Part shown: positions 1 to 64,000 of the stretch, piece after piece
How the letters are laid out: each line of letters begins with the position of its first letter
Numbering within the stretch: position 1 is the first letter of the stretch
Source of the DNA: an uncultured Thiocystis sp.
GTDB lineage: Bacteria; Pseudomonadota; Gammaproteobacteria; Chromatiales; Chromatiaceae
DNA length: 64,000 nt
Reading direction: 5' to 3'
Assembly (NCBI RefSeq): GCF_903866365.1
Contig: NZ_CAIPNF010000267.1
Location: 47,455-111,454, forward strand
Notes under the pieces: generated by a model
Database searches by the model: none
Seen by the model: only the letters and a program-made list of their open reading frames with translations
Told to the model about the DNA's origin: nothing
Translations under genes and position numbers: made by a program

Positions 1-2
1 GG

Positions 3-170
3 GAACTTGGCGAGTGGGTCGCGACCGGCGAGGAGATTGCCCTCAGCGGGAACAGTGGCGGACGCGCCACGCCAGTGCTGTACTTTGCGATTCGACATCA
101 GGGACACCCACAGGATCCGGCCGCTTGGTGCGACGGTCCAGGCAGGCAGGAAGCCGTGGCGCAACCGTGA
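3..170 (+). CDS. envC: EnvC-type murein hydrolase activator, C-terminal end (partial)
   Basis: The last 55 codons of a gene that begins before the window. The visible frame reads through a LytM/peptidase M23 ending: GEEIALSGNSGG followed by LYFAIRHQGHPQDPAAW, which resembles the end of EnvC proteins (LYFEIR...NP..W). EnvC is a periplasmic, catalytically inactive LytM protein that activates AmiA/AmiB amidases at the division septum. An S41 protease gene follows 228 bp downstream on the same strand, the usual gammaproteobacterial order (gpmI-envC-ctpA). The Zn-ligand region lies outside the window, so activity versus degeneracy cannot be judged. Confidence 0.8.
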   Translation, partial: ELGEWVATGEEIALSGNSGGRATPVLYFAIRHQGHPQDPAAWCDGPGRQEAVAQP

Positions 171-262
171 TCGTTCGCCGCCCTGCCGTCTCGATCGATC
201 AAACATTGGAATTTGTGACCGGCGCGTTCCGAATCACCTGAACCCGCGCTATTTTGGTCCGA

Positions 263-280
263 GCCGATCTTTTGATCGGC
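263..280 (+). terminator. Possible hairpin after envC
   Basis: A perfect 7-bp inverted repeat (GCCGATC, TTTT loop, GATCGGC) lies in the 228-bp gap between envC and ctpA. No U-tract follows on the plus strand, so it is a weak terminator candidate. Confidence 0.25.
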
Positions 281-398
281 CGGAAAACATGCGATCCTAA
301 CAACAGTCTCGGCCCACGTCCCCCGCACCACCCCCAAGGAAGTGTGTCTGATCCGAATGGCACACACTCTAAACACTGATTAAGAATTTATCGACACC

Positions 399-1727
399 AT
401 GATGCGCCCTCAGTTTGCATTGCTGTTTAGCGTTGGAATCCTGGCCGGCGCGGTCGCCCGTTACAGCGGGATGGCACACGCCGAGGAGGCGCTGCCCGCT
501 CCGGCGAGCCCCCCATCGCAAGAGCGGAAGCTCCCCCTCGATGAGCTGCGGACATTTGCCGATGTCTTCGGTCGGATCAAAGCGGACTATGTCGAAGAGG
601 CACAAGACAAGTCTTTGATCGAAAATGCCATCCGCGGAATGCTCTCTGGACTCGATCCTCACTCCGCCTATCTGAACGAGCAAGAATACCGCGACTTGCA
701 AGTCGGAACTCGCGGAGAATTCGGCGGCCTCGGCATTGAGGTTGGCCTGGAAGACGGCTTCGTGAAGGTGATCGCTCCCATTGACGATACGCCCGCTCAG
801 CGGGCTGGCGTTCAGGCCGGAGACACGATCATCCGTATCGATGACAAGCCAGTGAAAGGTTTGAGTCTGAACGATGCGGTTAAATTGATGCGCGGCGAGC
901 CCGGAACCAAAATCCAGCTCACGATTTTGCGCGGAACCGATCAAAAACCCTTCGATCTGACCATCGAGCGCGCGGTGATCCAGGTCGCGAGCGTCAAGAG
1001 CCGAACGCTCGAACCAGGTTTTGGCTACGTGCGACTCGCGAATTTCCAAGGCCCCACGACCGAGGACATGCTGAAGGCCATCGAGGAATTGAAGCGCGCG
1101 AACGACGGTGTCCTCAATGGACTGGTGCTGGATCTACGCAACAATCCTGGCGGAGTCCTGAACGGCGCGGTAGGGGTCAGCGATGCCTTTTTGACGGGCG
1201 GTCTGATCGTCTATACCCAAGGTCGCGTGAAAGACAGCAAAATGCAGTTCAAGGCGGGGCCAGACGATGTCTTGGCTGGCGCGCCCATCATCGTACTCGT
1301 CAACGGCGGCAGCGCATCGGCCTCCGAGATCGTCGCCGGCGCCTTGCAGGATCACAAGCGCGCCGTCATTATGGGCACCCAAACTTTCGGTAAGGGCTCG
1401 GTCCAGACGATCGTTCCGATCGACGACACCAGCGCGCTCAAACTGACGACAGCGCGCTACTACACGCCATCGGGGCGTTCGATTCAAGCCCAAGGCATCG
1501 CGCCGGACATCAAGCTCGAACGCGGCGAATTCAAACCGCTCACCGAGCAGGATATGAGCTCCCTGAAAGAAGCGGATCTGATTCGTCACCTCGGTCAGGA
1601 AACACCCACCGATCAATCCAAGGAAAAAACCGCAAATTCGCCGCTTGTCGCCGAGGATTTCCAACTGGCTGAGGCGCTGAATGTACTCAAGGGATTGAAT
1701 ATCCTCGGGCACCCTGTCAATCAGTAA
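399..1727 (+). CDS. ctpA: S41-family carboxyl-terminal processing protease CtpA
   Basis: A 442-residue periplasmic serine protease that cleaves near the C terminus of its substrates; relatives trim peptidoglycan-associated proteins. An N-terminal hydrophobic segment ending AHA-EE (about residues 5-29) looks like a signal peptide. It is followed by a CtpA N-terminal helical region, a PDZ domain (about 105-185, GLGIEV...AGVQAGDTI) and the protease core. The catalytic Ser lies in GSASASE (about S307) and the Lys in FGKGS (about K332), the 25-residue Ser-Lys spacing of the family. A second ATG directly follows the first, so the start could be 402. The upstream envC fragment supports a cell-wall role. 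Confidence 0.93.
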   Translation: MMRPQFALLFSVGILAGAVARYSGMAHAEEALPAPASPPSQERKLPLDELRTFADVFGRIKADYVEEAQDKSLIENAIRGMLSGLDPHSAYLNEQEYRDLQVGTRGEFGGLGIEVGLEDGFVKVIAPIDDTPAQRAGVQAGDTIIRIDDKPVKGLSLNDAVKLMRGEPGTKIQLTILRGTDQKPFDLTIERAVIQVASVKSRTLEPGFGYVRLANFQGPTTEDMLKAIEELKRANDGVLNGLVLDLRNNPGGVLNGAVGVSDAFLTGGLIVYTQGRVKDSKMQFKAGPDDVLAGAPIIVLVNGGSASASEIVAGALQDHKRAVIMGTQTFGKGSVQTIVPIDDTSALKLTTARYYTPSGRSIQAQGIAPDIKLERGEFKPLTEQDMSSLKEADLIRHLGQETPTDQSKEKTANSPLVAEDFQLAEALNVLKGLNILGHPVNQ

Positions 1728-1747
1728 ACTCTTGACGGAGACAAAAC

Positions 1748-2305
1748 ATGCCCCGGGTACTCGTTCCCCTCGCGCCAGGTTGTGAAGAACTGGAGGCCGT
1801 GACCATCATTGACCTGCTGCGTCGCGCCGACATCGACGTGGTCACGGCAAGTCTGGAGGAGGGCCCCGTGACCGCCAGTCGCGGTACGGTGCTGCTGGCC
1901 GATACCGTGCTTGACGCCGTCCTGGAGGAGGACTTCGACATGATCGTGCTGCCCGGCGGACTGCCCGGCGCCGACCATCTGGAAACGGATGAGCGGGTCA
2001 TCGCCCTGCTGCGTCGTCAGCAGTCCGCCGGGCGCTATGCGGCCGCGATCTGCGCCGCCCCCAAGGTACTGGCGCGCGCCGGTCTGCTCGATGACAAGAC
2101 GGCGACCTGCTATCCGGGATCGGTGAACGCAAACGCTTATCCGCGCGTCAAGTTCGTCGCGACACCCGTGGTGGCGGACGGGCTGGTGGTGACGAGTCGC
2201 GGTCCGGGAACCGCCATGGATTTTGCGCTACAACTGATCGAGTTGCTGCAAGGCCGCGACCGTCGCGATCAAGTGGAAAACGCCCTGGTCAGAGCCGCCG
2301 TATGA
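1748..2305 (+). CDS. yajL: DJ-1/PfpI family protein, YajL-like
   Basis: A 185-residue cytoplasmic protein of the DJ-1/ThiJ/PfpI superfamily, related to E. coli YajL (proposed chaperone or deglycase that protects proteins from oxidative and carbonyl damage). The family's reactive cysteine is in AAAICAAPK (C102). The conserved glutamate that tunes it is in PGCEELEAV (E16), matching E18/C106 of human DJ-1. A Shine-Dalgarno-like GACGGAG lies just before the ATG. It follows ctpA by 20 bp, so the two may be co-transcribed, and it ends inside a strong hairpin. Confidence 0.9.
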   Translation: MPRVLVPLAPGCEELEAVTIIDLLRRADIDVVTASLEEGPVTASRGTVLLADTVLDAVLEEDFDMIVLPGGLPGADHLETDERVIALLRRQQSAGRYAAAICAAPKVLARAGLLDDKTATCYPGSVNANAYPRVKFVATPVVADGLVVTSRGPGTAMDFALQLIELLQGRDRRDQVENALVRAAV

Positions 2306-2326
2306 ACCGATACGGCGGTGCTTTTG
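2294..2326 (+). terminator. Rho-independent terminator after yajL-like gene
   Basis: A 9-bp perfect stem (CCGCCGTAT, loop GAACCG, ATACGGCGG) followed by TGCTTTTG. The yajL stop codon lies within the hairpin. It separates the ctpA-yajL transcript from the polysaccharide genes and argues against the very upstream GTG start (2318) for the next gene. Confidence 0.65.
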
Positions 2327-2365
2327 TCACCCGAACCGCCTGCTGCGAACCCGTTGCGCTTTTCG

Positions 2366-2398
2366 CTTCATCCCTCGGCTTCGCTCAGGACAGGCGCG
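2366..2398 (+). repeat. Fragment of a common interspersed repeat (CTTCGCTCAGGACAGGC type)
   Basis: CTCGGCTTCGCTCAGGACAG resembles the short dispersed repeats (cgacttcgctcaggacaggc) found between genes in many proteobacteria. If translated from an upstream GTG it would give a low-quality Ser/Arg-rich leader, so I treat it as non-coding. Confidence 0.4.
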
Positions 2399-3553
2399 AT
2401 GAATCCTGAACCGCCAATGCTTGTCCCCGGCAACCTCCACGGCATGGCGCTACCGATTCTGGCCGCCGCGCCCGTTGTCTCGTTGTTCTTGAGTGCGTTC
2501 GTCACAGGCTGGCTCTCGTCGAACGCGAGGGCTGGGCGCGGCCCCATGGATCTGCCGAATCATCGCTCGCTCCACAGTATCCCGGTGCCCCGCACCGGCG
2601 GCCTGGCGGTCTTGACGAGTGTGCTCGCGCCACTGCTCATACTGGCTGGACTGGGCGTTTTCGCGCTGGAATACGCATGGCTGTGCGCAGCACTGGCACT
2701 CGTCGCCACTATTTCGTTTCTTGACGATTTGGGCGACGTATCGCCCTGGACAAGACTCCTGGCCCACCTGGCGGGGGCACTGCTCTTGATCGCCGGCGGC
2801 TTGCACTGGTCGGTTCTCGACTTGCCAGGAATCATGCTGACCCTGCCCGCGCTGGTGGGCGGCGGCCTGACCCTCCTCTACATCGTCTGGATGATCAATC
2901 TGTATAATTTCATGGACGGCATGGATGGTTTCGCCAGCGGCATGGCGGTCTTCGGTTTCGCGGCACTGGCGATTCTGGGCTGGTCGGGCGGCGAGCCGCT
3001 GTTCGGTCTCATCGCCACCTGTATCGTCGCGGCCGCGGCAGGATTTCTGCGCGGAAACTATCCGCCAGCACGCATTTTTCTTGGCGACGCAGGCTCCTCA
3101 GGCCTCGGCTTGCTGGCCGCCGGTCTATCGCTCTGGGGCGTCCAGCTCGGCCTGTTTCCGCTCTGGACCGCTTGGCTTGCCTTCTCGCCTTTTATCGTCG
3201 ATGCGACCTGGACACTCCTGACCAGACTGCTGCGGCACGAACGTGTCTGGGAGCCGCACCGCTCCCATCACTACCAGCGCCTGGTTCTCGCTGGCTGGGG
3301 TCATCGCAAAACCCTGCTGCGTGGCTATCTGCTCATGGCGGCCGCGGCCGTCTGCGCGGTCGCATCGCCCCGACTGCCGGCGCACGAACAATGGTTACTG
3401 CTCGGCGCCTGGACGACCCTCTATATCCTGATTCACATCAAGGTGGGGCTAATCGAGCGCGCCTCGACTCCGTTCAGCGCAAGCGCCGTGACTTCCCGCG
3501 GTCCCTGTGACTCGACTCGGCACAACCCAAGGTCGACATCGAATCGCCCATGA
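2399..3553 (+). CDS. wbpL: WecA/WbpL-like undecaprenyl-phosphate glycosyl-1-phosphate transferase (GT4/MraY family)
   Basis: A 384-residue integral membrane enzyme that transfers a HexNAc-1-phosphate from a UDP-sugar to undecaprenyl phosphate, the first step of O-antigen or exopolysaccharide assembly. Motifs of the family are present: the Mg-binding DD in SFLDDLGDV (D109-D110), NLYNFMDGMDG (about 167-177), a later LGDAGSSGLG motif, and many hydrophobic helices. I chose ATG 2399. The longer frame from GTG 2318 would overlap a terminator and read through a dispersed repeat; ATG 2444 is also possible. The stop overlaps the start of the next gene (ATGA), which encodes a WbpM-like dehydratase. The same pair occurs in Pseudomonas O-antigen clusters. 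Confidence 0.85.
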   Translation: MNPEPPMLVPGNLHGMALPILAAAPVVSLFLSAFVTGWLSSNARAGRGPMDLPNHRSLHSIPVPRTGGLAVLTSVLAPLLILAGLGVFALEYAWLCAALALVATISFLDDLGDVSPWTRLLAHLAGALLLIAGGLHWSVLDLPGIMLTLPALVGGGLTLLYIVWMINLYNFMDGMDGFASGMAVFGFAALAILGWSGGEPLFGLIATCIVAAAAGFLRGNYPPARIFLGDAGSSGLGLLAAGLSLWGVQLGLFPLWTAWLAFSPFIVDATWTLLTRLLRHERVWEPHRSHHYQRLVLAGWGHRKTLLRGYLLMAAAAVCAVASPRLPAHEQWLLLGAWTTLYILIHIKVGLIERASTPFSASAVTSRGPCDSTRHNPRSTSNRP

Positions 3554-5508
3554 ATCCGATGATCGACCGGCTGCGGTCGCGCACCGCGGCCTTTGCCCAT
3601 GATCTGCTGACCATCCCGGCAAGCTGGTTCCTGGCCTATTGGCTGCGCTTCAATCTCGATCGGATTCCGCCGGATTTCGTCACCGGCGCGCTGCAGTCGC
3701 TGCCCTGGGTCATCCTGATCCAGGGAGCGGTCTATTGGCTCTTTGGTCTGTATCGCGGCGTCTGGCGCTTTGCCTCCGTTCCGGACCTGGTGCGGATCAC
3801 CAAGGCGGTGCTCACCGGAACCGCAGCGATTGTCGTCCTGCTGTTCATCGTCAACCGCTCGGCCTTAGTCCCGCGCTCGGTCCCAGTCCTCTATCTCGGG
3901 CTGCAGCTCGTGCTTCTGGCGGGTCCACGCTTGATTTACCGCTGGCTCAAGGATCATCGGCTCAATCTGTCGTCCGGCCAGCGGGTGCTGATCGTCGGAG
4001 CCGGTCGCGCTGGCGAGATGCTCGCCCGCGACATGCTCCGCGATCCGCATCGCGCCTATTTTCCGCTGGGCTTCGTCGACGACAAACTGCGACGCCAGGG
4101 CTCCGAGGTCCATGGTGTCCCCGTGCTGGGACCGACCGAGTCCATCCCCGAACTCGTCGAGCGCCTGGGCATCGACCTGCTGATGCTGGCCATACCGAGC
4201 GCGACGGCGCGGGAGATGCGTCGTCTGGTCGAGCTCTGCGAACACACCGGCGTGGCATTCCGGACCGTCCCCGAGCTGCGCAGCCTGATGTCGGGCCAGG
4301 TCAATCTCAGTCAGTTGCGGCCGGTGTCGATCGAAGACCTGCTTGGCCGCGAGCCGATTCAGCTCGATTGGAACGCGATTCACGACGGGCTCGCGGGTCG
4401 CGATATCCTGATCACCGGCGCCGGCGGTTCCATCGGCTCCGAACTGGTCCGCCAGATTGCCGGCGCCGGCCCGGCCCGCCTGATCCTGCTCGATCACAGC
4501 GAATTCAATCTTTACCGCATCGAGATGGAATTGCTGGAGACCTATCCGACACTCTGTTTTTCGCGTCATCTGCTCGATGTCGCCGACGCCAGCGCGGTCG
4601 CGGCGTTGTTTCGGGACGAGCGTCCCGGGATCGTCTTTCACGCCGCCGCCTACAAGCATGTTCCACTACTTGAAAACCAGCTCCGCGCGGCGGTCCGCAA
4701 CAATGTCATGGGCACCCGCATCGTCGCCGAGGCGGCGGCGGCCAGCGGCTGCGAGCGCTTCGTCCTGATCTCCACCGACAAAGCGGTGAACCCGTCGAAC
4801 GTGATGGGCGCGACCAAGCGGATCGCCGAGTCGATCTGTCAGATTCTGGACGGACAGTCCGCGTGCCGCTTCATCACCGTGCGCTTCGGCAATGTGCTGG
4901 GATCGGCGGGCAGCGTGGTGCCCCTGTTTCAGCGTCAGATCGCGCGCGGCGGCCCAGTCACCGTCACCCACCCGGAGATCGAGCGGTTTTTCATGACCAT
5001 TCCCGAGGCCTGTCAGCTCATCATGCAGGCCGCCACGATCGGTGCTGGCGGAGAAATCTTTGTCCTCGACATGGGCGAGCCCATCAAGATCCGCTATCTT
5101 GCCGAACAGATGATCCGCCTGTCCGGACATGAAGCTGGCGAAGGCATTGCCATCGACTATATCGGCCTGCGTCCGGGCGAAAAACTGTTCGAAGAGTTGT
5201 TTTATGCCTCTGAAGAACTCGTTGCAACGCAACACCCCAAGATTCGGGTGGCGCGGCGCGGCGCCGGACTGAACCGCATGGCGATCGCACAGGGCCTGGA
5301 GGCACTCCGTCAGTCCGCCGAGACGGCCGACCAGTCCGGAATGATCGCGGCGTTCGCAGACCTGGTGCCGGAATGGCGCGGGATACCGGACTGCGCCCAC
5401 TCAACAACGTGCGACCCGACCAAACCGCATCCAGTGCATTGCGTTGTTTCGACCGACACTCTAGCGACGTGTCCAGCCGCGGCGATCGGTGAGGCACGTT
5501 TGCAATGA
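3550..5508 (+). CDS. wbpM: WbpM/FlaA1/CapD-type membrane NDP-sugar 4,6-dehydratase/epimerase
   Basis: A 652-residue polysaccharide biosynthesis protein. The N terminus has about four membrane helices, then a CoA-binding-like domain (VLIVGAGRAGEML, about 145-260), then an extended SDR domain with the NAD-binding GAGGSIG motif (G290-G296). Catalytic residues follow the family's SMK variant: STDK (S408 onward) and MGATK (M419, K423). It is expected to convert UDP-GlcNAc to a 4-keto-6-deoxy product for O-antigen or capsule sugars. Translation is probably coupled to the upstream transferase through an ATGA overlap. The C-terminal tail after about residue 612 is Thr/Cys/His-rich and unlike the rest, probably a strain-specific extension. 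Confidence 0.9.
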   Translation: MNPMIDRLRSRTAAFAHDLLTIPASWFLAYWLRFNLDRIPPDFVTGALQSLPWVILIQGAVYWLFGLYRGVWRFASVPDLVRITKAVLTGTAAIVVLLFIVNRSALVPRSVPVLYLGLQLVLLAGPRLIYRWLKDHRLNLSSGQRVLIVGAGRAGEMLARDMLRDPHRAYFPLGFVDDKLRRQGSEVHGVPVLGPTESIPELVERLGIDLLMLAIPSATAREMRRLVELCEHTGVAFRTVPELRSLMSGQVNLSQLRPVSIEDLLGREPIQLDWNAIHDGLAGRDILITGAGGSIGSELVRQIAGAGPARLILLDHSEFNLYRIEMELLETYPTLCFSRHLLDVADASAVAALFRDERPGIVFHAAAYKHVPLLENQLRAAVRNNVMGTRIVAEAAAASGCERFVLISTDKAVNPSNVMGATKRIAESICQILDGQSACRFITVRFGNVLGSAGSVVPLFQRQIARGGPVTVTHPEIERFFMTIPEACQLIMQAATIGAGGEIFVLDMGEPIKIRYLAEQMIRLSGHEAGEGIAIDYIGLRPGEKLFEELFYASEELVATQHPKIRVARRGAGLNRMAIAQGLEALRQSAETADQSGMIAAFADLVPEWRGIPDCAHSTTCDPTKPHPVHCVVSTDTLATCPAAAIGEARLQ

Positions 5509-5553
5509 TCCACTCAAGCCGCCCGATCCTGAGCGCGCCAAGGGAAGCCCCTG

Positions 5554-7332
5554 ATGCAAGACGACACGATTCTCGACAAGGCACCCGTCATTCGTGCATT
5601 ACGCGACGATCCGAACGATGCCCCACTCGGCGAAACTGTACTTGATACCCCGGACATCACACCTGAATCGGGCGTGGTCGCCTCGCTGCAAGCGCAGGGT
5701 AAACTGACCCCTGGCGATCTCGCGCGCGCGCGTCGCCTGGCCGAGGATGGCGGCGATCAATTGCTGCCGATGCTGGTGCGTCTGGGTTTGATCTCGGAGC
5801 GTGACATGGCCCGGTCAATGTCCGAGGTCTTGGGACTGCCACTCGCGGACGCCACGGCCTTTCCGAGCGAGCCAGTGCGGGAAGACCTCTTTTCATTACG
5901 CTTCCTCAAGGACTCCCGCGTGCTGCCACTGGCCGACGATGAGCAACACATCGAGGTCGCGCTAGCCAACCCCATCGACGGCTTTGTCATTGCGGCAATC
6001 CAGATGGCGGCGGGCAAAGCGGTGCACGCATCGGTCGCCCCGCCGACCGAGATCGAGGCCGCCATCGAGCGTCTCTATGAAAAAGTCGAGGAGACGCCCA
6101 CGGATCCCGATGCCGACTTCGGCGATTTCGATGAAGAAGACATCGAGCATCTCAAGGATCTGGCCAGCGAGGCGCCAGTCATCCGCATGGTCAATCAGCT
6201 CATCCAGAAGGCCGTCGAATCGCGCGCCTCGGACATCCACATCGAACCTTTCGCCGACGAATTAAAGGTACGCTATCGAGTTGACGGCATCCTGAAAGAG
6301 GTCGACGCGCCGCCCGTGCGCTCGACCGCCGCCGTCATCTCGCGGATCAAGATCATGGCCAAGCTCAATATCGCCGAACGCCGTCTGCCCCAGGACGGTC
6401 GCATCCCGATCCGCATCCAGGGCAAGGAGCTCGATCTGCGCGTCTCGACGGTGCCGACCATGTTTGGCGAGAGCGTGGTGATGCGTCTGCTCGACAAGGA
6501 AAGCGTGCGCTTCGATCTCGACGCGCTCGGGTTCGATGGCTCGCCGCGCGAACGTCTCCGGGTGATTCTGGAGCAACCTTACGGTATCCTGCTGGTGACC
6601 GGGCCGACCGGCTCGGGCAAAAGCACCACCCTCTATACCGCGCTCAGCCGTCTCAACACCGAGGAACGCAAGATCATCACGGTCGAGGATCCGGTCGAGT
6701 ACCAGTTGCCCGGCATCAACCAGATCCAGGTCAAGGCGGCGATCGGCATGACCTTTTCCGGCGCGTTGCGCGCCATCGTCCGGCAGGATCCCGACATCAT
6801 CATGGTCGGCGAAATGCGCGACCTGGAGACCGCGCGGATCGCGGTGCAGTCGGCGTTGACCGGACATGTCGTGCTCTCCACCCTGCACACCAACGATGCC
6901 GCCAGCGGCGTGACCCGTCTACTGGACATGGGCGTCGAGGATTACCTGCTCACCTCCACCATCAATGGCATCCTCGCCCAGCGTCTGGTGCGCCGGCTCT
7001 GTCCGCACTGTCGGGCGTCCTATCGCGCACTCCCCGAGCTGGCCGAGCGCTTCGCCCATATGGCCGGCGTCTCCAATGACATCGATCTGCATCGAGCGGT
7101 TGGCTGCGAGGCCTGCAACGGCACCGGTTATCGTGGCCGTCTGGTCATCACCGAGGTCTTGATGATGACGGATCAGATCCGCAAGGCGGTGCTCGGCCAC
7201 GCCACCGCAACCGAGATCCGGCGGATTGCCGTCGACGAGGGGATGGAAACCATGTACCAGGATGGACTGCGTAAAGCGCTCGATGGCCGCACGACCATCG
7301 AAGAAGTCCTGCGCGTGGCCGAGGACAATTAA
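5554..7332 (+). CDS. gspE: Type II secretion ATPase GspE (XpsE-like)
   Basis: A 592-residue cytoplasmic hexameric ATPase that powers pseudopilus assembly. Visible domains: an N-terminal MshEN/T2SSE_N region (about 40-170), an acidic linker (DADFGDFDEEDIEHL), then the secretion ATPase core with Walker A GPTGSGKST (K356), an Asp box, Walker B (DPDIIMVGEMRD) and a His box (LSTLHTNDA). A C-terminal zinc site (CPHC ... CEAC) is typical of GspE. First gene of an 11-gene cluster in the Xanthomonas xps order E-F-G-H-I-J-K-L-M-N-D. AAGGGAAG before the ATG serves as ribosome binding site. Confidence 0.95.
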   Translation: MQDDTILDKAPVIRALRDDPNDAPLGETVLDTPDITPESGVVASLQAQGKLTPGDLARARRLAEDGGDQLLPMLVRLGLISERDMARSMSEVLGLPLADATAFPSEPVREDLFSLRFLKDSRVLPLADDEQHIEVALANPIDGFVIAAIQMAAGKAVHASVAPPTEIEAAIERLYEKVEETPTDPDADFGDFDEEDIEHLKDLASEAPVIRMVNQLIQKAVESRASDIHIEPFADELKVRYRVDGILKEVDAPPVRSTAAVISRIKIMAKLNIAERRLPQDGRIPIRIQGKELDLRVSTVPTMFGESVVMRLLDKESVRFDLDALGFDGSPRERLRVILEQPYGILLVTGPTGSGKSTTLYTALSRLNTEERKIITVEDPVEYQLPGINQIQVKAAIGMTFSGALRAIVRQDPDIIMVGEMRDLETARIAVQSALTGHVVLSTLHTNDAASGVTRLLDMGVEDYLLTSTINGILAQRLVRRLCPHCRASYRALPELAERFAHMAGVSNDIDLHRAVGCEACNGTGYRGRLVITEVLMMTDQIRKAVLGHATATEIRRIAVDEGMETMYQDGLRKALDGRTTIEEVLRVAEDN

Positions 7333-7413
7333 ACCTCGGCTCGCCGATCGCCGTCGGTCACGATGGGGCGGGACGCATTTGACATCTCACAGATCGCTCC
7401 GGACACGTTTTCA

Positions 7414-8622
7414 ATGCCAAAATTTTTCTACAAGGCCGTCAAACTCGATGGCGAGTCTGTCGAGGGCGAGCTTGAGGCCGCGGACGAAGCGGCCGTGATG
7501 CGTCAGCTGCAAAAGGATGGGCTGATTCTGATCCAGGCCCGCACGTCCAAAAGCCTGTTCGCCCAACTAAGACGCGCGCGGCGGCGGCGACTCAGCCAAA
7601 AAGAGATCGGTATCCTGACCCGTGAGCTGGCAACACTCCTGGAAGCAGGCATGACCCTGGACCGCTCGTTGCAGATTCTGGTCGATCTCACCGAACCTGA
7701 TCATCTGGTCCACGTCCTTTCGGACCTTCAGGAGCGGGTGCGTGGAGGGGCCACCTTTTCCAGCGCGCTGGATGTCCAGGACGGTCAGTTTCCGCGGCTC
7801 TATGTCAACATGGTCAAGGCCGGCGAGGCCAGCGGCGCTCTGGATCAGGTGCTCGATCGTCTGGCCGATTATCTGGAGCGGGTCGCCGAACTGCGCCAGA
7901 CCGTCACCTCCGCCCTGGTTTACCCCGCCATCCTGCTCTTCGTCGCCGCGCTCTCGGTCATCATGCTGCTGGTGTTCGTGGTTCCGCAGTTCTCTGCTCT
8001 GTTCGAAGATATGGGCGCGGCCCTGCCATTGCCAACACAAATTGTGGTCGCGGCGGGGGATCTGTTCCGGAACTATTGGTGGGCCATGCTGTGTGCGATC
8101 GCCTTGATTGCGGTGGCTCTCGAACGCTGGATGCAAAATCCCGTGGTGCGTGAGCGGTTCGATCACAAGGTGCTCGACCTACCCCTGTTCGGCGATCTGA
8201 TCTGGAAAATGGAGACCGCCCGACTTTGCCACACATTGTCGACACTGCTGAAAAACGGCCTGCCGCTACTGAACGCCCTGACGCTGGCCCGGGAGGTGGT
8301 GTCCAATCGCAAACTGTCCGGTCTGCTGAATGAAGCGGGCGACGACCTCAAACATGGCCGGGGGCTCGCCGGGCCACTGGTTCGACTTCAGGCCCTACCG
8401 GATCTGGCGCTCCAGATGATCCGGGTCGGCGAGGAGTCGGGTAGCCTGGACGCCATGCTGGCCAAGGTGGCAAACATCTATGATCGGGAGACTCGAAACA
8501 GCGTTCAGAGTATGCTCACCATGTTGGAACCGATGCTGATCATTGGACTTGGCGTGATCGTGGCCGGCATCATCATGTCCATTCTGATGGCCATATTGGG
8601 AGCCAACGATCTGGTCTTTTGA
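7414..8622 (+). CDS. gspF: Type II secretion inner-membrane platform protein GspF
   Basis: A 402-residue polytopic protein with two copies of the T2SSF domain (about 55-180 and 260-385) and membrane segments near residues 160-190, 210-235 and at the C terminus. It forms the platform that couples GspE to the pseudopilins. I chose ATG 7414 because MPKFFYKAVKLDGES is the usual GspF N terminus and GGACA lies upstream. The frame extends to ATG 7363, but those 17 residues have no family counterpart. Confidence 0.94.
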   Translation: MPKFFYKAVKLDGESVEGELEAADEAAVMRQLQKDGLILIQARTSKSLFAQLRRARRRRLSQKEIGILTRELATLLEAGMTLDRSLQILVDLTEPDHLVHVLSDLQERVRGGATFSSALDVQDGQFPRLYVNMVKAGEASGALDQVLDRLADYLERVAELRQTVTSALVYPAILLFVAALSVIMLLVFVVPQFSALFEDMGAALPLPTQIVVAAGDLFRNYWWAMLCAIALIAVALERWMQNPVVRERFDHKVLDLPLFGDLIWKMETARLCHTLSTLLKNGLPLLNALTLAREVVSNRKLSGLLNEAGDDLKHGRGLAGPLVRLQALPDLALQMIRVGEESGSLDAMLAKVANIYDRETRNSVQSMLTMLEPMLIIGLGVIVAGIIMSILMAILGANDLVF

Positions 8623-8715
8623 CCGGCCCGCTTCCACACTTGGCCACTCCACCCTTGCGTCCTAAAATACCCGCGCGCAATCAATCAGACCAAGCACGGG
8701 AATCGAGGTATCCAG

Positions 8716-9135
8716 ATGCATTCAATCAACTCCAGACATCGCCGCGGCTTCACGCTGGTCGAACTGCTCGTCGTTCTTGCCATCCTCGGGCTGCTCGCCG
8801 GGCTGGTTGGCCCACAGGTGATGAAGTTTCTCGGCAGTTCCAAGACCAAGACGGCCAAGCTCCAGATCGAAGACCTTGCGGCCACGCTCGATCTGTACCG
8901 GCTGGAGCTTGGCTATTATCCCAGTGACATCAAGGCGCTGGTCGAAAAGCCCGGCGATGTGCCGAACTGGAATGGACCTTATCTGAAAAAAGGCGATATC
9001 CCGAAAGACCCCTGGGGCTTCGAATACCAATACCGCTATCCAGGAGAAAACGGCAGTTTCGACATCTGGTCGCTCGGCGCCGACAATCGAGATGGCGGCG
9101 AAGGCGAGAACGCCGATATCCGCAACTGGGAATAG
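8716..9135 (+). CDS. gspG: Major pseudopilin GspG
   Basis: A 139-residue prepilin-like protein that polymerises into the type II secretion pseudopilus. The short basic leader ends at the prepilin-peptidase site RRG/FTLVELLVV (cleavage after G11), with Glu at +5 and a hydrophobic helix. The C-terminal globular part has the GspG signature (LELGYYPS ... GDIPKDPWG ... DIWSLGADN) including the Ca-binding loop region. Preceded by GAGGTA 9 bp before the ATG. No prepilin peptidase (gspO/pilD) is encoded in this window. Confidence 0.95.
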   Translation: MHSINSRHRRGFTLVELLVVLAILGLLAGLVGPQVMKFLGSSKTKTAKLQIEDLAATLDLYRLELGYYPSDIKALVEKPGDVPNWNGPYLKKGDIPKDPWGFEYQYRYPGENGSFDIWSLGADNRDGGEGENADIRNWE

Positions 9136-9198
9136 TGTGTCGCATCGCTAGATCTATCCAGAGCGAAGTCAAAGGGTGCCGCGCAACCCATCAATGCC

Positions 9199-9681
9199 AT
9201 GTTAATCACACGACCTGCCATCGCGTTTTCACGCACCCGGCATGCTGGTTTCACTCTCGTCGAACTGCTGGTGGTGCTCGCCATCGCCGCGCTCATGATG
9301 ACGGCGGTTCCCTCGCTGTTTTCCGCCTCGTTTCCAGGGCTTGAAATGAAGTCGGCGGCACGCCGCACCGCCGCGACCCTGCGACTGGCAAGGGAATCCG
9401 CCATTCGCCGGGGAACCGATACCGAGTTGCTGATCGACGTGGATGCGCACCGACTCGATCTCCAGGGCTATCGCAGCTTCAGGTTTCCGACGCGGCTGAC
9501 GATCCAATTGGAGACGGCCAGTCGCGAGATGCTGGATGATCGGCGGGGTGTCATCCGCTTTTTCCCGGATGGAAGCTCGACCGGCGGGCGCATCATCGTG
9601 GAAAATCAGGGGCATGGCTACCAGATCGGGGTGATCTGGCTGACTGGACGCATCGAGCTGGCACCCTGGGAGGCGCCTTGA
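9199..9681 (+). CDS. gspH: Minor pseudopilin GspH
   Basis: A 160-residue type IV pilin-like protein. Prepilin cleavage site at HAG/FTLVELLVV (after G17), Glu at +5, hydrophobic helix to about residue 45, then a GspH/FimT-like body (ESAIRRGTDTELLIDVD, followed by a region ending VIRFFPDGSSTGG). It probably packs at the base of the pseudopilus tip complex. It overlaps gspI by 4 bp (TTGA), so translation is likely coupled. Confidence 0.9.
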   Translation: MLITRPAIAFSRTRHAGFTLVELLVVLAIAALMMTAVPSLFSASFPGLEMKSAARRTAATLRLARESAIRRGTDTELLIDVDAHRLDLQGYRSFRFPTRLTIQLETASREMLDDRRGVIRFFPDGSSTGGRIIVENQGHGYQIGVIWLTGRIELAPWEAP

Positions 9682-10094
9682 ACATCCACTGTCAGCGTGG
9701 CTTCTCGCTGCTGGAGGTCTTGGTGGCCTTCGCGATCCTGGCCATCACGCTGGGCGTGCTCATGGAAATCTTTTCCCGCGCGAGTCTGGCCGCCATCGTC
9801 TCGTCCCGGTACAGTCAAGCGGCATCGCTCGTCGAGTCAAAGCTCGCCGCTGCCGGTGTCGAGGTGCCATTGGAGGAGGGCTCTTTCGCGGGCGAGACCG
9901 AGGATGGCTTCGCTTGGGAGGTGACCATGGCGCCCTTCGAGATCGCGGATGAAACCATGTCCGCCGGACTTCGCTCAGGACAACTGGAGTTGCCGTCCAC
10001 TCCATACCGCGTGAATGCGACCGCCCTCTGGCAGGATACCGGTCAAGTTCGCCGCTTGACCGTGTCGACCCTGCGTCTCGGCGAACGTCGCTAG
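9678..10094 (+). CDS. gspI: Minor pseudopilin GspI
   Basis: A 138-residue minor pseudopilin. Leader MNIHCQRG/FSLLEVLVAFAIL with prepilin cleavage after G8 and Glu at +5. With GspJ and GspK it forms the tip that starts pseudopilus assembly. The start is a TTG overlapping the gspH stop (TTGA), the only start that leaves a proper prepilin leader. Confidence 0.88.
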   Translation: MNIHCQRGFSLLEVLVAFAILAITLGVLMEIFSRASLAAIVSSRYSQAASLVESKLAAAGVEVPLEEGSFAGETEDGFAWEVTMAPFEIADETMSAGLRSGQLELPSTPYRVNATALWQDTGQVRRLTVSTLRLGERR

Positions 10095-10106
10095 GTGAAG
10101 TGTCAA

Positions 10107-10814
10107 ATGCTTCATTCTGCGCGACAAGCGGAACAGATTCGCGGCTTTACCCTGGTCGAGCTCCTGATTGCCCTAGCCATGATCAGCCTGATTACGCTAC
10201 TGCTGTTTTCAGGACTCCGTCTAGGTTCGCGTGCCTGGGAAAGTATCGATGCCGCCGCCGAACAAGTTGGCGCACTCCGTCTCGCACATGGCTTTTTAAG
10301 TCGCACCCTGAGTCAGGCGAGGTTCGTGACCACCATCATCGATGGCGAATCCGTCGTGATTTTTGGCGGAGATGCCCAGCACATCGAATTTACCGCGCCC
10401 TTGTCGCAACATGTCGGCGTTTCCGGTCTCTATGTCCTCAGTCTGACACTTGAGGACCATGGAGACTTTCGCGCACTCATGCTGACGCGCTGGCTGTTGC
10501 ACCCGGAGATCCTGGATGGCGGCGACGAATTCCCACCTTGGGTGCCACTGGGAAAAGATCAGGCCATGTCGATGAACGACCTTCCATCCGAGATGGATGC
10601 CGCCGGTGGGGCATTCGGTCGAACCCTGCTGCTTGATCATGTTGACGTTTTCGACATCGCCTACTATGGCATTCGCGATGAAGAGACGGACCCCGACTGG
10701 CATCCGGACTGGTTCGATCAATCGAGTTTACCGACCAAAATACGCATCCGTCTGACCACGCTCTCCCGAACATGGCCCGATCTCGTCATCGCCCTTCCCT
10801 CACAACCAAGCTGA
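10107..10814 (+). CDS. gspJ: Minor pseudopilin GspJ
   Basis: A 235-residue minor pseudopilin with prepilin site IRG/FTLVELLIAL and Glu at +5. The body has the GspJ pattern (LRLGSRAWESID ... HGFLSRTLSQARF). ATG 10107 is preferred over GTG 10095 because AGGTGA sits 8 nt upstream of it; the choice alters only four residues. The stop overlaps gspK in TGATG. Confidence 0.88.
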   Translation: MLHSARQAEQIRGFTLVELLIALAMISLITLLLFSGLRLGSRAWESIDAAAEQVGALRLAHGFLSRTLSQARFVTTIIDGESVVIFGGDAQHIEFTAPLSQHVGVSGLYVLSLTLEDHGDFRALMLTRWLLHPEILDGGDEFPPWVPLGKDQAMSMNDLPSEMDAAGGAFGRTLLLDHVDVFDIAYYGIRDEETDPDWHPDWFDQSSLPTKIRIRLTTLSRTWPDLVIALPSQPS

Positions 10815-11764
10815 TGACTCACCCGACTCGTCAACGCGGCATTGCCTTGATGCTGGTCATGTGGGTGCTGACCCTGCTCACGGTCATGGCGGTCAGTATG
10901 ACCGCCGCCCAGCGCACCGAAATCGCGCTCACCGACAATCATGTCGCGGAAACCCGTTTTCGAGTCATGAGCGATGCCGCGATCGCGTATACGGCCTTAC
11001 AGTTCATGTCCCTCGACTCCGCTCCGGACGAACCGCCGCCGCTCGAGGATGACGAAGAGGCGCAAACGTCCGTTTGGCGACCGAATGGCTCGCCTCGAAT
11101 CTGGCATTTCGCGGGCGCGGAGATGACGATCGCGGTCTTTAACGAACTGTCTCGGATCAATCTGAATCAGGCCGAGCCGGCACTGCTTGCCACCCTGCTG
11201 AAGGTTCTTCAGGCACCCGAGGATCAAGCGGAACCGCTAGCAGCCGCCATCGTCGACTGGCGTGACGAGGACGATCTCGTGCAGCTTAACGGCGCGGAAG
11301 ATGACGACTATCAAAACGCAGGGATCGCTTTCGGTGCTAAGGATGAACCCTTTATCGTCGTCGAGGAATTACGCCAGGTTCTCGGGATGACCCAGGATAT
11401 CTACCGGCGGCTGGCTCCAGAGGTTACCCTTGAAGGCGAGGGAGAAGACCTGGTCGTCGAGTTTGCTTCCCCTGCCGTCCTTGCCGCGACTCAGGGACTC
11501 TCGCTGGAAGATGCTCAACTTCAGATTGCCGAGCGGGACTTGACGACCGTTCCCGGCGCGAGAGAACCCCTGACACTGGATCGTGGCGGACCGATCTATC
11601 GCATCCAGGTGACCGAGCAATTGAGCGGGCGGCAGGGGCGTCGGATGGAGGCGCTGATGGAACTGATGCCTGGTCAGCAACCGCCTTATCTGGTTCACTG
11701 GCGGCGTTTCGGACTCGATTCCGAAGCGCCATCCAATCCGTCATTGGAGTCAGAGAGTGGTTAA
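10814..11764 (+). CDS. gspK: Minor pseudopilin GspK (pseudopilus tip)
   Basis: A 316-residue protein, the largest pseudopilin. Leader MTHPTRQRG/IALMLVMWVL with prepilin cleavage after G9. As in most GspK proteins the +5 Glu is absent, which fits a subunit capping the filament. The body contains the NELSRINLNQA and IVDWRDEDD signatures, then a helix-hairpin-helix-like alpha domain. The start in the TGATG overlap with gspJ matches the leader; the frame extends 14 codons further upstream inside gspJ. A 144-bp gap without a gene follows. Confidence 0.9.
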   Translation: MTHPTRQRGIALMLVMWVLTLLTVMAVSMTAAQRTEIALTDNHVAETRFRVMSDAAIAYTALQFMSLDSAPDEPPPLEDDEEAQTSVWRPNGSPRIWHFAGAEMTIAVFNELSRINLNQAEPALLATLLKVLQAPEDQAEPLAAAIVDWRDEDDLVQLNGAEDDDYQNAGIAFGAKDEPFIVVEELRQVLGMTQDIYRRLAPEVTLEGEGEDLVVEFASPAVLAATQGLSLEDAQLQIAERDLTTVPGAREPLTLDRGGPIYRIQVTEQLSGRQGRRMEALMELMPGQQPPYLVHWRRFGLDSEAPSNPSLESESG

Positions 11765-11908
11765 ACAGCGTCTACCCGGACGGTCCTGTATGCTGGCGCA
11801 CAAAACCGAGCGATCGCAACGATACCGGGCACGGTTTAGATCATTGCGAGCACTCGCGATCCATCGCCAAAACCCTGTTTAAGCTCTGTTTGGAGCCGCA
11901 TCCCGCTC

Positions 11909-13009
11909 ATGACGCTCACCGATCGTTTGAACCGCCTTCTCCAGGGTCTGCCCCGAACGGGGCCTGACGCTCCCGAAGGGCTACAGGATCTCCTGGAGCG
12001 ACTTGCGGTTTGCCTGCCGACGTTTGTCAGGCAAGCTCTCGCGAGTCGCCATCGGCGTCTGATTGTCGAGGTTGATGACACAACAGGGCATTTATTACTA
12101 GCGACCGGTCAGGCACAAGAGGCGATCGGAGAATTCGATCTCAACGCCACCACGACGCTGCCTGGCGTTGTCGATGAGCGAGGCAGGGACCATGGACATA
12201 CGACGGTGCTTTTGCTGCCCCAGGATGCCATTCTGACCAGGACCGTCTCGTTTCCCGCTCAGGTGCGGAGCAATCTGCATCAGGTACTGCAACACGAGCT
12301 GGATCGTCTTTCGCCCTTTCAGCCACATGAAGTGGTCTTCGACTACACGCTGCGCCCCGGCTCCAAGCAAGCCAACCGTTTGACCCTCGACCTGGCGCTT
12401 TGCCGACGCGATCATCTTGAGGGCTGGATCAAACGCATGGCCGATGCAGGCTCACCGATTGACCGGATCAGTTGGCGGGGCGCCTGGCCGCGCGCCAATC
12501 TGATGCCAGTGCAGGAACGTCCAAGCCGCCGCAAGAATGCATTCGGCATGAACGGTGTATTGGCCATCATGACGATCCTGTTGGCCTTGAGCATTCTACT
12601 GACTCCGGTGTGGCAGAAGAACCGCATCGCCCAAGCATTGGAGACGGAGGTGCGCAACACCCGTACCCAAGCCGTTGCCGTGGATGAATTGCGACAGGAG
12701 CTGGAACAGGCCCGCCGGGGCAGCACTGCGGTTCTCCAACAGAAGTGGGATCAACCGCCGATTTTGAAAATGCTGCGCGAACTGACGGACCGTCTTCCCG
12801 ATGACACCTGGATCCAGAGTTTTGAATACAATCAGGGCCAGGTCGATCTGCGCGGCGAATCGGGACAGGCAACGGCCCTGATCGCTATCCTCGAACAGGC
12901 GCCCGGCATTGATGGCGTCTCGTTCAAGTCCCCGGTCACGCAAATCGCCCGCACCGGCAGTGAACGCTTCAATATTTCTTTCCGTTTTACCAACCAGGGG
13001 GAAGATTGA
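11909..13009 (+). CDS. gspL: Type II secretion protein GspL-like (PilN-domain protein)
   Basis: A 366-residue bitopic inner-membrane protein. The N-terminal part (1-210) corresponds to a shortened GspL/PilM-like cytoplasmic domain that should contact GspE. One membrane helix at about 212-232 (LAIMTILLALSILL) is followed by a coiled region and a periplasmic ferredoxin-like PilN/GspL domain (WIQSFEYNQGQVDLRGES). Position between gspK and gspM matches xpsL. The stop codon overlaps the gspM start. Confidence 0.82.
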   Translation: MTLTDRLNRLLQGLPRTGPDAPEGLQDLLERLAVCLPTFVRQALASRHRRLIVEVDDTTGHLLLATGQAQEAIGEFDLNATTTLPGVVDERGRDHGHTTVLLLPQDAILTRTVSFPAQVRSNLHQVLQHELDRLSPFQPHEVVFDYTLRPGSKQANRLTLDLALCRRDHLEGWIKRMADAGSPIDRISWRGAWPRANLMPVQERPSRRKNAFGMNGVLAIMTILLALSILLTPVWQKNRIAQALETEVRNTRTQAVAVDELRQELEQARRGSTAVLQQKWDQPPILKMLRELTDRLPDDTWIQSFEYNQGQVDLRGESGQATALIAILEQAPGIDGVSFKSPVTQIARTGSERFNISFRFTNQGED

Positions 13010-13620
13010 TGCCAAATCCTTCTCCAAAAATCTTTTGCGCACTCGTCTGGATTGTGGTGGTCATGGTTCCGCTAACGCTTCTCGCGGGCATCCTGATTCC
13101 ATGGGCGGACGAGCTTGCGAGTCTGGACCAACGCATGGCGACCAGCGAAGAACAACTGACCCGTTATCGGCGGTTGGTACAAACGCTACCCAGCCTCAAA
13201 GACGAACTGGAACGCGTGCGGAAAAACGAAGCCTTTAAAGAATTTTATTTCAAGGCGCCAACACCCTCTCTCGCCGGGGCTCAACTCCAAAGCCAGGTTC
13301 AGGAAATCGTCATGGCCGCCAAGGGCCGGTTAGTCAGTACCCAACTGCTTCCGGAAGATAAAAACCAGGATCCGCCAAGAGTGCGTGTTCGCACCCAGAT
13401 TCAGGGCACGACCGAGGCGCTGCTCGATGTGCTGCTGCAGATCGAACAAGCCCGACCCTTCCTCTTTGTCGAACAGATCTCGGTACGTTCCTCGGCGCGC
13501 CCGCAGCTTCCGACGCAGAATGCACGTGGGATGATGCGTCGCGCACCGACGAATCCGGCCGGAGAATTGACGGTCAGACTGGATATCTTTGGCTTTGCGC
13601 TCGCTGGAGGTGACACTTGA
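13009..13620 (+). CDS. gspM: Type II secretion protein GspM (GspMb/XpsM type)
   Basis: A 203-residue protein with a short cytoplasmic start, one membrane helix (about 8-32, FCALVWIVVVMVPLTLLAG), a coiled coil (about 40-75) and a periplasmic ferredoxin-like fold (IQGTTEALLDVLLQIEQARP), the PilO-like architecture of GspM. It partners GspL in the assembly platform. I chose the ATG in TGATG rather than the TTG just before it. Confidence 0.82.
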   Translation: MPNPSPKIFCALVWIVVVMVPLTLLAGILIPWADELASLDQRMATSEEQLTRYRRLVQTLPSLKDELERVRKNEAFKEFYFKAPTPSLAGAQLQSQVQEIVMAAKGRLVSTQLLPEDKNQDPPRVRVRTQIQGTTEALLDVLLQIEQARPFLFVEQISVRSSARPQLPTQNARGMMRRAPTNPAGELTVRLDIFGFALAGGDT

Positions 13621-14198
13621 CAAAGGCGCTGCCTGGCATGTTCGCGTTAGCGCTGCTAGCGCTCCTGATCCTGCAGTGGAAGGATTGGCCTCCACCGCCT
13701 TCGAGTATTGACCTCGATGAGACATCGGCCACGGACGCAGGAGCGGTCACAGAAGCGGGGCAGGATCCCCTGGCCAACTTAAAACCGCCCGACGACAGAG
13801 ACAATTTCGCGAGTATCACCGAGCGCCCGCTGTTCCGGCCTGACCGAAAACCTGAGCCGCCCCCTGACGAAACGCCAGCGGCAACGACTGATCCAGGGAC
13901 GAACGTTGAATTGGATACCCTGGATTTGAGTGCCGTGATGCTCACGCCGACGCTCGCCTCCGCCTGGGTGAAGGATCCCAGTCAACCAAAACTGCAACGC
14001 CTGCGCATTGGTGACGATCTCGAAGGGTGGTCTGTCCGCGACATTCTGGACGACCGTGTCCTATTGGAGCGACAGGGTGAAGAGTATGCGCTAATATTGC
14101 GCGACTATAGCAAAGCAACTCCAGCAGCACCGACGCCAATCCCGCGACGCCCAGTCAGGGCGCCAGCACGCGCGGAACCCCCAGTCATTGATCGATAG
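13617..14198 (+). CDS. gspN: Type II secretion protein N (XpsN/GspC-like HR domain)
   Basis: A 193-residue protein with one N-terminal helix (about 7-22), an acidic/proline linker, and a C-terminal domain (about 100-165: LDLSAVMLTPTLASAWV ... LRIGDDLEGWSVRDILDDRVLL) that resembles the homology region of GspC/PulC, which in other systems touches the secretin. The end is Pro/Ala/Arg-rich. Since no gspC is seen in the cluster, this protein probably links the platform to GspD. TTG start overlapping the gspM stop. Confidence 0.72.
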   Translation: MTKALPGMFALALLALLILQWKDWPPPPSSIDLDETSATDAGAVTEAGQDPLANLKPPDDRDNFASITERPLFRPDRKPEPPPDETPAATTDPGTNVELDTLDLSAVMLTPTLASAWVKDPSQPKLQRLRIGDDLEGWSVRDILDDRVLLERQGEEYALILRDYSKATPAAPTPIPRRPVRAPARAEPPVIDR

Positions 14199-14232
14199 GT
14201 CGTGATGCGGCGACCGTCAATATCGAGGCCCA

Positions 14233-16431
14233 ATGTACTCCAACACTTACCATCTCCGCCGAATCCAGGACGGACGCTGGCTGCGAGCAATCGTGCTGGT
14301 CGGCTTTGCACTTTACCTGAGCGCATGCGAACGCAGTTATTGGGATCCCACCGTCAAGGTTGGCGATCCGGGCGGACACATCGTCGATCGCGATCAGTCG
14401 CTCAAGCGGGATGCATTCAAAGAACGCGGCGGGACGGGCGCCGAGACCATCGCGCTTGGCGGTGACGACGCTGGAGCACCGAAGACCGTCGATTCGCTGC
14501 AAAGAGGATCTGGCACCTTTGTCCGCAAGATCACGCCACCCAGCGTCGATACCACGCCCGGCGATGTAACCCTGAACTTCGACGGCACCGATATCCGCGA
14601 GGTCGTCAAGGTCATTTTAGGAGATTTGCTGAAGGTCAACTATGTCCTTCACCCATCGGTTCAGGGGGTTACCTCCTTGCAGACAGGACGGCCATTAAGG
14701 CGCGAGCATCTCATTCCGACCCTCGAAACCTTGTTGCGGATGAATAATGCGGCGATCGTCTTTCGCGATGGCACCTACGAAGTGGTGCCAGTCGCCAATG
14801 CCATCCAAGGCAAGGTGGTTCCACAGCTTGGCGAATCAACGCGAGCGCTTCCCCAGGGCTACAGCATTCAGGTCGTCCCGCTGCGCTATATTGGCGCCGA
14901 GGAAATGAGTAGTATCCTTCAACCATTAGCGCCGGAAGGCAGCGTCATTCGAATCGATAATCTGCGTAACCTGGTGGTGATCGCAGGAACCAGTCCCGAG
15001 ATGGGAAATCTGCTCGATACCATTCGGGTCTTCGATGTGGATTGGATGTCCGGTCTCTCGGTTGGTTTTTTTGTCCTTGAATTCGCCAAAGCCAACGAAG
15101 TCGTGACACAACTTCAAAGCTTGCTGGCCGACGAGGGCGGAAACAATCCGCTCAAGGGGCTTTTCCGGTTCGTGCCGATCGAAAGCGCGAATGCGCTCCT
15201 CGTCGTCTCGCCCCAAGAGCGCTACATCCAACAGGCCCGCAATTGGATCGAACGGCTGGATATGGCGGAAGCTAGCGGCGATGCCGCGGAACGTCTGTTT
15301 GTCTATCGGGTCAAGCACGGAGACGCTGGGGCGCTTGCCGACATCCTCTCAGAATTGTTCGGAGGCGCGAGCAGTAGCGACCGCAATCGGTCCAAGGGCA
15401 GCGTAGCGCCTGGACTCGAGCGTTCGAGCATCGGATCCAAGAAAACAGCGGATGCCACCAATACGGATTCCGAGAGCAATCAATCCAATCAACCCCTGAA
15501 AGCTTCATCGCGCGAAATCGAGATGTCATCGAGCGTCAGTATCGTCGCCGATGCAGTCAACAACTCTTTATTGGTCAGATCCAATCCGCGAGATTTCAAG
15601 AAAATACTGGATGCATTAAAGCAACTCGATATCGTGCCTCTTCAGGTTCTGGTCGAGGCAACCATTGTCGAAATTACACTCACTGGCAATCTCCAGTACG
15701 GCGTCCAATGGGAACTGTTTGGTCCCTCGGTCAAGGGCAAAGCTTTTGCTTCGCTCGACGGCAGTCTCGACGATGCAACCACGGCGGGCATCAAGACCTC
15801 GTTTCCCGGATTCAACTGGGCCTTGATCTCAAACCCTGGAACCATCCGCGCCACCTTGAGCGCCTTGGCGGGCGAGAATCTCGTCAATGTCCTGTCTTCC
15901 CCATCCGTCATGGTGTTGGACAACCAAACCGCGAAAATACAGGTCGGCCAGGAAGTCCCCGTGGCGACTTCGCAACAGCAAAGCACCTCGACGACGGATC
16001 GCGTGATTAACACCATCGAATACCGGGATACCGGAGTGATGCTGTCGGTCAAACCGCGTGTCACTCCGGGCGGGCTTGTCCAGATGGAGATCGAGCAGGA
16101 GGTCAGCACGGTAGCGCCAACCAAAAGTTCCACTCTCGATTCGCCGACCTTCCAAACCCGTAACATCACCAGCTCGGTGGCGGTACGTTCCAATCAGGCG
16201 GTTGTGCTCGGCGGACTCATCCAGGACCAGCGCACCGATGGCAAGCAAGGCGTTCCGGGGCTCTACAGTCTGCCTTTTGTCGGAGCGCTCTTCGGCGAAC
16301 GCACCAAGCAGGCCGACCGTACCGAGTTAGTCGTGGTACTGACGCCCAAGGTCATCTCAAGCGACCAGGACATCGAATCGGTCACGGAAGACTTTCGCTC
16401 CAAGGTGCGTGGTTTGAATTTCAAGTTCTAA
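14233..16431 (+). CDS. gspD: Type II secretion outer-membrane secretin GspD (lipoprotein form)
   Basis: A 732-residue secretin forming the outer-membrane channel. A lipoprotein signal with lipobox LSAC (C32) begins the protein; acylation is also known for Xanthomonas XpsD. Then come an N0 domain (VTLNFDGTDIREVVKVILGD), three N1-N3 KH-like repeats with a Ser/Asn-rich insert (about 385-430), and the C-terminal secretin domain (about 475-725), which includes EVPVATSQQQS and VPGLYSLPFVGALFG. Last gene of the xps-type cluster; its 3' end overlaps the convergent ATPase gene by 4 bp. Confidence 0.94.
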   Translation: MYSNTYHLRRIQDGRWLRAIVLVGFALYLSACERSYWDPTVKVGDPGGHIVDRDQSLKRDAFKERGGTGAETIALGGDDAGAPKTVDSLQRGSGTFVRKITPPSVDTTPGDVTLNFDGTDIREVVKVILGDLLKVNYVLHPSVQGVTSLQTGRPLRREHLIPTLETLLRMNNAAIVFRDGTYEVVPVANAIQGKVVPQLGESTRALPQGYSIQVVPLRYIGAEEMSSILQPLAPEGSVIRIDNLRNLVVIAGTSPEMGNLLDTIRVFDVDWMSGLSVGFFVLEFAKANEVVTQLQSLLADEGGNNPLKGLFRFVPIESANALLVVSPQERYIQQARNWIERLDMAEASGDAAERLFVYRVKHGDAGALADILSELFGGASSSDRNRSKGSVAPGLERSSIGSKKTADATNTDSESNQSNQPLKASSREIEMSSSVSIVADAVNNSLLVRSNPRDFKKILDALKQLDIVPLQVLVEATIVEITLTGNLQYGVQWELFGPSVKGKAFASLDGSLDDATTAGIKTSFPGFNWALISNPGTIRATLSALAGENLVNVLSSPSVMVLDNQTAKIQVGQEVPVATSQQQSTSTTDRVINTIEYRDTGVMLSVKPRVTPGGLVQMEIEQEVSTVAPTKSSTLDSPTFQTRNITSSVAVRSNQAVVLGGLIQDQRTDGKQGVPGLYSLPFVGALFGERTKQADRTELVVVLTPKVISSDQDIESVTEDFRSKVRGLNFKF

Positions 16432-17483
16432 CCGAAGTGGATCTTCGCCTCCAGGTTCGGAGCCGAATCTGCGTTGGCGAGGGCCTCTTCCAAGGTAATC
16501 GCACCCTCGCGATAGAGTTCCAGGAGCGCTTCGTCGAAGGTCTTGACCCCTTCGTGGCCGCTCTGCTGCATGGCCTCGTTGATCGCGTCGACGCGACCGT
16601 CCCGGATGAGATCGGCGATGTGGGGCGTGTTGACCAGCGTCTCGATCGCGGCGCGGCGCGTCCCGGCCTTGGTGCGCACCAGACGTTGCGAGAGGATGGC
16701 CCTGAGGTAGATCGACAGATCCATGAACAGGGTTTTGTGCATCTCCTGAGGAAACAGATTGACAATCCGCTCCAAGGCCTGATGCGCGTTGTTCGCATGT
16801 AGCGTGGAGACCGCCAGATGGCCGGTTCCCGCCAATTCGATGGCGGCATCCATGGTCTCGCGGTTACGGATTTCGCCGATCAGGATCAAGTCCGGTGCTT
16901 CGCGCAGTGCGCTCTTCAGCGCATGGGCATAGCTTTTAGTATCGAGCCCCACCTCGCGCTGACTGACGATGCACTGCTTGTGCGGATGCACGAATTCGAT
17001 GGGGTCTTCGATCGTGATGATATGCCCCGACGCGCTCGCGTTGCGATGGTCGAGCATGGCCGCCAGCGTCGTGGACTTGCCGGAGCCGGTGGCCCCGACC
17101 ATGAGGATAATCCCGCGCCGGTTCATGATGAGCTGGGACAGCAGCGGCGGCAGGCCAAGCTCAGTCAGGGTGGGAATCTCGGCGCGAATGTAGCGCAACA
17201 CCATGGCGGTCTGGCCGCGTTGATAATAGGCATTCACGCGAAAACGGGCGCGCTCCTCCAGGGCGATGGCAAAGTCCAGTTCCCGCTCCTGCTCCAGTTC
17301 CCGCAACTGCTGCTCGTCCATCACGGACGCCAGCGCCTCGCGACAGAATGCCGGCGTCAGGACCGTGTCTCCGATGGAGCGGATGACGCCCTCGATCTTG
17401 ATCTTGACCGGCGCGCCGGCGGTAAAAAAGAGATCCGACGCCTTGTGCCGGATCATCATTTCGAGATAAGGGATGATGTCCAT
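16428..17483 (-). CDS. pilU: PilT/PilU-family type IV pilus retraction ATPase
   Basis: A 351-residue cytoplasmic hexameric ATPase. It has the PAS-like N-terminal domain of PilT proteins (ASDLFFTAGAPVKIKIEG), Walker A GATGSGKST, the Asp box (ITIEDPIEFVH), Walker B (APDLILIGEIRNRET) and His box (AVSTLHANNAHQALERI). Sequence details (HANNAHQALERIVNLFP) are closer to PilU than PilT. It is the downstream gene of a tandem pair; 26 bp separate it from the longer paralogue, so they form one transcript. It probably modulates pilus retraction together with the pilMNOPQ machine at 28-34 kb. Confidence 0.88.
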   Translation of the reverse strand: MDIIPYLEMMIRHKASDLFFTAGAPVKIKIEGVIRSIGDTVLTPAFCREALASVMDEQQLRELEQERELDFAIALEERARFRVNAYYQRGQTAMVLRYIRAEIPTLTELGLPPLLSQLIMNRRGIILMVGATGSGKSTTLAAMLDHRNASASGHIITIEDPIEFVHPHKQCIVSQREVGLDTKSYAHALKSALREAPDLILIGEIRNRETMDAAIELAGTGHLAVSTLHANNAHQALERIVNLFPQEMHKTLFMDLSIYLRAILSQRLVRTKAGTRRAAIETLVNTPHIADLIRDGRVDAINEAMQQSGHEGVKTFDEALLELYREGAITLEEALANADSAPNLEAKIHFG

Positions 17484-17509
17484 CGGTAACTGTCTGCCTG
17501 TTGACCGCG

Positions 17510-18760
17510 TTATCGTCTCGCCTTCGGTCCGGCCGGATTGACAAGCCCCGCGGGCGGTTCCTCGATCCGGGAGACGGGCAGAGCCTCGCCGAACAAGGTT
17601 GAGTCGAAGGCATCCTCTTCCTCGTCTCCAACCATGGTCAAGCCATCCGTCTCGGCGAAGTGGTTCTTGCCGCGTGCCTCCCGACCTTCCAGTTTGATCG
17701 CCAGGCGCAGTCCGTTCATGGAATCGGCATTGCGCAGGGCGTCCTCGTAATTGATCTTACCCGCTTCATGAAGGTCGAACAGCGACATATCGAAGGTCTG
17801 CATGCCGAGTTCGCGGGATTTTTTCATGATGCCTTTGATGCCGCCGACATCGCCCTTGAAAATCATATCCTGGATTAGCGGCGAATTGATCATGACCTCG
17901 ACCGCCGCGATACGCCCGCCGTCGGTGCAGGGCAGCAGACGTTGCGAAATGACCGCGTTGAGATTCAGCGAGAGGTCCATCAGCAGCTGACTCCTGCGCT
18001 CTTCCGGAAAGAGGTTGATGATGCGATCGAGCGCCTGATTGGCATTGTTCGCATGCAGCGTCGACAGACAGAGATGTCCGGTTTCGGAAAAATTGATCGC
18101 GTGCTCCATCGTCTCGCGGGTGCGGATCTCGCCGATCAGGATCACGTCCGGAGCCTGACGCAGGGTGTTGATCAGCGCGGCATCCCAACTCTCGGTATCG
18201 ACGCCGACCTCGCGCTGGGTGATGAGACAGTTGCGATGCGGATGCACATATTCGACCGGATCCTCGATCGTGATGATGTGGCCATAGCTGTGTTCGTTGC
18301 GATGGCCGATCATGGCCGCCAGCGAAGTCGATTTGCCCGATCCCGTCCCGCCGACCAGCAGCAACAGACCGCGCTTGTTCATCACGATCTCTTTCAGGAC
18401 GTGCGGCAGGTTCAGCTCCTCCAGAGTCGGAATCCCGGCATTGATGGTCCGCAACACCGCGCCGCACAACCCCTGCTGCACGAAGGCATTGACCCGGAAA
18501 CGGCCGATGTCCTGTGGACTAACCGCGAAATTGCATTCCTTATGCGCGTCGAAGTCGCGCACCTGACGGTCGTTCATGATGGAACGCACCAGGATATTGG
18601 TCTGCTCGCCGCTGAGGATCTGGCTGCTCATCGGCGTCATGCGACCGTCGATCTTGCAGGCGGGCGGAAAGCCGGCGGAGATGAAGAGGTCAGAACCTTT
18701 TTTGACAACCATCTTGCGCAGACATTCGAGCATGAAATGAGCGGCTTGTTGACGATCCAT
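17510..18760 (-). CDS. pilU: PilU-like type IV pilus ATPase with C-terminal extension
   Basis: A 416-residue PilT/PilU ATPase. N-terminal domain GSDLFISAGFPPACKIDG, Walker A GGTGSGKST, Asp box ITIEDPVEYVHPH, Walker B APDVILIGEIRTRET, His box LSTLHANNANQALDRI. Overall closest to PilU (382 residues in Pseudomonas). The last 60 or so residues are acidic (VGDEEEDAFDSTLFGEAL) and end in a Pro/Ala/Arg tail, longer than PilU. Upstream gene of the tandem pair; the start ATG follows GGAGTGCCCC. Confidence 0.9.
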   Translation of the reverse strand: MDRQQAAHFMLECLRKMVVKKGSDLFISAGFPPACKIDGRMTPMSSQILSGEQTNILVRSIMNDRQVRDFDAHKECNFAVSPQDIGRFRVNAFVQQGLCGAVLRTINAGIPTLEELNLPHVLKEIVMNKRGLLLLVGGTGSGKSTSLAAMIGHRNEHSYGHIITIEDPVEYVHPHRNCLITQREVGVDTESWDAALINTLRQAPDVILIGEIRTRETMEHAINFSETGHLCLSTLHANNANQALDRIINLFPEERRSQLLMDLSLNLNAVISQRLLPCTDGGRIAAVEVMINSPLIQDMIFKGDVGGIKGIMKKSRELGMQTFDMSLFDLHEAGKINYEDALRNADSMNGLRLAIKLEGREARGKNHFAETDGLTMVGDEEEDAFDSTLFGEALPVSRIEEPPAGLVNPAGPKARR

Positions 18761-18823
18761 GGGGCACTCCGGTATTTCTGATTGGCGATTCGCGAACGCC
18801 GCGAGGACAGCGAGCGAAACCGG

Positions 18824-18844
18824 CCCCGTCTCGGCGACGGGGCT
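18824..18844 (-). terminator. Hairpin between DUF29 gene and pilU pair
   Basis: A perfect 8-bp stem GCCCCGTC/GACGGGGC with a 5-nt loop, downstream of the minus-strand DUF29 gene. A short CGGTTTC follows on the minus strand, so termination is plausible but the U-tract is weak. Confidence 0.4.
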
Positions 18845-18895
18845 CGGTCGTATGATAAGCCCCGGCGACGGATTTGTTGACTCAGGGCGCCGTGC

Positions 18896-19327
18896 TTAAC
18901 CAGGCCAGAAATCCGGATCGATCAGTTCGTCGAAGCCCCAGGGACAATCGCGTGGAAATGCCGTTTCGTCCAGGCCGGTTTCGCGGATCGCCATCAGGAT
19001 CGCATCGCCATAAGCATCGACGATCATTGTCGGCAGCTGCGATTTCAGGCTGGGATTATCCGCCAACAGACGCAACAGATCGCGGCGCTGGACCTTGATG
19101 GTGGCACGCCAGGAATTGCCGATCAAAGCCGGCTGGAAACGCCATTTCAGCAGGTGCATGAGCAGAATCGCAAGACGGCTGAAGAGTTCGCGTTTTTCGC
19201 GGCGGCCCATGCTCTCGATCTCCTCGGCAATCCGTTCGATGTCCACCGCGCCAAGGTCTCCGGCGCGCAGTAGAGCGGCCTGTCGATTGGTCCAGGCAAA
19301 GAAGTCGGATTCGTAGAGTGTCGTCAT
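18896..19327 (-). CDS. DUF29 family protein
   Basis: A 143-residue protein of the DUF29 family, which is abundant in cyanobacteria and purple sulfur bacteria and has no settled function. The family pattern is present: an N-terminal LYESDFFAWTNRQAALLR, then ERIAEEIESMGRREKREL, a basic LLMHLLKWRFQP helix region, and a C-terminal DCPWGFDELIDPDFWPG. The ATG at 19327 has GGAG 6 nt upstream; TTG 19348 or ATG 19339 are possible but less likely. It stands alone between the pilU pair and gltD. Confidence 0.75.
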   Translation of the reverse strand: MTTLYESDFFAWTNRQAALLRAGDLGAVDIERIAEEIESMGRREKRELFSRLAILLMHLLKWRFQPALIGNSWRATIKVQRRDLLRLLADNPSLKSQLPTMIVDAYGDAILMAIRETGLDETAFPRDCPWGFDELIDPDFWPG

Positions 19328-19371
19328 CACGATCTCCATCACGGTCAAGGTTCAACCTACATCCGGCATTT

Positions 19372-19476
19372 GGAACCACAAAGGCACAAAGGACGCGAAG
19401 AACAACAACGCCTTGCAGTACTGACGACCGTCATCGAGGCAAAACAATGCAATCCTTTGCGTTCTTTGCGGTTCAA
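19372..19476. repeat. Imperfect palindromic repeat (CACAAAGG / CCTTTGCG type)
   Basis: GAACCACAAAGGCACAAAGG at the left and TCCTTTGCGTTCTTTGCGGT at the right form an imperfect inverted repeat around a 60-bp spacer. This resembles dispersed intergenic repeats seen in many bacterial genomes. No coding potential was seen here. Confidence 0.4.
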
Positions 19477-19513
19477 CAGCTCTATTGAGGTTAAAGCGTA
19501 TGTCCAATTAACG

Positions 19514-19539
19514 CAAAGGCGGCCAGATAGCCGCCTTTG
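19514..19539 (-). terminator. Terminator hairpin after gltD
   Basis: A perfect 10-bp stem CAAAGGCGGC/GCCGCCTTTG with a 6-nt loop, 25 bp beyond the gltD stop codon. The flanking sequence is only mildly T-rich (GCGTTAATTGG on the minus strand). Confidence 0.6.
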
Positions 19540-19563
19540 GTCATCGCAGAAAACCCGCCGCCC

Positions 19564-21022
19564 CTATCGTGGCAGACCGGTTGTCCCCATCAGCCACTCG
19601 TCAACCGCGCGAGCGCATTGGCGGCCCTCGCGGATGGCCCAGACGACCAGCGACTGACCGCGGCGCATGTCGCCCGCGCTGAACACGCCATCGACCGAGG
19701 TGCGGTAGGCGTTCGGTCCATCCGTCACGCCCTTGACGTTGCCGCGCGCGTCCAGTTCCAATCCCGCCGCGGTCTTCAGTTCATCCAGCATGCCGGCATG
19801 CACGGGATGCATGAAACCCATCGCCAGCAGCACCAGATCGGCCTTGAGTTCGCCCTCGCTACCCGGAATCTCCTCCATCTTCCAGCGTCCCTCGGCGTCT
19901 TTCTCCCAGCGCACCAGGCAATACTGGAGCGCCACGACCCGACCCTCGGCATCGCCCCGGAAGCCCTTGGTCGCGACATTCCACATCCGCTCGCAACCCT
20001 CTTCCTGCGAACTGGAGGTGCGCATCCGGTTCGGCCAGTCGGGCCAGGTCAGCCCTTTGTTCTCTTTCACGGGCGGCCGATCGAGGATCTCGATCTGCGT
20101 GACCGAGCGGGCGCCGTGCCGGTTGGAGGTGCCGATGCAGTCCGACCCCGTGTCGCCGCCACCGATGACGACGACATGCTTGCCCTGGGCGCTGATGAAG
20201 TCACTGTCGGGCACCGGAGAGCCCTGGACCCGCTTGCTGTTACGGGTCAGGAAGTCCATCGCGAAATGCACCCCGGCGAGTTCGCGCCCCGGCACCGGCA
20301 GATCGCGCGGCTGCTCCGAACCGCCAGCAAGAACCACAGCGTCATAATCCGCGCGCAGTTTGCTGACTGGAATCTCGACGCCGATATGCGCGTTGGTATG
20401 GAACTCCACCCCCTCGGTGCGCATCTGCGCCATGCGGCGGTCGATCAGCGACTTGCTCAGCTTGAAGTCCGGGATGCCATAGCGCAGCAGTCCACCGATC
20501 CGATCGGCCTTCTCAAAGAGCGACACCTGATGACCGGCGCGCGCCAGTTGTTGGGCCGTCGCCAGCCCGGCCGGACCGGAGCCGACCACCGCCACCCGCT
20601 TGCCGGTGCGCCGCTCGGGGACTTGAGGCTTGATCCAGCCCTCGGCCCAGGCACGGTCGACGATGGCGCATTCGATGGTCTTGATGGTGACCGGCGTGTC
20701 GTCGATGTTCAGGGTACAGGCGGTCTCGCAGGGCGCGGGACAGATGCGTCCGGTGAACTCGGGGAAGTTATTGGTCGAGTGCAGCACCTCGATGGCGGCC
20801 TGCCAGTCGCCCCGATACACCAGATCGTTCCAGTCCGGAATGATGTTGTTGACCGGGCAGCCCTGATGACAGAACGGGATGCCGCAATCCATGCAGCGCG
20901 CGCCCTGTTCGCGCAATTCCGGCTCGGCGAGCGGAATCACGAACTCGTTGTAATGGACGACCCGGTCGGCGGCCGGCTGATAGCGCCGGTCGCGACGGTC
21001 GTATTCCATGAATCCGGTTGGC

Positions 21023-21030
<8 letters not shown>
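19564..21030 (-). CDS. gltD: Glutamate synthase (NADPH) small subunit GltD
   Basis: A 488-residue subunit that passes electrons from NADPH to the large subunit for glutamate synthesis from glutamine and 2-oxoglutarate. Visible: N-terminal Fe-S cysteines ([26 protein letters not shown]), an FAD-binding motif ([17 protein letters not shown]), an NADPH-binding motif ([13 protein letters not shown]) and the C-terminal FAD segment ([14 protein letters not shown]). Start ATG 21030 gives the usual [13 protein letters not shown] terminus and overlaps the end of gltB by 8 bp, so the subunits are translationally coupled. Confidence 0.96.
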
Positions 21031-25678
<4,648 letters not shown>

Positions 25679-25767
25679 CTCTGACCTCGTTGATACCTGG
25701 GTGTAAAAGGTCGCCAAGGATAACGCTTAAGCACGGGGCATACCACAGACGAGCCTGACTTTGCCAC

Positions 25768-25956
25768 TCAGTATTTCGGAGCAAGCCCCGCTTGTTTGCA
25801 GAGTTCATTTGCAGTGATGCGGTCGAGTTGCCTGTGTCTTTTGATCGGAATCACTTTTTTGCCATTCGTGAAAATCGAGTGGTTAGCACCTTCCCGCAGC
25901 AGGCTGAAACCATTCACTTCAAAATAGTCCACCAACTCACGCCGCTTGACCGACAA
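25768..25956 (-). CDS. hicA: HicA-family mRNA interferase toxin
   Basis: A 62-residue double-stranded-RNA-binding-fold toxin. It carries the HicA pattern: KRRELVDYFEVNGFSLLREG, the catalytic His in GANHSIF (H26), and a closing region with VIPIKRHRQLD and ANELCKQAGL. I place the start at TTG 25956, which overlaps the hicB stop and has GGAGA 6 nt upstream. The longer frame from ATG 26016 would lie largely inside hicB. Antitoxin-first order (hicB then hicA) is less common than hicAB but known. Confidence 0.78.
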   Translation of the reverse strand: MSVKRRELVDYFEVNGFSLLREGANHSIFTNGKKVIPIKRHRQLDRITANELCKQAGLAPKY

Positions 25957-26176
25957 GATCCGTCTCCACTGGCACTTGTTCGAGCAACGCGTTCCCAATG
26001 GGAATTTCCCGGCCAAGATCCCGATAGGTTAGTACCATCTCGCGCAGAGCATCGCGGAGCATCGCCCGGCATTCTTCGAGATCGTCACCTTCGGAGACCA
26101 CCTCCGGCCATTCGATCATCTGTCCCATGTATCCCTCGCCAAGACGCGTATATTTTGCCGTATAAGTTTGCAGCAT
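25937..26176 (-). CDS. hicB: HicB-family antitoxin
   Basis: A 79-residue partial-RNase-H-fold protein. The N-terminal HicB pattern is clear: YTAKYTRLGEGYMGQMIEWP, EVVSEGDDLEECRAMLRDAL and an EMVLTYRDLG helix. There is no obvious C-terminal ribbon-helix-helix or HTH domain, so autoregulation by DNA binding is uncertain. It overlaps hicA by 20 bp, as expected for a coupled toxin-antitoxin operon. Confidence 0.8.
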   Translation of the reverse strand: MLQTYTAKYTRLGEGYMGQMIEWPEVVSEGDDLEECRAMLRDALREMVLTYRDLGREIPIGNALLEQVPVETDLVGQAA

Positions 26177-26254
26177 TGCGGTTGACCCTGATGACCATTG
26201 AAGAACATTGGTGTAAGAAATGAAGCCGGCAGGACGGACCGGAAATCCGGGGTC

Positions 26255-26400
26255 TTAGAGTCTGTTTAAAAAGTTTTCCTAATGAGATTAAATGGTTGCG
26301 GTTACGCTCTCCACGCGTTTAAGGCACAAACTAGGTTTCCGTCGGTGCCATGTTCAGGAACCATATGTAATTCAATGAGAACTTTTTGAACAGACTCTTA
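26255..26400. mobile_element. MITE-like element with imperfect terminal inverted repeats and TTA target duplication
   Basis: A 140-bp non-coding element (26258-26397) with terminal repeats GAGTCTGTTTAAAAAGTT and (reverse complement) GAGTCTGTTCAAAAAGTT, one mismatch over the first 18 bp. A TTA triplet flanks both sides (26255-26257, 26398-26400). A 3-bp TNA duplication and GAG ends recall IS5/IS1031-group elements, so this could be a non-autonomous derivative. It lies between hicB and aroB. Confidence 0.6.
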
Positions 26401-26405
26401 GCGCG

Positions 26406-26448
26406 TGAAGCCGTTCGTAGTGAGGCCCTCGAACCAAGAACGGCTTCA
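26406..26448. repeat. Extragenic palindromic repeat (AAGCCGTTCG...CGAACGGCTT family)
   Basis: A perfect 11-bp stem TGAAGCCGTTC/GAACGGCTTCA with a 21-nt loop, directly next to the MITE-like element. A second family member is at 54971-55015 (AAGCCGTTCGTGGTGAG ... GAACGGCTTTA). Confidence 0.6.
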
Positions 26449-26524
26449 TCTCACCCTAATTCTGCTTTCCGGGCAGAAAAGGCGAAGCGGTCAGACTCCA
26501 CTGAGAATTGCTGGCCGCGCATGC

Positions 26525-27604
26525 TCAATGCCCCCAAGCGTGGAGCGTGGCACTCAACACATCGGGGTCGAAATCCCCGGTGACCGCACCCTCGCCAAGC
26601 TGGCGTAACAGCACCAGGCGCAGTTGACCGTTCAGCACCTTCTTATCCACCGCCATCAATTCCAGGAAACGCTCCGCGGAGACCTCGGGCGGCGGATCGA
26701 CGGGCAAACCCGCGCTTGCCACGAGCCGACGCACCCGTTCGAGGTCCGTGTCCGACAGCCAGCCCAGCCGCGCCGACAGATCCGCGGCCATGCACATGCC
26801 AACCGCGACCGCCTCGCCATGCAGCCATTGACCGTAGCCCATGCCGGTCTCGATGGCGTGGCCGAAGGTGTGACCGAAATTGAGCAGCGCGCGCTGACCG
26901 GCTTCCAGTTCGTCCGCGGCGACAATCTCCGCCTTGATCTCGCAGGAGCGCTGGATGACATGAGACAGTGCGTCCGGCTCCCGAGCGAGGACTTCCGACA
27001 GGTGCGCCTCCAGCCAATCCAGGAAGGCCGCGTCGCGGATGAAACCGTATTTGATGACCTCCGCCAGACCGGCGGACAATTCGCGCTGGGGCAGGGTTTC
27101 GAGGGTCGCGGTATCGGCGATCACGGCGCGCGGCTGATAAAAGGCGCCGATCATGTTTTTGCCGGCGGGGTGGTTGATCCCGGTCTTCCCCCCGACCGAT
27201 GAATCCACCTGGGCGAGCAGGGTCGTCGGCACCTGGATAAAGGCCACGCCGCGCTGATAACAAGCCGCCGCGAAACCGGCCATGTCGCCGACCACCCCGC
27301 CACCCAGGGCGATCAGCGTGCAGTCGCGTCCAAACCGGGCATCCAGCAGGGCGTCGAAAATCCGATTCCAGACATCGAGCGTCTTGTATTGCTCGCCATC
27401 GGGCAGGATCGCCTCGCGCACCTGATACTCGGTCAGGGCCTGCCGGAGACGCTCCAGGTAGAGCGGCGCCACCGTCTCGTTGGTGACGATCATCACCTGA
27501 GCGCCCTGGAGGTAGGGTCGATACCGCTCCGGATCCGACAGCAGGCCCGTCCCGATCTGGATGGGATAGGCGCGTGCCCCAAGGGCGACCGTGAGCGTTT
27601 TCAT
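26525..27604 (-). CDS. aroB: 3-dehydroquinate synthase AroB
   Basis: A 359-residue NAD- and Zn-dependent enzyme converting DAHP to 3-dehydroquinate, step two of the shikimate pathway. Family motifs: the NAD site [19 protein letters not shown], the active-site [12 protein letters not shown], and the metal-binding His residues in [10 protein letters not shown]. It lies 17 bp downstream of aroK in the conserved pilMNOPQ-aroK-aroB arrangement of gammaproteobacteria. Confidence 0.96.
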
Positions 27605-27621
27605 GATTGCAATCTCCCCGT

Positions 27622-28146
27622 TCAGATCTCTTCGGAGGCGAGTCTGCGGCAGATTTCCTTGACCACCGAACTGGTACCCCGTTTCTCGGTGGAGACCACC
27701 ATGTCGGCGACCTGGCGATAGAGCGGTTCGCGCTCTTCCATGATCTCGCGTAGTTTGGCCAGCGGATCCTCGGTTTCAAGCAAGGGACGGTTGCGATCGC
27801 GGGCGGTGCGGGCGTATTGCTGCTCGGGGCTGCAATGCAGATAGATCACCACCCCTCGGGAAGAGAGGTTCTGACGATTCTCCGCGCTCAGGATCGCCCC
27901 GCCCCCGGTGGCCAGCACGATCCGTTCTTCGCTCACCAATTCCTCGATGACCTGACGCTCGCGGTTGCGAAAACCTTCCTCGCCCTCGAATTCAAAGATG
28001 GTCGGGATATCCACGCCGGTGCGGCGCTGAATCTCCTGATCGCTGTCCTTGAAGGTATACGACAGCGACTCGGAGAGTTGCCGACCGACGGTACTTTTGC
28101 CGGCGCCCATGGGGCCGACGATAAATATATTCTGTGCACGCATCAT
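27622..28146 (-). CDS. aroK: Shikimate kinase AroK
   Basis: A 174-residue P-loop kinase phosphorylating shikimate. Walker [10 protein letters not shown] near the N terminus, shikimate-binding [16 protein letters not shown] and ATGGGA motifs, and a lid with R residues ([10 protein letters not shown]). I chose ATG 28146 ([11 protein letters not shown]); ATG 28143 differs by one residue and the longer frame to 28197 lacks family support. Confidence 0.95.
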
Positions 28147-28392
28147 AGCGAACGATATGCCAGATTTTCGGCACGCGAGCAAGGGTGCGGAGCCCATGTC
28201 CGCGCGCGTTGGATGGAGGGGCGGGCGTATCTAAGCCTGTCCAGCGACGGATGGATCGGGAGCGGCCGTCAAGGGGTCGCCACTTTGACCATTCTAGCGA
28301 CATTGATTCAATATGCGGTCGGCATAATCGAAAAAAACGCGCTCTTTTGAAATCGGAATCTTGGCATTCGCGGCGCGGAGCGCCGGAAAAGC

Positions 28393-28417
28393 CGTGACAC
28401 CGCTAAGCGGTGTCACG
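28393..28417 (-). terminator. Terminator after pilQ
   Basis: A perfect 11-bp stem CGTGACACCGC/GCGGTGTCACG with a 3-nt loop starting 5 bp past the pilQ stop, followed on the minus strand by GCTTTTCC. It probably ends the pilMNOPQ transcript. The remaining roughly 250 bp up to aroK hold no gene that I can see. Confidence 0.7.
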
Positions 28418-28421
28418 AGAA

Positions 28422-30782
28422 TCAACGTGCCGCAGCAACATCGCCCTTGAGGATCTTGGGTGTGACGAAGATCAGCAGTTCAGAATTATTGTCCTGACGC
28501 GCCTCCTGCTTAAACAAGCGACCAAGCACCGGAACGTCGCCGAGCCAGGGCACCTGCTCTTTCGTGAAGGATTTTTCGCGCTCGAAAACACCGCCTAACA
28601 CGACGGTTTCACCATTATCGACCAGTACATTCGTTTCCACTGCCCTGGTGTTAATCGGCGGCACACCTAATACGCTGTTCGTGTAATCCGGTGAATCCTT
28701 GTTCACCTTGAGATCCATAATAATCCGATCATCCGGCGTGATGTGAGGCGTCACGTCCAATTGAAGTACGGCCTCCTTAAAAGCCACTGTGGTATTCCCC
28801 TCGCCAGTGGCCTCCTGATAGGGGATCTCCGTTCCGACTTTGATTGTCGCCTGACTTTGGTCTGAGGTAATCACCCTGGGGCTTGAGATGATCTCGCCTC
28901 GACCCTCTCGCTGCATCGCTGACAGTTCCAGTTGAAGCAGGTAGGAGCCAACCTTGCCGAGCAGAAAATTCAGAGACCCGGATGGGGTGAAAATCGTATT
29001 CGCGGGCAAGTTCGTGATCAGTGTCTGATTACCTGCGGCATCGATCAGCCCAGAGTTATAGGGGGTTCCCGTGTCGGCATTGAGCCCGAATGGTCCTTTA
29101 TCGAAGCCGCCAACGGCGAGGCTTCCTGGCTGACCGCCGGCAATCAGCAATTCATTATTGTTGATCGAACCCATCGAGCCGGAGACACCAAAACGCACAC
29201 CCAGGTCACGAACGAAATCGTTGTTCGCGATCACAACTCGAGATTCGATCATGACTTGTCGTACGGGTACGTCGAGCAAACTGACGACGCGTCTGACTTC
29301 CTCAAGATTGGCTAATGTATCCTGAACGATCAAAGTGTTGGTCCGCGCGTCGAACGTCACAGATCCACGCGGCGACAAAATCCCCTGATTGGATCCGGAC
29401 GCACTGTTGGAGGCTTGCTGAACGCCAGAACCACGATTGGCGGAACCGGCCGTCGACCTAGAACCTCCCGCCCGGCTCACCTGTGCCGACATCGATTTCG
29501 AGGCTCCCTGCAAAACAGCGGCAATTTCCGAAGCCTTGGCATAATTGATTTGAATATACTCCGTGCGCAGCGGCGCAAGTTCCTCGACTTTTTGCAGCGA
29601 CTCCATCTGCAATTGTTCCTGCGCGGCAAGCTCCTGGGCAGGCGCGACGATGATGACATTGCCGGTCTGACGCATGGCCAAACCCTTGGTCTTGAGAATG
29701 ATGTCGAGCGCCTGATCCCAGGGGACATTCTTGAGCCGCAACGTGATGTTGCCCTGCACGCTATCGCTGGCGACCAGATTCATATCGGTAAAATCGGCGA
29801 GTACCTGAAGCACCGCCCGCACCTCGATGTCCTGAAAATTCAGGGACAACCGATCGCCTTCGTACACCACCTTCTGCCGCGCCATATCTTCCTTTTCGGT
29901 GGGCGTCAGAGGGCGGAAATCCAGGGTAAAGAGTTCGTCGGTCTGGTAGGCCATGTAGTCGAAATCGCCTTCGGTCTGAACCTCGACTTCGACATTGCGC
30001 CCGTTGGGACGGGATTCGATGGCGGTGACCGGCGTGGCGAAGTCCATGACATCGAGTCGGCGAAAGAGCCGTTGAGGGAGCGAGGTATCGTGGAGATCGA
30101 CAAAGACTCGGCTACCCTGTTCGCGCACCGCGACTCTGGTGTCCGAACTCGGCAGTCGGATGACAACCCGACCCTCGCCGCTGGCGCCGCGCCGAAAATC
30201 GACATCCCGTAACGCGGGTCCGGAAGCAGCGGACCGCGCGGGATGGGCGCGAGGGTTCCAAGCGGGCTGCGGTTGACTCGTCCGCGTCTCTGTCTGACTG
30301 GCGGCGGCTGGCGGCGTCTCGGGCGGCGCGCTGGCGACACTGCCTTGAGTGTTCACCTGAATGGTGACGCGATTGCCTGCCGTGCTGACCTCGTAAGGAA
30401 CCGAATCGGTCAGATTGAGTACTACACGGGTGCGGTCGCTCGCATCGACCGCGACCAAACTATGCACCGCACCCATGCCGATCGGAACCGACTTGCTGGC
30501 AAGCTTGCTGGTCACACCGGGGAAATCCAGCGCGATCCGCGCCGGCGACTCGGTCGAAAAGGTTTCGGGCGCGGCCACGGGTCCGGAGAGGATGAGCTGA
30601 ATCTCGACACGGTCGCCGGGGAGCGCGGCGAACTGAACATCCGTTAAATCGGCCGCCCCCGCTTGAGTGCCGATGACCAACAGGAGAATCGGAAGGCCGA
30701 GGGCATAGGCTCGCGCCGTCATGCGAGCGGACATGATGGGCCAGAGTCTGCCCCCCCGACCTCTGTGAAACAGGCTGATCAT
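28422..30782 (-). CDS. pilQ: Type IV pilus secretin PilQ
   Basis: A 786-residue outer-membrane secretin for pilus extrusion. It has a signal peptide (about 20-45, ending AGA), two AMIN domains that bind peptidoglycan (from about 45 and about 160), an N0/STN domain (LNFQDIEVRAVLQVLADFTD), an NolW-like domain with a Ser/Gly-rich insert (about 440-470), and the secretin core ending IFVTPKIL. GGAGG lies 8 nt before ATG 30782; the frame extends five codons upstream. Last gene of pilMNOPQ. Confidence 0.94.
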   Translation of the reverse strand: MISLFHRGRGGRLWPIMSARMTARAYALGLPILLLVIGTQAGAADLTDVQFAALPGDRVEIQLILSGPVAAPETFSTESPARIALDFPGVTSKLASKSVPIGMGAVHSLVAVDASDRTRVVLNLTDSVPYEVSTAGNRVTIQVNTQGSVASAPPETPPAAASQTETRTSQPQPAWNPRAHPARSAASGPALRDVDFRRGASGEGRVVIRLPSSDTRVAVREQGSRVFVDLHDTSLPQRLFRRLDVMDFATPVTAIESRPNGRNVEVEVQTEGDFDYMAYQTDELFTLDFRPLTPTEKEDMARQKVVYEGDRLSLNFQDIEVRAVLQVLADFTDMNLVASDSVQGNITLRLKNVPWDQALDIILKTKGLAMRQTGNVIIVAPAQELAAQEQLQMESLQKVEELAPLRTEYIQINYAKASEIAAVLQGASKSMSAQVSRAGGSRSTAGSANRGSGVQQASNSASGSNQGILSPRGSVTFDARTNTLIVQDTLANLEEVRRVVSLLDVPVRQVMIESRVVIANNDFVRDLGVRFGVSGSMGSINNNELLIAGGQPGSLAVGGFDKGPFGLNADTGTPYNSGLIDAAGNQTLITNLPANTIFTPSGSLNFLLGKVGSYLLQLELSAMQREGRGEIISSPRVITSDQSQATIKVGTEIPYQEATGEGNTTVAFKEAVLQLDVTPHITPDDRIIMDLKVNKDSPDYTNSVLGVPPINTRAVETNVLVDNGETVVLGGVFEREKSFTKEQVPWLGDVPVLGRLFKQEARQDNNSELLIFVTPKILKGDVAAAR

Positions 30783-30801
30783 CGGTCTTCCCTCCACGAA
30801 T

Positions 30802-31332
30802 TTATTGGGTCAGCGCAACCGTGGCCTGACGTTCCCGCCACTGGCCGGGCGCATCGGAGACGATTTCGGTCAGTTGGATGGCATCCTCGCCGATATTGGT
30901 GATCTGCCCATTGTTCATGCCCAGGTAATTCCCCACCGTTACGCGGTGAATAATGCCTTCCTTGGTTAGGATCAGTCCCCAGCGCATGTTGTCCTGATCG
31001 AGCGTGCCCACCATGCGCAGCGAGTCTAGCGGGACGCTCTCCAACTCCTCCTTGCGCCGATTGGGATTCGGCGCCAGACCGTTGTCCTCAATCACCGGTT
31101 CGGGCGGCATGGCTTGAGCGTCGGGAGTAAAGGGATCCCGACGTTCTCCCGGCACATACACGAAAGTTTCGATCGGTTTGATCTCTGGAAGCGGCTCGAT
31201 CGGGCTCGGAGGACGCGCATTGATCGACCGGGCGTAGGCTTCAAGTTCGCTCATCCCATTTCCGCCACAGCCGCTGATCGAGATGGACGACAGCGTCAGC
31301 AGGAAGATCGTCTCGATGCGATGGCGGTTCAT
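30802..31332 (-). CDS. pilP: Type IV pilus lipoprotein PilP
   Basis: A 176-residue inner-membrane lipoprotein with signal peptide and lipobox ISGC (C22). A proline-rich linker (ARPPSPIEPLPEIKP) leads to the beta domain (LDSLRMVGTLDQDN, WGLILTKEGIIHRVTVGNYL) that links PilNO to the PilQ secretin. Its start overlaps the pilO stop by 4 bp. Confidence 0.92.
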   Translation of the reverse strand: MNRHRIETIFLLTLSSISISGCGGNGMSELEAYARSINARPPSPIEPLPEIKPIETFVYVPGERRDPFTPDAQAMPPEPVIEDNGLAPNPNRRKEELESVPLDSLRMVGTLDQDNMRWGLILTKEGIIHRVTVGNYLGMNNGQITNIGEDAIQLTEIVSDAPGQWRERQATVALTQ

Positions 31333-31949
31333 GGTGCCGCCTCCTCGTCCAGATATCGATACGTCTTCACGGTTGCCTGAAGGGTCAGCTTGCTGTCCTC
31401 GGCGATAGATCGGGTGCCAGGCTTGGCGGCTTCGCCAGCGGTGATCTGCACGTCATGGACGGTGACGATGCGGGGCAGTGCCGCGAGACCGCTGATGAAA
31501 CGCCCAAAATCATGATACGTACCGGTCACGCGGATGCGGATGGGTAGCTCCGCGTAGAAGTCCTTGGTGCGTTCGTCTTCCGGCTGAAAGAGCTGGAATT
31601 CGAGCCCATTGGCGAGCCCGGTCTGGGAGACATCGACCAGCAGCGAGGCGACCTCGGTTTTGTTGGGGAGCTGACGCAGCATGGCGCCAAATGACTCCTG
31701 CATCTCCGCGAGCTGCTGACGATAGGCGTCCAGGTTGGCCGCTTTGCGCTGCTTGGTCTCGAAGCTGGCGCGCAGATCGCGCTCGGACGCCTGCGCCTGA
31801 TCGAGACGAGTAAGCTGATCCTGGGTGTCGAGATAATAGACGAGACCACCGAGTGCAAGGCAGGCGATCAGGATAATGATGGCCTTGACCGGGACGGGCC
31901 ATTCGCCAAAGTTGTTGACATCAAGCTGATTGAGTTCATTTAAGTCCAT
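31329..31949 (-). CDS. pilO: Type IV pilus assembly protein PilO
   Basis: A 206-residue bitopic protein: short cytoplasmic N terminus (LNELNQLDVNNFGEWP), one membrane helix (about 22-42), coiled coil (about 45-95) and a ferredoxin-like periplasmic domain (IRVTGTYHDFGRFISGLAAL). It forms heterodimers with PilN in the alignment subcomplex. Overlaps pilN by 10 bp. Confidence 0.93.
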   Translation of the reverse strand: MDLNELNQLDVNNFGEWPVPVKAIIILIACLALGGLVYYLDTQDQLTRLDQAQASERDLRASFETKQRKAANLDAYRQQLAEMQESFGAMLRQLPNKTEVASLLVDVSQTGLANGLEFQLFQPEDERTKDFYAELPIRIRVTGTYHDFGRFISGLAALPRIVTVHDVQITAGEAAKPGTRSIAEDSKLTLQATVKTYRYLDEEAAP

Positions 31950-32587
31950 GACCGAATGCTCTGCGGTGTGACATGGACAAGCTGCCGTCTGGCAGCTCCG
32001 ATTGTGGATGCGGATGCTTTCCCGTCATTTGCTTCAGACTCCGAACTCGGGCTGATCTGATCGAACGAGAGACGGAAATGACTGAGACCCGTGTCCGTCT
32101 TGTCTTTGTTTTCGATCAGCATGAGACGCGGCTTGCCGATCGACCGGGAGGCTTCGACCTTGCGCATGAAGGCGGACACGCGCGCGTTCGATTGGGCGCG
32201 ACCCTCGATGACAACCGAACGCCCAGTCTGTTCGATTTTCGTCAGATAAACGCCCTCGGGGATCGCCGTGACCAACTCGTCGAATAACCGGACGATTTCA
32301 GGACGGCTTTTTTGCAACTGCTGGATAATCTCCATGCGCGACAATAAGTCGGCCTTGGTCTTTTCCAGGTCCTGGATTTCCTTGATCTTGATATTCAGAC
32401 GAGCGATTTCCCTTTCGAGATACTGATTGCGCGATTGTTGACCACCGATTCTGTCTTCATAAAAAAGATGGACCAGGACCGCGGCGGCGAGAGTGAGACC
32501 GAGGGCGATGCCGCCGGCGATCAAAAACTCCTTCTGCCGTTGTTGACGCGCCGCTTCGCGCCAGGGAAGTAGATTGATCCGTGCCAC
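31940..32587 (-). CDS. pilN: Type IV pilus assembly protein PilN
   Basis: A 215-residue protein with the conserved N-terminal MARINLLPWRE motif that docks into PilM, one membrane helix (about 22-44), a coiled coil and a periplasmic domain (GVYLTKIEQTGRSVVIEGRA). The C-terminal 40 residues are longer than usual. Abuts pilM directly. Confidence 0.93.
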   Translation of the reverse strand: MARINLLPWREAARQQRQKEFLIAGGIALGLTLAAAVLVHLFYEDRIGGQQSRNQYLEREIARLNIKIKEIQDLEKTKADLLSRMEIIQQLQKSRPEIVRLFDELVTAIPEGVYLTKIEQTGRSVVIEGRAQSNARVSAFMRKVEASRSIGKPRLMLIENKDKTDTGLSHFRLSFDQISPSSESEANDGKASASTIGAARRQLVHVTPQSIRSWT

Positions 32588-33682
32588 TTAATTGACTCCT
32601 CGCTGCTCGTCGAATCCTCGCAGGGCAAGACCGACGGCGACCATCATGGCGGGCGCCTCTCGCATGAGTTCCTGGGATTTGATGCTGGGAGACAGAGACA
32701 TCTGGCTAAAGGGATTAGCGACGACAGTCGGTAGTTTAAGCCGATCCTCGACCAGGATATCGATCTTGCGGATACTGGCTGGGCCGCCTGAGAGCACAAT
32801 CTGGTCGACCCGATTGAAGGTCGTTCCGGAGTAAAAAAATTGGAGCGCGCGTCCGATCTGTTGAGCCAGAGCCTCTTTGAAGGGATCCAGAACCTCCGCC
32901 TCATAGGTTTCCGCAACGTCGCCGTTCAGGATTTTCTGTGCCGCTTCCTCGCGCGAGAGGCCATAGCGGCGCTGAACTTCGTCCTTCAATTGCTGGCCAC
33001 CGAAATTCTGCTCTCGGGTATAGATGATTTGACCCTTATTGAGCACATGGAGTGTCGTCGTGCTGGCGCCGATATCCACGATCGCAACCGTTCGATGATT
33101 CCCTTCCTCCGCTGGCGATTTCATCGGTAGAAGGGAACAGGCGTTTTCCATGGCGAAGGCTTCGACATCGACCACGATCGCCGTCAACCCAGCAATGTCG
33201 AGCGCGGCGACGCGGTCATCGACGTTTTCGCGACGGGAGGCGGCCAGCAGAACATCGACCATTTCAGGGCTGTTCGGGGATGTGCCGATCACCTGAAAAT
33301 CGAGATTGACTTCTTCCAGGGGATAGGGAATGTACTGGTCGGCCTCCAGTTGAATCTGGCTCTCCATCTCCGCATCGCTGAGCGATGCCGACATCGAGAT
33401 CACTTTCGTAATGACCGCCGAGCCGGCGACAGCAATGGCCGCCCGCTTCGTTTTGGTTCCAGCCTTGATCAGCGTCTTGCGAATGCACTGACCGACCAAC
33501 TCCGGATCCGCAATCTTTTTTTCCAACACGGCACCCAGGGGCAGTAGCTCGATGGCGGAATGCTCGACTCGAAATAAGGCGGAAGATGCTCCAGCGCTTT
33601 TTGAAAGCTCGACCAATTTAATCGCGGTTGAACTGATATCAATCCCCAGGAGGGGGTTATTTTTGCGGCTGAAGCCAAACAT
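32588..33682 (-). CDS. pilM: Type IV pilus actin-like protein PilM
   Basis: A 364-residue cytoplasmic ATP-binding protein with an FtsA/actin fold: NPLLGIDISSTAIKLVEL at the start, DIGASTTTLHVL as phosphate-binding loop and LSGGPASI near the end. It recruits PilN and the pilus ATPases to the inner membrane. First gene of pilMNOPQ; about 90 bp upstream begins a decayed IS200-type transposase, so the promoter lies in a short window. Confidence 0.95.
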   Translation of the reverse strand: MFGFSRKNNPLLGIDISSTAIKLVELSKSAGASSALFRVEHSAIELLPLGAVLEKKIADPELVGQCIRKTLIKAGTKTKRAAIAVAGSAVITKVISMSASLSDAEMESQIQLEADQYIPYPLEEVNLDFQVIGTSPNSPEMVDVLLAASRRENVDDRVAALDIAGLTAIVVDVEAFAMENACSLLPMKSPAEEGNHRTVAIVDIGASTTTLHVLNKGQIIYTREQNFGGQQLKDEVQRRYGLSREEAAQKILNGDVAETYEAEVLDPFKEALAQQIGRALQFFYSGTTFNRVDQIVLSGGPASIRKIDILVEDRLKLPTVVANPFSQMSLSPSIKSQELMREAPAMMVAVGLALRGFDEQRGVN

Positions 33683-33727
33683 AAATATCTCGCTGGGTCA
33701 TTTTCTCGTGAGACAAGAATAACCTTA

Positions 33728-34037
33728 ATGGAGCTTAAAGATAACAAATCTGGCTGATTTCGCGAGCACCATGATGTTTAACATCCTCCCCGAGATGGAC
33801 GGCGAGCACGACCATGTGCACCTGCTGGTCGAGTACCCGCCCAAGGTGGCGGTCTCCGCCCTGGTGAACAGCCTTAAAGGCGTATCCAGCCGCCGGCTGC
33901 GCCAGGAACGCCCGGACATCGAGCAGTGCTACTGGAAGGGCGTCCTCTGGTCCCCCTCCTACTTCGCCGCGTCCTGCGGCGGCACACCGATCGGCATCGT
34001 ACGCCAGTACATCGAACAGCAGCAGACACCTCGCTAA
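33728..34037 (+). pseudogene. tnpA: IS200/IS605-family transposase TnpA, internally deleted
   Basis: ATG 33728 begins MELKDNKSG, the usual start of IS200-like TnpA, then hits a stop. After a frame shift, 33771 onward resumes with the family's HUH motif (HDHVHLLV), VNSLKGVSSRRLRQERP, LWSPSYFAASCGG and the catalytic-Tyr helix IVRQYIEQQ. The middle of the protein (about 40-50 residues between start and HUH region) is missing, so the copy is dead. Its flank includes a hairpin typical of the right end. Confidence 0.75.
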
Positions 34038-34074
34038 GAGGAAGGGCCGACGACGGCTGGCGCTCTCCATCTCC

Positions 34075-34096
34075 GCCCTGAACGGCAGGGCTTTTT
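34075..34096 (+). terminator. Hairpin plus T-run at right end of the IS200 remnant
   Basis: GCCCTG-AACGG-CAGGGC followed by TTTTT. Such a hairpin lies at the right end of IS200/IS605 elements and also works as a terminator. The rest of the roughly 350-bp gap up to 34395 shows no gene that I can support. Confidence 0.55.
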
Positions 34097-34394
34097 GCGC
34101 AAAACGGTTAAAATTCAGGGATTTATAACGCAAGTTTGGTTCGCGTGAATTGGCTGCATCCCTGACCTGGCGCCTGCTCGGGCTATTCATGCGCTGCGAC
34201 GCTCAAGGACTCCAAGCGCGATTATAGATCGGTGCCAGCGTCTTGCCCGGTGTGATTCCGGAAACGTGATCGAGTACCCTTGGCGGAAAACGATGCGGAT
34301 CCCGACGCAACAAAGCTGGATCCCCGTGCCAGATAAAGTCAGGAAACGATGGTCATTAGAGGCTATGGGCCGACTAAGCCTTGAGGAGAAATCG

Positions 34395-35027
34395 ATGTCC
34401 GCACGTGTGCGAACCAATTCGCTCAAGGAGCGTCTGGCCTATGAAGCCGCTCGCATCATGGTCGAACAGGGACTGTCCGACTTTGATCGGGCAAAACGCA
34501 AGGCGGCGGAGCGAATGGGAAATCCCGACCGACGTCAGTGGCCATCCAACGAGGCGGTTCAGGAAGCGGTGCTGGCCCACCGCAGACTCTTTCTCGGTCA
34601 CGCCCATGAACGGGACTGTTTGGACCTGCGCGAGAATGCCCTGGAGGCCATGAAAACCTTTCAGGATTTCCGGCCGCGGCTGATCGGACCCGCGCTGAGC
34701 GGCGCGGGTGACTCCCATACCGGCATCGAACTGCTGTTGTTCGCCGAACGTCCCGAGGAGGTGCTGTTTGCGCTGATGGAACAGCGGATTCCCTGGCAGG
34801 ACGCCGAACGCGGTTTCCGCTATCCCGACGGTCAGCGCCAGACGCATCCGCTGTTCCGCTTCATGGCCGGCGGGATGCCCGTGAAATTGATCGTGTTGCC
34901 CCTGCGAGCCGTGCGCAACCCACCGCTCGACCCGGTCACGGAACAGCCGCTGCGTGGTGCCGATCACGAGGAAGTGCGGCGCTTGCTCGCGGATGCCGCT
35001 TCCCGCCTAACGCCGCGAGATGGGTAA
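34395..35027 (+). CDS. Conserved hypothetical protein (possible degenerate nucleotidyltransferase fold)
   Basis: A 210-residue soluble protein that I cannot name. Start ATG 34395 has AGGAG 8 nt upstream; upstream extension has no support. It begins with an alpha-helical part ([29 protein letters not shown]), then [20 protein letters not shown] with alternating strands that vaguely resemble a nucleotidyltransferase core, but the G-S/D-x-D metal motif is not intact. The end ([20 protein letters not shown]) is conserved-looking. Its 3' end overlaps convergent gltA by 21 bp. Related proteins occur next to metabolic genes in other gammaproteobacteria, as far as I recall. Confidence 0.6.
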
Positions 35028-36302
35028 ATAATCGCGTTGGCTGGGTCCGCAATAAATTTGCCGGGGCCGGCCGATGCGATTATTGGAATCCGACATCATC
35101 TCCATCCAGTGCGAGACCCAGCCGACGGTGCGCGCGATCGCGAACATCACCGTGAACATGTTGCGCGGAATCCCGAGCGCCTGATAGATGATGCCCGAAT
35201 AGAAGTCCACATTCGGATATAGCTTGCGCTCGACGAAATACTCGTCGTTGAGCGCGATTTCTTCCAGTTTCATCGCCAGATCGAACAGCGGATTGTCGGC
35301 TTCGGCCAGTTCCTCCAGCACCTGATGGCAGACCTCGCGAATGATCTTGGCGCGCGGATCGTAATTTTTATAGACGCGATGGCCGAATCCCATCAGGCGG
35401 AAAGGATCGTCCTTGTCCTTGGCCTTTTCGATATAGCGCGGAACGTTGTCGACACTGCCGATCTCCAGCAGCATGTCGAGCACGGCCTCGTTGGCGCCGC
35501 CATGCGCTGGCCCCCACAGCGAGGCAATGCCGGCGGCGAGACAGGCGAAGGGATTGGCCCCCGAACTGCCCGCCAGACGCACGGTCGAGGTGCTGGCGTT
35601 CTGTTCGTGATCGGCGTGCAGGATAAACAACAGATTCAGCGCCTTCTCGGCCACCAGGCGCGGTTTATAGTCCTCGCAGGGGGTGGCGAACATCATGTGC
35701 AGGAAATTCGCGCAGAAGCGCAGATCGTTGCGCGGATACATGATGGGCTCGCCGATGCTGTGCTTGTAGGCAGCGGCGGCAATGGTGGGGAGCTTCGCGA
35801 TCAGACGATGGGCCGAAATCTCGCGGTCGTGGTATTCGTTGACGCTCAAGGAGTCATGGTAGAAGGCGGAGAGCGAGCCCACGACCCCGATCAGGATCGA
35901 CATGGGATGCGCGTCGTAATGGAACCCGTCGAGAAAATTCTTAAGGTTCTCATTGAGCATGGTGTGACGGTTGATCAGCTTTTCAAAGCCGACCAGGGAT
36001 TTTTCGTTGGGCAGTTCGCCATAAAGCAGCAGATAGACGACCTCCAGAAAACTCGCCTTGGTCGCCAGTTGCTCGATCGGATAACCGCGATACAGCAAAA
36101 CGCCGTGTTCGCCGTCAATGTAGGTGATGGCGCTGTGACAGCTTGCGGTCGACATGAAGCCAGGGTCAAAGGTGAAGATGCCGGCTTCTTTGTAGAGCGA
36201 TGAAATGTCCGCCGCGGAAGGTCCGATGGTCCCTTGTTTCAGGGGGAACTCGAAGCGCTCCCCGGTGGCGTTATTGGTAATGGTGATGGTTTCGTTCGCC
36301 AT
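35007..36302 (-). CDS. gltA: Citrate synthase GltA
   Basis: A 431-residue hexameric-type citrate synthase condensing oxaloacetate and acetyl-CoA. Active-site elements: HS in [11 protein letters not shown], the H in [10 protein letters not shown], and the D/R region [23 protein letters not shown] is the PROSITE-like family signature. AGGAG lies 7 nt before ATG 36302; six upstream codons in the frame are unlikely. Malate dehydrogenase lies 165 bp upstream on the same strand, so the TCA steps may be co-regulated. Confidence 0.96.
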
Positions 36303-36430
36303 AAGCTCGCTCCTGGACATGCCGCCTGGGGTGCCATCACCTTCAAGGCGGTTCGTGTTGGGTTTCGAGAATGGACGCGCCGACTGATGCCTTCGCGTGA
36401 CAGTCTTGTCACAAGCGCTTCAAATCCCGC

Positions 36431-36449
36431 TCTCCCTCGGGGAGGGAGA
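36431..36449 (-). terminator. Hairpin between mdh and gltA
   Basis: An 8-bp stem TCTCCCTC/GAGGGAGA with a GGG loop, 18 bp after the mdh stop. The sequence resembles a widespread dispersed repeat (CTCTCCCTCGGGGAGGGAGA) and lacks a U-tract. Confidence 0.35.
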
Positions 36450-36467
36450 AGGCATTTTACGTGCCTT

Positions 36468-37427
36468 TTATGATTTTCGCGCCGCTGACCGTGCGCCATC
36501 GAGTTCGCCGAGACGCTCGATTTCTGCCCGCACGGAGGCGGCGGAGCGGAGGAAATCGGCTCGTTCGCGCGGATTCAAGTCCAGTTCGACGATCGACTCG
36601 ATGCCTTTTTCGCCCAGAATGCAGGGAACGCCCATGGCAATATCGGTTTCGCCGTATTCGCCCTCAAGCAGGGCAACACAGGGTAGCAGTCTCCGTCGAT
36701 GATTGACGATGGCGTCAACCATGGCGGCCACCGCGGCGCCGGGGGCGTCATAGGCACTGGAATTCTTCCGCAAGGCGAGGATTTCGGCGCCACCCTTGCG
36801 GGTGCGCTCGACGATGGCCTCGATGCGGTCCTCCGACAGAAAGTGAGCGATCGGAATCCCATTAATGGTGCAAAACCGCGTGACAGGAACCATCGTGTCG
36901 CCGTGGCCACCCATCACGATGGTCGTGATATCTCGGGAGGAAAACCCCGTTTCTTGCGCGATAAAACTCGCCATGCGCGAGGCATCGAGCACGCCGGCCT
37001 GTCCAAACACCCGCCCGCGGCCCCAGCCGGTGCGTTGCGCGACCCGATAGGTGAGCGTGTCCACTGGATTGGAGACAACGAGCACCATGGCGTCCGGAGC
37101 ATAGGCCATGATGTGATCCGTGACGTCGTCGACGATACGAACATTGCTCTCCAGCACATCCGCGCGCGACATGCCGGGCTGGCGCGGGAAGCCGGCGGTC
37201 ACGATGACCAATTCGGAACCCCGCAGAATGCGCGGATCGTTACTGCCTTCGAGCGCGCAATCGAACTTAAAGAAAGGCGCGGTCTGAAGAATGTCGAGCG
37301 CGACACCCTCTGGCACATCCTCACGCACATCGAAGAGCGCGATTTCGCGACAGAGTTCTTCCTCCGCCAAAATTTGGGCAGTGGTCTCGCCGACACGTCC
37401 AGCGCCGATGATGGTAATTTTTTTCAC
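36468..37427 (-). CDS. mdh: Malate dehydrogenase (LDH-like type)
   Basis: A 319-residue NAD-dependent malate dehydrogenase of the lactate/malate family, lactate-dehydrogenase-like subgroup. NAD-binding IGAGRVGETTA, substrate Arg region RQPGMSR, VSNPVDTLTY, and the catalytic His in MGGHGDTMVP. Start GTG 37427 has GGAGTGAG upstream and gives the usual MKKITIIGAG N terminus; the longer frame is unsupported. Upstream 282 bp up to rpmE contain no convincing gene and should hold its promoter. Confidence 0.93.
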   Translation of the reverse strand: MKKITIIGAGRVGETTAQILAEEELCREIALFDVREDVPEGVALDILQTAPFFKFDCALEGSNDPRILRGSELVIVTAGFPRQPGMSRADVLESNVRIVDDVTDHIMAYAPDAMVLVVSNPVDTLTYRVAQRTGWGRGRVFGQAGVLDASRMASFIAQETGFSSRDITTIVMGGHGDTMVPVTRFCTINGIPIAHFLSEDRIEAIVERTRKGGAEILALRKNSSAYDAPGAAVAAMVDAIVNHRRRLLPCVALLEGEYGETDIAMGVPCILGEKGIESIVELDLNPRERADFLRSAASVRAEIERLGELDGARSAARKS

Positions 37428-37709
37428 GTCGTTCTCACTCCGGTCAGAGTATGGATGAGATCCATGCGGTCTCCGGGGTTTCACCATCGATACGGCAGAG
37501 CGCGAGAACCCTGCTGGCTCAATCCGACGATCAAGGATGCTCGCGCTGCGTGGCGTCACCCGGAGCGAGGGTATCAAGGAAAGGTCGCCGACCGCCATCG
37601 TTCGACCACATCAGGTACAGCGATCGCTCGAACACGCTCTATGGAGGGATGCGCGCGGAGCGTTCGTCGGCGGAAGCGCACCGGGTACGACTTCTCCGCG
37701 CGGGAGGTT

Positions 37710-37910
37710 TCAGCGCGAATATTTCCGACGGAACTTATCGACGCGCCCAGCGGTATCCAAGACTTTCTGCTTACCGGTATAAAAGGGATGGCAGGCGGAG
37801 CAAACCTCCACATGCAGGTCTTTCCCCTTGGTGGAGCGCGTCATAAATTCATTGCCGCAACTGCATACCACCTTGACATCGGTGTATTCCGGGTGGATTC
37901 CTTCTTTCAT
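37710..37910 (-). CDS. rpmE: 50S ribosomal protein L31, zinc-binding (C+) form
   Basis: A 66-residue ribosomal protein. The sequence begins [16 protein letters not shown], and the cysteines in VCSCGNEF and VCSACHPFY mark the zinc-containing L31 type, which is replaced by a zinc-free paralogue under zinc starvation in many bacteria; no paralogue is seen here. AAGGTCATC precedes the ATG. The ORF could be extended far upstream but L31 starts here. Confidence 0.95.
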
Positions 37911-38104
37911 GATGACCTTTTTGCCCAGCTTGGGCTTTAGAATTCTAGGAAAACGGGCGAGGTTACCATTGAGGTTGCCAGGCTGCAACTTGACGACCGC
38001 GTCCCGAGCAAAAAACACGTTTTCAGCCAATGCCATGCCTTGGTCGAAACCGACAGGGCTGGGCGCTGCCGGCAGTTTAGGCGAAAAACGCATGCCGGCG
38101 GAAC

Positions 38105-39334
38105 TTATCCCGCATTGGCTTGAGAGTCGTGAAACAGAAATCGACTCACCAGATCGTCGAGAAAATCGCGCCCCAACGTCGTCGGCCGAATCCGGTCCGC
38201 GCTCAGGATCAGCAACCCGTCCGCCGCCGCGCGCTCCAAACGATCCGCGAGGCGCGCGATTGGCCACCCCGTGGTCTGGCTGAACAGCCCAGGCTCGAAG
38301 CCCTGGGTGAGTCGCATCGCGTTCAGGATAAACTCGCAAACGCAGTCTTGTTCGGTCAACTCCGACCGCCTTCCGGTCAGTCGCTCGGAAGGCGTCTCAA
38401 GATAGGTTTGCGGGTGAGGATCCTTGACGGATCGCCGGATACGCCAGCCGCTGCTCGCGTCGGTCGACACCGTGAGTTTACCATGGGCGCCGGCGCCGAT
38501 CCCGAGATAGTCGCCAAAGCGCCAGTAATTGAGATTATGTTGGCATTGCCGTTGGGCGCGGGCATACGCGGACACCTCGTATTGACGATATCCGGCCAGG
38601 GACAGACGTTCCAGCCCCTGGACGGCCAGATCCGCCGCCAGATCGGCATCGGGAAGGGTAGGCGGATGGGCAAAAAAGTCGGTACCGGACTCCAGCGTCA
38701 GCTGATAGTAGGAGACATGCTCCGGCGCCAGTTCGATCAGCGCCTCCAGGTCGGCCGCGGCCTCGGGCAGGGTCTGGTCGGGCAGGGCGAACATCAGGTC
38801 CAGATTGAGATTGTCGAAACCGACCGCCCGTGCCGCGGCGACCGCCGCCCGCGCCTCGCCGGCACGGTGGATTCGACCCAATCGCGCCAACTGGCGATCC
38901 GACAGGCTTTGCACGCCGATCGACAGGCGGTTCACGCCCGCCGCGCGATAGGCCGCGAACCGGTGCGCATCCGCCGCCCCCGGATTGGCCTCCAGGGTAA
39001 TCTCAATCTCGGGAGCCAGTCGCGCGCGCGCACGGATGCCGTCTAATAATGCCCGGATCGCCGGGCCGGGAAAGAGACTCGGCGTCCCGCCGCCGATGAA
39101 AATGGACGCGAGCGGACGCTGCGCCGCCGGCGCGCGGAGTTCCCTCTCCAGATCGGCCAGCAGTTGGGCGACATAGCGCACAAAGGGCGGCGACCGACCG
39201 GCGGCGTGCGAATTGAAATCGCAATAGGGACACTTGCGAACGCACCAGGGGGTGTGGATGTAGAGCGCGAGCGGCGGCGGCTCGATGGCGCCCGAGATTC
39301 CGGTCGCGTCCTCCCGCATCCAACCCAACCGCAC
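38105..39334 (-). CDS. hemW: HemW-like radical SAM protein (heme chaperone)
   Basis: A 409-residue radical SAM protein formerly annotated as oxygen-independent coproporphyrinogen oxidase. The 4Fe-4S motif CVRKCPYC (C31, C35, C38) follows YIHTPW; SAM-binding GGGTPS is present, then the HNLNYW motif and a C-terminal winged-helix-like HemN_C domain. HemW inserts heme into respiratory proteins in E. coli and Lactococcus. Start could be GTG 39334 (used here) or ATG 39319. It follows the S1-domain gene by 3 bp. Confidence 0.88.
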
Positions 39335-39337
39335 CGC

Positions 39338-40552
39338 TCAGCGACCTTTGTTCATGCTGGCCTTCAGGAGTTCGCCAAAACTGCCCAGGGGGGTTTCGGC
39401 TGCCTTGGCCGTTGCCTGAGTCGCGGCGACGGTGCGCGCATCGGGAATCACGTCGGCCTGACGCTTCTCGTCCAGCGAAAGGCTGATCCGGCGGCGCTCA
39501 AGATCCACCCCCAGCACGGTCGCCTCGACCCGGTCGCCCGGATTGACGACCTCGCTTGGATGATTGATGCGCCGACCGGCGCCCAATTCGCTGATATGCA
39601 CCAGGCCGTCGATGCCAGGGGCCAGCTCGACGAAGACGCCGAAGGGCTGAAGGCGCAACACCGTGCCGCTGACGCGGGTACCCACCGGAAAGCTGTCGAG
39701 CGCGTCCTGCCAGGGATCGCGACCGAGGGCGCGGATCGAGAGCGCGATCTTCTCGCGCTTGTTTTTCTCGCCCGGCGGATCGATTCGCAGCACGCTCACC
39801 TCGACCTGCTGACCGACCTGCAACACCTCCTTCGGGTGCTTGACATGACCGAAGGCGAGCTGGCTGATATGAATCATGCCCTCCAGACCGCCGATGTCGA
39901 CGAAGGCGCCATAGTCCTTCAACGAGGTGACGGTTCCGGTCAGCACGGCGCCTTCGGTGAGCTGGGCGCGGGTCTGCTCGGCCTGGAGACGCTGCTCGTC
40001 TTCCAGAATCGCGCGGCGCGAGACCACCAGATTGGGCCGGCGGCCGCCCTCGAATTTCGTAATCCTGAAATCGAAACGCTGACCGACGAACTCGGACAGA
40101 TCCTCGATGAAGCGGATATCGATCTGCGACGCCGGACAGAAGGCCCGGATCCCGGCCACCTGGACCTCGACCCCGCCCTTCACGGCGGCGCTCACCTGAC
40201 CCTGCACCGGCAGGCCCTGACGGTAGGCGTGTTCCACCTCGTCGACGCCATGATAACGATGTCCCTGCTGGCTGCCGAGCAGCAGCATGCCGCTGTCCTC
40301 GTCCTTGCCGGTGACCAGGGTTTCGATGAGGTCGCCCACGGCATGCTTGAGCTGCCCCTCGGCATCCTTGAGGACCGCGATTTCCAGGCGTCCCTCGGAC
40401 TTAGCGCCCAGGTCGACAAAGGCGTAGTCCTCGCCGATCGCCACCAGGGTGCCGCTCACCCTGTCGCCGATGGCGGGTTCGCCCTTCTGGGTTTGCGGGT
40501 GAGCTTGATCGAATTGTTTGAGCAGATCTTCGAAGTTTTCGGTGTCGGACAT
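39338..40552 (-). CDS. S1 RNA-binding domain protein (four S1 motifs)
   Basis: A 404-residue protein with four S1 OB-fold repeats: about 25-95, 110-180, 195-270 (GTVTSLKDYGAFVDIGGLEG) and 285-355 (GTVLRLQPFGVFVELAPGID). It is shorter than ribosomal protein S1 (six repeats, rpsA), so it is an S1-like protein with a probable role in RNA binding or translation. ATG 40552 gives the start MSDTENFEDLL; the upstream frame runs into uvrD's end. Clustered with hemW downstream. Confidence 0.85.
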   Translation of the reverse strand: MSDTENFEDLLKQFDQAHPQTQKGEPAIGDRVSGTLVAIGEDYAFVDLGAKSEGRLEIAVLKDAEGQLKHAVGDLIETLVTGKDEDSGMLLLGSQQGHRYHGVDEVEHAYRQGLPVQGQVSAAVKGGVEVQVAGIRAFCPASQIDIRFIEDLSEFVGQRFDFRITKFEGGRRPNLVVSRRAILEDEQRLQAEQTRAQLTEGAVLTGTVTSLKDYGAFVDIGGLEGMIHISQLAFGHVKHPKEVLQVGQQVEVSVLRIDPPGEKNKREKIALSIRALGRDPWQDALDSFPVGTRVSGTVLRLQPFGVFVELAPGIDGLVHISELGAGRRINHPSEVVNPGDRVEATVLGVDLERRRISLSLDEKRQADVIPDARTVAATQATAKAAETPLGSFGELLKASMNKGR

Positions 40553-40635
40553 GATAGGCGGTGGCCGCAGGGTTGTGATGATCCGATCTATTGTAGGGCG
40601 GATTGGCCGGCTACCCCAGCCCGATTCAATCGCGT

Positions 40636-42807
40636 CTATCCCGCTGGCTCCAAACGCGCATAGGCCAGCACCAGCCATTTCGGGCCGACCTCCCGAAAAT
40701 TGACCTGGAGACGGGCATTGGTCCCGCTACCTTCCTGGTGCAGGATCACGCCCTCGCCGAACTTGGGATGCCGAACCCGCTGACCGAGTTGAAAGCCGCC
40801 GGCGACCGGCGTCCCGGCCTGGCCCCGCATCGGGACTGTCGCAGCCGGGCGACGGGCGACACCGCCACCGCGCACCTCTTCCACCAGTTCGGGTGGAATC
40901 TCGCGCAGAAAACGCGACGGCGAGGGATAGTCCTCGCGTCCGTAGAGACGGCGACTCTCGGCATGGGTGACGAACAATTGCCGCATGGCACGGGTCATGC
41001 CGACATAGCAGAGGCGCCGTTCTTCTTCGAGCCGGGCCGGATCCTCGGCGGAGAGACTGTGCGGGAAGAGACCTTCCTCGACGCCCACCAGAAAGACGAT
41101 CGGAAATTCCAGACCCTTGGCGCTGTGCAGGGTCATGAGTTGCACGCCATCCTCCAGCCGGTCGGCCTGGGTCTCGCCAGCCTCCAGCGCGGCATGGGCC
41201 AGGAAAGCACCGAGCGCATCGCCCGACTCCTCGTCCAGTTCATGCTCGAAACGCGCAACCGTTTCCACCAACTGTTCCAGATTTTCGATCCGATCCTGAC
41301 CCTTGCCGTCCTTGTTTTTTTGATAGAAAGTTGAGAGTTCGTTGACATCGATCAGATGTCTGGCGAGTCCGGCCAGTGTCCGGCTGTCGTTGTCTCCGGT
41401 CTGCGCCTGGATCAGTGCGATAAATTTGCGCAACGCGCCGCTCGCTCTCGGTCCCAGCGTGTCGGTGGCGGTCAGATCCAGCGCGGCCCGCCAGAGCGAG
41501 ACGCGGGATTCCCGCGCCTGCTGACGTAACAGATCGAGCGTACGCTCGCCGATGCCCCGCGTGGGCGTATTCACCACGCGCTCGAAGGCGGCGTCATCGT
41601 CCGGGTTGGCCACGAGGCGCAGATAGGCGAGCGCGTCGCGGATTTCGGCGCGCTCGAAAAAGCGCAGTCCGCCATAGACCCGATAGGGAATTCCGGCCTG
41701 GATCAGCGCCTCCTCGAACAGCCGCGATTGGGCCGTGGTGCGGTAGAGGATCGCGCACTCGTCGCGCCGACAGCCATCGGTCTCGACAAAACGGCGGATG
41801 CGCTCGATGACGAAGCGTGCCTCGTCCACCTCGTTGAAAGCGGTATAGCGACGGAGCGGCTCGCCGGCGCTGTCCTCGGTCCAGAGGTTCTTGCCCAGAC
41901 GGGTTGGATTGTGATCGATGAGCGCGTTCGCCGCGGCAAGGATATTGCCGGTCGAACGATAATTCTGCTCCAGACGGACCGTGCGCGTATTGGGATAGTC
42001 GCGCTGAAACGACTGGATATTTTCGACCTTCGCGCCACGCCAGCCATAGATGGACTGATCGTCGTCGCCGACCGCGAAGAGATTGTCGTTGCGCCCCGCG
42101 AGCAGTCGCAGCCAGGCATACTGGATGGCGTTGGTATCCTGAAACTCGTCGACCAGGATGTGACGAAAACGCTCCTGATAGTGATGCAGAATGTCCGGCC
42201 GTTCGCGCAGCAGTTCGAGCACCGAGAGCAGCAGATCCGCGAAGTCCAGCAGACCGCCGCGGGCACGCACCGACTCGTACTCGCGATAAACGCCGATCAT
42301 CTTGTCCAGGAAGAAATCGCCGCCCGCATCCAGATGCTGGGGGCGCAGACCCTCGTCCTTCTGTTTGTTGATGAAGCTCTGCACCTGGCGCGGCGGCCAG
42401 CGTGCCTCGTCGAGTTGCAGCGCCTTCAGGATACGTTTGACCAACCGGAACTGATCGTCCGCATCCAGAATCTGGAAGTGCTGGGGCAGTTTGGCATCCT
42501 GCCAGTGGGCGCGCAGAAAGCGATGGGCAAGGCCATGAAAGGTTCCGACCCACATGCCGCCGACCGGTTCTCCGAGCATGTCCTCGATGCGCCCGCGCAT
42601 TTCCCGCGCCGCCTTGTTGGTGAAGGTCACCGCCAGCACCGCCCAGGGCGGCACCTGCTCAACCTGAACCAACCAGGCGATGCGATGCACCAGCACGCGG
42701 GTTTTGCCGGAACCCGCGCCAGCCAGGATCAGCAGATTGCCGGCTTCGGCGGAAACCGCCTCGCGTTGGGCTGCATTGAGTGAGTCGAGCAGAAGGGAAA
42801 CGTCCAT
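40636..42807 (-). CDS. uvrD: DNA helicase II UvrD
   Basis: A 723-residue SF1A helicase acting in nucleotide excision and mismatch repair. Motifs in order: LNAAQREAV (Q motif), Walker A AGAGSGKT, DEFQDTN (II), DDDQSIYGWRGA (III), QNYRSTGNIL (IV), LMTLHSAKGLEF (V) and VGMTRAMRQLFVTHAE (VI). The C-terminal tail (FGEGVILHQEGSG, LQVNFREVGPKWLVLAYARL) is the UvrD/PcrA Tudor-like domain that binds RNA polymerase. It is transcribed away from the AT-rich DnaA-box region. Confidence 0.96.
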   Translation of the reverse strand: MDVSLLLDSLNAAQREAVSAEAGNLLILAGAGSGKTRVLVHRIAWLVQVEQVPPWAVLAVTFTNKAAREMRGRIEDMLGEPVGGMWVGTFHGLAHRFLRAHWQDAKLPQHFQILDADDQFRLVKRILKALQLDEARWPPRQVQSFINKQKDEGLRPQHLDAGGDFFLDKMIGVYREYESVRARGGLLDFADLLLSVLELLRERPDILHHYQERFRHILVDEFQDTNAIQYAWLRLLAGRNDNLFAVGDDDQSIYGWRGAKVENIQSFQRDYPNTRTVRLEQNYRSTGNILAAANALIDHNPTRLGKNLWTEDSAGEPLRRYTAFNEVDEARFVIERIRRFVETDGCRRDECAILYRTTAQSRLFEEALIQAGIPYRVYGGLRFFERAEIRDALAYLRLVANPDDDAAFERVVNTPTRGIGERTLDLLRQQARESRVSLWRAALDLTATDTLGPRASGALRKFIALIQAQTGDNDSRTLAGLARHLIDVNELSTFYQKNKDGKGQDRIENLEQLVETVARFEHELDEESGDALGAFLAHAALEAGETQADRLEDGVQLMTLHSAKGLEFPIVFLVGVEEGLFPHSLSAEDPARLEEERRLCYVGMTRAMRQLFVTHAESRRLYGREDYPSPSRFLREIPPELVEEVRGGGVARRPAATVPMRGQAGTPVAGGFQLGQRVRHPKFGEGVILHQEGSGTNARLQVNFREVGPKWLVLAYARLEPAG

Positions 42808-42838
42808 CGACGCATTTTATACCCGTGATCGGCGGATC

Positions 42839-43130
42839 GCTGGATAAAAAGTCTCGCTGGATGTGCGATTCGATGGTTTCTGGCCGTTTTTAATAAAAAT
42901 AGATAAATAATACATGTTGTAATAATAAGTGCTGTGGATAAACTGATTTTTTGTATAAATTACTTTAGAAATATAGGCTTATATAAAAGAAAAGAAGTGC
43001 ATGGACACCGGCTGAAGCGGTGGATAACCAGTGTGCAATATTGCTCGACTATTCTTTGCACAAATTATCCACAGGTAGCCCCGGTTGTTTTGGTTGAGTT
43101 GTTATTTATTTAATATAAATCAATAACTTG
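42839..43130. other. oriC: Candidate replication origin (oriC) / DnaA-box cluster in AT-rich DNA
   Basis: This stretch contains two perfect DnaA boxes (TTATCCACA): 42933-42941 on the minus strand and 43065-43073 on the plus strand. One 8/9 match (TTATCCACC) lies at 43019-43027 on the minus strand and a weaker match (TTATCCAGC) at 42839-42847. Long A/T runs (about 42886-43000 and 43095-43128) contrast with the GC-rich surroundings and could be unwinding elements. Flanking genes uvrD (minus) and trxA (plus) are transcribed outward. A DnaA-regulated promoter or a DnaA-titration locus would look similar; dnaA itself is not in the window. Confidence 0.55.
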
Positions 43131-43333
43131 GATTCGTCTCCGACACTTGATCGAGAACCGGACGCCGTCGCCGCGGGGTGTTGATCGACGCCTTTGATCT
43201 TTGATGCGATGTTGGTCCTGGAACGCCTGGCTGGCGGACTGGCTTCCGCGACTTGGGCTTATCTTCGTGCCATTCGTTCCTGGCAGATTAAACTCCGAGT
43301 CTCAGATCCACGAATCCTTCGACCTGCATCCCT

Positions 43334-43738
43334 ATGTCGCATCCAAACCATCCCCATCCCAACATCTTCGATGTCGATACCGACCGCTTCCAGGCCGAGG
43401 TGCTCGACGCCTCCCGGTCGTATCCTATCCTGGTGGATTTTTGGGCCGACTGGTGCGCGCCCTGCCGCGCGCTGTCCCCGCATCTGGAGCGGGTGATCGA
43501 GGACCTCGACGGCCAGGTGCGGCTCGCCAAGCTGGAGGTCGACGAGGGCGAGAACATGCGTCAGGCGGGACACTACAAGGTGCGGGGCTTCCCGACCGTG
43601 ATCCTCTTTTGGGAGGGGCGGGAACTGTCCCGTTTCAGCGGGGCGCGTTCACGCTATCAGATTCGGGAATGGCTTCAACAGCATCTCGTTCTGAGCGGCG
43701 ACATCGAAACGCACAACAAGCCGATCCAGACAAAATAA
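43334..43738 (+). CDS. trxA: Thioredoxin
   Basis: A 134-residue thioredoxin-fold protein with the active site WCAPC (C41, C44), the conserved VDFWADWC strand and cis-Pro in GFPTVILFWEGRE. The first 20 residues (His/Pro/Asn-rich) are longer than E. coli TrxA. It reduces disulfides in the cytosol, presumably using thioredoxin reductase. It is the first gene to the right of the DnaA-box region. An ORF in another frame upstream (from 43194) has no protein-like features. Confidence 0.9.
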   Translation: MSHPNHPHPNIFDVDTDRFQAEVLDASRSYPILVDFWADWCAPCRALSPHLERVIEDLDGQVRLAKLEVDEGENMRQAGHYKVRGFPTVILFWEGRELSRFSGARSRYQIREWLQQHLVLSGDIETHNKPIQTK

Positions 43739-43741
43739 CTG

Positions 43742-44044
43742 GTGTCGTCCGCATTCCGATTAAAACACGCCGCGAGGGCGTCGCGGCGCCCGTCATTCGA
43801 GCTGACAGCGGTGGAATTCGCCCTGCTGGAGACGCTGCACGCGGCGCCCGGCCGGATCTTTTCGCGCGACCGGCTGATGGACCGTATCTATCGGGACCAG
43901 CGGATCGTCTCCGACCGCACCATCGACAGTCATGTGAAAAAACTCAGGCGCAAGCTCGCCGAGCTGCTGCCCGAGCGCGAGCTGATTCATTCGGTTTACG
44001 GGGTCGGTTATCGGTATGAAGATCTGGAGAACGCAGCGGACTAA
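43742..44044 (+). pseudogene. OmpR/BaeR-type winged-helix domain without receiver (truncated response regulator)
   Basis: A 100-residue ORF starting GTG 43742, 3 bp after the thioredoxin stop. Residues about 17-95 are a complete Trans_reg_C winged helix: FELTAVEFALLETLHAAPGR, FSRDRLMDRIY, SDRTIDSHVKKLRRKL, YGVGYRYE. The SDRTIDSH motif and context are closest to BaeR. The phospho-receiver domain is absent and the first residues are low-quality, so this looks like a remnant of a deleted baeR-like gene, or less likely an orphan DNA-binding protein. Confidence 0.65.
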
Positions 44045-44171
44045 GCCGCGTCCTTTTCCTTCGTCAGAGACGTTAATGACAAACCCGCGACCCGGCTCCC
44101 GCTTGCCGGGCTTGCGGGTCTGGCATAGCATGCCCGCATAGCTGTTAATCAGAGTCACCCTGTTCGCGCTC

Positions 44172-47100
44172 ATGAAAGACCCAACGCATCTTGATCAGGT
44201 GCTCGATGCCGCCGATACCCTGGTCTGGGAATACGATCACCTGACCGAATGTCAATCCTGGGCCCCGTCCCTGCTAGCCTTGTTGGGCTATGCCCCAGAC
44301 GCGGGTCCGGAGCGGATGGATCGCTGGCTGGAGATGCTCCATCCCGAGGACCGTCCCAGGGTGGAGTCGCTGGTCGCGGCGACGCTCGCCGAGGAGAACC
44401 CACTGTACGAGGCGGACTATCGTCTGCGCGCGGCGGATGGTCGCTGGATCTGGTTCCAAGCGCGGGGCCGGGTGATTGAGCGCGACGAGGCGGGTCGGGC
44501 ATTGCGCACGGCGGGAACCCTGCAGGAGATTGGCGGGCGCAAACACGCCGATCTCCTGGCGCGGATCCAGCAGGAGTTTTCCGAATTCCTGGCCGGAAAA
44601 CCGGATTGGGAGCGTCTGCTGGAAGCGATCCTGGACGGTACGCTGCGGCTGCCCGAACTCGATGGCGGGGCGATCTACTGGCGCGAACCGGACGGCGGCT
44701 ACCGGCTCGTGGCGCACCAGGCGCTTTCCGCCGCCTTTCTCGACTGGGTCGGCGAGCAGGCCGAAACCGCCTGGCGGACGCCCGGCGTCTTGCAGGGCAG
44801 GCTGCAATGCAGTTGCCAACAGATCCGCGAATACTGCACCGATACCGTGCCGATCCGGGAGCCGGCCGTCCAGCGGGAAGGCATCCGCTCGTTCCTGACC
44901 CTGCCGATCCTCGTCGCCGGCGAGACTGCCGCCTGTCTCGTGCTCGTCAGCCGTCAGGCGCCCATCGGGCCGGTCACGCTAACCGCGCTGGACACCCTGG
45001 AGCGCCAGTTCGCCCACGCCATGGATCGGATGCTGGCCCAGGAAGACGCGCTGAATCAGCAGATCAACCTGAAGGATCTGTTCGAGACCATCGCCGACTA
45101 TCTTTTCGTGCTCGACCACGAGGGCAAGATCCTGCACTACAACCAGGCGGTCGCGGAGGGTCTGGGCTACGGCGCTTCGCTCTACGGCCAGCCGGTCTGG
45201 GTCGTGCACCCTCCCGAGATCCGGGAAGAAGCCGCGCGGTTCGTCGCCGAGATGTTGGACGGCCGGCGCGCCCACTGTCCCCTGCCGCTGCTGCGCGCCG
45301 ACGGTCGCCTGATTCAGATCGATACCCGAGTGGTCAAGGGCCGCTGGAATGGCCGTCCGGCGATCATCGGGGTGTCGCGGGACATCACTGAGCACCAGCT
45401 CCAGCAAGACACACTGGAATACGAGCGCGCGCGCCTGCGCACCCTGATCAACGCCATTCCGGATCTGGTCTGGCTGAAGGATCCGAACGGGGTCTATCTG
45501 GCCTGCAATCCGATGTTCGAGCGTCTCTACGGCGCCCCCGAGGCGGACATCCTGGGCCGGACGGATGTCGATTTCGTCCCCGCGCCCTTGGCCGAATTCT
45601 TCCGTGCCCATGACCTGGCGGCTATCGCCGCCGGCGCGCCGAGCCGCAACGAAGAATCGCTGACCTTCGCCGCCGACGGCTACACCGGACTGTTCGAGAC
45701 CATCAAGACCCCGATGCGCGACGCCAGCGGGGCGCTGATTGGGGTGCTCGGCATCGCCCGCGACATCACGGCGGCGCGCGAGACCCAGGAGGCGCTCGGC
45801 GAACGCGAGGAAATCTACCACGCTATCGTCGGCCAGGCGGCGGACGGTATCGTTCTGATCGACGCCGAAACCCGGCGGTTTACCGAATTCAACGCCGCGG
45901 CGCATCGGGTGCTGGGCTATGCCTGGGATGAGTTCGCCGCGCTGACGCTCGACGACATCCAGGTCGAATTGACTCCCGAGCAGGTCAGCGAACGGATGGA
46001 TGCGCTTCTCGCGAGCGGCGGCGGCATCTTCGAACTCCCGCACCGGCACAAGGACGGCTCGACGCTCTGGTTCAGAATCTCCAATCGGCTCATGGTCATC
46101 CGTGGCCGGATGTATCTCGCGGCGATCTGGACCGATATCACCGAGCAGCGACGGATCGCCGCCGACCTGGAGACCCATCGCCAACATCTGGAGCAACTGG
46201 TGGTCGCGCGCACGGCGGAACTGGAGTCCGCCCATCGGCGCCTGCTGGTCAGCGGCGCCCGGCTCCAGGCGCTTTTCGAGATGAGCCAGCGCGCCCACGC
46301 CCTGGACGAGCGCGAGATCATGCAATGGGGCGTCGAGACGGCGGTGCGCCTCACCGACAGCCAGATCGGTTATCTGCATCTGGTCAACGAGGACCAGGAG
46401 ACCCTCCAATTTTATGTCTGGTCCGCCGCGACCCTGGATCACTGCACCGCGCTGCACGAGACCCACTATCCGGTCTCCGAGGCCGGTCTCTGGGCCGATC
46501 CGCTGCGCGAGCGCCGTCCGGTGGTGCACAACGATTATCAGGGCATGCGCGACCGCAAGGGTTATCCGCCAGGGCATGCCCATCTGATCCGCCATTTGAG
46601 CGTGCCCGTGATCGAAGGGGATAAGGTTCGGGTGCTGATCGGGGTCGGAAACAAGGCGACTGACTATGACGACGCCGACGAACACGAGGTCCAGTTACTC
46701 GTCAACGATCTCTGGCGCATCGTGATGCGTCGCCGCGCCGAGGCGACCCTGGCCATGGCCAAGGAGTCGGCGGAGCGGGCCAGCCATGCCAAGAGCCGCT
46801 TCCTGGCCAACATGAGCCACGAGATCCGTACCCCCATGAACGCCATCGTTGGGCTGACCCACCTGGCGCTGCTCCATGCGAGCGAGCCCAGGCAACAGGA
46901 GCATCTGCGCAAGATCGCCGAGGCCGCTCAGCATCTGCTGGGACTTGTCAATGACATCCTGGATGTTTCCAAGATCGAGGCGGGGAGGGTGCAACTCGAC
47001 GAAACCGACTTCGCACTCGAACAGGTGCTCGATCATCTGTTGGTTCTGACCGCCGGAAAAGCGGCATCGAAAGGTCTGCCGATCCGTCAGGACATCGATC

Positions 47101-48626
47101 CCGCGCTGGCGCGCCGACTCATCGGAGATCCGCTGCGGCTGGGTCAGATTCTCCTCAACTTCATGACCAACGCGGTCAAGTTTACCGAGCAGGGCGAGAT
47201 CGTCTTGCGTGCCCGGGTGCTGGAGACCACCGATCTGGATCTGCTGGTCCGTTTCGAGGTCGAGGACACTGGCATCGGCATTGCTTCAGCCGATCAGGCG
47301 CGCCTGTTTCGCGCCTTCGAGCAGGCGGACGGGTCCATCACGCGCCGTTATGGCGGCACCGGTCTGGGGCTGGCGATCAACCGTAGTCTCGCGCACCTGA
47401 TGCGGGGCGAGATCGGGGTGGACAGTCAGCCTGGCGAGGGCAGCCGTTTCTGGTTCACCGCCCGTCTCGGCAAGTGTGCCGGATCCATCAGCGCGCGCAG
47501 CGCCGACCCGCAACCGTCGCGAATGGCGCCCGAACCACGTCTGATGGACGAAGCCGCGGACCACCGGCTGCTCCTGGCGGAAGATAACCCGATCAATCAG
47601 GAAGTCGCCCTGGGACAGCTTCGGGAGTTGGGATTTGAGGTCGACCTGGCCAGCAACGGGGCCGAGGCGTTGGAACTGGCGCGCCGCAACGCCTACGCCT
47701 TGATTCTGATGGACGTGCAGATGCCGATCATGAACGGCCTGGACGCGACCCGGGCGATCCGGCGTCTGCCCGGACGGGCGGCCACGCCGATCCTGGCGAT
47801 GACCGCCAGCGCATTTCAGGAGGATCGGGAGGAATGTCTCGGCGCGGGCATGGACGATCATCTCGCCAAGCCCGTGGATCCGGACATCCTCCATCTCGCC
47901 CTCTTGAAATGGCTGCCCGAATCCGCGCACCCGTCCGCTCGGGCGGAACCGACCGCGCCGCCGCCGACCACCGAGCAGCACGCGATTCGCCGCCGTCTGC
48001 AAGCCATCCAGGGGCTCAACCTGGATCTCGGACTCAAGCCGGTCCAGGGCCGCCTCGACAGCTATCTGCGTCTGCTCGCCTCCTTCGTGAAGCGCCATAG
48101 CGACGACGCGCGGTCCATTGTCCAGCAGTTGCGCGCCGAGGATCACGTCACCGCCTGCCGCGACGCCCACTCGCTCAAAGGCGTGGCGGGCACGCTGGGC
48201 GCCCGGCGCCTGGCGACCCTGGCCGCCGAACTGGAACAGGCCATCCGCGAAGGCCACGCCGCGCGCGAGATCGAGCAGCGCGCGCAAGCGCTCGACAACG
48301 AACTGCGCACCCTGGTCATTGACCTGGCCGCGGTCCTTCCCGCTGACGCGGACGATGCGCCGGACATCGCGGTGGACTGGCCACGGGTACGGGAGACGCT
48401 CGCCCGTCTCGATGCCCTGCTGACCGAAGACAACACCCTGGCCAATGGCGTCTTTCGCGAATCCGCCGCGCTCCTGATCGCCACCCTGGGCGAGCCGGCG
48501 CGCGAGATCGGACGCATGATCGAGGAGTTCGACTATGATTCCGCGCGGCACTGGTTGCGCGCCGTCAGCGCCACCCGGTCGGAGCTGGACCCCGGGAGCG
48601 TCCCCCCTGGGAACGCCGGCTTGTAG
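44172..48626 (+). CDS. Hybrid sensor histidine kinase (multi-PAS/GAF, HisKA-HATPase, receiver, HPt)
   Basis: A 1484-residue soluble hybrid kinase with no membrane helices visible. Domains: PAS (1-125), GAF (about 130-285), PAS (about 300-415), PAS (about 420-540), PAS (about 548-665), coiled coil, second GAF of the GAF_2/LuxQ-like sort (about 690-855), HisKA with H883 (NMSHEIRTP), HATPase with VEDTGIGI and GGTGLGLAI, receiver with D1181 (LILMDVQMP) and HPt with H1333 (DAHSLKG). All phosphorelay residues are present, so an intramolecular His-Asp-His relay is expected; the output regulator is not seen nearby. The last residues are encoded by a palindromic repeat shared with the convergent gene. 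Confidence 0.9.
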   Translation: MKDPTHLDQVLDAADTLVWEYDHLTECQSWAPSLLALLGYAPDAGPERMDRWLEMLHPEDRPRVESLVAATLAEENPLYEADYRLRAADGRWIWFQARGRVIERDEAGRALRTAGTLQEIGGRKHADLLARIQQEFSEFLAGKPDWERLLEAILDGTLRLPELDGGAIYWREPDGGYRLVAHQALSAAFLDWVGEQAETAWRTPGVLQGRLQCSCQQIREYCTDTVPIREPAVQREGIRSFLTLPILVAGETAACLVLVSRQAPIGPVTLTALDTLERQFAHAMDRMLAQEDALNQQINLKDLFETIADYLFVLDHEGKILHYNQAVAEGLGYGASLYGQPVWVVHPPEIREEAARFVAEMLDGRRAHCPLPLLRADGRLIQIDTRVVKGRWNGRPAIIGVSRDITEHQLQQDTLEYERARLRTLINAIPDLVWLKDPNGVYLACNPMFERLYGAPEADILGRTDVDFVPAPLAEFFRAHDLAAIAAGAPSRNEESLTFAADGYTGLFETIKTPMRDASGALIGVLGIARDITAARETQEALGEREEIYHAIVGQAADGIVLIDAETRRFTEFNAAAHRVLGYAWDEFAALTLDDIQVELTPEQVSERMDALLASGGGIFELPHRHKDGSTLWFRISNRLMVIRGRMYLAAIWTDITEQRRIAADLETHRQHLEQLVVARTAELESAHRRLLVSGARLQALFEMSQRAHALDEREIMQWGVETAVRLTDSQIGYLHLVNEDQETLQFYVWSAATLDHCTALHETHYPVSEAGLWADPLRERRPVVHNDYQGMRDRKGYPPGHAHLIRHLSVPVIEGDKVRVLIGVGNKATDYDDADEHEVQLLVNDLWRIVMRRRAEATLAMAKESAERASHAKSRFLANMSHEIRTPMNAIVGLTHLALLHASEPRQQEHLRKIAEAAQHLLGLVNDILDVSKIEAGRVQLDETDFALEQVLDHLLVLTAGKAASKGLPIRQDIDPALARRLIGDPLRLGQILLNFMTNAVKFTEQGEIVLRARVLETTDLDLLVRFEVEDTGIGIASADQARLFRAFEQADGSITRRYGGTGLGLAINRSLAHLMRGEIGVDSQPGEGSRFWFTARLGKCAGSISARSADPQPSRMAPEPRLMDEAADHRLLLAEDNPINQEVALGQLRELGFEVDLASNGAEALELARRNAYALILMDVQMPIMNGLDATRAIRRLPGRAATPILAMTASAFQEDREECLGAGMDDHLAKPVDPDILHLALLKWLPESAHPSARAEPTAPPPTTEQHAIRRRLQAIQGLNLDLGLKPVQGRLDSYLRLLASFVKRHSDDARSIVQQLRAEDHVTACRDAHSLKGVAGTLGARRLATLAAELEQAIREGHAAREIEQRAQALDNELRTLVIDLAAVLPADADDAPDIAVDWPRVRETLARLDALLTEDNTLANGVFRESAALLIATLGEPAREIGRMIEEFDYDSARHWLRAVSATRSELDPGSVPPGNAGL

Positions 48627-49869
48627 CCGGCGCTCCCAGGGGCTCGGGTTGCGCGACCGCCCGCAGGAGCTGATCGCCCACCGGATGACCATAGGCATCG
48701 TTGATCGTCTTGAAACGGTCCAGGTCGAAAAACAGGACCGCCAACTGGCGACCCGCGCGGCGGGCGCTTGCCAGCATGTGATTGGCCACATGATCGAGCA
48801 GTGCGCGTCCGGGCAGTCCGGTCAGCGGATCGTGCTGCGCGACCTGGATCGCCTGATCCTCGGCCTGTTTGCGGCCCGTGACATCCTGCTGCACCAGCAG
48901 CACGCGCTCGACCGTGCCGGCGGCGTCCTGAATGGCTTTCGGACGCGCCACGAACCAGCGGTAAAGTCCGTCCTTGCGTCGCAGCCGGTATTGGAGTTCG
49001 CCCCCGGTCTCGGGCGCGTCGACAAAGCCCGTCAGGGTGAGCCGCGTCGGTTCGCCATCCTCCGGGTGGAGCAGTCCGGCCCACTCGCCAAGCCGCGTCG
49101 GCAATTCATTGGGGAGATAGCCGGTTTGGCGCCGCCATTCCGGCGGAAAGATCACCTCGTCCGTGGTCGGGTTCCACTCCCGAAAGGTCAGCTCGGCGAT
49201 CTCGCCCATCAGACGCAGCCGCAGGGTGTCGAGCAACTCCTGCTCCGTGCGCTTGCGCTCGGTGATGTCGCTCAGGATGGCGCGCCACATCGTGTGTTTG
49301 CTGGTCGCGTTCCGGCTGAGGCTGGTCTCCAGGCGCACCCAGACCGATTGTCCATTCGCGTGCCGCAGACGCAGCTCGCCGGCTTGCCGCTCGCCCGATG
49401 ACCAGAGCCGGTTGCGGCAACTGTAGTAGGCATCCTGATCCTCGGGGTGAATGAAACGGGTCAGCGGTCGACCGATCAGCTTGACGCGCGGCGTGCCCAG
49501 CAGACTGGCCGCGGTCAGATTGGCCTCTTCGATCAGACCCGCTTCGTCGAGCGTCAGATAGCCCGCCGGGGCCAGGTCGAAGAGATCGAAATAACGTGCG
49601 CGCGAGATTTCCAGCGCCTCCTGCGCGTGCCGCAGTTCATCGTTCTGTATCTCCAGTTCGAGCTGATGCACTTGCAGCTCGTGGATCAGCCGCTCGTAGG
49701 CATCGGGCATGAGCGGACCGTCTCCCGCGGCGGTGCCAGGGACGGGCGCGGCGGGGATTTCGTGGGATCTGAGCCGGGTCTCCGCGCGCTGGCGCAGGTC
49801 TTGCGAAGATTGCGCATGCGCGGGGCGCGAGGCAGCGGGGCGCTGGGACGGGTCGTCTGATTGATGCAT
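48565..49869 (-). pseudogene. PAS-PAS-GGDEF protein truncated inside the GGDEF domain
   Basis: A 434-residue ORF. After a Pro/Ala/Arg-rich start come a coiled stretch (QVHQLELEIQNDELRHAQEA), PAS (about 85-205) and PAS (about 215-345), then a diguanylate cyclase domain that starts well (HDPLTGLPGR, FDLDRFKTINDAYGH) but stops after GDQLLRAVAQ, before the GG(D/E)EF motif. The remaining residues derive from the palindromic repeat 48604-48642. It cannot make c-di-GMP, so it is a probable pseudogene or a sensory remnant. ATG 49869 follows AAGGAG. Gene order suggests it was once co-transcribed with the kinase upstream (21-bp gap). Confidence 0.75.
48604..48642. repeat. Palindromic repeat (CCTGGGAACGCCGGC type) at convergent gene ends
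   Basis: An 18-bp inverted repeat CCCCTGGGAACGCCGGCT / AGCCGGCGCTCCCAGGGG with one mismatch and a 3-nt loop. The kinase stop codon lies within it and the opposite-strand GGDEF gene reads through it. CCTGGGAACGCCG also occurs at about 55230-55242, so this is a dispersed repeat family. Confidence 0.7.
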
Positions 49870-49907
49870 TGCGGTCAGCTCCTTCAACGGTGATTCGCTC
49901 AGTCGGG

Positions 49908-51657
<1,750 letters not shown>

Positions 51658-51668
<11 letters not shown>

Positions 51669-54600
51669 CGCGCTCCTCGGGAGGCGCGCGCGCCGCGGAT
51701 TCCGGGGCCTGTCCCGCGTCGGCGGGAGACTCCCGTTGGGTGATGTCATCGATCGCGAGCAGGATGGCGCCCGGCTGACCGCCCGCGAGGTCGAGACGGC
51801 GAGCATTGAGTCGCAGGGCGCGCGGGCCGATCCGCGTAAATTCGCGGGTCAGCCGATAGTCCTCGAAACCGCCCTCCCGCGACTGCATGTCGCCGAGGAG
51901 ATTCATCAATGCCGGGATGTCCCATTGCCCGTTGTCCAGCGCGCTCAAGGGTTGGCCCAGAGTCTCCGCCTCGGTGATCTGAAAGCGCTGATAGAAGGCC
52001 CGGTTGGCCGAGATCACGCGCAACGCCGGATCCAGCACCAGCAGCGCTTCGCGCACCGTCTCCACGATGCCCGCGGCCAGGGCGCGGGCCTCTTCGAGCG
52101 CCTGTTCCATCTGCTTGCGGGCGGAGATATCCATGAAGGTCATCACGGCACCCTCGATGACATTGTCGAGGGTGATATAGGGTCCGATGTGCATCAGATA
52201 CCAGTCGCCTCGCAGGGTCTGGACCTCTTTTTCGCAGGGTGTCAGCCGCTTCAGCACCGCCCGCGCGTCCTCGACCAAAGCATTATAGTTCTTCAGATTG
52301 GAGACGATATCGCCGACCGGCCGCCCGATGTCGCTCTGAATCAGCTTGATCAGCCGGGTGGCGGTCGGGGTGAAGCGGGTGATGCGCAACTGGCGGTCGA
52401 CGAATAGCGTGGCGATCCCGGTCCCGGCCAGCAGGTTGTTCATGTCGTTATTGACACGCGACAGATCGGCCACCTTGTCCTGCAACTCGACGTTGACGGT
52501 GGCCAGTTCCTCGTTGAGGGATTGCAGCTCCTCCTTGGAGGTTTCCAGCTCTTCGTTGGTGGATTGCAGTTCCTCGTTGACCGACTGCATCTCCTCGTTG
52601 GTGGATTTCAGTTCCTCGTTGGCGGTCTGCATCTCTTCCAGGGTGCTCTGGAGATATTCCTCCTTGGCCCGCAGTTCCAATTCCAGTTCCGCGATGCTGC
52701 GCCCGGCCTGTTCCGGGGCGCTGTCCCCGCCCCCCGCGGCGTCTCCCGCGGCGCGCGACTCTGGCACCGGTGCCGACAGCGCTTCCAGCACCACCAGATA
52801 CAGATCCGGGAGCGGGCTGCCATCGAGCGATGGGGCCGGATGCACGGTCAGGTTGACGGCGGTGAAGTCGCCGTTGCTCTTGACCCGCAGGCCCGGCAGA
52901 TGGACCGATTGCTTGCGCGCCACCGCCCGCTGCAGCGACAGCGTCAGCTCGCGGTGCAGACCCTCGCGCGCCATGTCGAGGATGTTCATGGCGGCGTCCC
53001 CGGCGGCCGGTTCCAGATACAGCCCGCTGCGGCCATGGATGTAGAGAATCTCGCCACGCCCGTTGGTCAGAATGCCGACCGGGTTGAAATGCGTCAGCAA
53101 GGCCCGTTCGGTCAGGACGCGCAGATCGCTCCCGGCCTTGACCCGGCCCAAGGGCGCAGTCGTCCGCAAGCCGTTGGTCGGGGTTGGCGGGACGTATTCG
53201 TCCAGGGTCGGCATCGCGAGGCCCAGCGAGAGATCCTGACGGACATAGAGCTTCCACTTCCGGTTGAGCGGCGCGAACGCGGTCAGCGCATCGCCCACGC
53301 TCTCCGAGCTGCCCAGAAACAGCACGCCGCCCGGCTTCAGGGCATAGTGAAAAAGCGCTATCAACCGTTTCTGCGGGTCTCCTTTTAGATAGATCAGGAG
53401 GTTGCGGCAACTGATCAGGTCCAGCCGGGAAAAGGGCGGATCCTTGATCAGATTCTGCTCGGAGAACACCAGGAGATCGCGCACGACCTTCTGGATGCGG
53501 TAGACGCCCTCGGCATCCTGGGAGAAGAAGCGCGCCAGCCGCTCGGCGGAGACATCGGCGGCGATGCTCGCGGGATAGACGCCGGCGCGCGCCCGCTCGA
53601 TCGACCGCCTGTCGAGATCGGTGGCGAACAGTTGCACCCGATAGGTCTTTTTCAGGGTTTCCAGGTGTTCCTGAAGCAGGATGGCGATGGAATAGGCTTC
53701 CTCGCCGGTGGAGCAGCCGCACACCCAGATCCGCACCGGCGCGCCCGCCGGCTTGTTGGCGAACAGCCCCGGAATCACCTCGCGCTCCAGCACGGCGAAG
53801 GCATCGGGATCGCGAAAAAAACAACTGACGCCGACCAGCAGATCCTGAAACAGCGCGTCGATCTCCGTCGGATCCTGCTGCAAATAACGCACATAATCGC
53901 CCTGTTTCTCGATCCGGTGCAGCGCCATGCGCCGCTCGATCCGCCGCTCCAGGGTGCTCTGTTTATACTGCGAGAAATCGTGGCTGGTGCGGTCGCGCAG
54001 CAGGATGCAGATCTTGTTCAGCGCATCCTCGGCCTTGGGGCGCGCGGCGGCGCGCGCGCGCGCTTGTTTGCCGAAGGCATGCGCCACATAGTCCATGATC
54101 TGCGCCGGCATGTCGGCCGGCGTTAGCTCGAAGTCCACCAGTCCGGTGGCGATCGCGCTGCGCGGCATGCCGTCGTAGGCCGCGCTCTTGGGCGTCTGGA
54201 CCATCATCAAGCCGCCCTCGCCCTTGATCGCCCGCGCGCCCAGCGTCCCGTCGCTGCCGGTGCCGGAAAGGATGACGCCGATCGCCCGCTCGCGCAGATC
54301 CTGGGCCAGCGAGCGAAAGAAGAAGTCGATAGGCAGACGCAGCCCGCGCGGTGCCTTGGGCTCCAACAGGTGCAGCTTGCCGTTCAGCAGGGCCATGTCC
54401 AGATTGGGCGGGATGATGTAGGCGCGGTCCGGGCGAACCGTCACGCCATCCACGACCTCCTGGACCGCCATGCTCGTGTAGCGCTTGACCAGCTCGGTCA
54501 GGATGCTCTTGTGATCGGGCGCGAGATGCTGCACCAGCACGAAGGCCATGCCGGTCTGAAGATCGGCGGGGATGGCGGAGAAAAACGCCTCGAAGGCCGC

Positions 54601-54852
54601 CAGACCGCCCGCCGAAGCGCCGATGCCGACGATCGGGAACGGCGGCTCGGTGGCTGGCGCTGGTTCCGAGTCCGGCTCCGAGCTTGGTTCCGAGTCGGGA
54701 TCTGGCGCGGCATCGGCGTTCGGCACGTCGGTCGGTTCTGCGTCGAGCGGTGCGTTTAGCACCTCGGTTGACGCGGCCGATGACGCATCGACCGCCCTGG
54801 CGTCCGCCGAAGGGGGGGCCAGGTGCGCGTTGTCGGTTTTTTTCCTGCCCAT
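51658..54852 (-). CDS. CheB-CheR-PAS fusion protein
   Basis: A 1064-residue protein. An acidic/Pro repeat-rich linker (DPDSEPSSEPDSEP) precedes a CheB methylesterase domain (about 75-255; catalytic Ser in GASAGG, His in QHLAPDHKS, Asp in GTGSDGTLG). A CheR methyltransferase domain (about 265-535) follows, with VSCFFRDPDAF, GCSTGEEAYS and FLGSSESVGD. Then come a PAS-like region, a long coiled coil of TNEELKSTNEEMQSVNEEL repeats and one or two C-terminal PAS domains. No receiver domain precedes CheB. Such proteins lie in non-chemotaxis sensory operons. Start ATG 54852 has GGAGAGG just upstream; TTG 54867 is possible. Confidence 0.9.
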
Positions 54853-54940
54853 GGGCCTCTCCGTCAAAATGTGAGCGATTGAGGCGATTGTTGGAAAAGC
54901 GCAGACTCGTCATTGGCTCCGTGCGTGGCGAGATCCTCTG

Positions 54941-55110
54941 GCTCCCGCGCTCCGGCGTCACTGCCATTAAGTTAAGCCGTTCGTGGTGAGCTGGTCGAAC
55001 CATGAACGGCTTTACGCTCAGATGCTTAGGATTTTCCGTCCACCCTTCGACAAGCTCAGGGCGAACGGAAAATCCTTAACTTAATGGCAGTGGCGCTCCG
55101 GCGTGGGAGC
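54941..55110. repeat. Nested palindromic repeats with 35-bp inverted arms
   Basis: A 17-bp perfect arm (CACTGCCATTAAGTTAA and its complement) extends into an imperfect 35-bp inverted repeat at 54941-54975 and 55076-55110. Inside sit a copy of the AAGCCGTTCG...CGAACGGCTT palindrome (54971-55015) and a second hairpin (GGATTTTCCGT / ACGGAAAATCC, about 55029-55075) with CCCTTCGACAAGCTCAGGGC. The whole gap 54853-55300 has no supportable gene. Confidence 0.65.
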
Positions 55111-55300
55111 ACGTCGCGACGCTCCAGCGTCGCCATCCGCACCGTTAGCGCGAGGCAACGACATTCGCTCTATGCCATTTGTACCGATTCGTCGACACGA
55201 AAGCGATCCGTATAACTACGTCATTCGCTCCTGGGAACGCCGATAGCGGATTGACGGCCCCAGCAGCCGACAACCGTCGGCGACCCCCGCGATTCAAGTT

Positions 55301-57040
55301 ATGATAAGCCCTCCTCGGTTCGGAGACCGCACGCGCCCATTCGTCGACGCCGTCACAGGCCAACCGGCCGGTTTCTGCTCACCCCTTCAGGACCATCCCT
55401 TGCAACACCCCTTTTCCTCGCTCTCCGTCGCCGGTCCGCGCTCCGTCTCGGGCACGGACACCAAGCTCCTGATCGGTCTGCTGTTCGTCATTCTCTGCGC
55501 TGGCGCGGCACGGCTGTTCGGACTTGATCATTTGTTGGTCTGGCACGACGAGGTTTTTACCCTGCTGCGCGTGTTCGGCTACCGCCACGACGAGGTCCAG
55601 ACCGCGATCTTCAGCGGACAACTCTTGACCCCGGACGATCTGCTGCGCTTTCAGCGCCCGGACCCCGCGCACACTTGGTCCGACGCCTTCCGCGCCTTCG
55701 CCGGACACCCGGAGCACGCCCCCCTTTACTATGCGCTGGCACGGCTGGCGACCGCGCTGCCGCTCGATCCGGTCAGCGCCGCGCGCGGTGTCTCGGCCGT
55801 GTGCGGCATCCTCCTGATCCCGGCCGTTTACTGGCTGACGCGCGAGCTTTTCGGGCGCGGTCTCGTCCCCTGGATCGCCGCCGCCCTGGTCGCCTGTTCC
55901 CCGCTCCAGTTCCTCTACGCGCAGGAGGCGCGCCAGTACGCGCTCTGGCTGCTGCTGACGGCGGCATCGAGCGCCGCGCTGGCGCGCGCGATGCGCCGCG
56001 AACTGCGCGCGGACTGGTGGCTCTACGGTCTGTTCATGACGCTCGGCGTCTATGCCCATCTGCTGTTCGTACTGACCATCCCGGTGCATGCGCTCTACGG
56101 ACTGCCGGTCTCTCGGGCCGGCGGGGTTCAGGCTGGGCGGCTGGCCCGCCGCTGGGGCAGCGCGGTTGGCGTCAGTCTGATGCTGTTCACGCCCTGGCTG
56201 TGGGTGATCGCCACCCAGCCCGGGCGCGTCGGTCATTTCACGCAATGGATGCAACGCCCGGTCGGGATCGGCGACGTGCTCGCGGCCTGGGCGCTGCACC
56301 CGACCCGAACCTTTGTCGACCTGACCCCAACGCCCGTGCTCTGGTGGAGCCTGCTGATCGTTCCGCTCGTCTGGGCGCTGGCGCGCTTCGTCCGCCGCGC
56401 CCCGCGTCCGGCGGTCTGGCTGCTGGTCGCCATGGCGCTGACCTACATCGGCGTCACGCTGGGTCCGGATTTGCTGCTCGGCGGCAGCCGTTCGCTGCAC
56501 GCGCGTTATGCCCTGCCGGCGCTGCTGGCCATTCAGATCATGGTCGCCTGGGTCATCGGCACCGCCATCGCCGCGCCGTCCGGCGCCTGGTCGCGCCGTT
56601 CCGGGCTTATAGCTCTGGCCTTGCTAGTCGGACTCGGCGGCTGGTCGCTGTTCGCCATCCAACGCGCCGCGACCTGGTCGACCAAGAACTTCAGCGCGAA
56701 CAATGCCGACATCGCCCGCATCGCCAATGCCTCGGACTCGACCCTGATCGTGGCGAGCGACAGCGGGGTCGCGCTGGGCGAGCTGATCTCGCTCGCCGGT
56801 CGTCTTGACCCGAGAGTGCGTCTCTGGGGGCAGCCCTGGGACCAGCCAATCACGGTTCCCGCCGGTTTCGCGACCCTCATCGCTCTGACCCCGTCGGATC
56901 AATTGCGGGACGCCATTGGTCCTGAATGGTCCTTGACGCCCCTGGCCGGCACCTGGCAATGGTTCGCGGTCGAACCGCGCCGAACGACACCCGACACACC
57001 GACCGCGCCCAAGCAAGCGAACGAAGGAACGGTTCATTAA
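55301..57040 (+). CDS. GT39/PMT-like membrane glycosyltransferase
   Basis: A 579-residue integral membrane protein of the GT-C class (PMT/ArnT-related): about 10-12 hydrophobic helices, a DE-type motif near the first loop (LVWHDEVF) that fits the catalytic acid, and long alternating loops. It probably moves a sugar from a polyprenyl-phosphate donor to an exported glycan or protein. The N terminus is uncertain: ATG 55301 is used; the first helix begins near residue 55, so TTG 55398 is an option. The NdvB-like gene follows 98 bp downstream on the same strand, so the two could act together. Confidence 0.75.
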   Translation: MISPPRFGDRTRPFVDAVTGQPAGFCSPLQDHPLQHPFSSLSVAGPRSVSGTDTKLLIGLLFVILCAGAARLFGLDHLLVWHDEVFTLLRVFGYRHDEVQTAIFSGQLLTPDDLLRFQRPDPAHTWSDAFRAFAGHPEHAPLYYALARLATALPLDPVSAARGVSAVCGILLIPAVYWLTRELFGRGLVPWIAAALVACSPLQFLYAQEARQYALWLLLTAASSAALARAMRRELRADWWLYGLFMTLGVYAHLLFVLTIPVHALYGLPVSRAGGVQAGRLARRWGSAVGVSLMLFTPWLWVIATQPGRVGHFTQWMQRPVGIGDVLAAWALHPTRTFVDLTPTPVLWWSLLIVPLVWALARFVRRAPRPAVWLLVAMALTYIGVTLGPDLLLGGSRSLHARYALPALLAIQIMVAWVIGTAIAAPSGAWSRRSGLIALALLVGLGGWSLFAIQRAATWSTKNFSANNADIARIANASDSTLIVASDSGVALGELISLAGRLDPRVRLWGQPWDQPITVPAGFATLIALTPSDQLRDAIGPEWSLTPLAGTWQWFAVEPRRTTPDTPTAPKQANEGTVH

Positions 57041-57138
57041 TCAGCTCAACAAGCCCATTAGCGAATACCTTTGGCGCCATTGTCGTTGTCGTTGGCGTTG
57101 TTTAACGTATTTTTACTCGTGACTAAGCGAACTAGCGC

Positions 57139-59775
57139 ATGAATCGCTCTACCAATCTCGTCATCCCATTCCTGATCGCCGCGCTGACCGCCGCCGCCTG
57201 GTGGCTGTTGAACCAGCCTTCGGAAGAGCCGCCCTGGCCGAACCGGATTCAGGGCTTTTCCTTCGCGCCCATGCGCGCCGGCGACGATCCGAGCCTGAAA
57301 AAATTCCCCTCGGTGGAGGAGATCGACGCGGATCTGGCCCTGCTGGAAGGGCGCGCCCATGCGGTGCGGACCTACACGGTCGAGGGTACGCTGGCCGAGA
57401 TTCCCCGGCTGGCGGCGGCCCATGATCTGAATGTCACGCTCGGGGCCTGGATCGGTCCCGATCCCGCGGCCAACGAGACCGAAATCAAGCGTCTGGCCGA
57501 GCTGCTCGACGAGGGCCATCGCAACCTCGTGCGGGTCATCGTCGGCAACGAGTCCATTCTGCGCCGGGACCTTCCGCTGTCCGAGCTGATCGGCTATCTG
57601 GACCGTGTCCGCAAGCTCACCTGGCTGCCGGTCAGCACCGCCGAACCCTGGCATGTCTGGCTCAAGTATCCCAAGCTGGTCGAGCATGTCGACTTCATCA
57701 CCGTGCATCTGCTCCCTTACTGGGAAGGATTGCCGGTCGATCAGGCCGTGGACTATGCCGTCAGCCGCTACAACGAACTGAAGGAAGCCTACCCGAACAA
57801 ACCCATCGTCATCGGCGAGGTCGGCTGGCCCAGTAACGGTCGGCGCAACCGCGGCGCGGAGGCGTCGCCGACCAATCAGACGCGCTTTCTGCGCCGCTTC
57901 CTGGCCCGCGCCGAGGCCGAAAACTATGTCTATTACGTGATGGAGGCGTTCGATCAGCCCTGGAAGGCCAAGACCGAAGGGGCTACCGGCAACTATTGGG
58001 GCGTCTACAACGCCAACCGTCAAGCCAAGTTCGAGTTCAGTCAGCCGGTGGTGCGTATCCCGCAATGGCGCGAACTGGCCGGTCTGTCGGTCGTCATGGG
58101 CGTGCTTCTGCTGGTTTTCCTCTATCGGGACAGCGCGACGCTAGCCAAGCGCGGCAAGGGGTTTCTGGCGCTCGTCACCTACGCCATCTCCACCGCCGCC
58201 GTCTGGATCGTCTACGACTACACCCGCCAGTACATGACGCCCGCCACGGCCATCGTTGGGGTACTGCTGCTGATCGGCGGGATCGGCGTCATCGTGCTGC
58301 TGATGGCCGAGGCGCACGAATGGGCCGAATCCATCTGGCTGAATAAATGGCGCCGTCCCTTCCCGCTGCGCACGGTGCCGGACGAGCAGTTGCCTTTCGT
58401 CTCGGTGCATGTGCCGGCCTACAACGAGCCGCCGGAACTGCTGTGCGCGACCCTGGACGCGCTCGCCGCGCTCGATTACCCGCGCTTCGAGGTGCTGGTG
58501 ATCGACAACAACACCAAGGATCCCAAGGTCTGGGAGCCGGTCCAGGCGCACTGCGCGACGCTTGGCGAACGCTTCCGCTTCTTCCATGTCGACCCGCTCG
58601 CCGGCTACAAGGCCGGGGCGCTCAACTTCGCCCTGCGCCAGACCGACCCCGCCGCCGAGGTGATCGCGGTCATCGACGCCGATTATCTCGTGATCCCGAC
58701 CTGGCTGCGTCATCTGGTTCCCGGCTTCGCCGATCCGGAAGTCGCCATCGTGCAGGCCCCGCAGGATTATCGCGACGCCGATCAGAACGCCTTCAAGGCC
58801 ATGTGCATGGCCGAATATCGCGGCTTCTTCCATCTCGGGATGGTCACGCGCAACGAGCGCAACGCCATCATCCAGCATGGCACCATGACCATGATCCGGC
58901 GCCAGACGCTCGACGCGGTCAACGGCTGGGCCGAGTGGTGCATCACCGAGGACGCCGAGCTGGGTCTGCGGCTGTTCGAGGCCGGACACAAGGCGCTCTA
59001 TATCCCCTGCACCTACGGTCGCGGGCTGATGCCGGACACCTTCGCCGACTTCCAGAAACAGCGCTATCGCTGGGCCTATGGCGCGGTGCGCATCCTGCTG
59101 CGCCATCGGCGCGAGCTGCTCGGGCTGCGCAAGACCGCGCTCACCGCCGGGCAACGCTATCACTTCGTGGCGGGCTGGCTGCCCTGGTTCGCGGACGGCT
59201 TCAATCTGCTGTTCAACTTCGCCGCGCTCGCCTGGTCGGTCGCCATGGTGATGTTCCCGGACACCATCACGCCGCCCTACCTGACGGTCGCGCTGGTTCC
59301 GCTGGTGCTGTTCGTGTTCAAGATATCGAAGAGCCTGGTGCTTTACCGGCGCCGGGTCACGGCCACGCTGCGCCAGAGCCTCGCCGCCGGGCTGGCGGGT
59401 CTGGCACTGTCGCACACCATCTCGCGCGCCATGTTCGGCGGACTCGTCACCGGCAAGCTGGGATTCTTCCGCACGCCCAAGATGGCGGAGGCACCGGCGG
59501 TCATCCGCGCCCTTTCGGACACCCGCGAGGAGGGACTCTTCGCCTTCGCCTTCCTGCTCGCCGCCGGTCTGATCCTGCTGCGCGAGGATGCCTACATGCT
59601 CGACGTGCGGATCTGGGTCGCGGTGCTGGCGGTGCAGTCCATCCCCTATCTGGCCTCGGTGCTGGTCTCGCTCGTCAGCGCCTGGCAGCGTCTGCCGGCC
59701 GATCTGGTCGGGGTCATGGCGGAGATGAGTGGTCAGCGGTTGAGCGGGGCGCGGCCGGTCGGACGAGAGGGTTGA
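57139..59775 (+). CDS. ndvB: NdvB-like beta-glucan synthase: GH17 domain fused to GT2 glycosyltransferase
   Basis: An 878-residue protein. A membrane anchor (about 8-24) leads to a periplasmic GH17-type domain (about 33-305) with the acid/base Glu in VIVGNE (E138) and the nucleophile in VIGEVGWPSNG (E227). Three helices follow (about 315-400). Next comes a cytoplasmic family-2 glycosyltransferase (about 410-665) with VPAYNEPPE, IDADY (D513, D515), a TED motif (ITEDAELGLRLFEAG) and QxxRW (QRYRW, Q641-W645), then a C-terminal membrane bundle. Pseudomonas NdvB has the same layout and makes cyclic or branched beta-1,3-glucans. Confidence 0.85.
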   Translation: MNRSTNLVIPFLIAALTAAAWWLLNQPSEEPPWPNRIQGFSFAPMRAGDDPSLKKFPSVEEIDADLALLEGRAHAVRTYTVEGTLAEIPRLAAAHDLNVTLGAWIGPDPAANETEIKRLAELLDEGHRNLVRVIVGNESILRRDLPLSELIGYLDRVRKLTWLPVSTAEPWHVWLKYPKLVEHVDFITVHLLPYWEGLPVDQAVDYAVSRYNELKEAYPNKPIVIGEVGWPSNGRRNRGAEASPTNQTRFLRRFLARAEAENYVYYVMEAFDQPWKAKTEGATGNYWGVYNANRQAKFEFSQPVVRIPQWRELAGLSVVMGVLLLVFLYRDSATLAKRGKGFLALVTYAISTAAVWIVYDYTRQYMTPATAIVGVLLLIGGIGVIVLLMAEAHEWAESIWLNKWRRPFPLRTVPDEQLPFVSVHVPAYNEPPELLCATLDALAALDYPRFEVLVIDNNTKDPKVWEPVQAHCATLGERFRFFHVDPLAGYKAGALNFALRQTDPAAEVIAVIDADYLVIPTWLRHLVPGFADPEVAIVQAPQDYRDADQNAFKAMCMAEYRGFFHLGMVTRNERNAIIQHGTMTMIRRQTLDAVNGWAEWCITEDAELGLRLFEAGHKALYIPCTYGRGLMPDTFADFQKQRYRWAYGAVRILLRHRRELLGLRKTALTAGQRYHFVAGWLPWFADGFNLLFNFAALAWSVAMVMFPDTITPPYLTVALVPLVLFVFKISKSLVLYRRRVTATLRQSLAAGLAGLALSHTISRAMFGGLVTGKLGFFRTPKMAEAPAVIRALSDTREEGLFAFAFLLAAGLILLREDAYMLDVRIWVAVLAVQSIPYLASVLVSLVSAWQRLPADLVGVMAEMSGQRLSGARPVGREG

Positions 59776-59863
59776 AGCCTCCACATGCCCCGGAGACATG
59801 CCGGGGCGTATCCGTTGCCATCTGCTACATTTCAGTAAAACCAGTTTTCACCAGGCGAATCGA

Positions 59864-60106
59864 ATGACCGTTTTCGAGCAAACCGCGAAGATCTCAAGCA
59901 AGGGCCGGATCACTCTACCCAAACACGTTCGCGATCTCCTCCAGTCGGATTTCGTGCGGCTCGTCATCGAGGACGGCATCGTGCGCATTGAAGCCATACC
60001 CGACCTCGCCGGCTGTCTGTCCGGCTACGCCAAGGGAGCGCCGGTCGAGAATGAGCGCGCAGCGGCTTGGGAGGCAGAGCTACGTGAGCGATATCAGTCT
60101 GATTGA
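59864..60106 (+). CDS. vapB: AbrB/MazE-fold antitoxin VapB
   Basis: An 80-residue protein with an N-terminal SpoVT-AbrB swapped-hairpin DNA-binding domain (TAKISSKGRITLPKHVRDLL) and a C-terminal toxin-binding stretch (AAAWEAELRERY). It should neutralise the adjacent VapC and repress the operon. ATG 59864 gives the AbrB start; the frame reaches further upstream without support. Overlaps vapC by 23 bp. Confidence 0.85.
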   Translation: MTVFEQTAKISSKGRITLPKHVRDLLQSDFVRLVIEDGIVRIEAIPDLAGCLSGYAKGAPVENERAAAWEAELRERYQSD

Positions 60107-60485
60107 TACCAACGTCATCCTCCGGTATCTGCTGGCGGATCACCCGGAACTGCATCTCCGTTCCAAGGCAATCCTTGACGCTGTCCGTACTGGCGGGCGA
60201 CGGGTTCTGATTCCTGAGTCCGTGCTCGCCGAATGCGTCTACGTCATGCAACGGATCTACCAGGTACCGCGTGCCGAAATCGCCTCGAAGCTTGCGATTC
60301 TACTTGGTTTCCCTGGCATCGCTGGCGAAGGACTTCCAATCCTTCGTCAATCGCTGGCCATTTACGCCGACACCAACCTGAGTTTTGTCGACACCTTGAT
60401 CGCCGCTCACGCTGCCGCCAGACAGCAGCCGGTCGAAACCTTCGATAAGGGGCTACGCCGTTATTTAGACCTTAAATCGAAATAA
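60084..60485 (+). CDS. vapC: PIN-domain ribonuclease toxin VapC
   Basis: A 133-residue PIN-domain toxin. Conserved acidic residues are D8 in LIDTNVILRYLL, a Glu in PESVLAECVYV and Asp residues in YADTNLSFVDTLIAAHA. Expected to cleave tRNA or rRNA when free of VapB. GTG 60084 has GGGAGG 9 nt upstream and starts just before the PIN domain; a start at 59988 would lie inside vapB. Confidence 0.88.
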   Translation: MSDISLIDTNVILRYLLADHPELHLRSKAILDAVRTGGRRVLIPESVLAECVYVMQRIYQVPRAEIASKLAILLGFPGIAGEGLPILRQSLAIYADTNLSFVDTLIAAHAAARQQPVETFDKGLRRYLDLKSK

Positions 60486-60594
60486 AAAGCGTGGGGTGCC
60501 CGCCTTGCGGACGAGGCCGCGCGCGAAACGGGCGGCGCGATTCCAAGCGTTCCGACTGAACGGGCAAATCGTATGCCAGCGTAAATAAAGCGCC

Positions 60595-60626
60595 TTGCAA
60601 CCGCGCGGACCGGCGAGCGGTTGCAA
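60595..60626 (+). terminator. Hairpin after vapC
   Basis: A perfect 10-bp stem TTGCAACCGC/GCGGTTGCAA with a 12-nt loop, 110 bp past vapC and followed by CAAAATGG, so no U-tract. It may be a structured repeat rather than a terminator. The remaining 280-bp gap before rlpA is otherwise non-coding. Confidence 0.35.
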
Positions 60627-60649
60627 CAAAATGGACCAATCCGCAAATA

Positions 60650-60677
60650 TAGGGTTTACCCCATGTAGGGTTTTCCC
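60650..60677 (+). promoter_or_regulatory. Tandem operator-like repeat TAGGGTTT(A/T)CCC upstream of rlpA
   Basis: Two copies, TAGGGTTTACCC (60650-60661) and TAGGGTTTTCCC (60666-60677), lie exactly 16 bp apart, about 90 bp before the rlpA ATG. Direct spacing of 1.5 helical turns fits binding of a dimeric regulator. No -10/-35 promoter could be fixed confidently. Confidence 0.35.
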
Positions 60678-60765
60678 GTAGACTAGAGCCATTCCTAGTT
60701 CAACGACCACGATCCCGAGCTGTTTGACTTTCGGAATCGCCGGTCCATTGAAAGAGATTGGCCTC

Positions 60766-61161
60766 ATGAAAAAGACCCTGGCAACCGCCGCGCTCCTGAC
60801 GACTCTGCTTCCCATCGCCTTCGAGTCCCAGGCTCGCCCGAACCCCGGTCACACCCAGAAAGGCATGGCCTCCTACTATCACGACAGCCTGCATGGCCAA
60901 AAGACGGCGAGCGGCCAGCGTTACAGCAAAAACCGGCTCAGCGCCGCTCACAAAACCCTGCCGCTCGGCACCAAAATCCGCGTCACCGACACCCTGACGG
61001 GCAACAGCATCGTGGTCAAGGTCAATGACCGCGGACCCTTCGTCAAGGGCCGGATCATCGATCTCTCGCGCGAGGCCGCCAGCGAGCTGGGGATGATCAA
61101 GAGGGGAGTGAGCAGCGTCAAACTCGAAGTCCTGAGCCTGCCACCGCGCAAGGATTCCTAA
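60766..61161 (+). CDS. rlpA: RlpA-like septal ring / DPBB-domain protein
   Basis: A 131-residue secreted protein: signal peptide (about 1-23, ending SQA), then a double-psi beta-barrel domain with the RlpA pattern GMASYYHDSLHGQKTASGQR, PLGTKIRVTD, VKVNDRGPF and IIDLSREAASELGM. Full RlpA is a lipoprotein with a SPOR domain and glycosyl hydrolase activity on naked glycan strands; here the lipobox and SPOR domain are missing, so it is a short periplasmic relative. ATG 60766 starts the signal peptide. Confidence 0.85.
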   Translation: MKKTLATAALLTTLLPIAFESQARPNPGHTQKGMASYYHDSLHGQKTASGQRYSKNRLSAAHKTLPLGTKIRVTDTLTGNSIVVKVNDRGPFVKGRIIDLSREAASELGMIKRGVSSVKLEVLSLPPRKDS

Positions 61162-61230
61162 CGCAGGTGCGGTGGCCGCCTCCCGGAGGCTGGCACTGGC
61201 CGCTTGACGCGCGGTAAAATCCTCTTTGAT

Positions 61231-61264
61231 AAACCCACTATAAGCCGATGTTTATGGTGGGTTT
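61231..61264. terminator. Bidirectional terminator between rlpA and ABC permease
   Basis: A 13-bp stem AAACCCACTATAA / TTATGGTGGGTTT with one G-U pair, closing between two convergent genes. GGGTTTCC follows on the plus strand and AAAGAGG precedes it, giving short T-tracts on either side. Confidence 0.6.
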
Positions 61265-61342
61265 CCGTCTGGACCATGCGTCGGACCTATCGCAAGACCC
61301 AACGGTTTGACGAGAGCCTGCAAACACGGCAGCGTCTCCCGG

Positions 61343-62365
61343 TCACTCCCACCGGAAAAGCCAAGCGGCCAAGCTCAAGAAGAGCACGGCCAACCCGCTA
61401 AGCAGTCCGATCTGAGGCAGGACGCCCATCACGTCCGCCCCATCGATCATCACCGAACGCGCACCCTCCACCAGATGCGTTAGCGGCAACAGGCGCGAAA
61501 ACGCCTGCGCCGCCGCGCTCGCGCCCTCCATCGAGAACCAGACCCCCGACAGCAGCAGCATCGGCCAGGACACCAGATTGAGCAGACCGTCGGCCACCTC
61601 CTCGGTGCGCAGACGCGCCGCCACGATCAGCCCCATGCTGATCAGACACAGTGCGCCGGCCAGATAGACGAGCGCCAGCGCCAGATAGGAGCCGCGCATC
61701 GGAAAGTCCAGCAGCAGCGCGGCGCCCAGATAGACGACCAGACTCGCCGTCAGCACCACGATCAGCCGCGAGAGCACCTGCGCCGTCAGAAACTCCCAGG
61801 GACTGAGCGGCGTCGCCTTGAGCCGGCGCAGCACGCCATTCTTGCGATAGCGCACGATCACCCAGCCGACGCCCCAGAAGCTGGAAAACATGATGTTCAT
61901 CGCCAGCACACCGGGCAGCACCCAATCCACATAGCGCAGCGCCTCGCCGCTCACGGTCTGGCGTTGCGGCGCCGGCCCGATTGGCGACGCAGCGCTCCCC
62001 AGCAGAAGACGCTCGGCCAGAGAACCCTTGGGCGACTCGGGATTGACCCAATAAACCGGCGCCTCGCGCGGATCGAGCAGCAGATCCAACTGATGCCGTT
62101 CGACCTTCACGATGGCCGATTCCGGCTCGGTCAAGGGGATGAAGGCGATGTACTCAAGGTCGAGAAAGGGCGAGGACACGCTGGTCAATTGACCGTCCGG
62201 CGTGACGACGCCAACCTTGAGCAGATCCTCCGGCTCGGCCCGAAAGATGAAGGCGAAGGCCAGCACCATCATGATCGGCATCAGGATGTTCCAGCTCAGT
62301 CCGGCGCGGTCGCGATAGAACTCGCGGTTGCGCGCGACTAGGATCGCAAGGATTCGGTGCCACAT
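61343..62365 (-). CDS. ABC-2 type transporter permease
   Basis: A 340-residue inner-membrane permease: one N-terminal helix (about 25-43), a large extracytoplasmic domain (about 45-145) and five more helices ending AAWLFRWE. The YRKNGVLRRLKATPLSPWEF loop and ABC2_membrane core (LLLSGVWFSME) are typical of exporters of drugs or lipid-like compounds. Its partner ATPase is at 63371 on the same strand but is separated by a HEPN/MNT gene pair, so the operon appears interrupted. Overlaps nothing; 5 bp from the MNT gene. Confidence 0.88.
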   Translation of the reverse strand: MWHRILAILVARNREFYRDRAGLSWNILMPIMMVLAFAFIFRAEPEDLLKVGVVTPDGQLTSVSSPFLDLEYIAFIPLTEPESAIVKVERHQLDLLLDPREAPVYWVNPESPKGSLAERLLLGSAASPIGPAPQRQTVSGEALRYVDWVLPGVLAMNIMFSSFWGVGWVIVRYRKNGVLRRLKATPLSPWEFLTAQVLSRLIVVLTASLVVYLGAALLLDFPMRGSYLALALVYLAGALCLISMGLIVAARLRTEEVADGLLNLVSWPMLLLSGVWFSMEGASAAAQAFSRLLPLTHLVEGARSVMIDGADVMGVLPQIGLLSGLAVLFLSLAAWLFRWE

Positions 62366-62370
62366 GATCG

Positions 62371-62736
62371 TTAAACCCCCTCCGGCGGGGAAGGCGGGGC
62401 TTGCGCCTGGGTGCGGTCCCGCCCGGACCCAGGGACGGTATCGCCGGCGCGGTTCAGGATGACCACCCCGACCCGATCGATATGCTCCTTCAGGCCAGTA
62501 TGTCTCAGGCTCTCGTAATGGGTCACGTCGAACCGGTAGGGCGTGGGCAGGTCGTCGAGCGCCGCGAGCAGTTCCGCCGAGCGGTCGGTGGGGCTGCCGA
62601 AGGCCAGATCGATATCCGAACCGCGTCGGTAGGTGCCCTTGGCGCGCGAGCCATAGACTTTGACCCAGACCAGATCAGGGTAGCGCCGCAGACAGGCGTC
62701 GATCGCCGCCAGGGTTTCCGGGCTCAGGCCGAACAT
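62371..62736 (-). CDS. mntA: MntA-like minimal nucleotidyltransferase (antitoxin)
   Basis: A 121-residue MNT-fold protein with the metal/nucleotide motif GSRAKGTYRRGSDIDLA, matching GSX10DXD (S30, D41, D43). In type VII toxin-antitoxin systems MntA adds AMP to the HEPN toxin. The Pro/Gln-rich last 20 residues (QAQAPPSPPEGV) are an unusual tail. The stop codon lies 5 bp before the permease gene; the start shares its first base with the end of the HEPN gene. Confidence 0.85.
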   Translation of the reverse strand: MFGLSPETLAAIDACLRRYPDLVWVKVYGSRAKGTYRRGSDIDLAFGSPTDRSAELLAALDDLPTPYRFDVTHYESLRHTGLKEHIDRVGVVILNRAGDTVPGSGRDRTQAQAPPSPPEGV

Positions 62737-63146
62737 CAGACCAACCTCGCGCCGAGAAACTGCTGGAGTTGTTCCAGCCCCATGAGATAACGCGCGCGGA
62801 TACGCTCGACCGCCGCGAGCGCGCGGGCTTCATCGTAGACGTGCGCCATCAGGTTACGATCCTCCAGCATCTCGATCCAGAGCTGCCCATCCGCCACGAG
62901 ATCATTGGCAAAGCTCTGTTTGATAACCTCGCGCGGCATGATTGCATCGATGCCGTTGTAGTGGAGATAGTCCTTCAGGGTTTTCCATGACAGATCGAAC
63001 GTCATCTCAAATGCCTTGATCAGCGCCATCCGAATCAGATCATTGTCGGGCGTTTCCGCGTTCGCCGCGACGGCTTGTTGCAGGATGAGAAACGCGGCCC
63101 GCAGATTCTCGAAACGCTGTTTCCAGCGGATATCCAGATCGTCCAT
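62736..63146 (-). CDS. hepT: HEPN (HepT/HI0074-like) toxin
   Basis: A 136-residue HEPN helical-bundle protein of the HI0074 group. The RX4HXY motif is in EDRNLMAHVYDE (R97, H102, Y104). In Shewanella HepT the Tyr of this motif is polyadenylylated by MntA, which inactivates the RNase. The adjacent MNT gene overlaps its end by one base, which supports the toxin-antitoxin assignment. An alternative reading is a two-component nucleotidyltransferase without toxin activity. Confidence 0.85.
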   Translation of the reverse strand: MDDLDIRWKQRFENLRAAFLILQQAVAANAETPDNDLIRMALIKAFEMTFDLSWKTLKDYLHYNGIDAIMPREVIKQSFANDLVADGQLWIEMLEDRNLMAHVYDEARALAAVERIRARYLMGLEQLQQFLGARLV

Positions 63147-63198
63147 CGTGACGGTTTCCTGCGAATCGTTTAAGGCAGATTGTTTTCAGGGAAGCACC

Positions 63199-63373
63199 TA
63201 AGGTGATTTCCGGGAAAGTTTATACCCATGCCAAAGGCTTCAAAATGGACAGGATTAACAGGATGTTTCAAGATTGACAGGATTAAAAACAATGGCTTCT
63301 ATCCTGTTCATCCTGAGCAATCCTGTTCATTTGCAGCGTTGATTCTGGTAAAGACTTTCCCGGAAATCGCTTA
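63199..63373. repeat. Palindromic intergenic element with long inverted ends
   Basis: Inverted arms TAAGGTGATTTCCGGGAAAG (63199 onward) and, on the opposite strand, TAAGCGATTTCCGGGAAAGT (from 63373 inward) enclose about 125 bp. Inside are repeated (GA)CAGGATTAACAGGATG / TCCTGTTCATCCTG units common in dispersed bacterial repeats. The right arm overlaps the stop codon of the ABC ATPase gene, suggesting insertion at or next to that gene. Confidence 0.6.
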
Positions 63374-64000
63374 AGTTCTTAACGCATGCCCGGTCAGTTT
63401 CAAAAAGAGGTCTTCCAGGTTCGGAATCGCCACCCGCAGACCGGCCAGATCGGCGCCGAGTCGTTCGAGTTCGGCCAGCATGGGCGGCACCTCGTCGGTC
63501 TGGATCTCGATCTCGCCGTCGCGCGCCACGGCGCCGGATGGCAGCGGAACTCCCGCCGGCCAAGCCGAATCCGGCAGACGGATCAGGCGCGCGGGAAACT
63601 GTGCATCGATCAGCTCGCGCGGATTTCCCTCGGCAATTAGACGCCCCCGGTCGACGATGGCGACCCGGTCGCACAGCCGCTCGGCCTCTTCCATGTAATG
63701 CGTGGTCATCACCACGGTCGTTCCGCGTCGGCGGACCCGTTCGATCAGGCCCCAGAAATTGCGCCGCGCCTGGGGGTCGAGTCCGGTCGTCGGTTCGTCC
63801 AGAAACACCAACTCGGGATCGTTGACCAGCGCGACCGCCAGCAGCAGACGCTGCCGTTGACCGCCCGAAAGCTTGCGGGTATCACGCTCCAGAATCTCGG
63901 CCAGATTGCACAGCCGGATCAGTTCCTCGCGCTCCGCCGTGCGCCGATAGAGACTGGCGAACATCGCCAGCGACTCGCCCACGGTCTGGAAATCCTGCAA
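63371..64000 (-). CDS. ABC transporter ATP-binding protein (C-terminal part, partial)
   Basis: At least 209 residues of a DrrA/CcmA-type ATPase; the gene begins beyond the window end, so Walker A is not visible. Present are the signature motif LSGGQRQRLLLA, Walker B with DEPTTGLDP and the H-loop TTHYMEEAERLCD. It is followed by a C-terminal accessory domain (DEVPPMLAELERLGADL, PNLEDLFLKLTG) common in exporters. It should pair with the ABC-2 permease at 61343; the gap between them holds the toxin-antitoxin pair. Confidence 0.92.
   Translation of the reverse strand: MQDFQTVGESLAMFASLYRRTAEREELIRLCNLAEILERDTRKLSGGQRQRLLLAVALVNDPELVFLDEPTTGLDPQARRNFWGLIERVRRRGTTVVMTTHYMEEAERLCDRVAIVDRGRLIAEGNPRELIDAQFPARLIRLPDSAWPAGVPLPSGAVARDGEIEIQTDEVPPMLAELERLGADLAGLRVAIPNLEDLFLKLTGHALRT

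Follow-up and report, generated by a model that had tools for sequence, protein, structure and literature searches.

The window analysed here is a stretch of 64,000 nucleotides from an uncultured Thiocystis sp. and forms part of contig C267 of a draft genome (G000) of 5.52 Mb in 503 contigs. Within it a gap of 526 bp separates uvrD, encoding DNA helicase II by homology and the flank common to three congeners (40,636-42,807, minus strand), from a thioredoxin-like gene on the plus strand (43,334-43,738; 89.3 bits vs a cut-off of 96.8). This gap holds DnaA boxes, DnaA-trios and AT tracts. A preliminary description of the same DNA had noted that the two genes diverge and that dnaA, gidA and rpmH are not at the site, and both points hold: the canonical gammaproteobacterial flanks dnaA/dnaN, rpmH and gidA are absent, with uvrD and the thioredoxin-like gene in their place, and hemE is not a flank in the window. 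That leftward genes lie mostly on the minus strand was also borne out, by 18 of the 19 ORFs in 16,000-42,807 (uvrD counted); in 42,808-64,000 the count is 8 of 16. Beside the thioredoxin-like gene, at 43,742-44,044, lies a short OmpR-type response-regulator DNA-binding piece of 100 aa that is probably truncated.

The element itself spans 42,887-43,130 and, read toward uvrD, has the order (-)46(+)86(+), GCAC, TTATTATTA and an AT-rich tract. The 8/9 box TTATCCACC (43,019-43,027, minus strand) and the perfect box TTATCCACA (43,065-43,073, plus strand) make up an inverted pair whose starts are 46 bp apart, and this pair gives an inverted core, TGTGGATAA-N37-TTATCCAC. A second perfect box TTATCCACA (42,933-42,941, minus strand) starts 132 bp from the first and adjoins a trio module on the same strand, in which a 4-base spacer GCAC (42,929-42,932) is followed by three DnaA-trios TTATTATTA (42,920-42,928) whose complement gives 3'-AAT-5' repeats, according to the trio definition in the consulted part of PMC8287927. 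The two perfect boxes at 132 bp and the 8/9 box had been pointed out in the preliminary description and were recovered by our box search; for the weaker box that it mentioned we found two doubtful candidates on the minus strand, each with 2 mismatches, TTATCCAGC at the gap's uvrD edge (42,839-42,847) and TTATACAAA (42,950-42,958). AT-rich tracts, likewise described before, face uvrD (42,887-42,928, a predicted DNA unwinding element), lie between the boxes (42,943-43,000) and recur beyond them (43,085-43,130, GC 0.20). The GC content of 0.21 over 42,890-43,000 and of 0.31 over 42,890-43,130 falls in both cases within the lowest 0.01% when the 111-kb contig is scanned in stretches of the same length. 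The consensus for IHF binding is WATCAANNNNTTR, and it is fitted by a predicted IHF site, AATCAATAACTTG, on the plus strand at 43,118-43,130; the contig has 4 words of this consensus.

To see how unusual the cluster is we searched the whole draft. It contains 20 perfect boxes against 8 matches to a reversed control pattern, and the pair beside uvrD is the only case of two perfect boxes on one contig; by arithmetic, 20 sites placed at random in 5.52 Mb would include two no more than 132 bp apart with a probability of about 0.009. Boxes with up to one mismatch are not enriched in the window (7, equalled in 17 of 100 shuffles) and are only clustered. The inverted core, allowing two mismatches, occurs at one place in G000, at one in the congener G004 and at two in G005, and was not found in G001, G002, G003 or G006; its reversed control matched in G002 and G006 only. 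The preliminary description had called for a search for further box clusters, and in the window's own draft, from which the dnaA-dnaN piece is missing, the core thus stands at a single place. The strict box-trio pattern was found once in the contig and once in 79 sampled stretches of G004, both times at the element. Plain box counts were less distinctive in G004, where perfect boxes are not enriched (11 vs 12 in the control), two boxes with up to one mismatch lie within 150 bp of each other in 5 of the 79 stretches, and the element's own boxes are degenerate (TTATTCACA, TTATCCATC and TTATCCACA). A separate pair of perfect boxes with starts 26 bp apart was seen away from uvrD in G005 (C25:3092-3126).

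The element lies upstream of uvrD in both G004, a complete congener genome of 5,017,071 bp, and G005, and the UvrD proteins of these two are 95-96% identical to that of the window. In G005 two diverged copies stand in tandem between hemE and uvrD (L085:9549-10144), 455 bp apart, each with the same layout and its own trio module. An alignment of the four copies gave a mean column identity of 76% with the box places, the trios and the ATCAATAACTT of the IHF-like site retained. The box on the trio side, perfect in the window, keeps its alignment place in G004 and in both G005 copies (it reads TTATGCACA in copy A), the trios read TTATTA[TC]TA in all four, and ATCAATAACTT is invariant. This comparison shows boxes, trios and AT tracts to be kept beside uvrD in three congeners. 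That DnaA-box-like words came together in this AT-rich gap by accident would agree with the lack of any excess of one-mismatch boxes in the window, yet order, spacing and trios that survive in four copies at this level of divergence, and a core confined to one place in the draft, make such an origin of the cluster extremely improbable.

Conservation is one-sided. On the uvrD side the three genomes keep the same order, interrupted by small gaps, through at least some 26 kb within the extent compared; this collinearity stops at the element, with homology to G004 and G005 ending at 43,211 and 43,129; homology on the thioredoxin side begins at about 43,327, which leaves a junction zone at 43,130-43,327. 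The counterpart of the thioredoxin-like gene is located about 306 kb from the element in G004 and on another contig in G005, where about 4.4 kb of extra DNA also lies between thioredoxin and kinase. On its other side the element thus meets the thioredoxin-like gene in the window, hemE in G005 and, in G004, an IS5 element followed by dnaA-dnaN. We considered the thioredoxin side as part of the element and rejected this, since it is a rearranged neighbour. The order in G004 is dnaN(-), dnaA(-), IS5 element, core, uvrD(+), with the element 1.7 kb from dnaA. The IS5-family element (1,194 bp, L084:13065-14258) has near-identical copies in many sampled stretches of that genome and, because it stands between dnaA and the core without a target-site duplication, the adjacency to dnaA may be secondary.

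To place the element on a chromosome we turned to strand asymmetry. The window itself has no switch of GC skew at the site (-0.0025 to the left, -0.0203 to the right), which may be due to the right side being a rearranged segment. In G004 a search with the dif word gave one dif-like match, at 772,814 with 2 mismatches, in agreement with a skew terminus at 760-885 kb. The antipode of this site is 3.281 Mb, and the element at 3.127 Mb is 155 kb off, or 3.1% of the chromosome. Skew alone was ambiguous with 20 and then 44 stretches (with 44, a minimum at 3.885 Mb and a best origin at 3.885-4.01 Mb), and we therefore added KOPS, the coding strand and more stretches, reaching 79 stretches; these cover 1.58 of the 5.02 Mb, and dif was taken as the terminus. 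The coding strand then placed the origin best at 3.14 Mb (range 3.08-3.28), KOPS at 3.04 Mb (2.52-3.50) and skew at 3.00 Mb (2.86-4.00, not contiguous). The sum of the three, a rough measure that assumes their independence, is best at 3.00 Mb, 127 kb from the element, and stays within 2 log units over 3.00-3.22 Mb, an interval that includes the element. At 3.12 Mb the coding strand, KOPS and skew are respectively 0.3, 1.7 and 2.9 log units under their own best values. The preliminary description had looked to a GC-skew minimum at this point: combined with KOPS and coding strand the signal includes the site, whereas skew by itself does not favour it. For an origin at this place, position in G004 is good but not sharp evidence.

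We then asked what stands at the dnaA-dnaN gap, which was examined in 10 of 15 genomes of the same family outside the genus. It holds at least two boxes in 9 of the 10 and one box in G014, and in 7 of the 10 an inverted pair 45-46 bp apart is found. The gap is box-free in G004 (58 bp) and G005 (104 bp). Boxes in nine of ten relatives and none in these two congeners indicate a relocation. A denser cluster next to dnaA, which the preliminary description had weighed against an origin at uvrD, was sought in G004, where dnaA has one further perfect box nearby. The strict box-trio pattern matched only G021 among the 10 loci outside the genus, implying a looser trio part in these genomes. In G008 the gap (L238, 1,345 bp) carries a (-)46(+)98(+) box set twice at a distance of 1,120 bp, which makes a further origin-like duplication in tandem. 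The dnaA matches of G012 (L242) fall in separate pieces, and the gene looks split.

The window's own draft is silent on its dnaA region. Neither dnaA nor dnaN was found in it, only Hda-like and other weak matches; yidC was not found either, and a GyrB match below the cut-off is probably ParE. The draft is nonetheless listed as 100% complete. Since yidC and gyrB are missing too, the absence of dnaA and dnaN is most likely an assembly gap, and with dnaN, yidC and gyrB also missing from the draft we did not conclude that dnaA has been lost from this genome. The same absence of four genes would allow that, in the window species, the uvrD-side element is dormant or a secondary copy, with the working origin in the unassembled dnaA-dnaN piece or elsewhere, and the origin-like duplications in G005 and G008 would suit such a case. 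We regard this as improbable, given that the dnaA-dnaN gap is without boxes in G005 and in the complete G004 and that the window's boxes are as good as those in the uvrD-side copy of G005.

A scan of 110 uvrD loci, 700 bp upstream in each and with named loci drawn from the best 80 of 587, found 5 with either the core or a pair of boxes no more than 200 bp apart: the three congeners, Marichromatium and L143. The L143 boxes (Sansalvadorimonas), two one-mismatch words with starts 17 bp apart, were set aside as chance. In Marichromatium gracile DSM 203 the hemE-uvrD gap has four boxes (-, -, +, +) with a last spacing of 84 bp and an AT-rich end; its first spacing is 58 or 34, vs 46 in the element, the trio fit is poorer by eye, and the IHF word was not found in that gap. 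G010, Halochromatium sp. A10 and GSL.Bin27 have hemE and uvrD side by side and divergent, and the DNA between the two genes has no box with up to one mismatch. Marichromatium and Halochromatium provide the nearest named UvrD loci among the best 80 of 587, and in a tree of 26 chosen UvrD proteins the four carriers form one group with support 100/99. From this phylogenetic pattern, the simplest account would be that the element entered the hemE-uvrD gap a single time, before Marichromatium and the genus diverged, and the G005 order hemE-origin-origin-uvrD would be nearest to the ancestral one.

Boxes upstream of uvrD could also belong to a DnaA-controlled uvrD promoter or to a DnaA-titration or reactivation site, the latter having been offered in the preliminary description; E. 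coli datA and DARS are non-coding DnaA-control regions, as stated in the portion of PMC4585315 used here. The unremarkable box count of the element in G004 would fit such a role. As clusters of this kind occur at only 5 of 110 uvrD loci, the element is not a usual uvrD control region. A datA/DARS-like site is less favoured because of the box-spacer-trio module, the AT-rich flanks and the position, with a single inverted core in a complete genome lying inside the combined origin estimate, and the box-free dnaA-dnaN gaps of G004 and G005 also speak against it. We therefore consider a control site that is not an origin to be unlikely.

Taken together our results point to the element being oriC and having likely been moved a single time, out of the dnaA-dnaN gap and into the hemE-uvrD gap, in a common ancestor of this genus and Marichromatium, a reading to which we give a probability of about 0.84. 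The sequence evidence for an origin is strong, and of the explanations raised in the preliminary description a relocated origin fits best, with one core in the complete G004, inside the origin estimate, and a dnaA-dnaN gap free of boxes. From these features we infer DnaA binding, IHF binding, unwinding and origin activity at the element. DnaA-ATP would occupy the two inverted boxes (43,073/43,027) as well as the perfect box at 42,941; from this third box DnaA would extend onto the TTATTATTA trios, stretching one strand, so that the AT-rich tract facing uvrD could open, and a bend would be introduced at the IHF-like site (43,118). Replication would then proceed in both directions, the leftward fork co-directional with 18 of 19 ORFs on its side, and a later rearrangement would have placed the thioredoxin gene on the origin's other side.

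The state of dnaA in the other genomes leads us to speculate further. The usual dnaA block is broken up in G004, as gyrB and yidC are at 3.19 and 3.30 Mb. In G002 (L235), G003 (L236) and G006 (L234) dnaA gave no match and dnaN stands beside rnpA-yidC-mnmE (the neighbours were named with models in G002, yidC was located in each of the three, and the layout was taken from sequence). These three have no full-length UvrD at E 1e-180; 659-residue UvrD matches were seen in G002 and G003, with five matches in G003. Chromatium okenii has been published as lacking dnaA, according to the section of PMC13116554 available to us. A tentative scenario, which we hold to be possible and rather less than probable, is that a cassette of about 230 bp moved once, that dnaA, freed from it, parted from its old neighbours and that the cassette was duplicated in tandem in one species, as a stepwise route to DnaA-free life. 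Under this scenario G002, G003 and G006, which belong to the same genus, might, like Chromatium okenii, have lost dnaA, and might also have lost the uvrD-side origin, while dnaN stayed at the old rnpA-yidC-mnmE site, and the move into the hemE-uvrD gap might be a convergence on the alphaproteobacterial hemE site. G001 is the odd one out, with dnaA 2 kb from yidC, dnaN on another contig, and neither the inverted core nor a UvrD match at 1e-180. The GC3 of dnaA/dnaN in G005 and G001 (L086, L087, L237) is 0.42-0.44 vs about 0.56-0.81 for most neighbouring ORFs.

Gammaproteobacterial origins are normally sought beside dnaA or gidA, and this rule would mislead here. Within a single genus there seem to be a genome whose origin is near dnaA, others where its neighbours differ, one with two origins in tandem and some in which no dnaA is detected. 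Cultivable purple sulfur bacteria thus offer a way to test what ties an origin to dnaA and how dnaA gets lost. It is already known that oriC need not lie close to dnaA (PMC10225481, in the part consulted). New here appear to be the relocation of an origin within a family that still displays its former site, and the tandem copies; among the literature titles matched and listed none concerned an origin beside uvrD in Chromatiaceae, which is no proof of absence from print.

One likeness in layout is to the oriC of the dnaA-dnaN gap (rnpA-rpmH-dnaA-dnaN-recF-gyrB region), which shares the inverted pair at 45-46 bp in 7 of 10 same-family genomes and, by eye in most of these genomes, an AT-rich side with TAATAATA-like repeats. 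The element differs from it in lying beside uvrD, in the distance to the third box, 86 bp here as against 44 or 98 bp in G008, G009, G016 and G017, the four genomes where such a box is clear, and in that the G004 element faces the 5' and not the 3' side of dnaA. In Caulobacter and Rickettsia, Cori is described between hemE and COG1806, with named flanks that exclude dnaA, an IHF site, rearrangements at a flank and CtrA sites TTAA-N7-TTAA (PMC1914354, in the passages used here). Judged against those passages the element resembles Cori in having hemE as one flank in G005 and Marichromatium, a predicted IHF site and a rearranged flank, and differs in its gammaproteobacterial host and in uvrD as the other flank; the likeness is by convergence and the element is not a member. 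The basal unwinding system of B. subtilis consists of a DnaA box, a spacer and DnaA-trios (PMC8287927, same part as above), and the element matches this account with TTATCCACA, a 4-base spacer, three trios and AT-rich DNA beyond, and departs from it in having one perfect box by the spacer and no tandem second box among those with up to 2 mismatches. B. subtilis and H. pylori origins are called bipartite in the portion of PMC4285127 consulted; G005 likewise has two box clusters close together, although, set against that account, its clusters repeat one layout with trios in each, 455 bp apart in one hemE-uvrD gap. Like E. coli datA, DARS1 and DARS2 the element would be a DnaA-binding region outside dnaA, its binding being predicted, and it is set apart from these control regions by the trio module and by its place in the G004 origin estimate.
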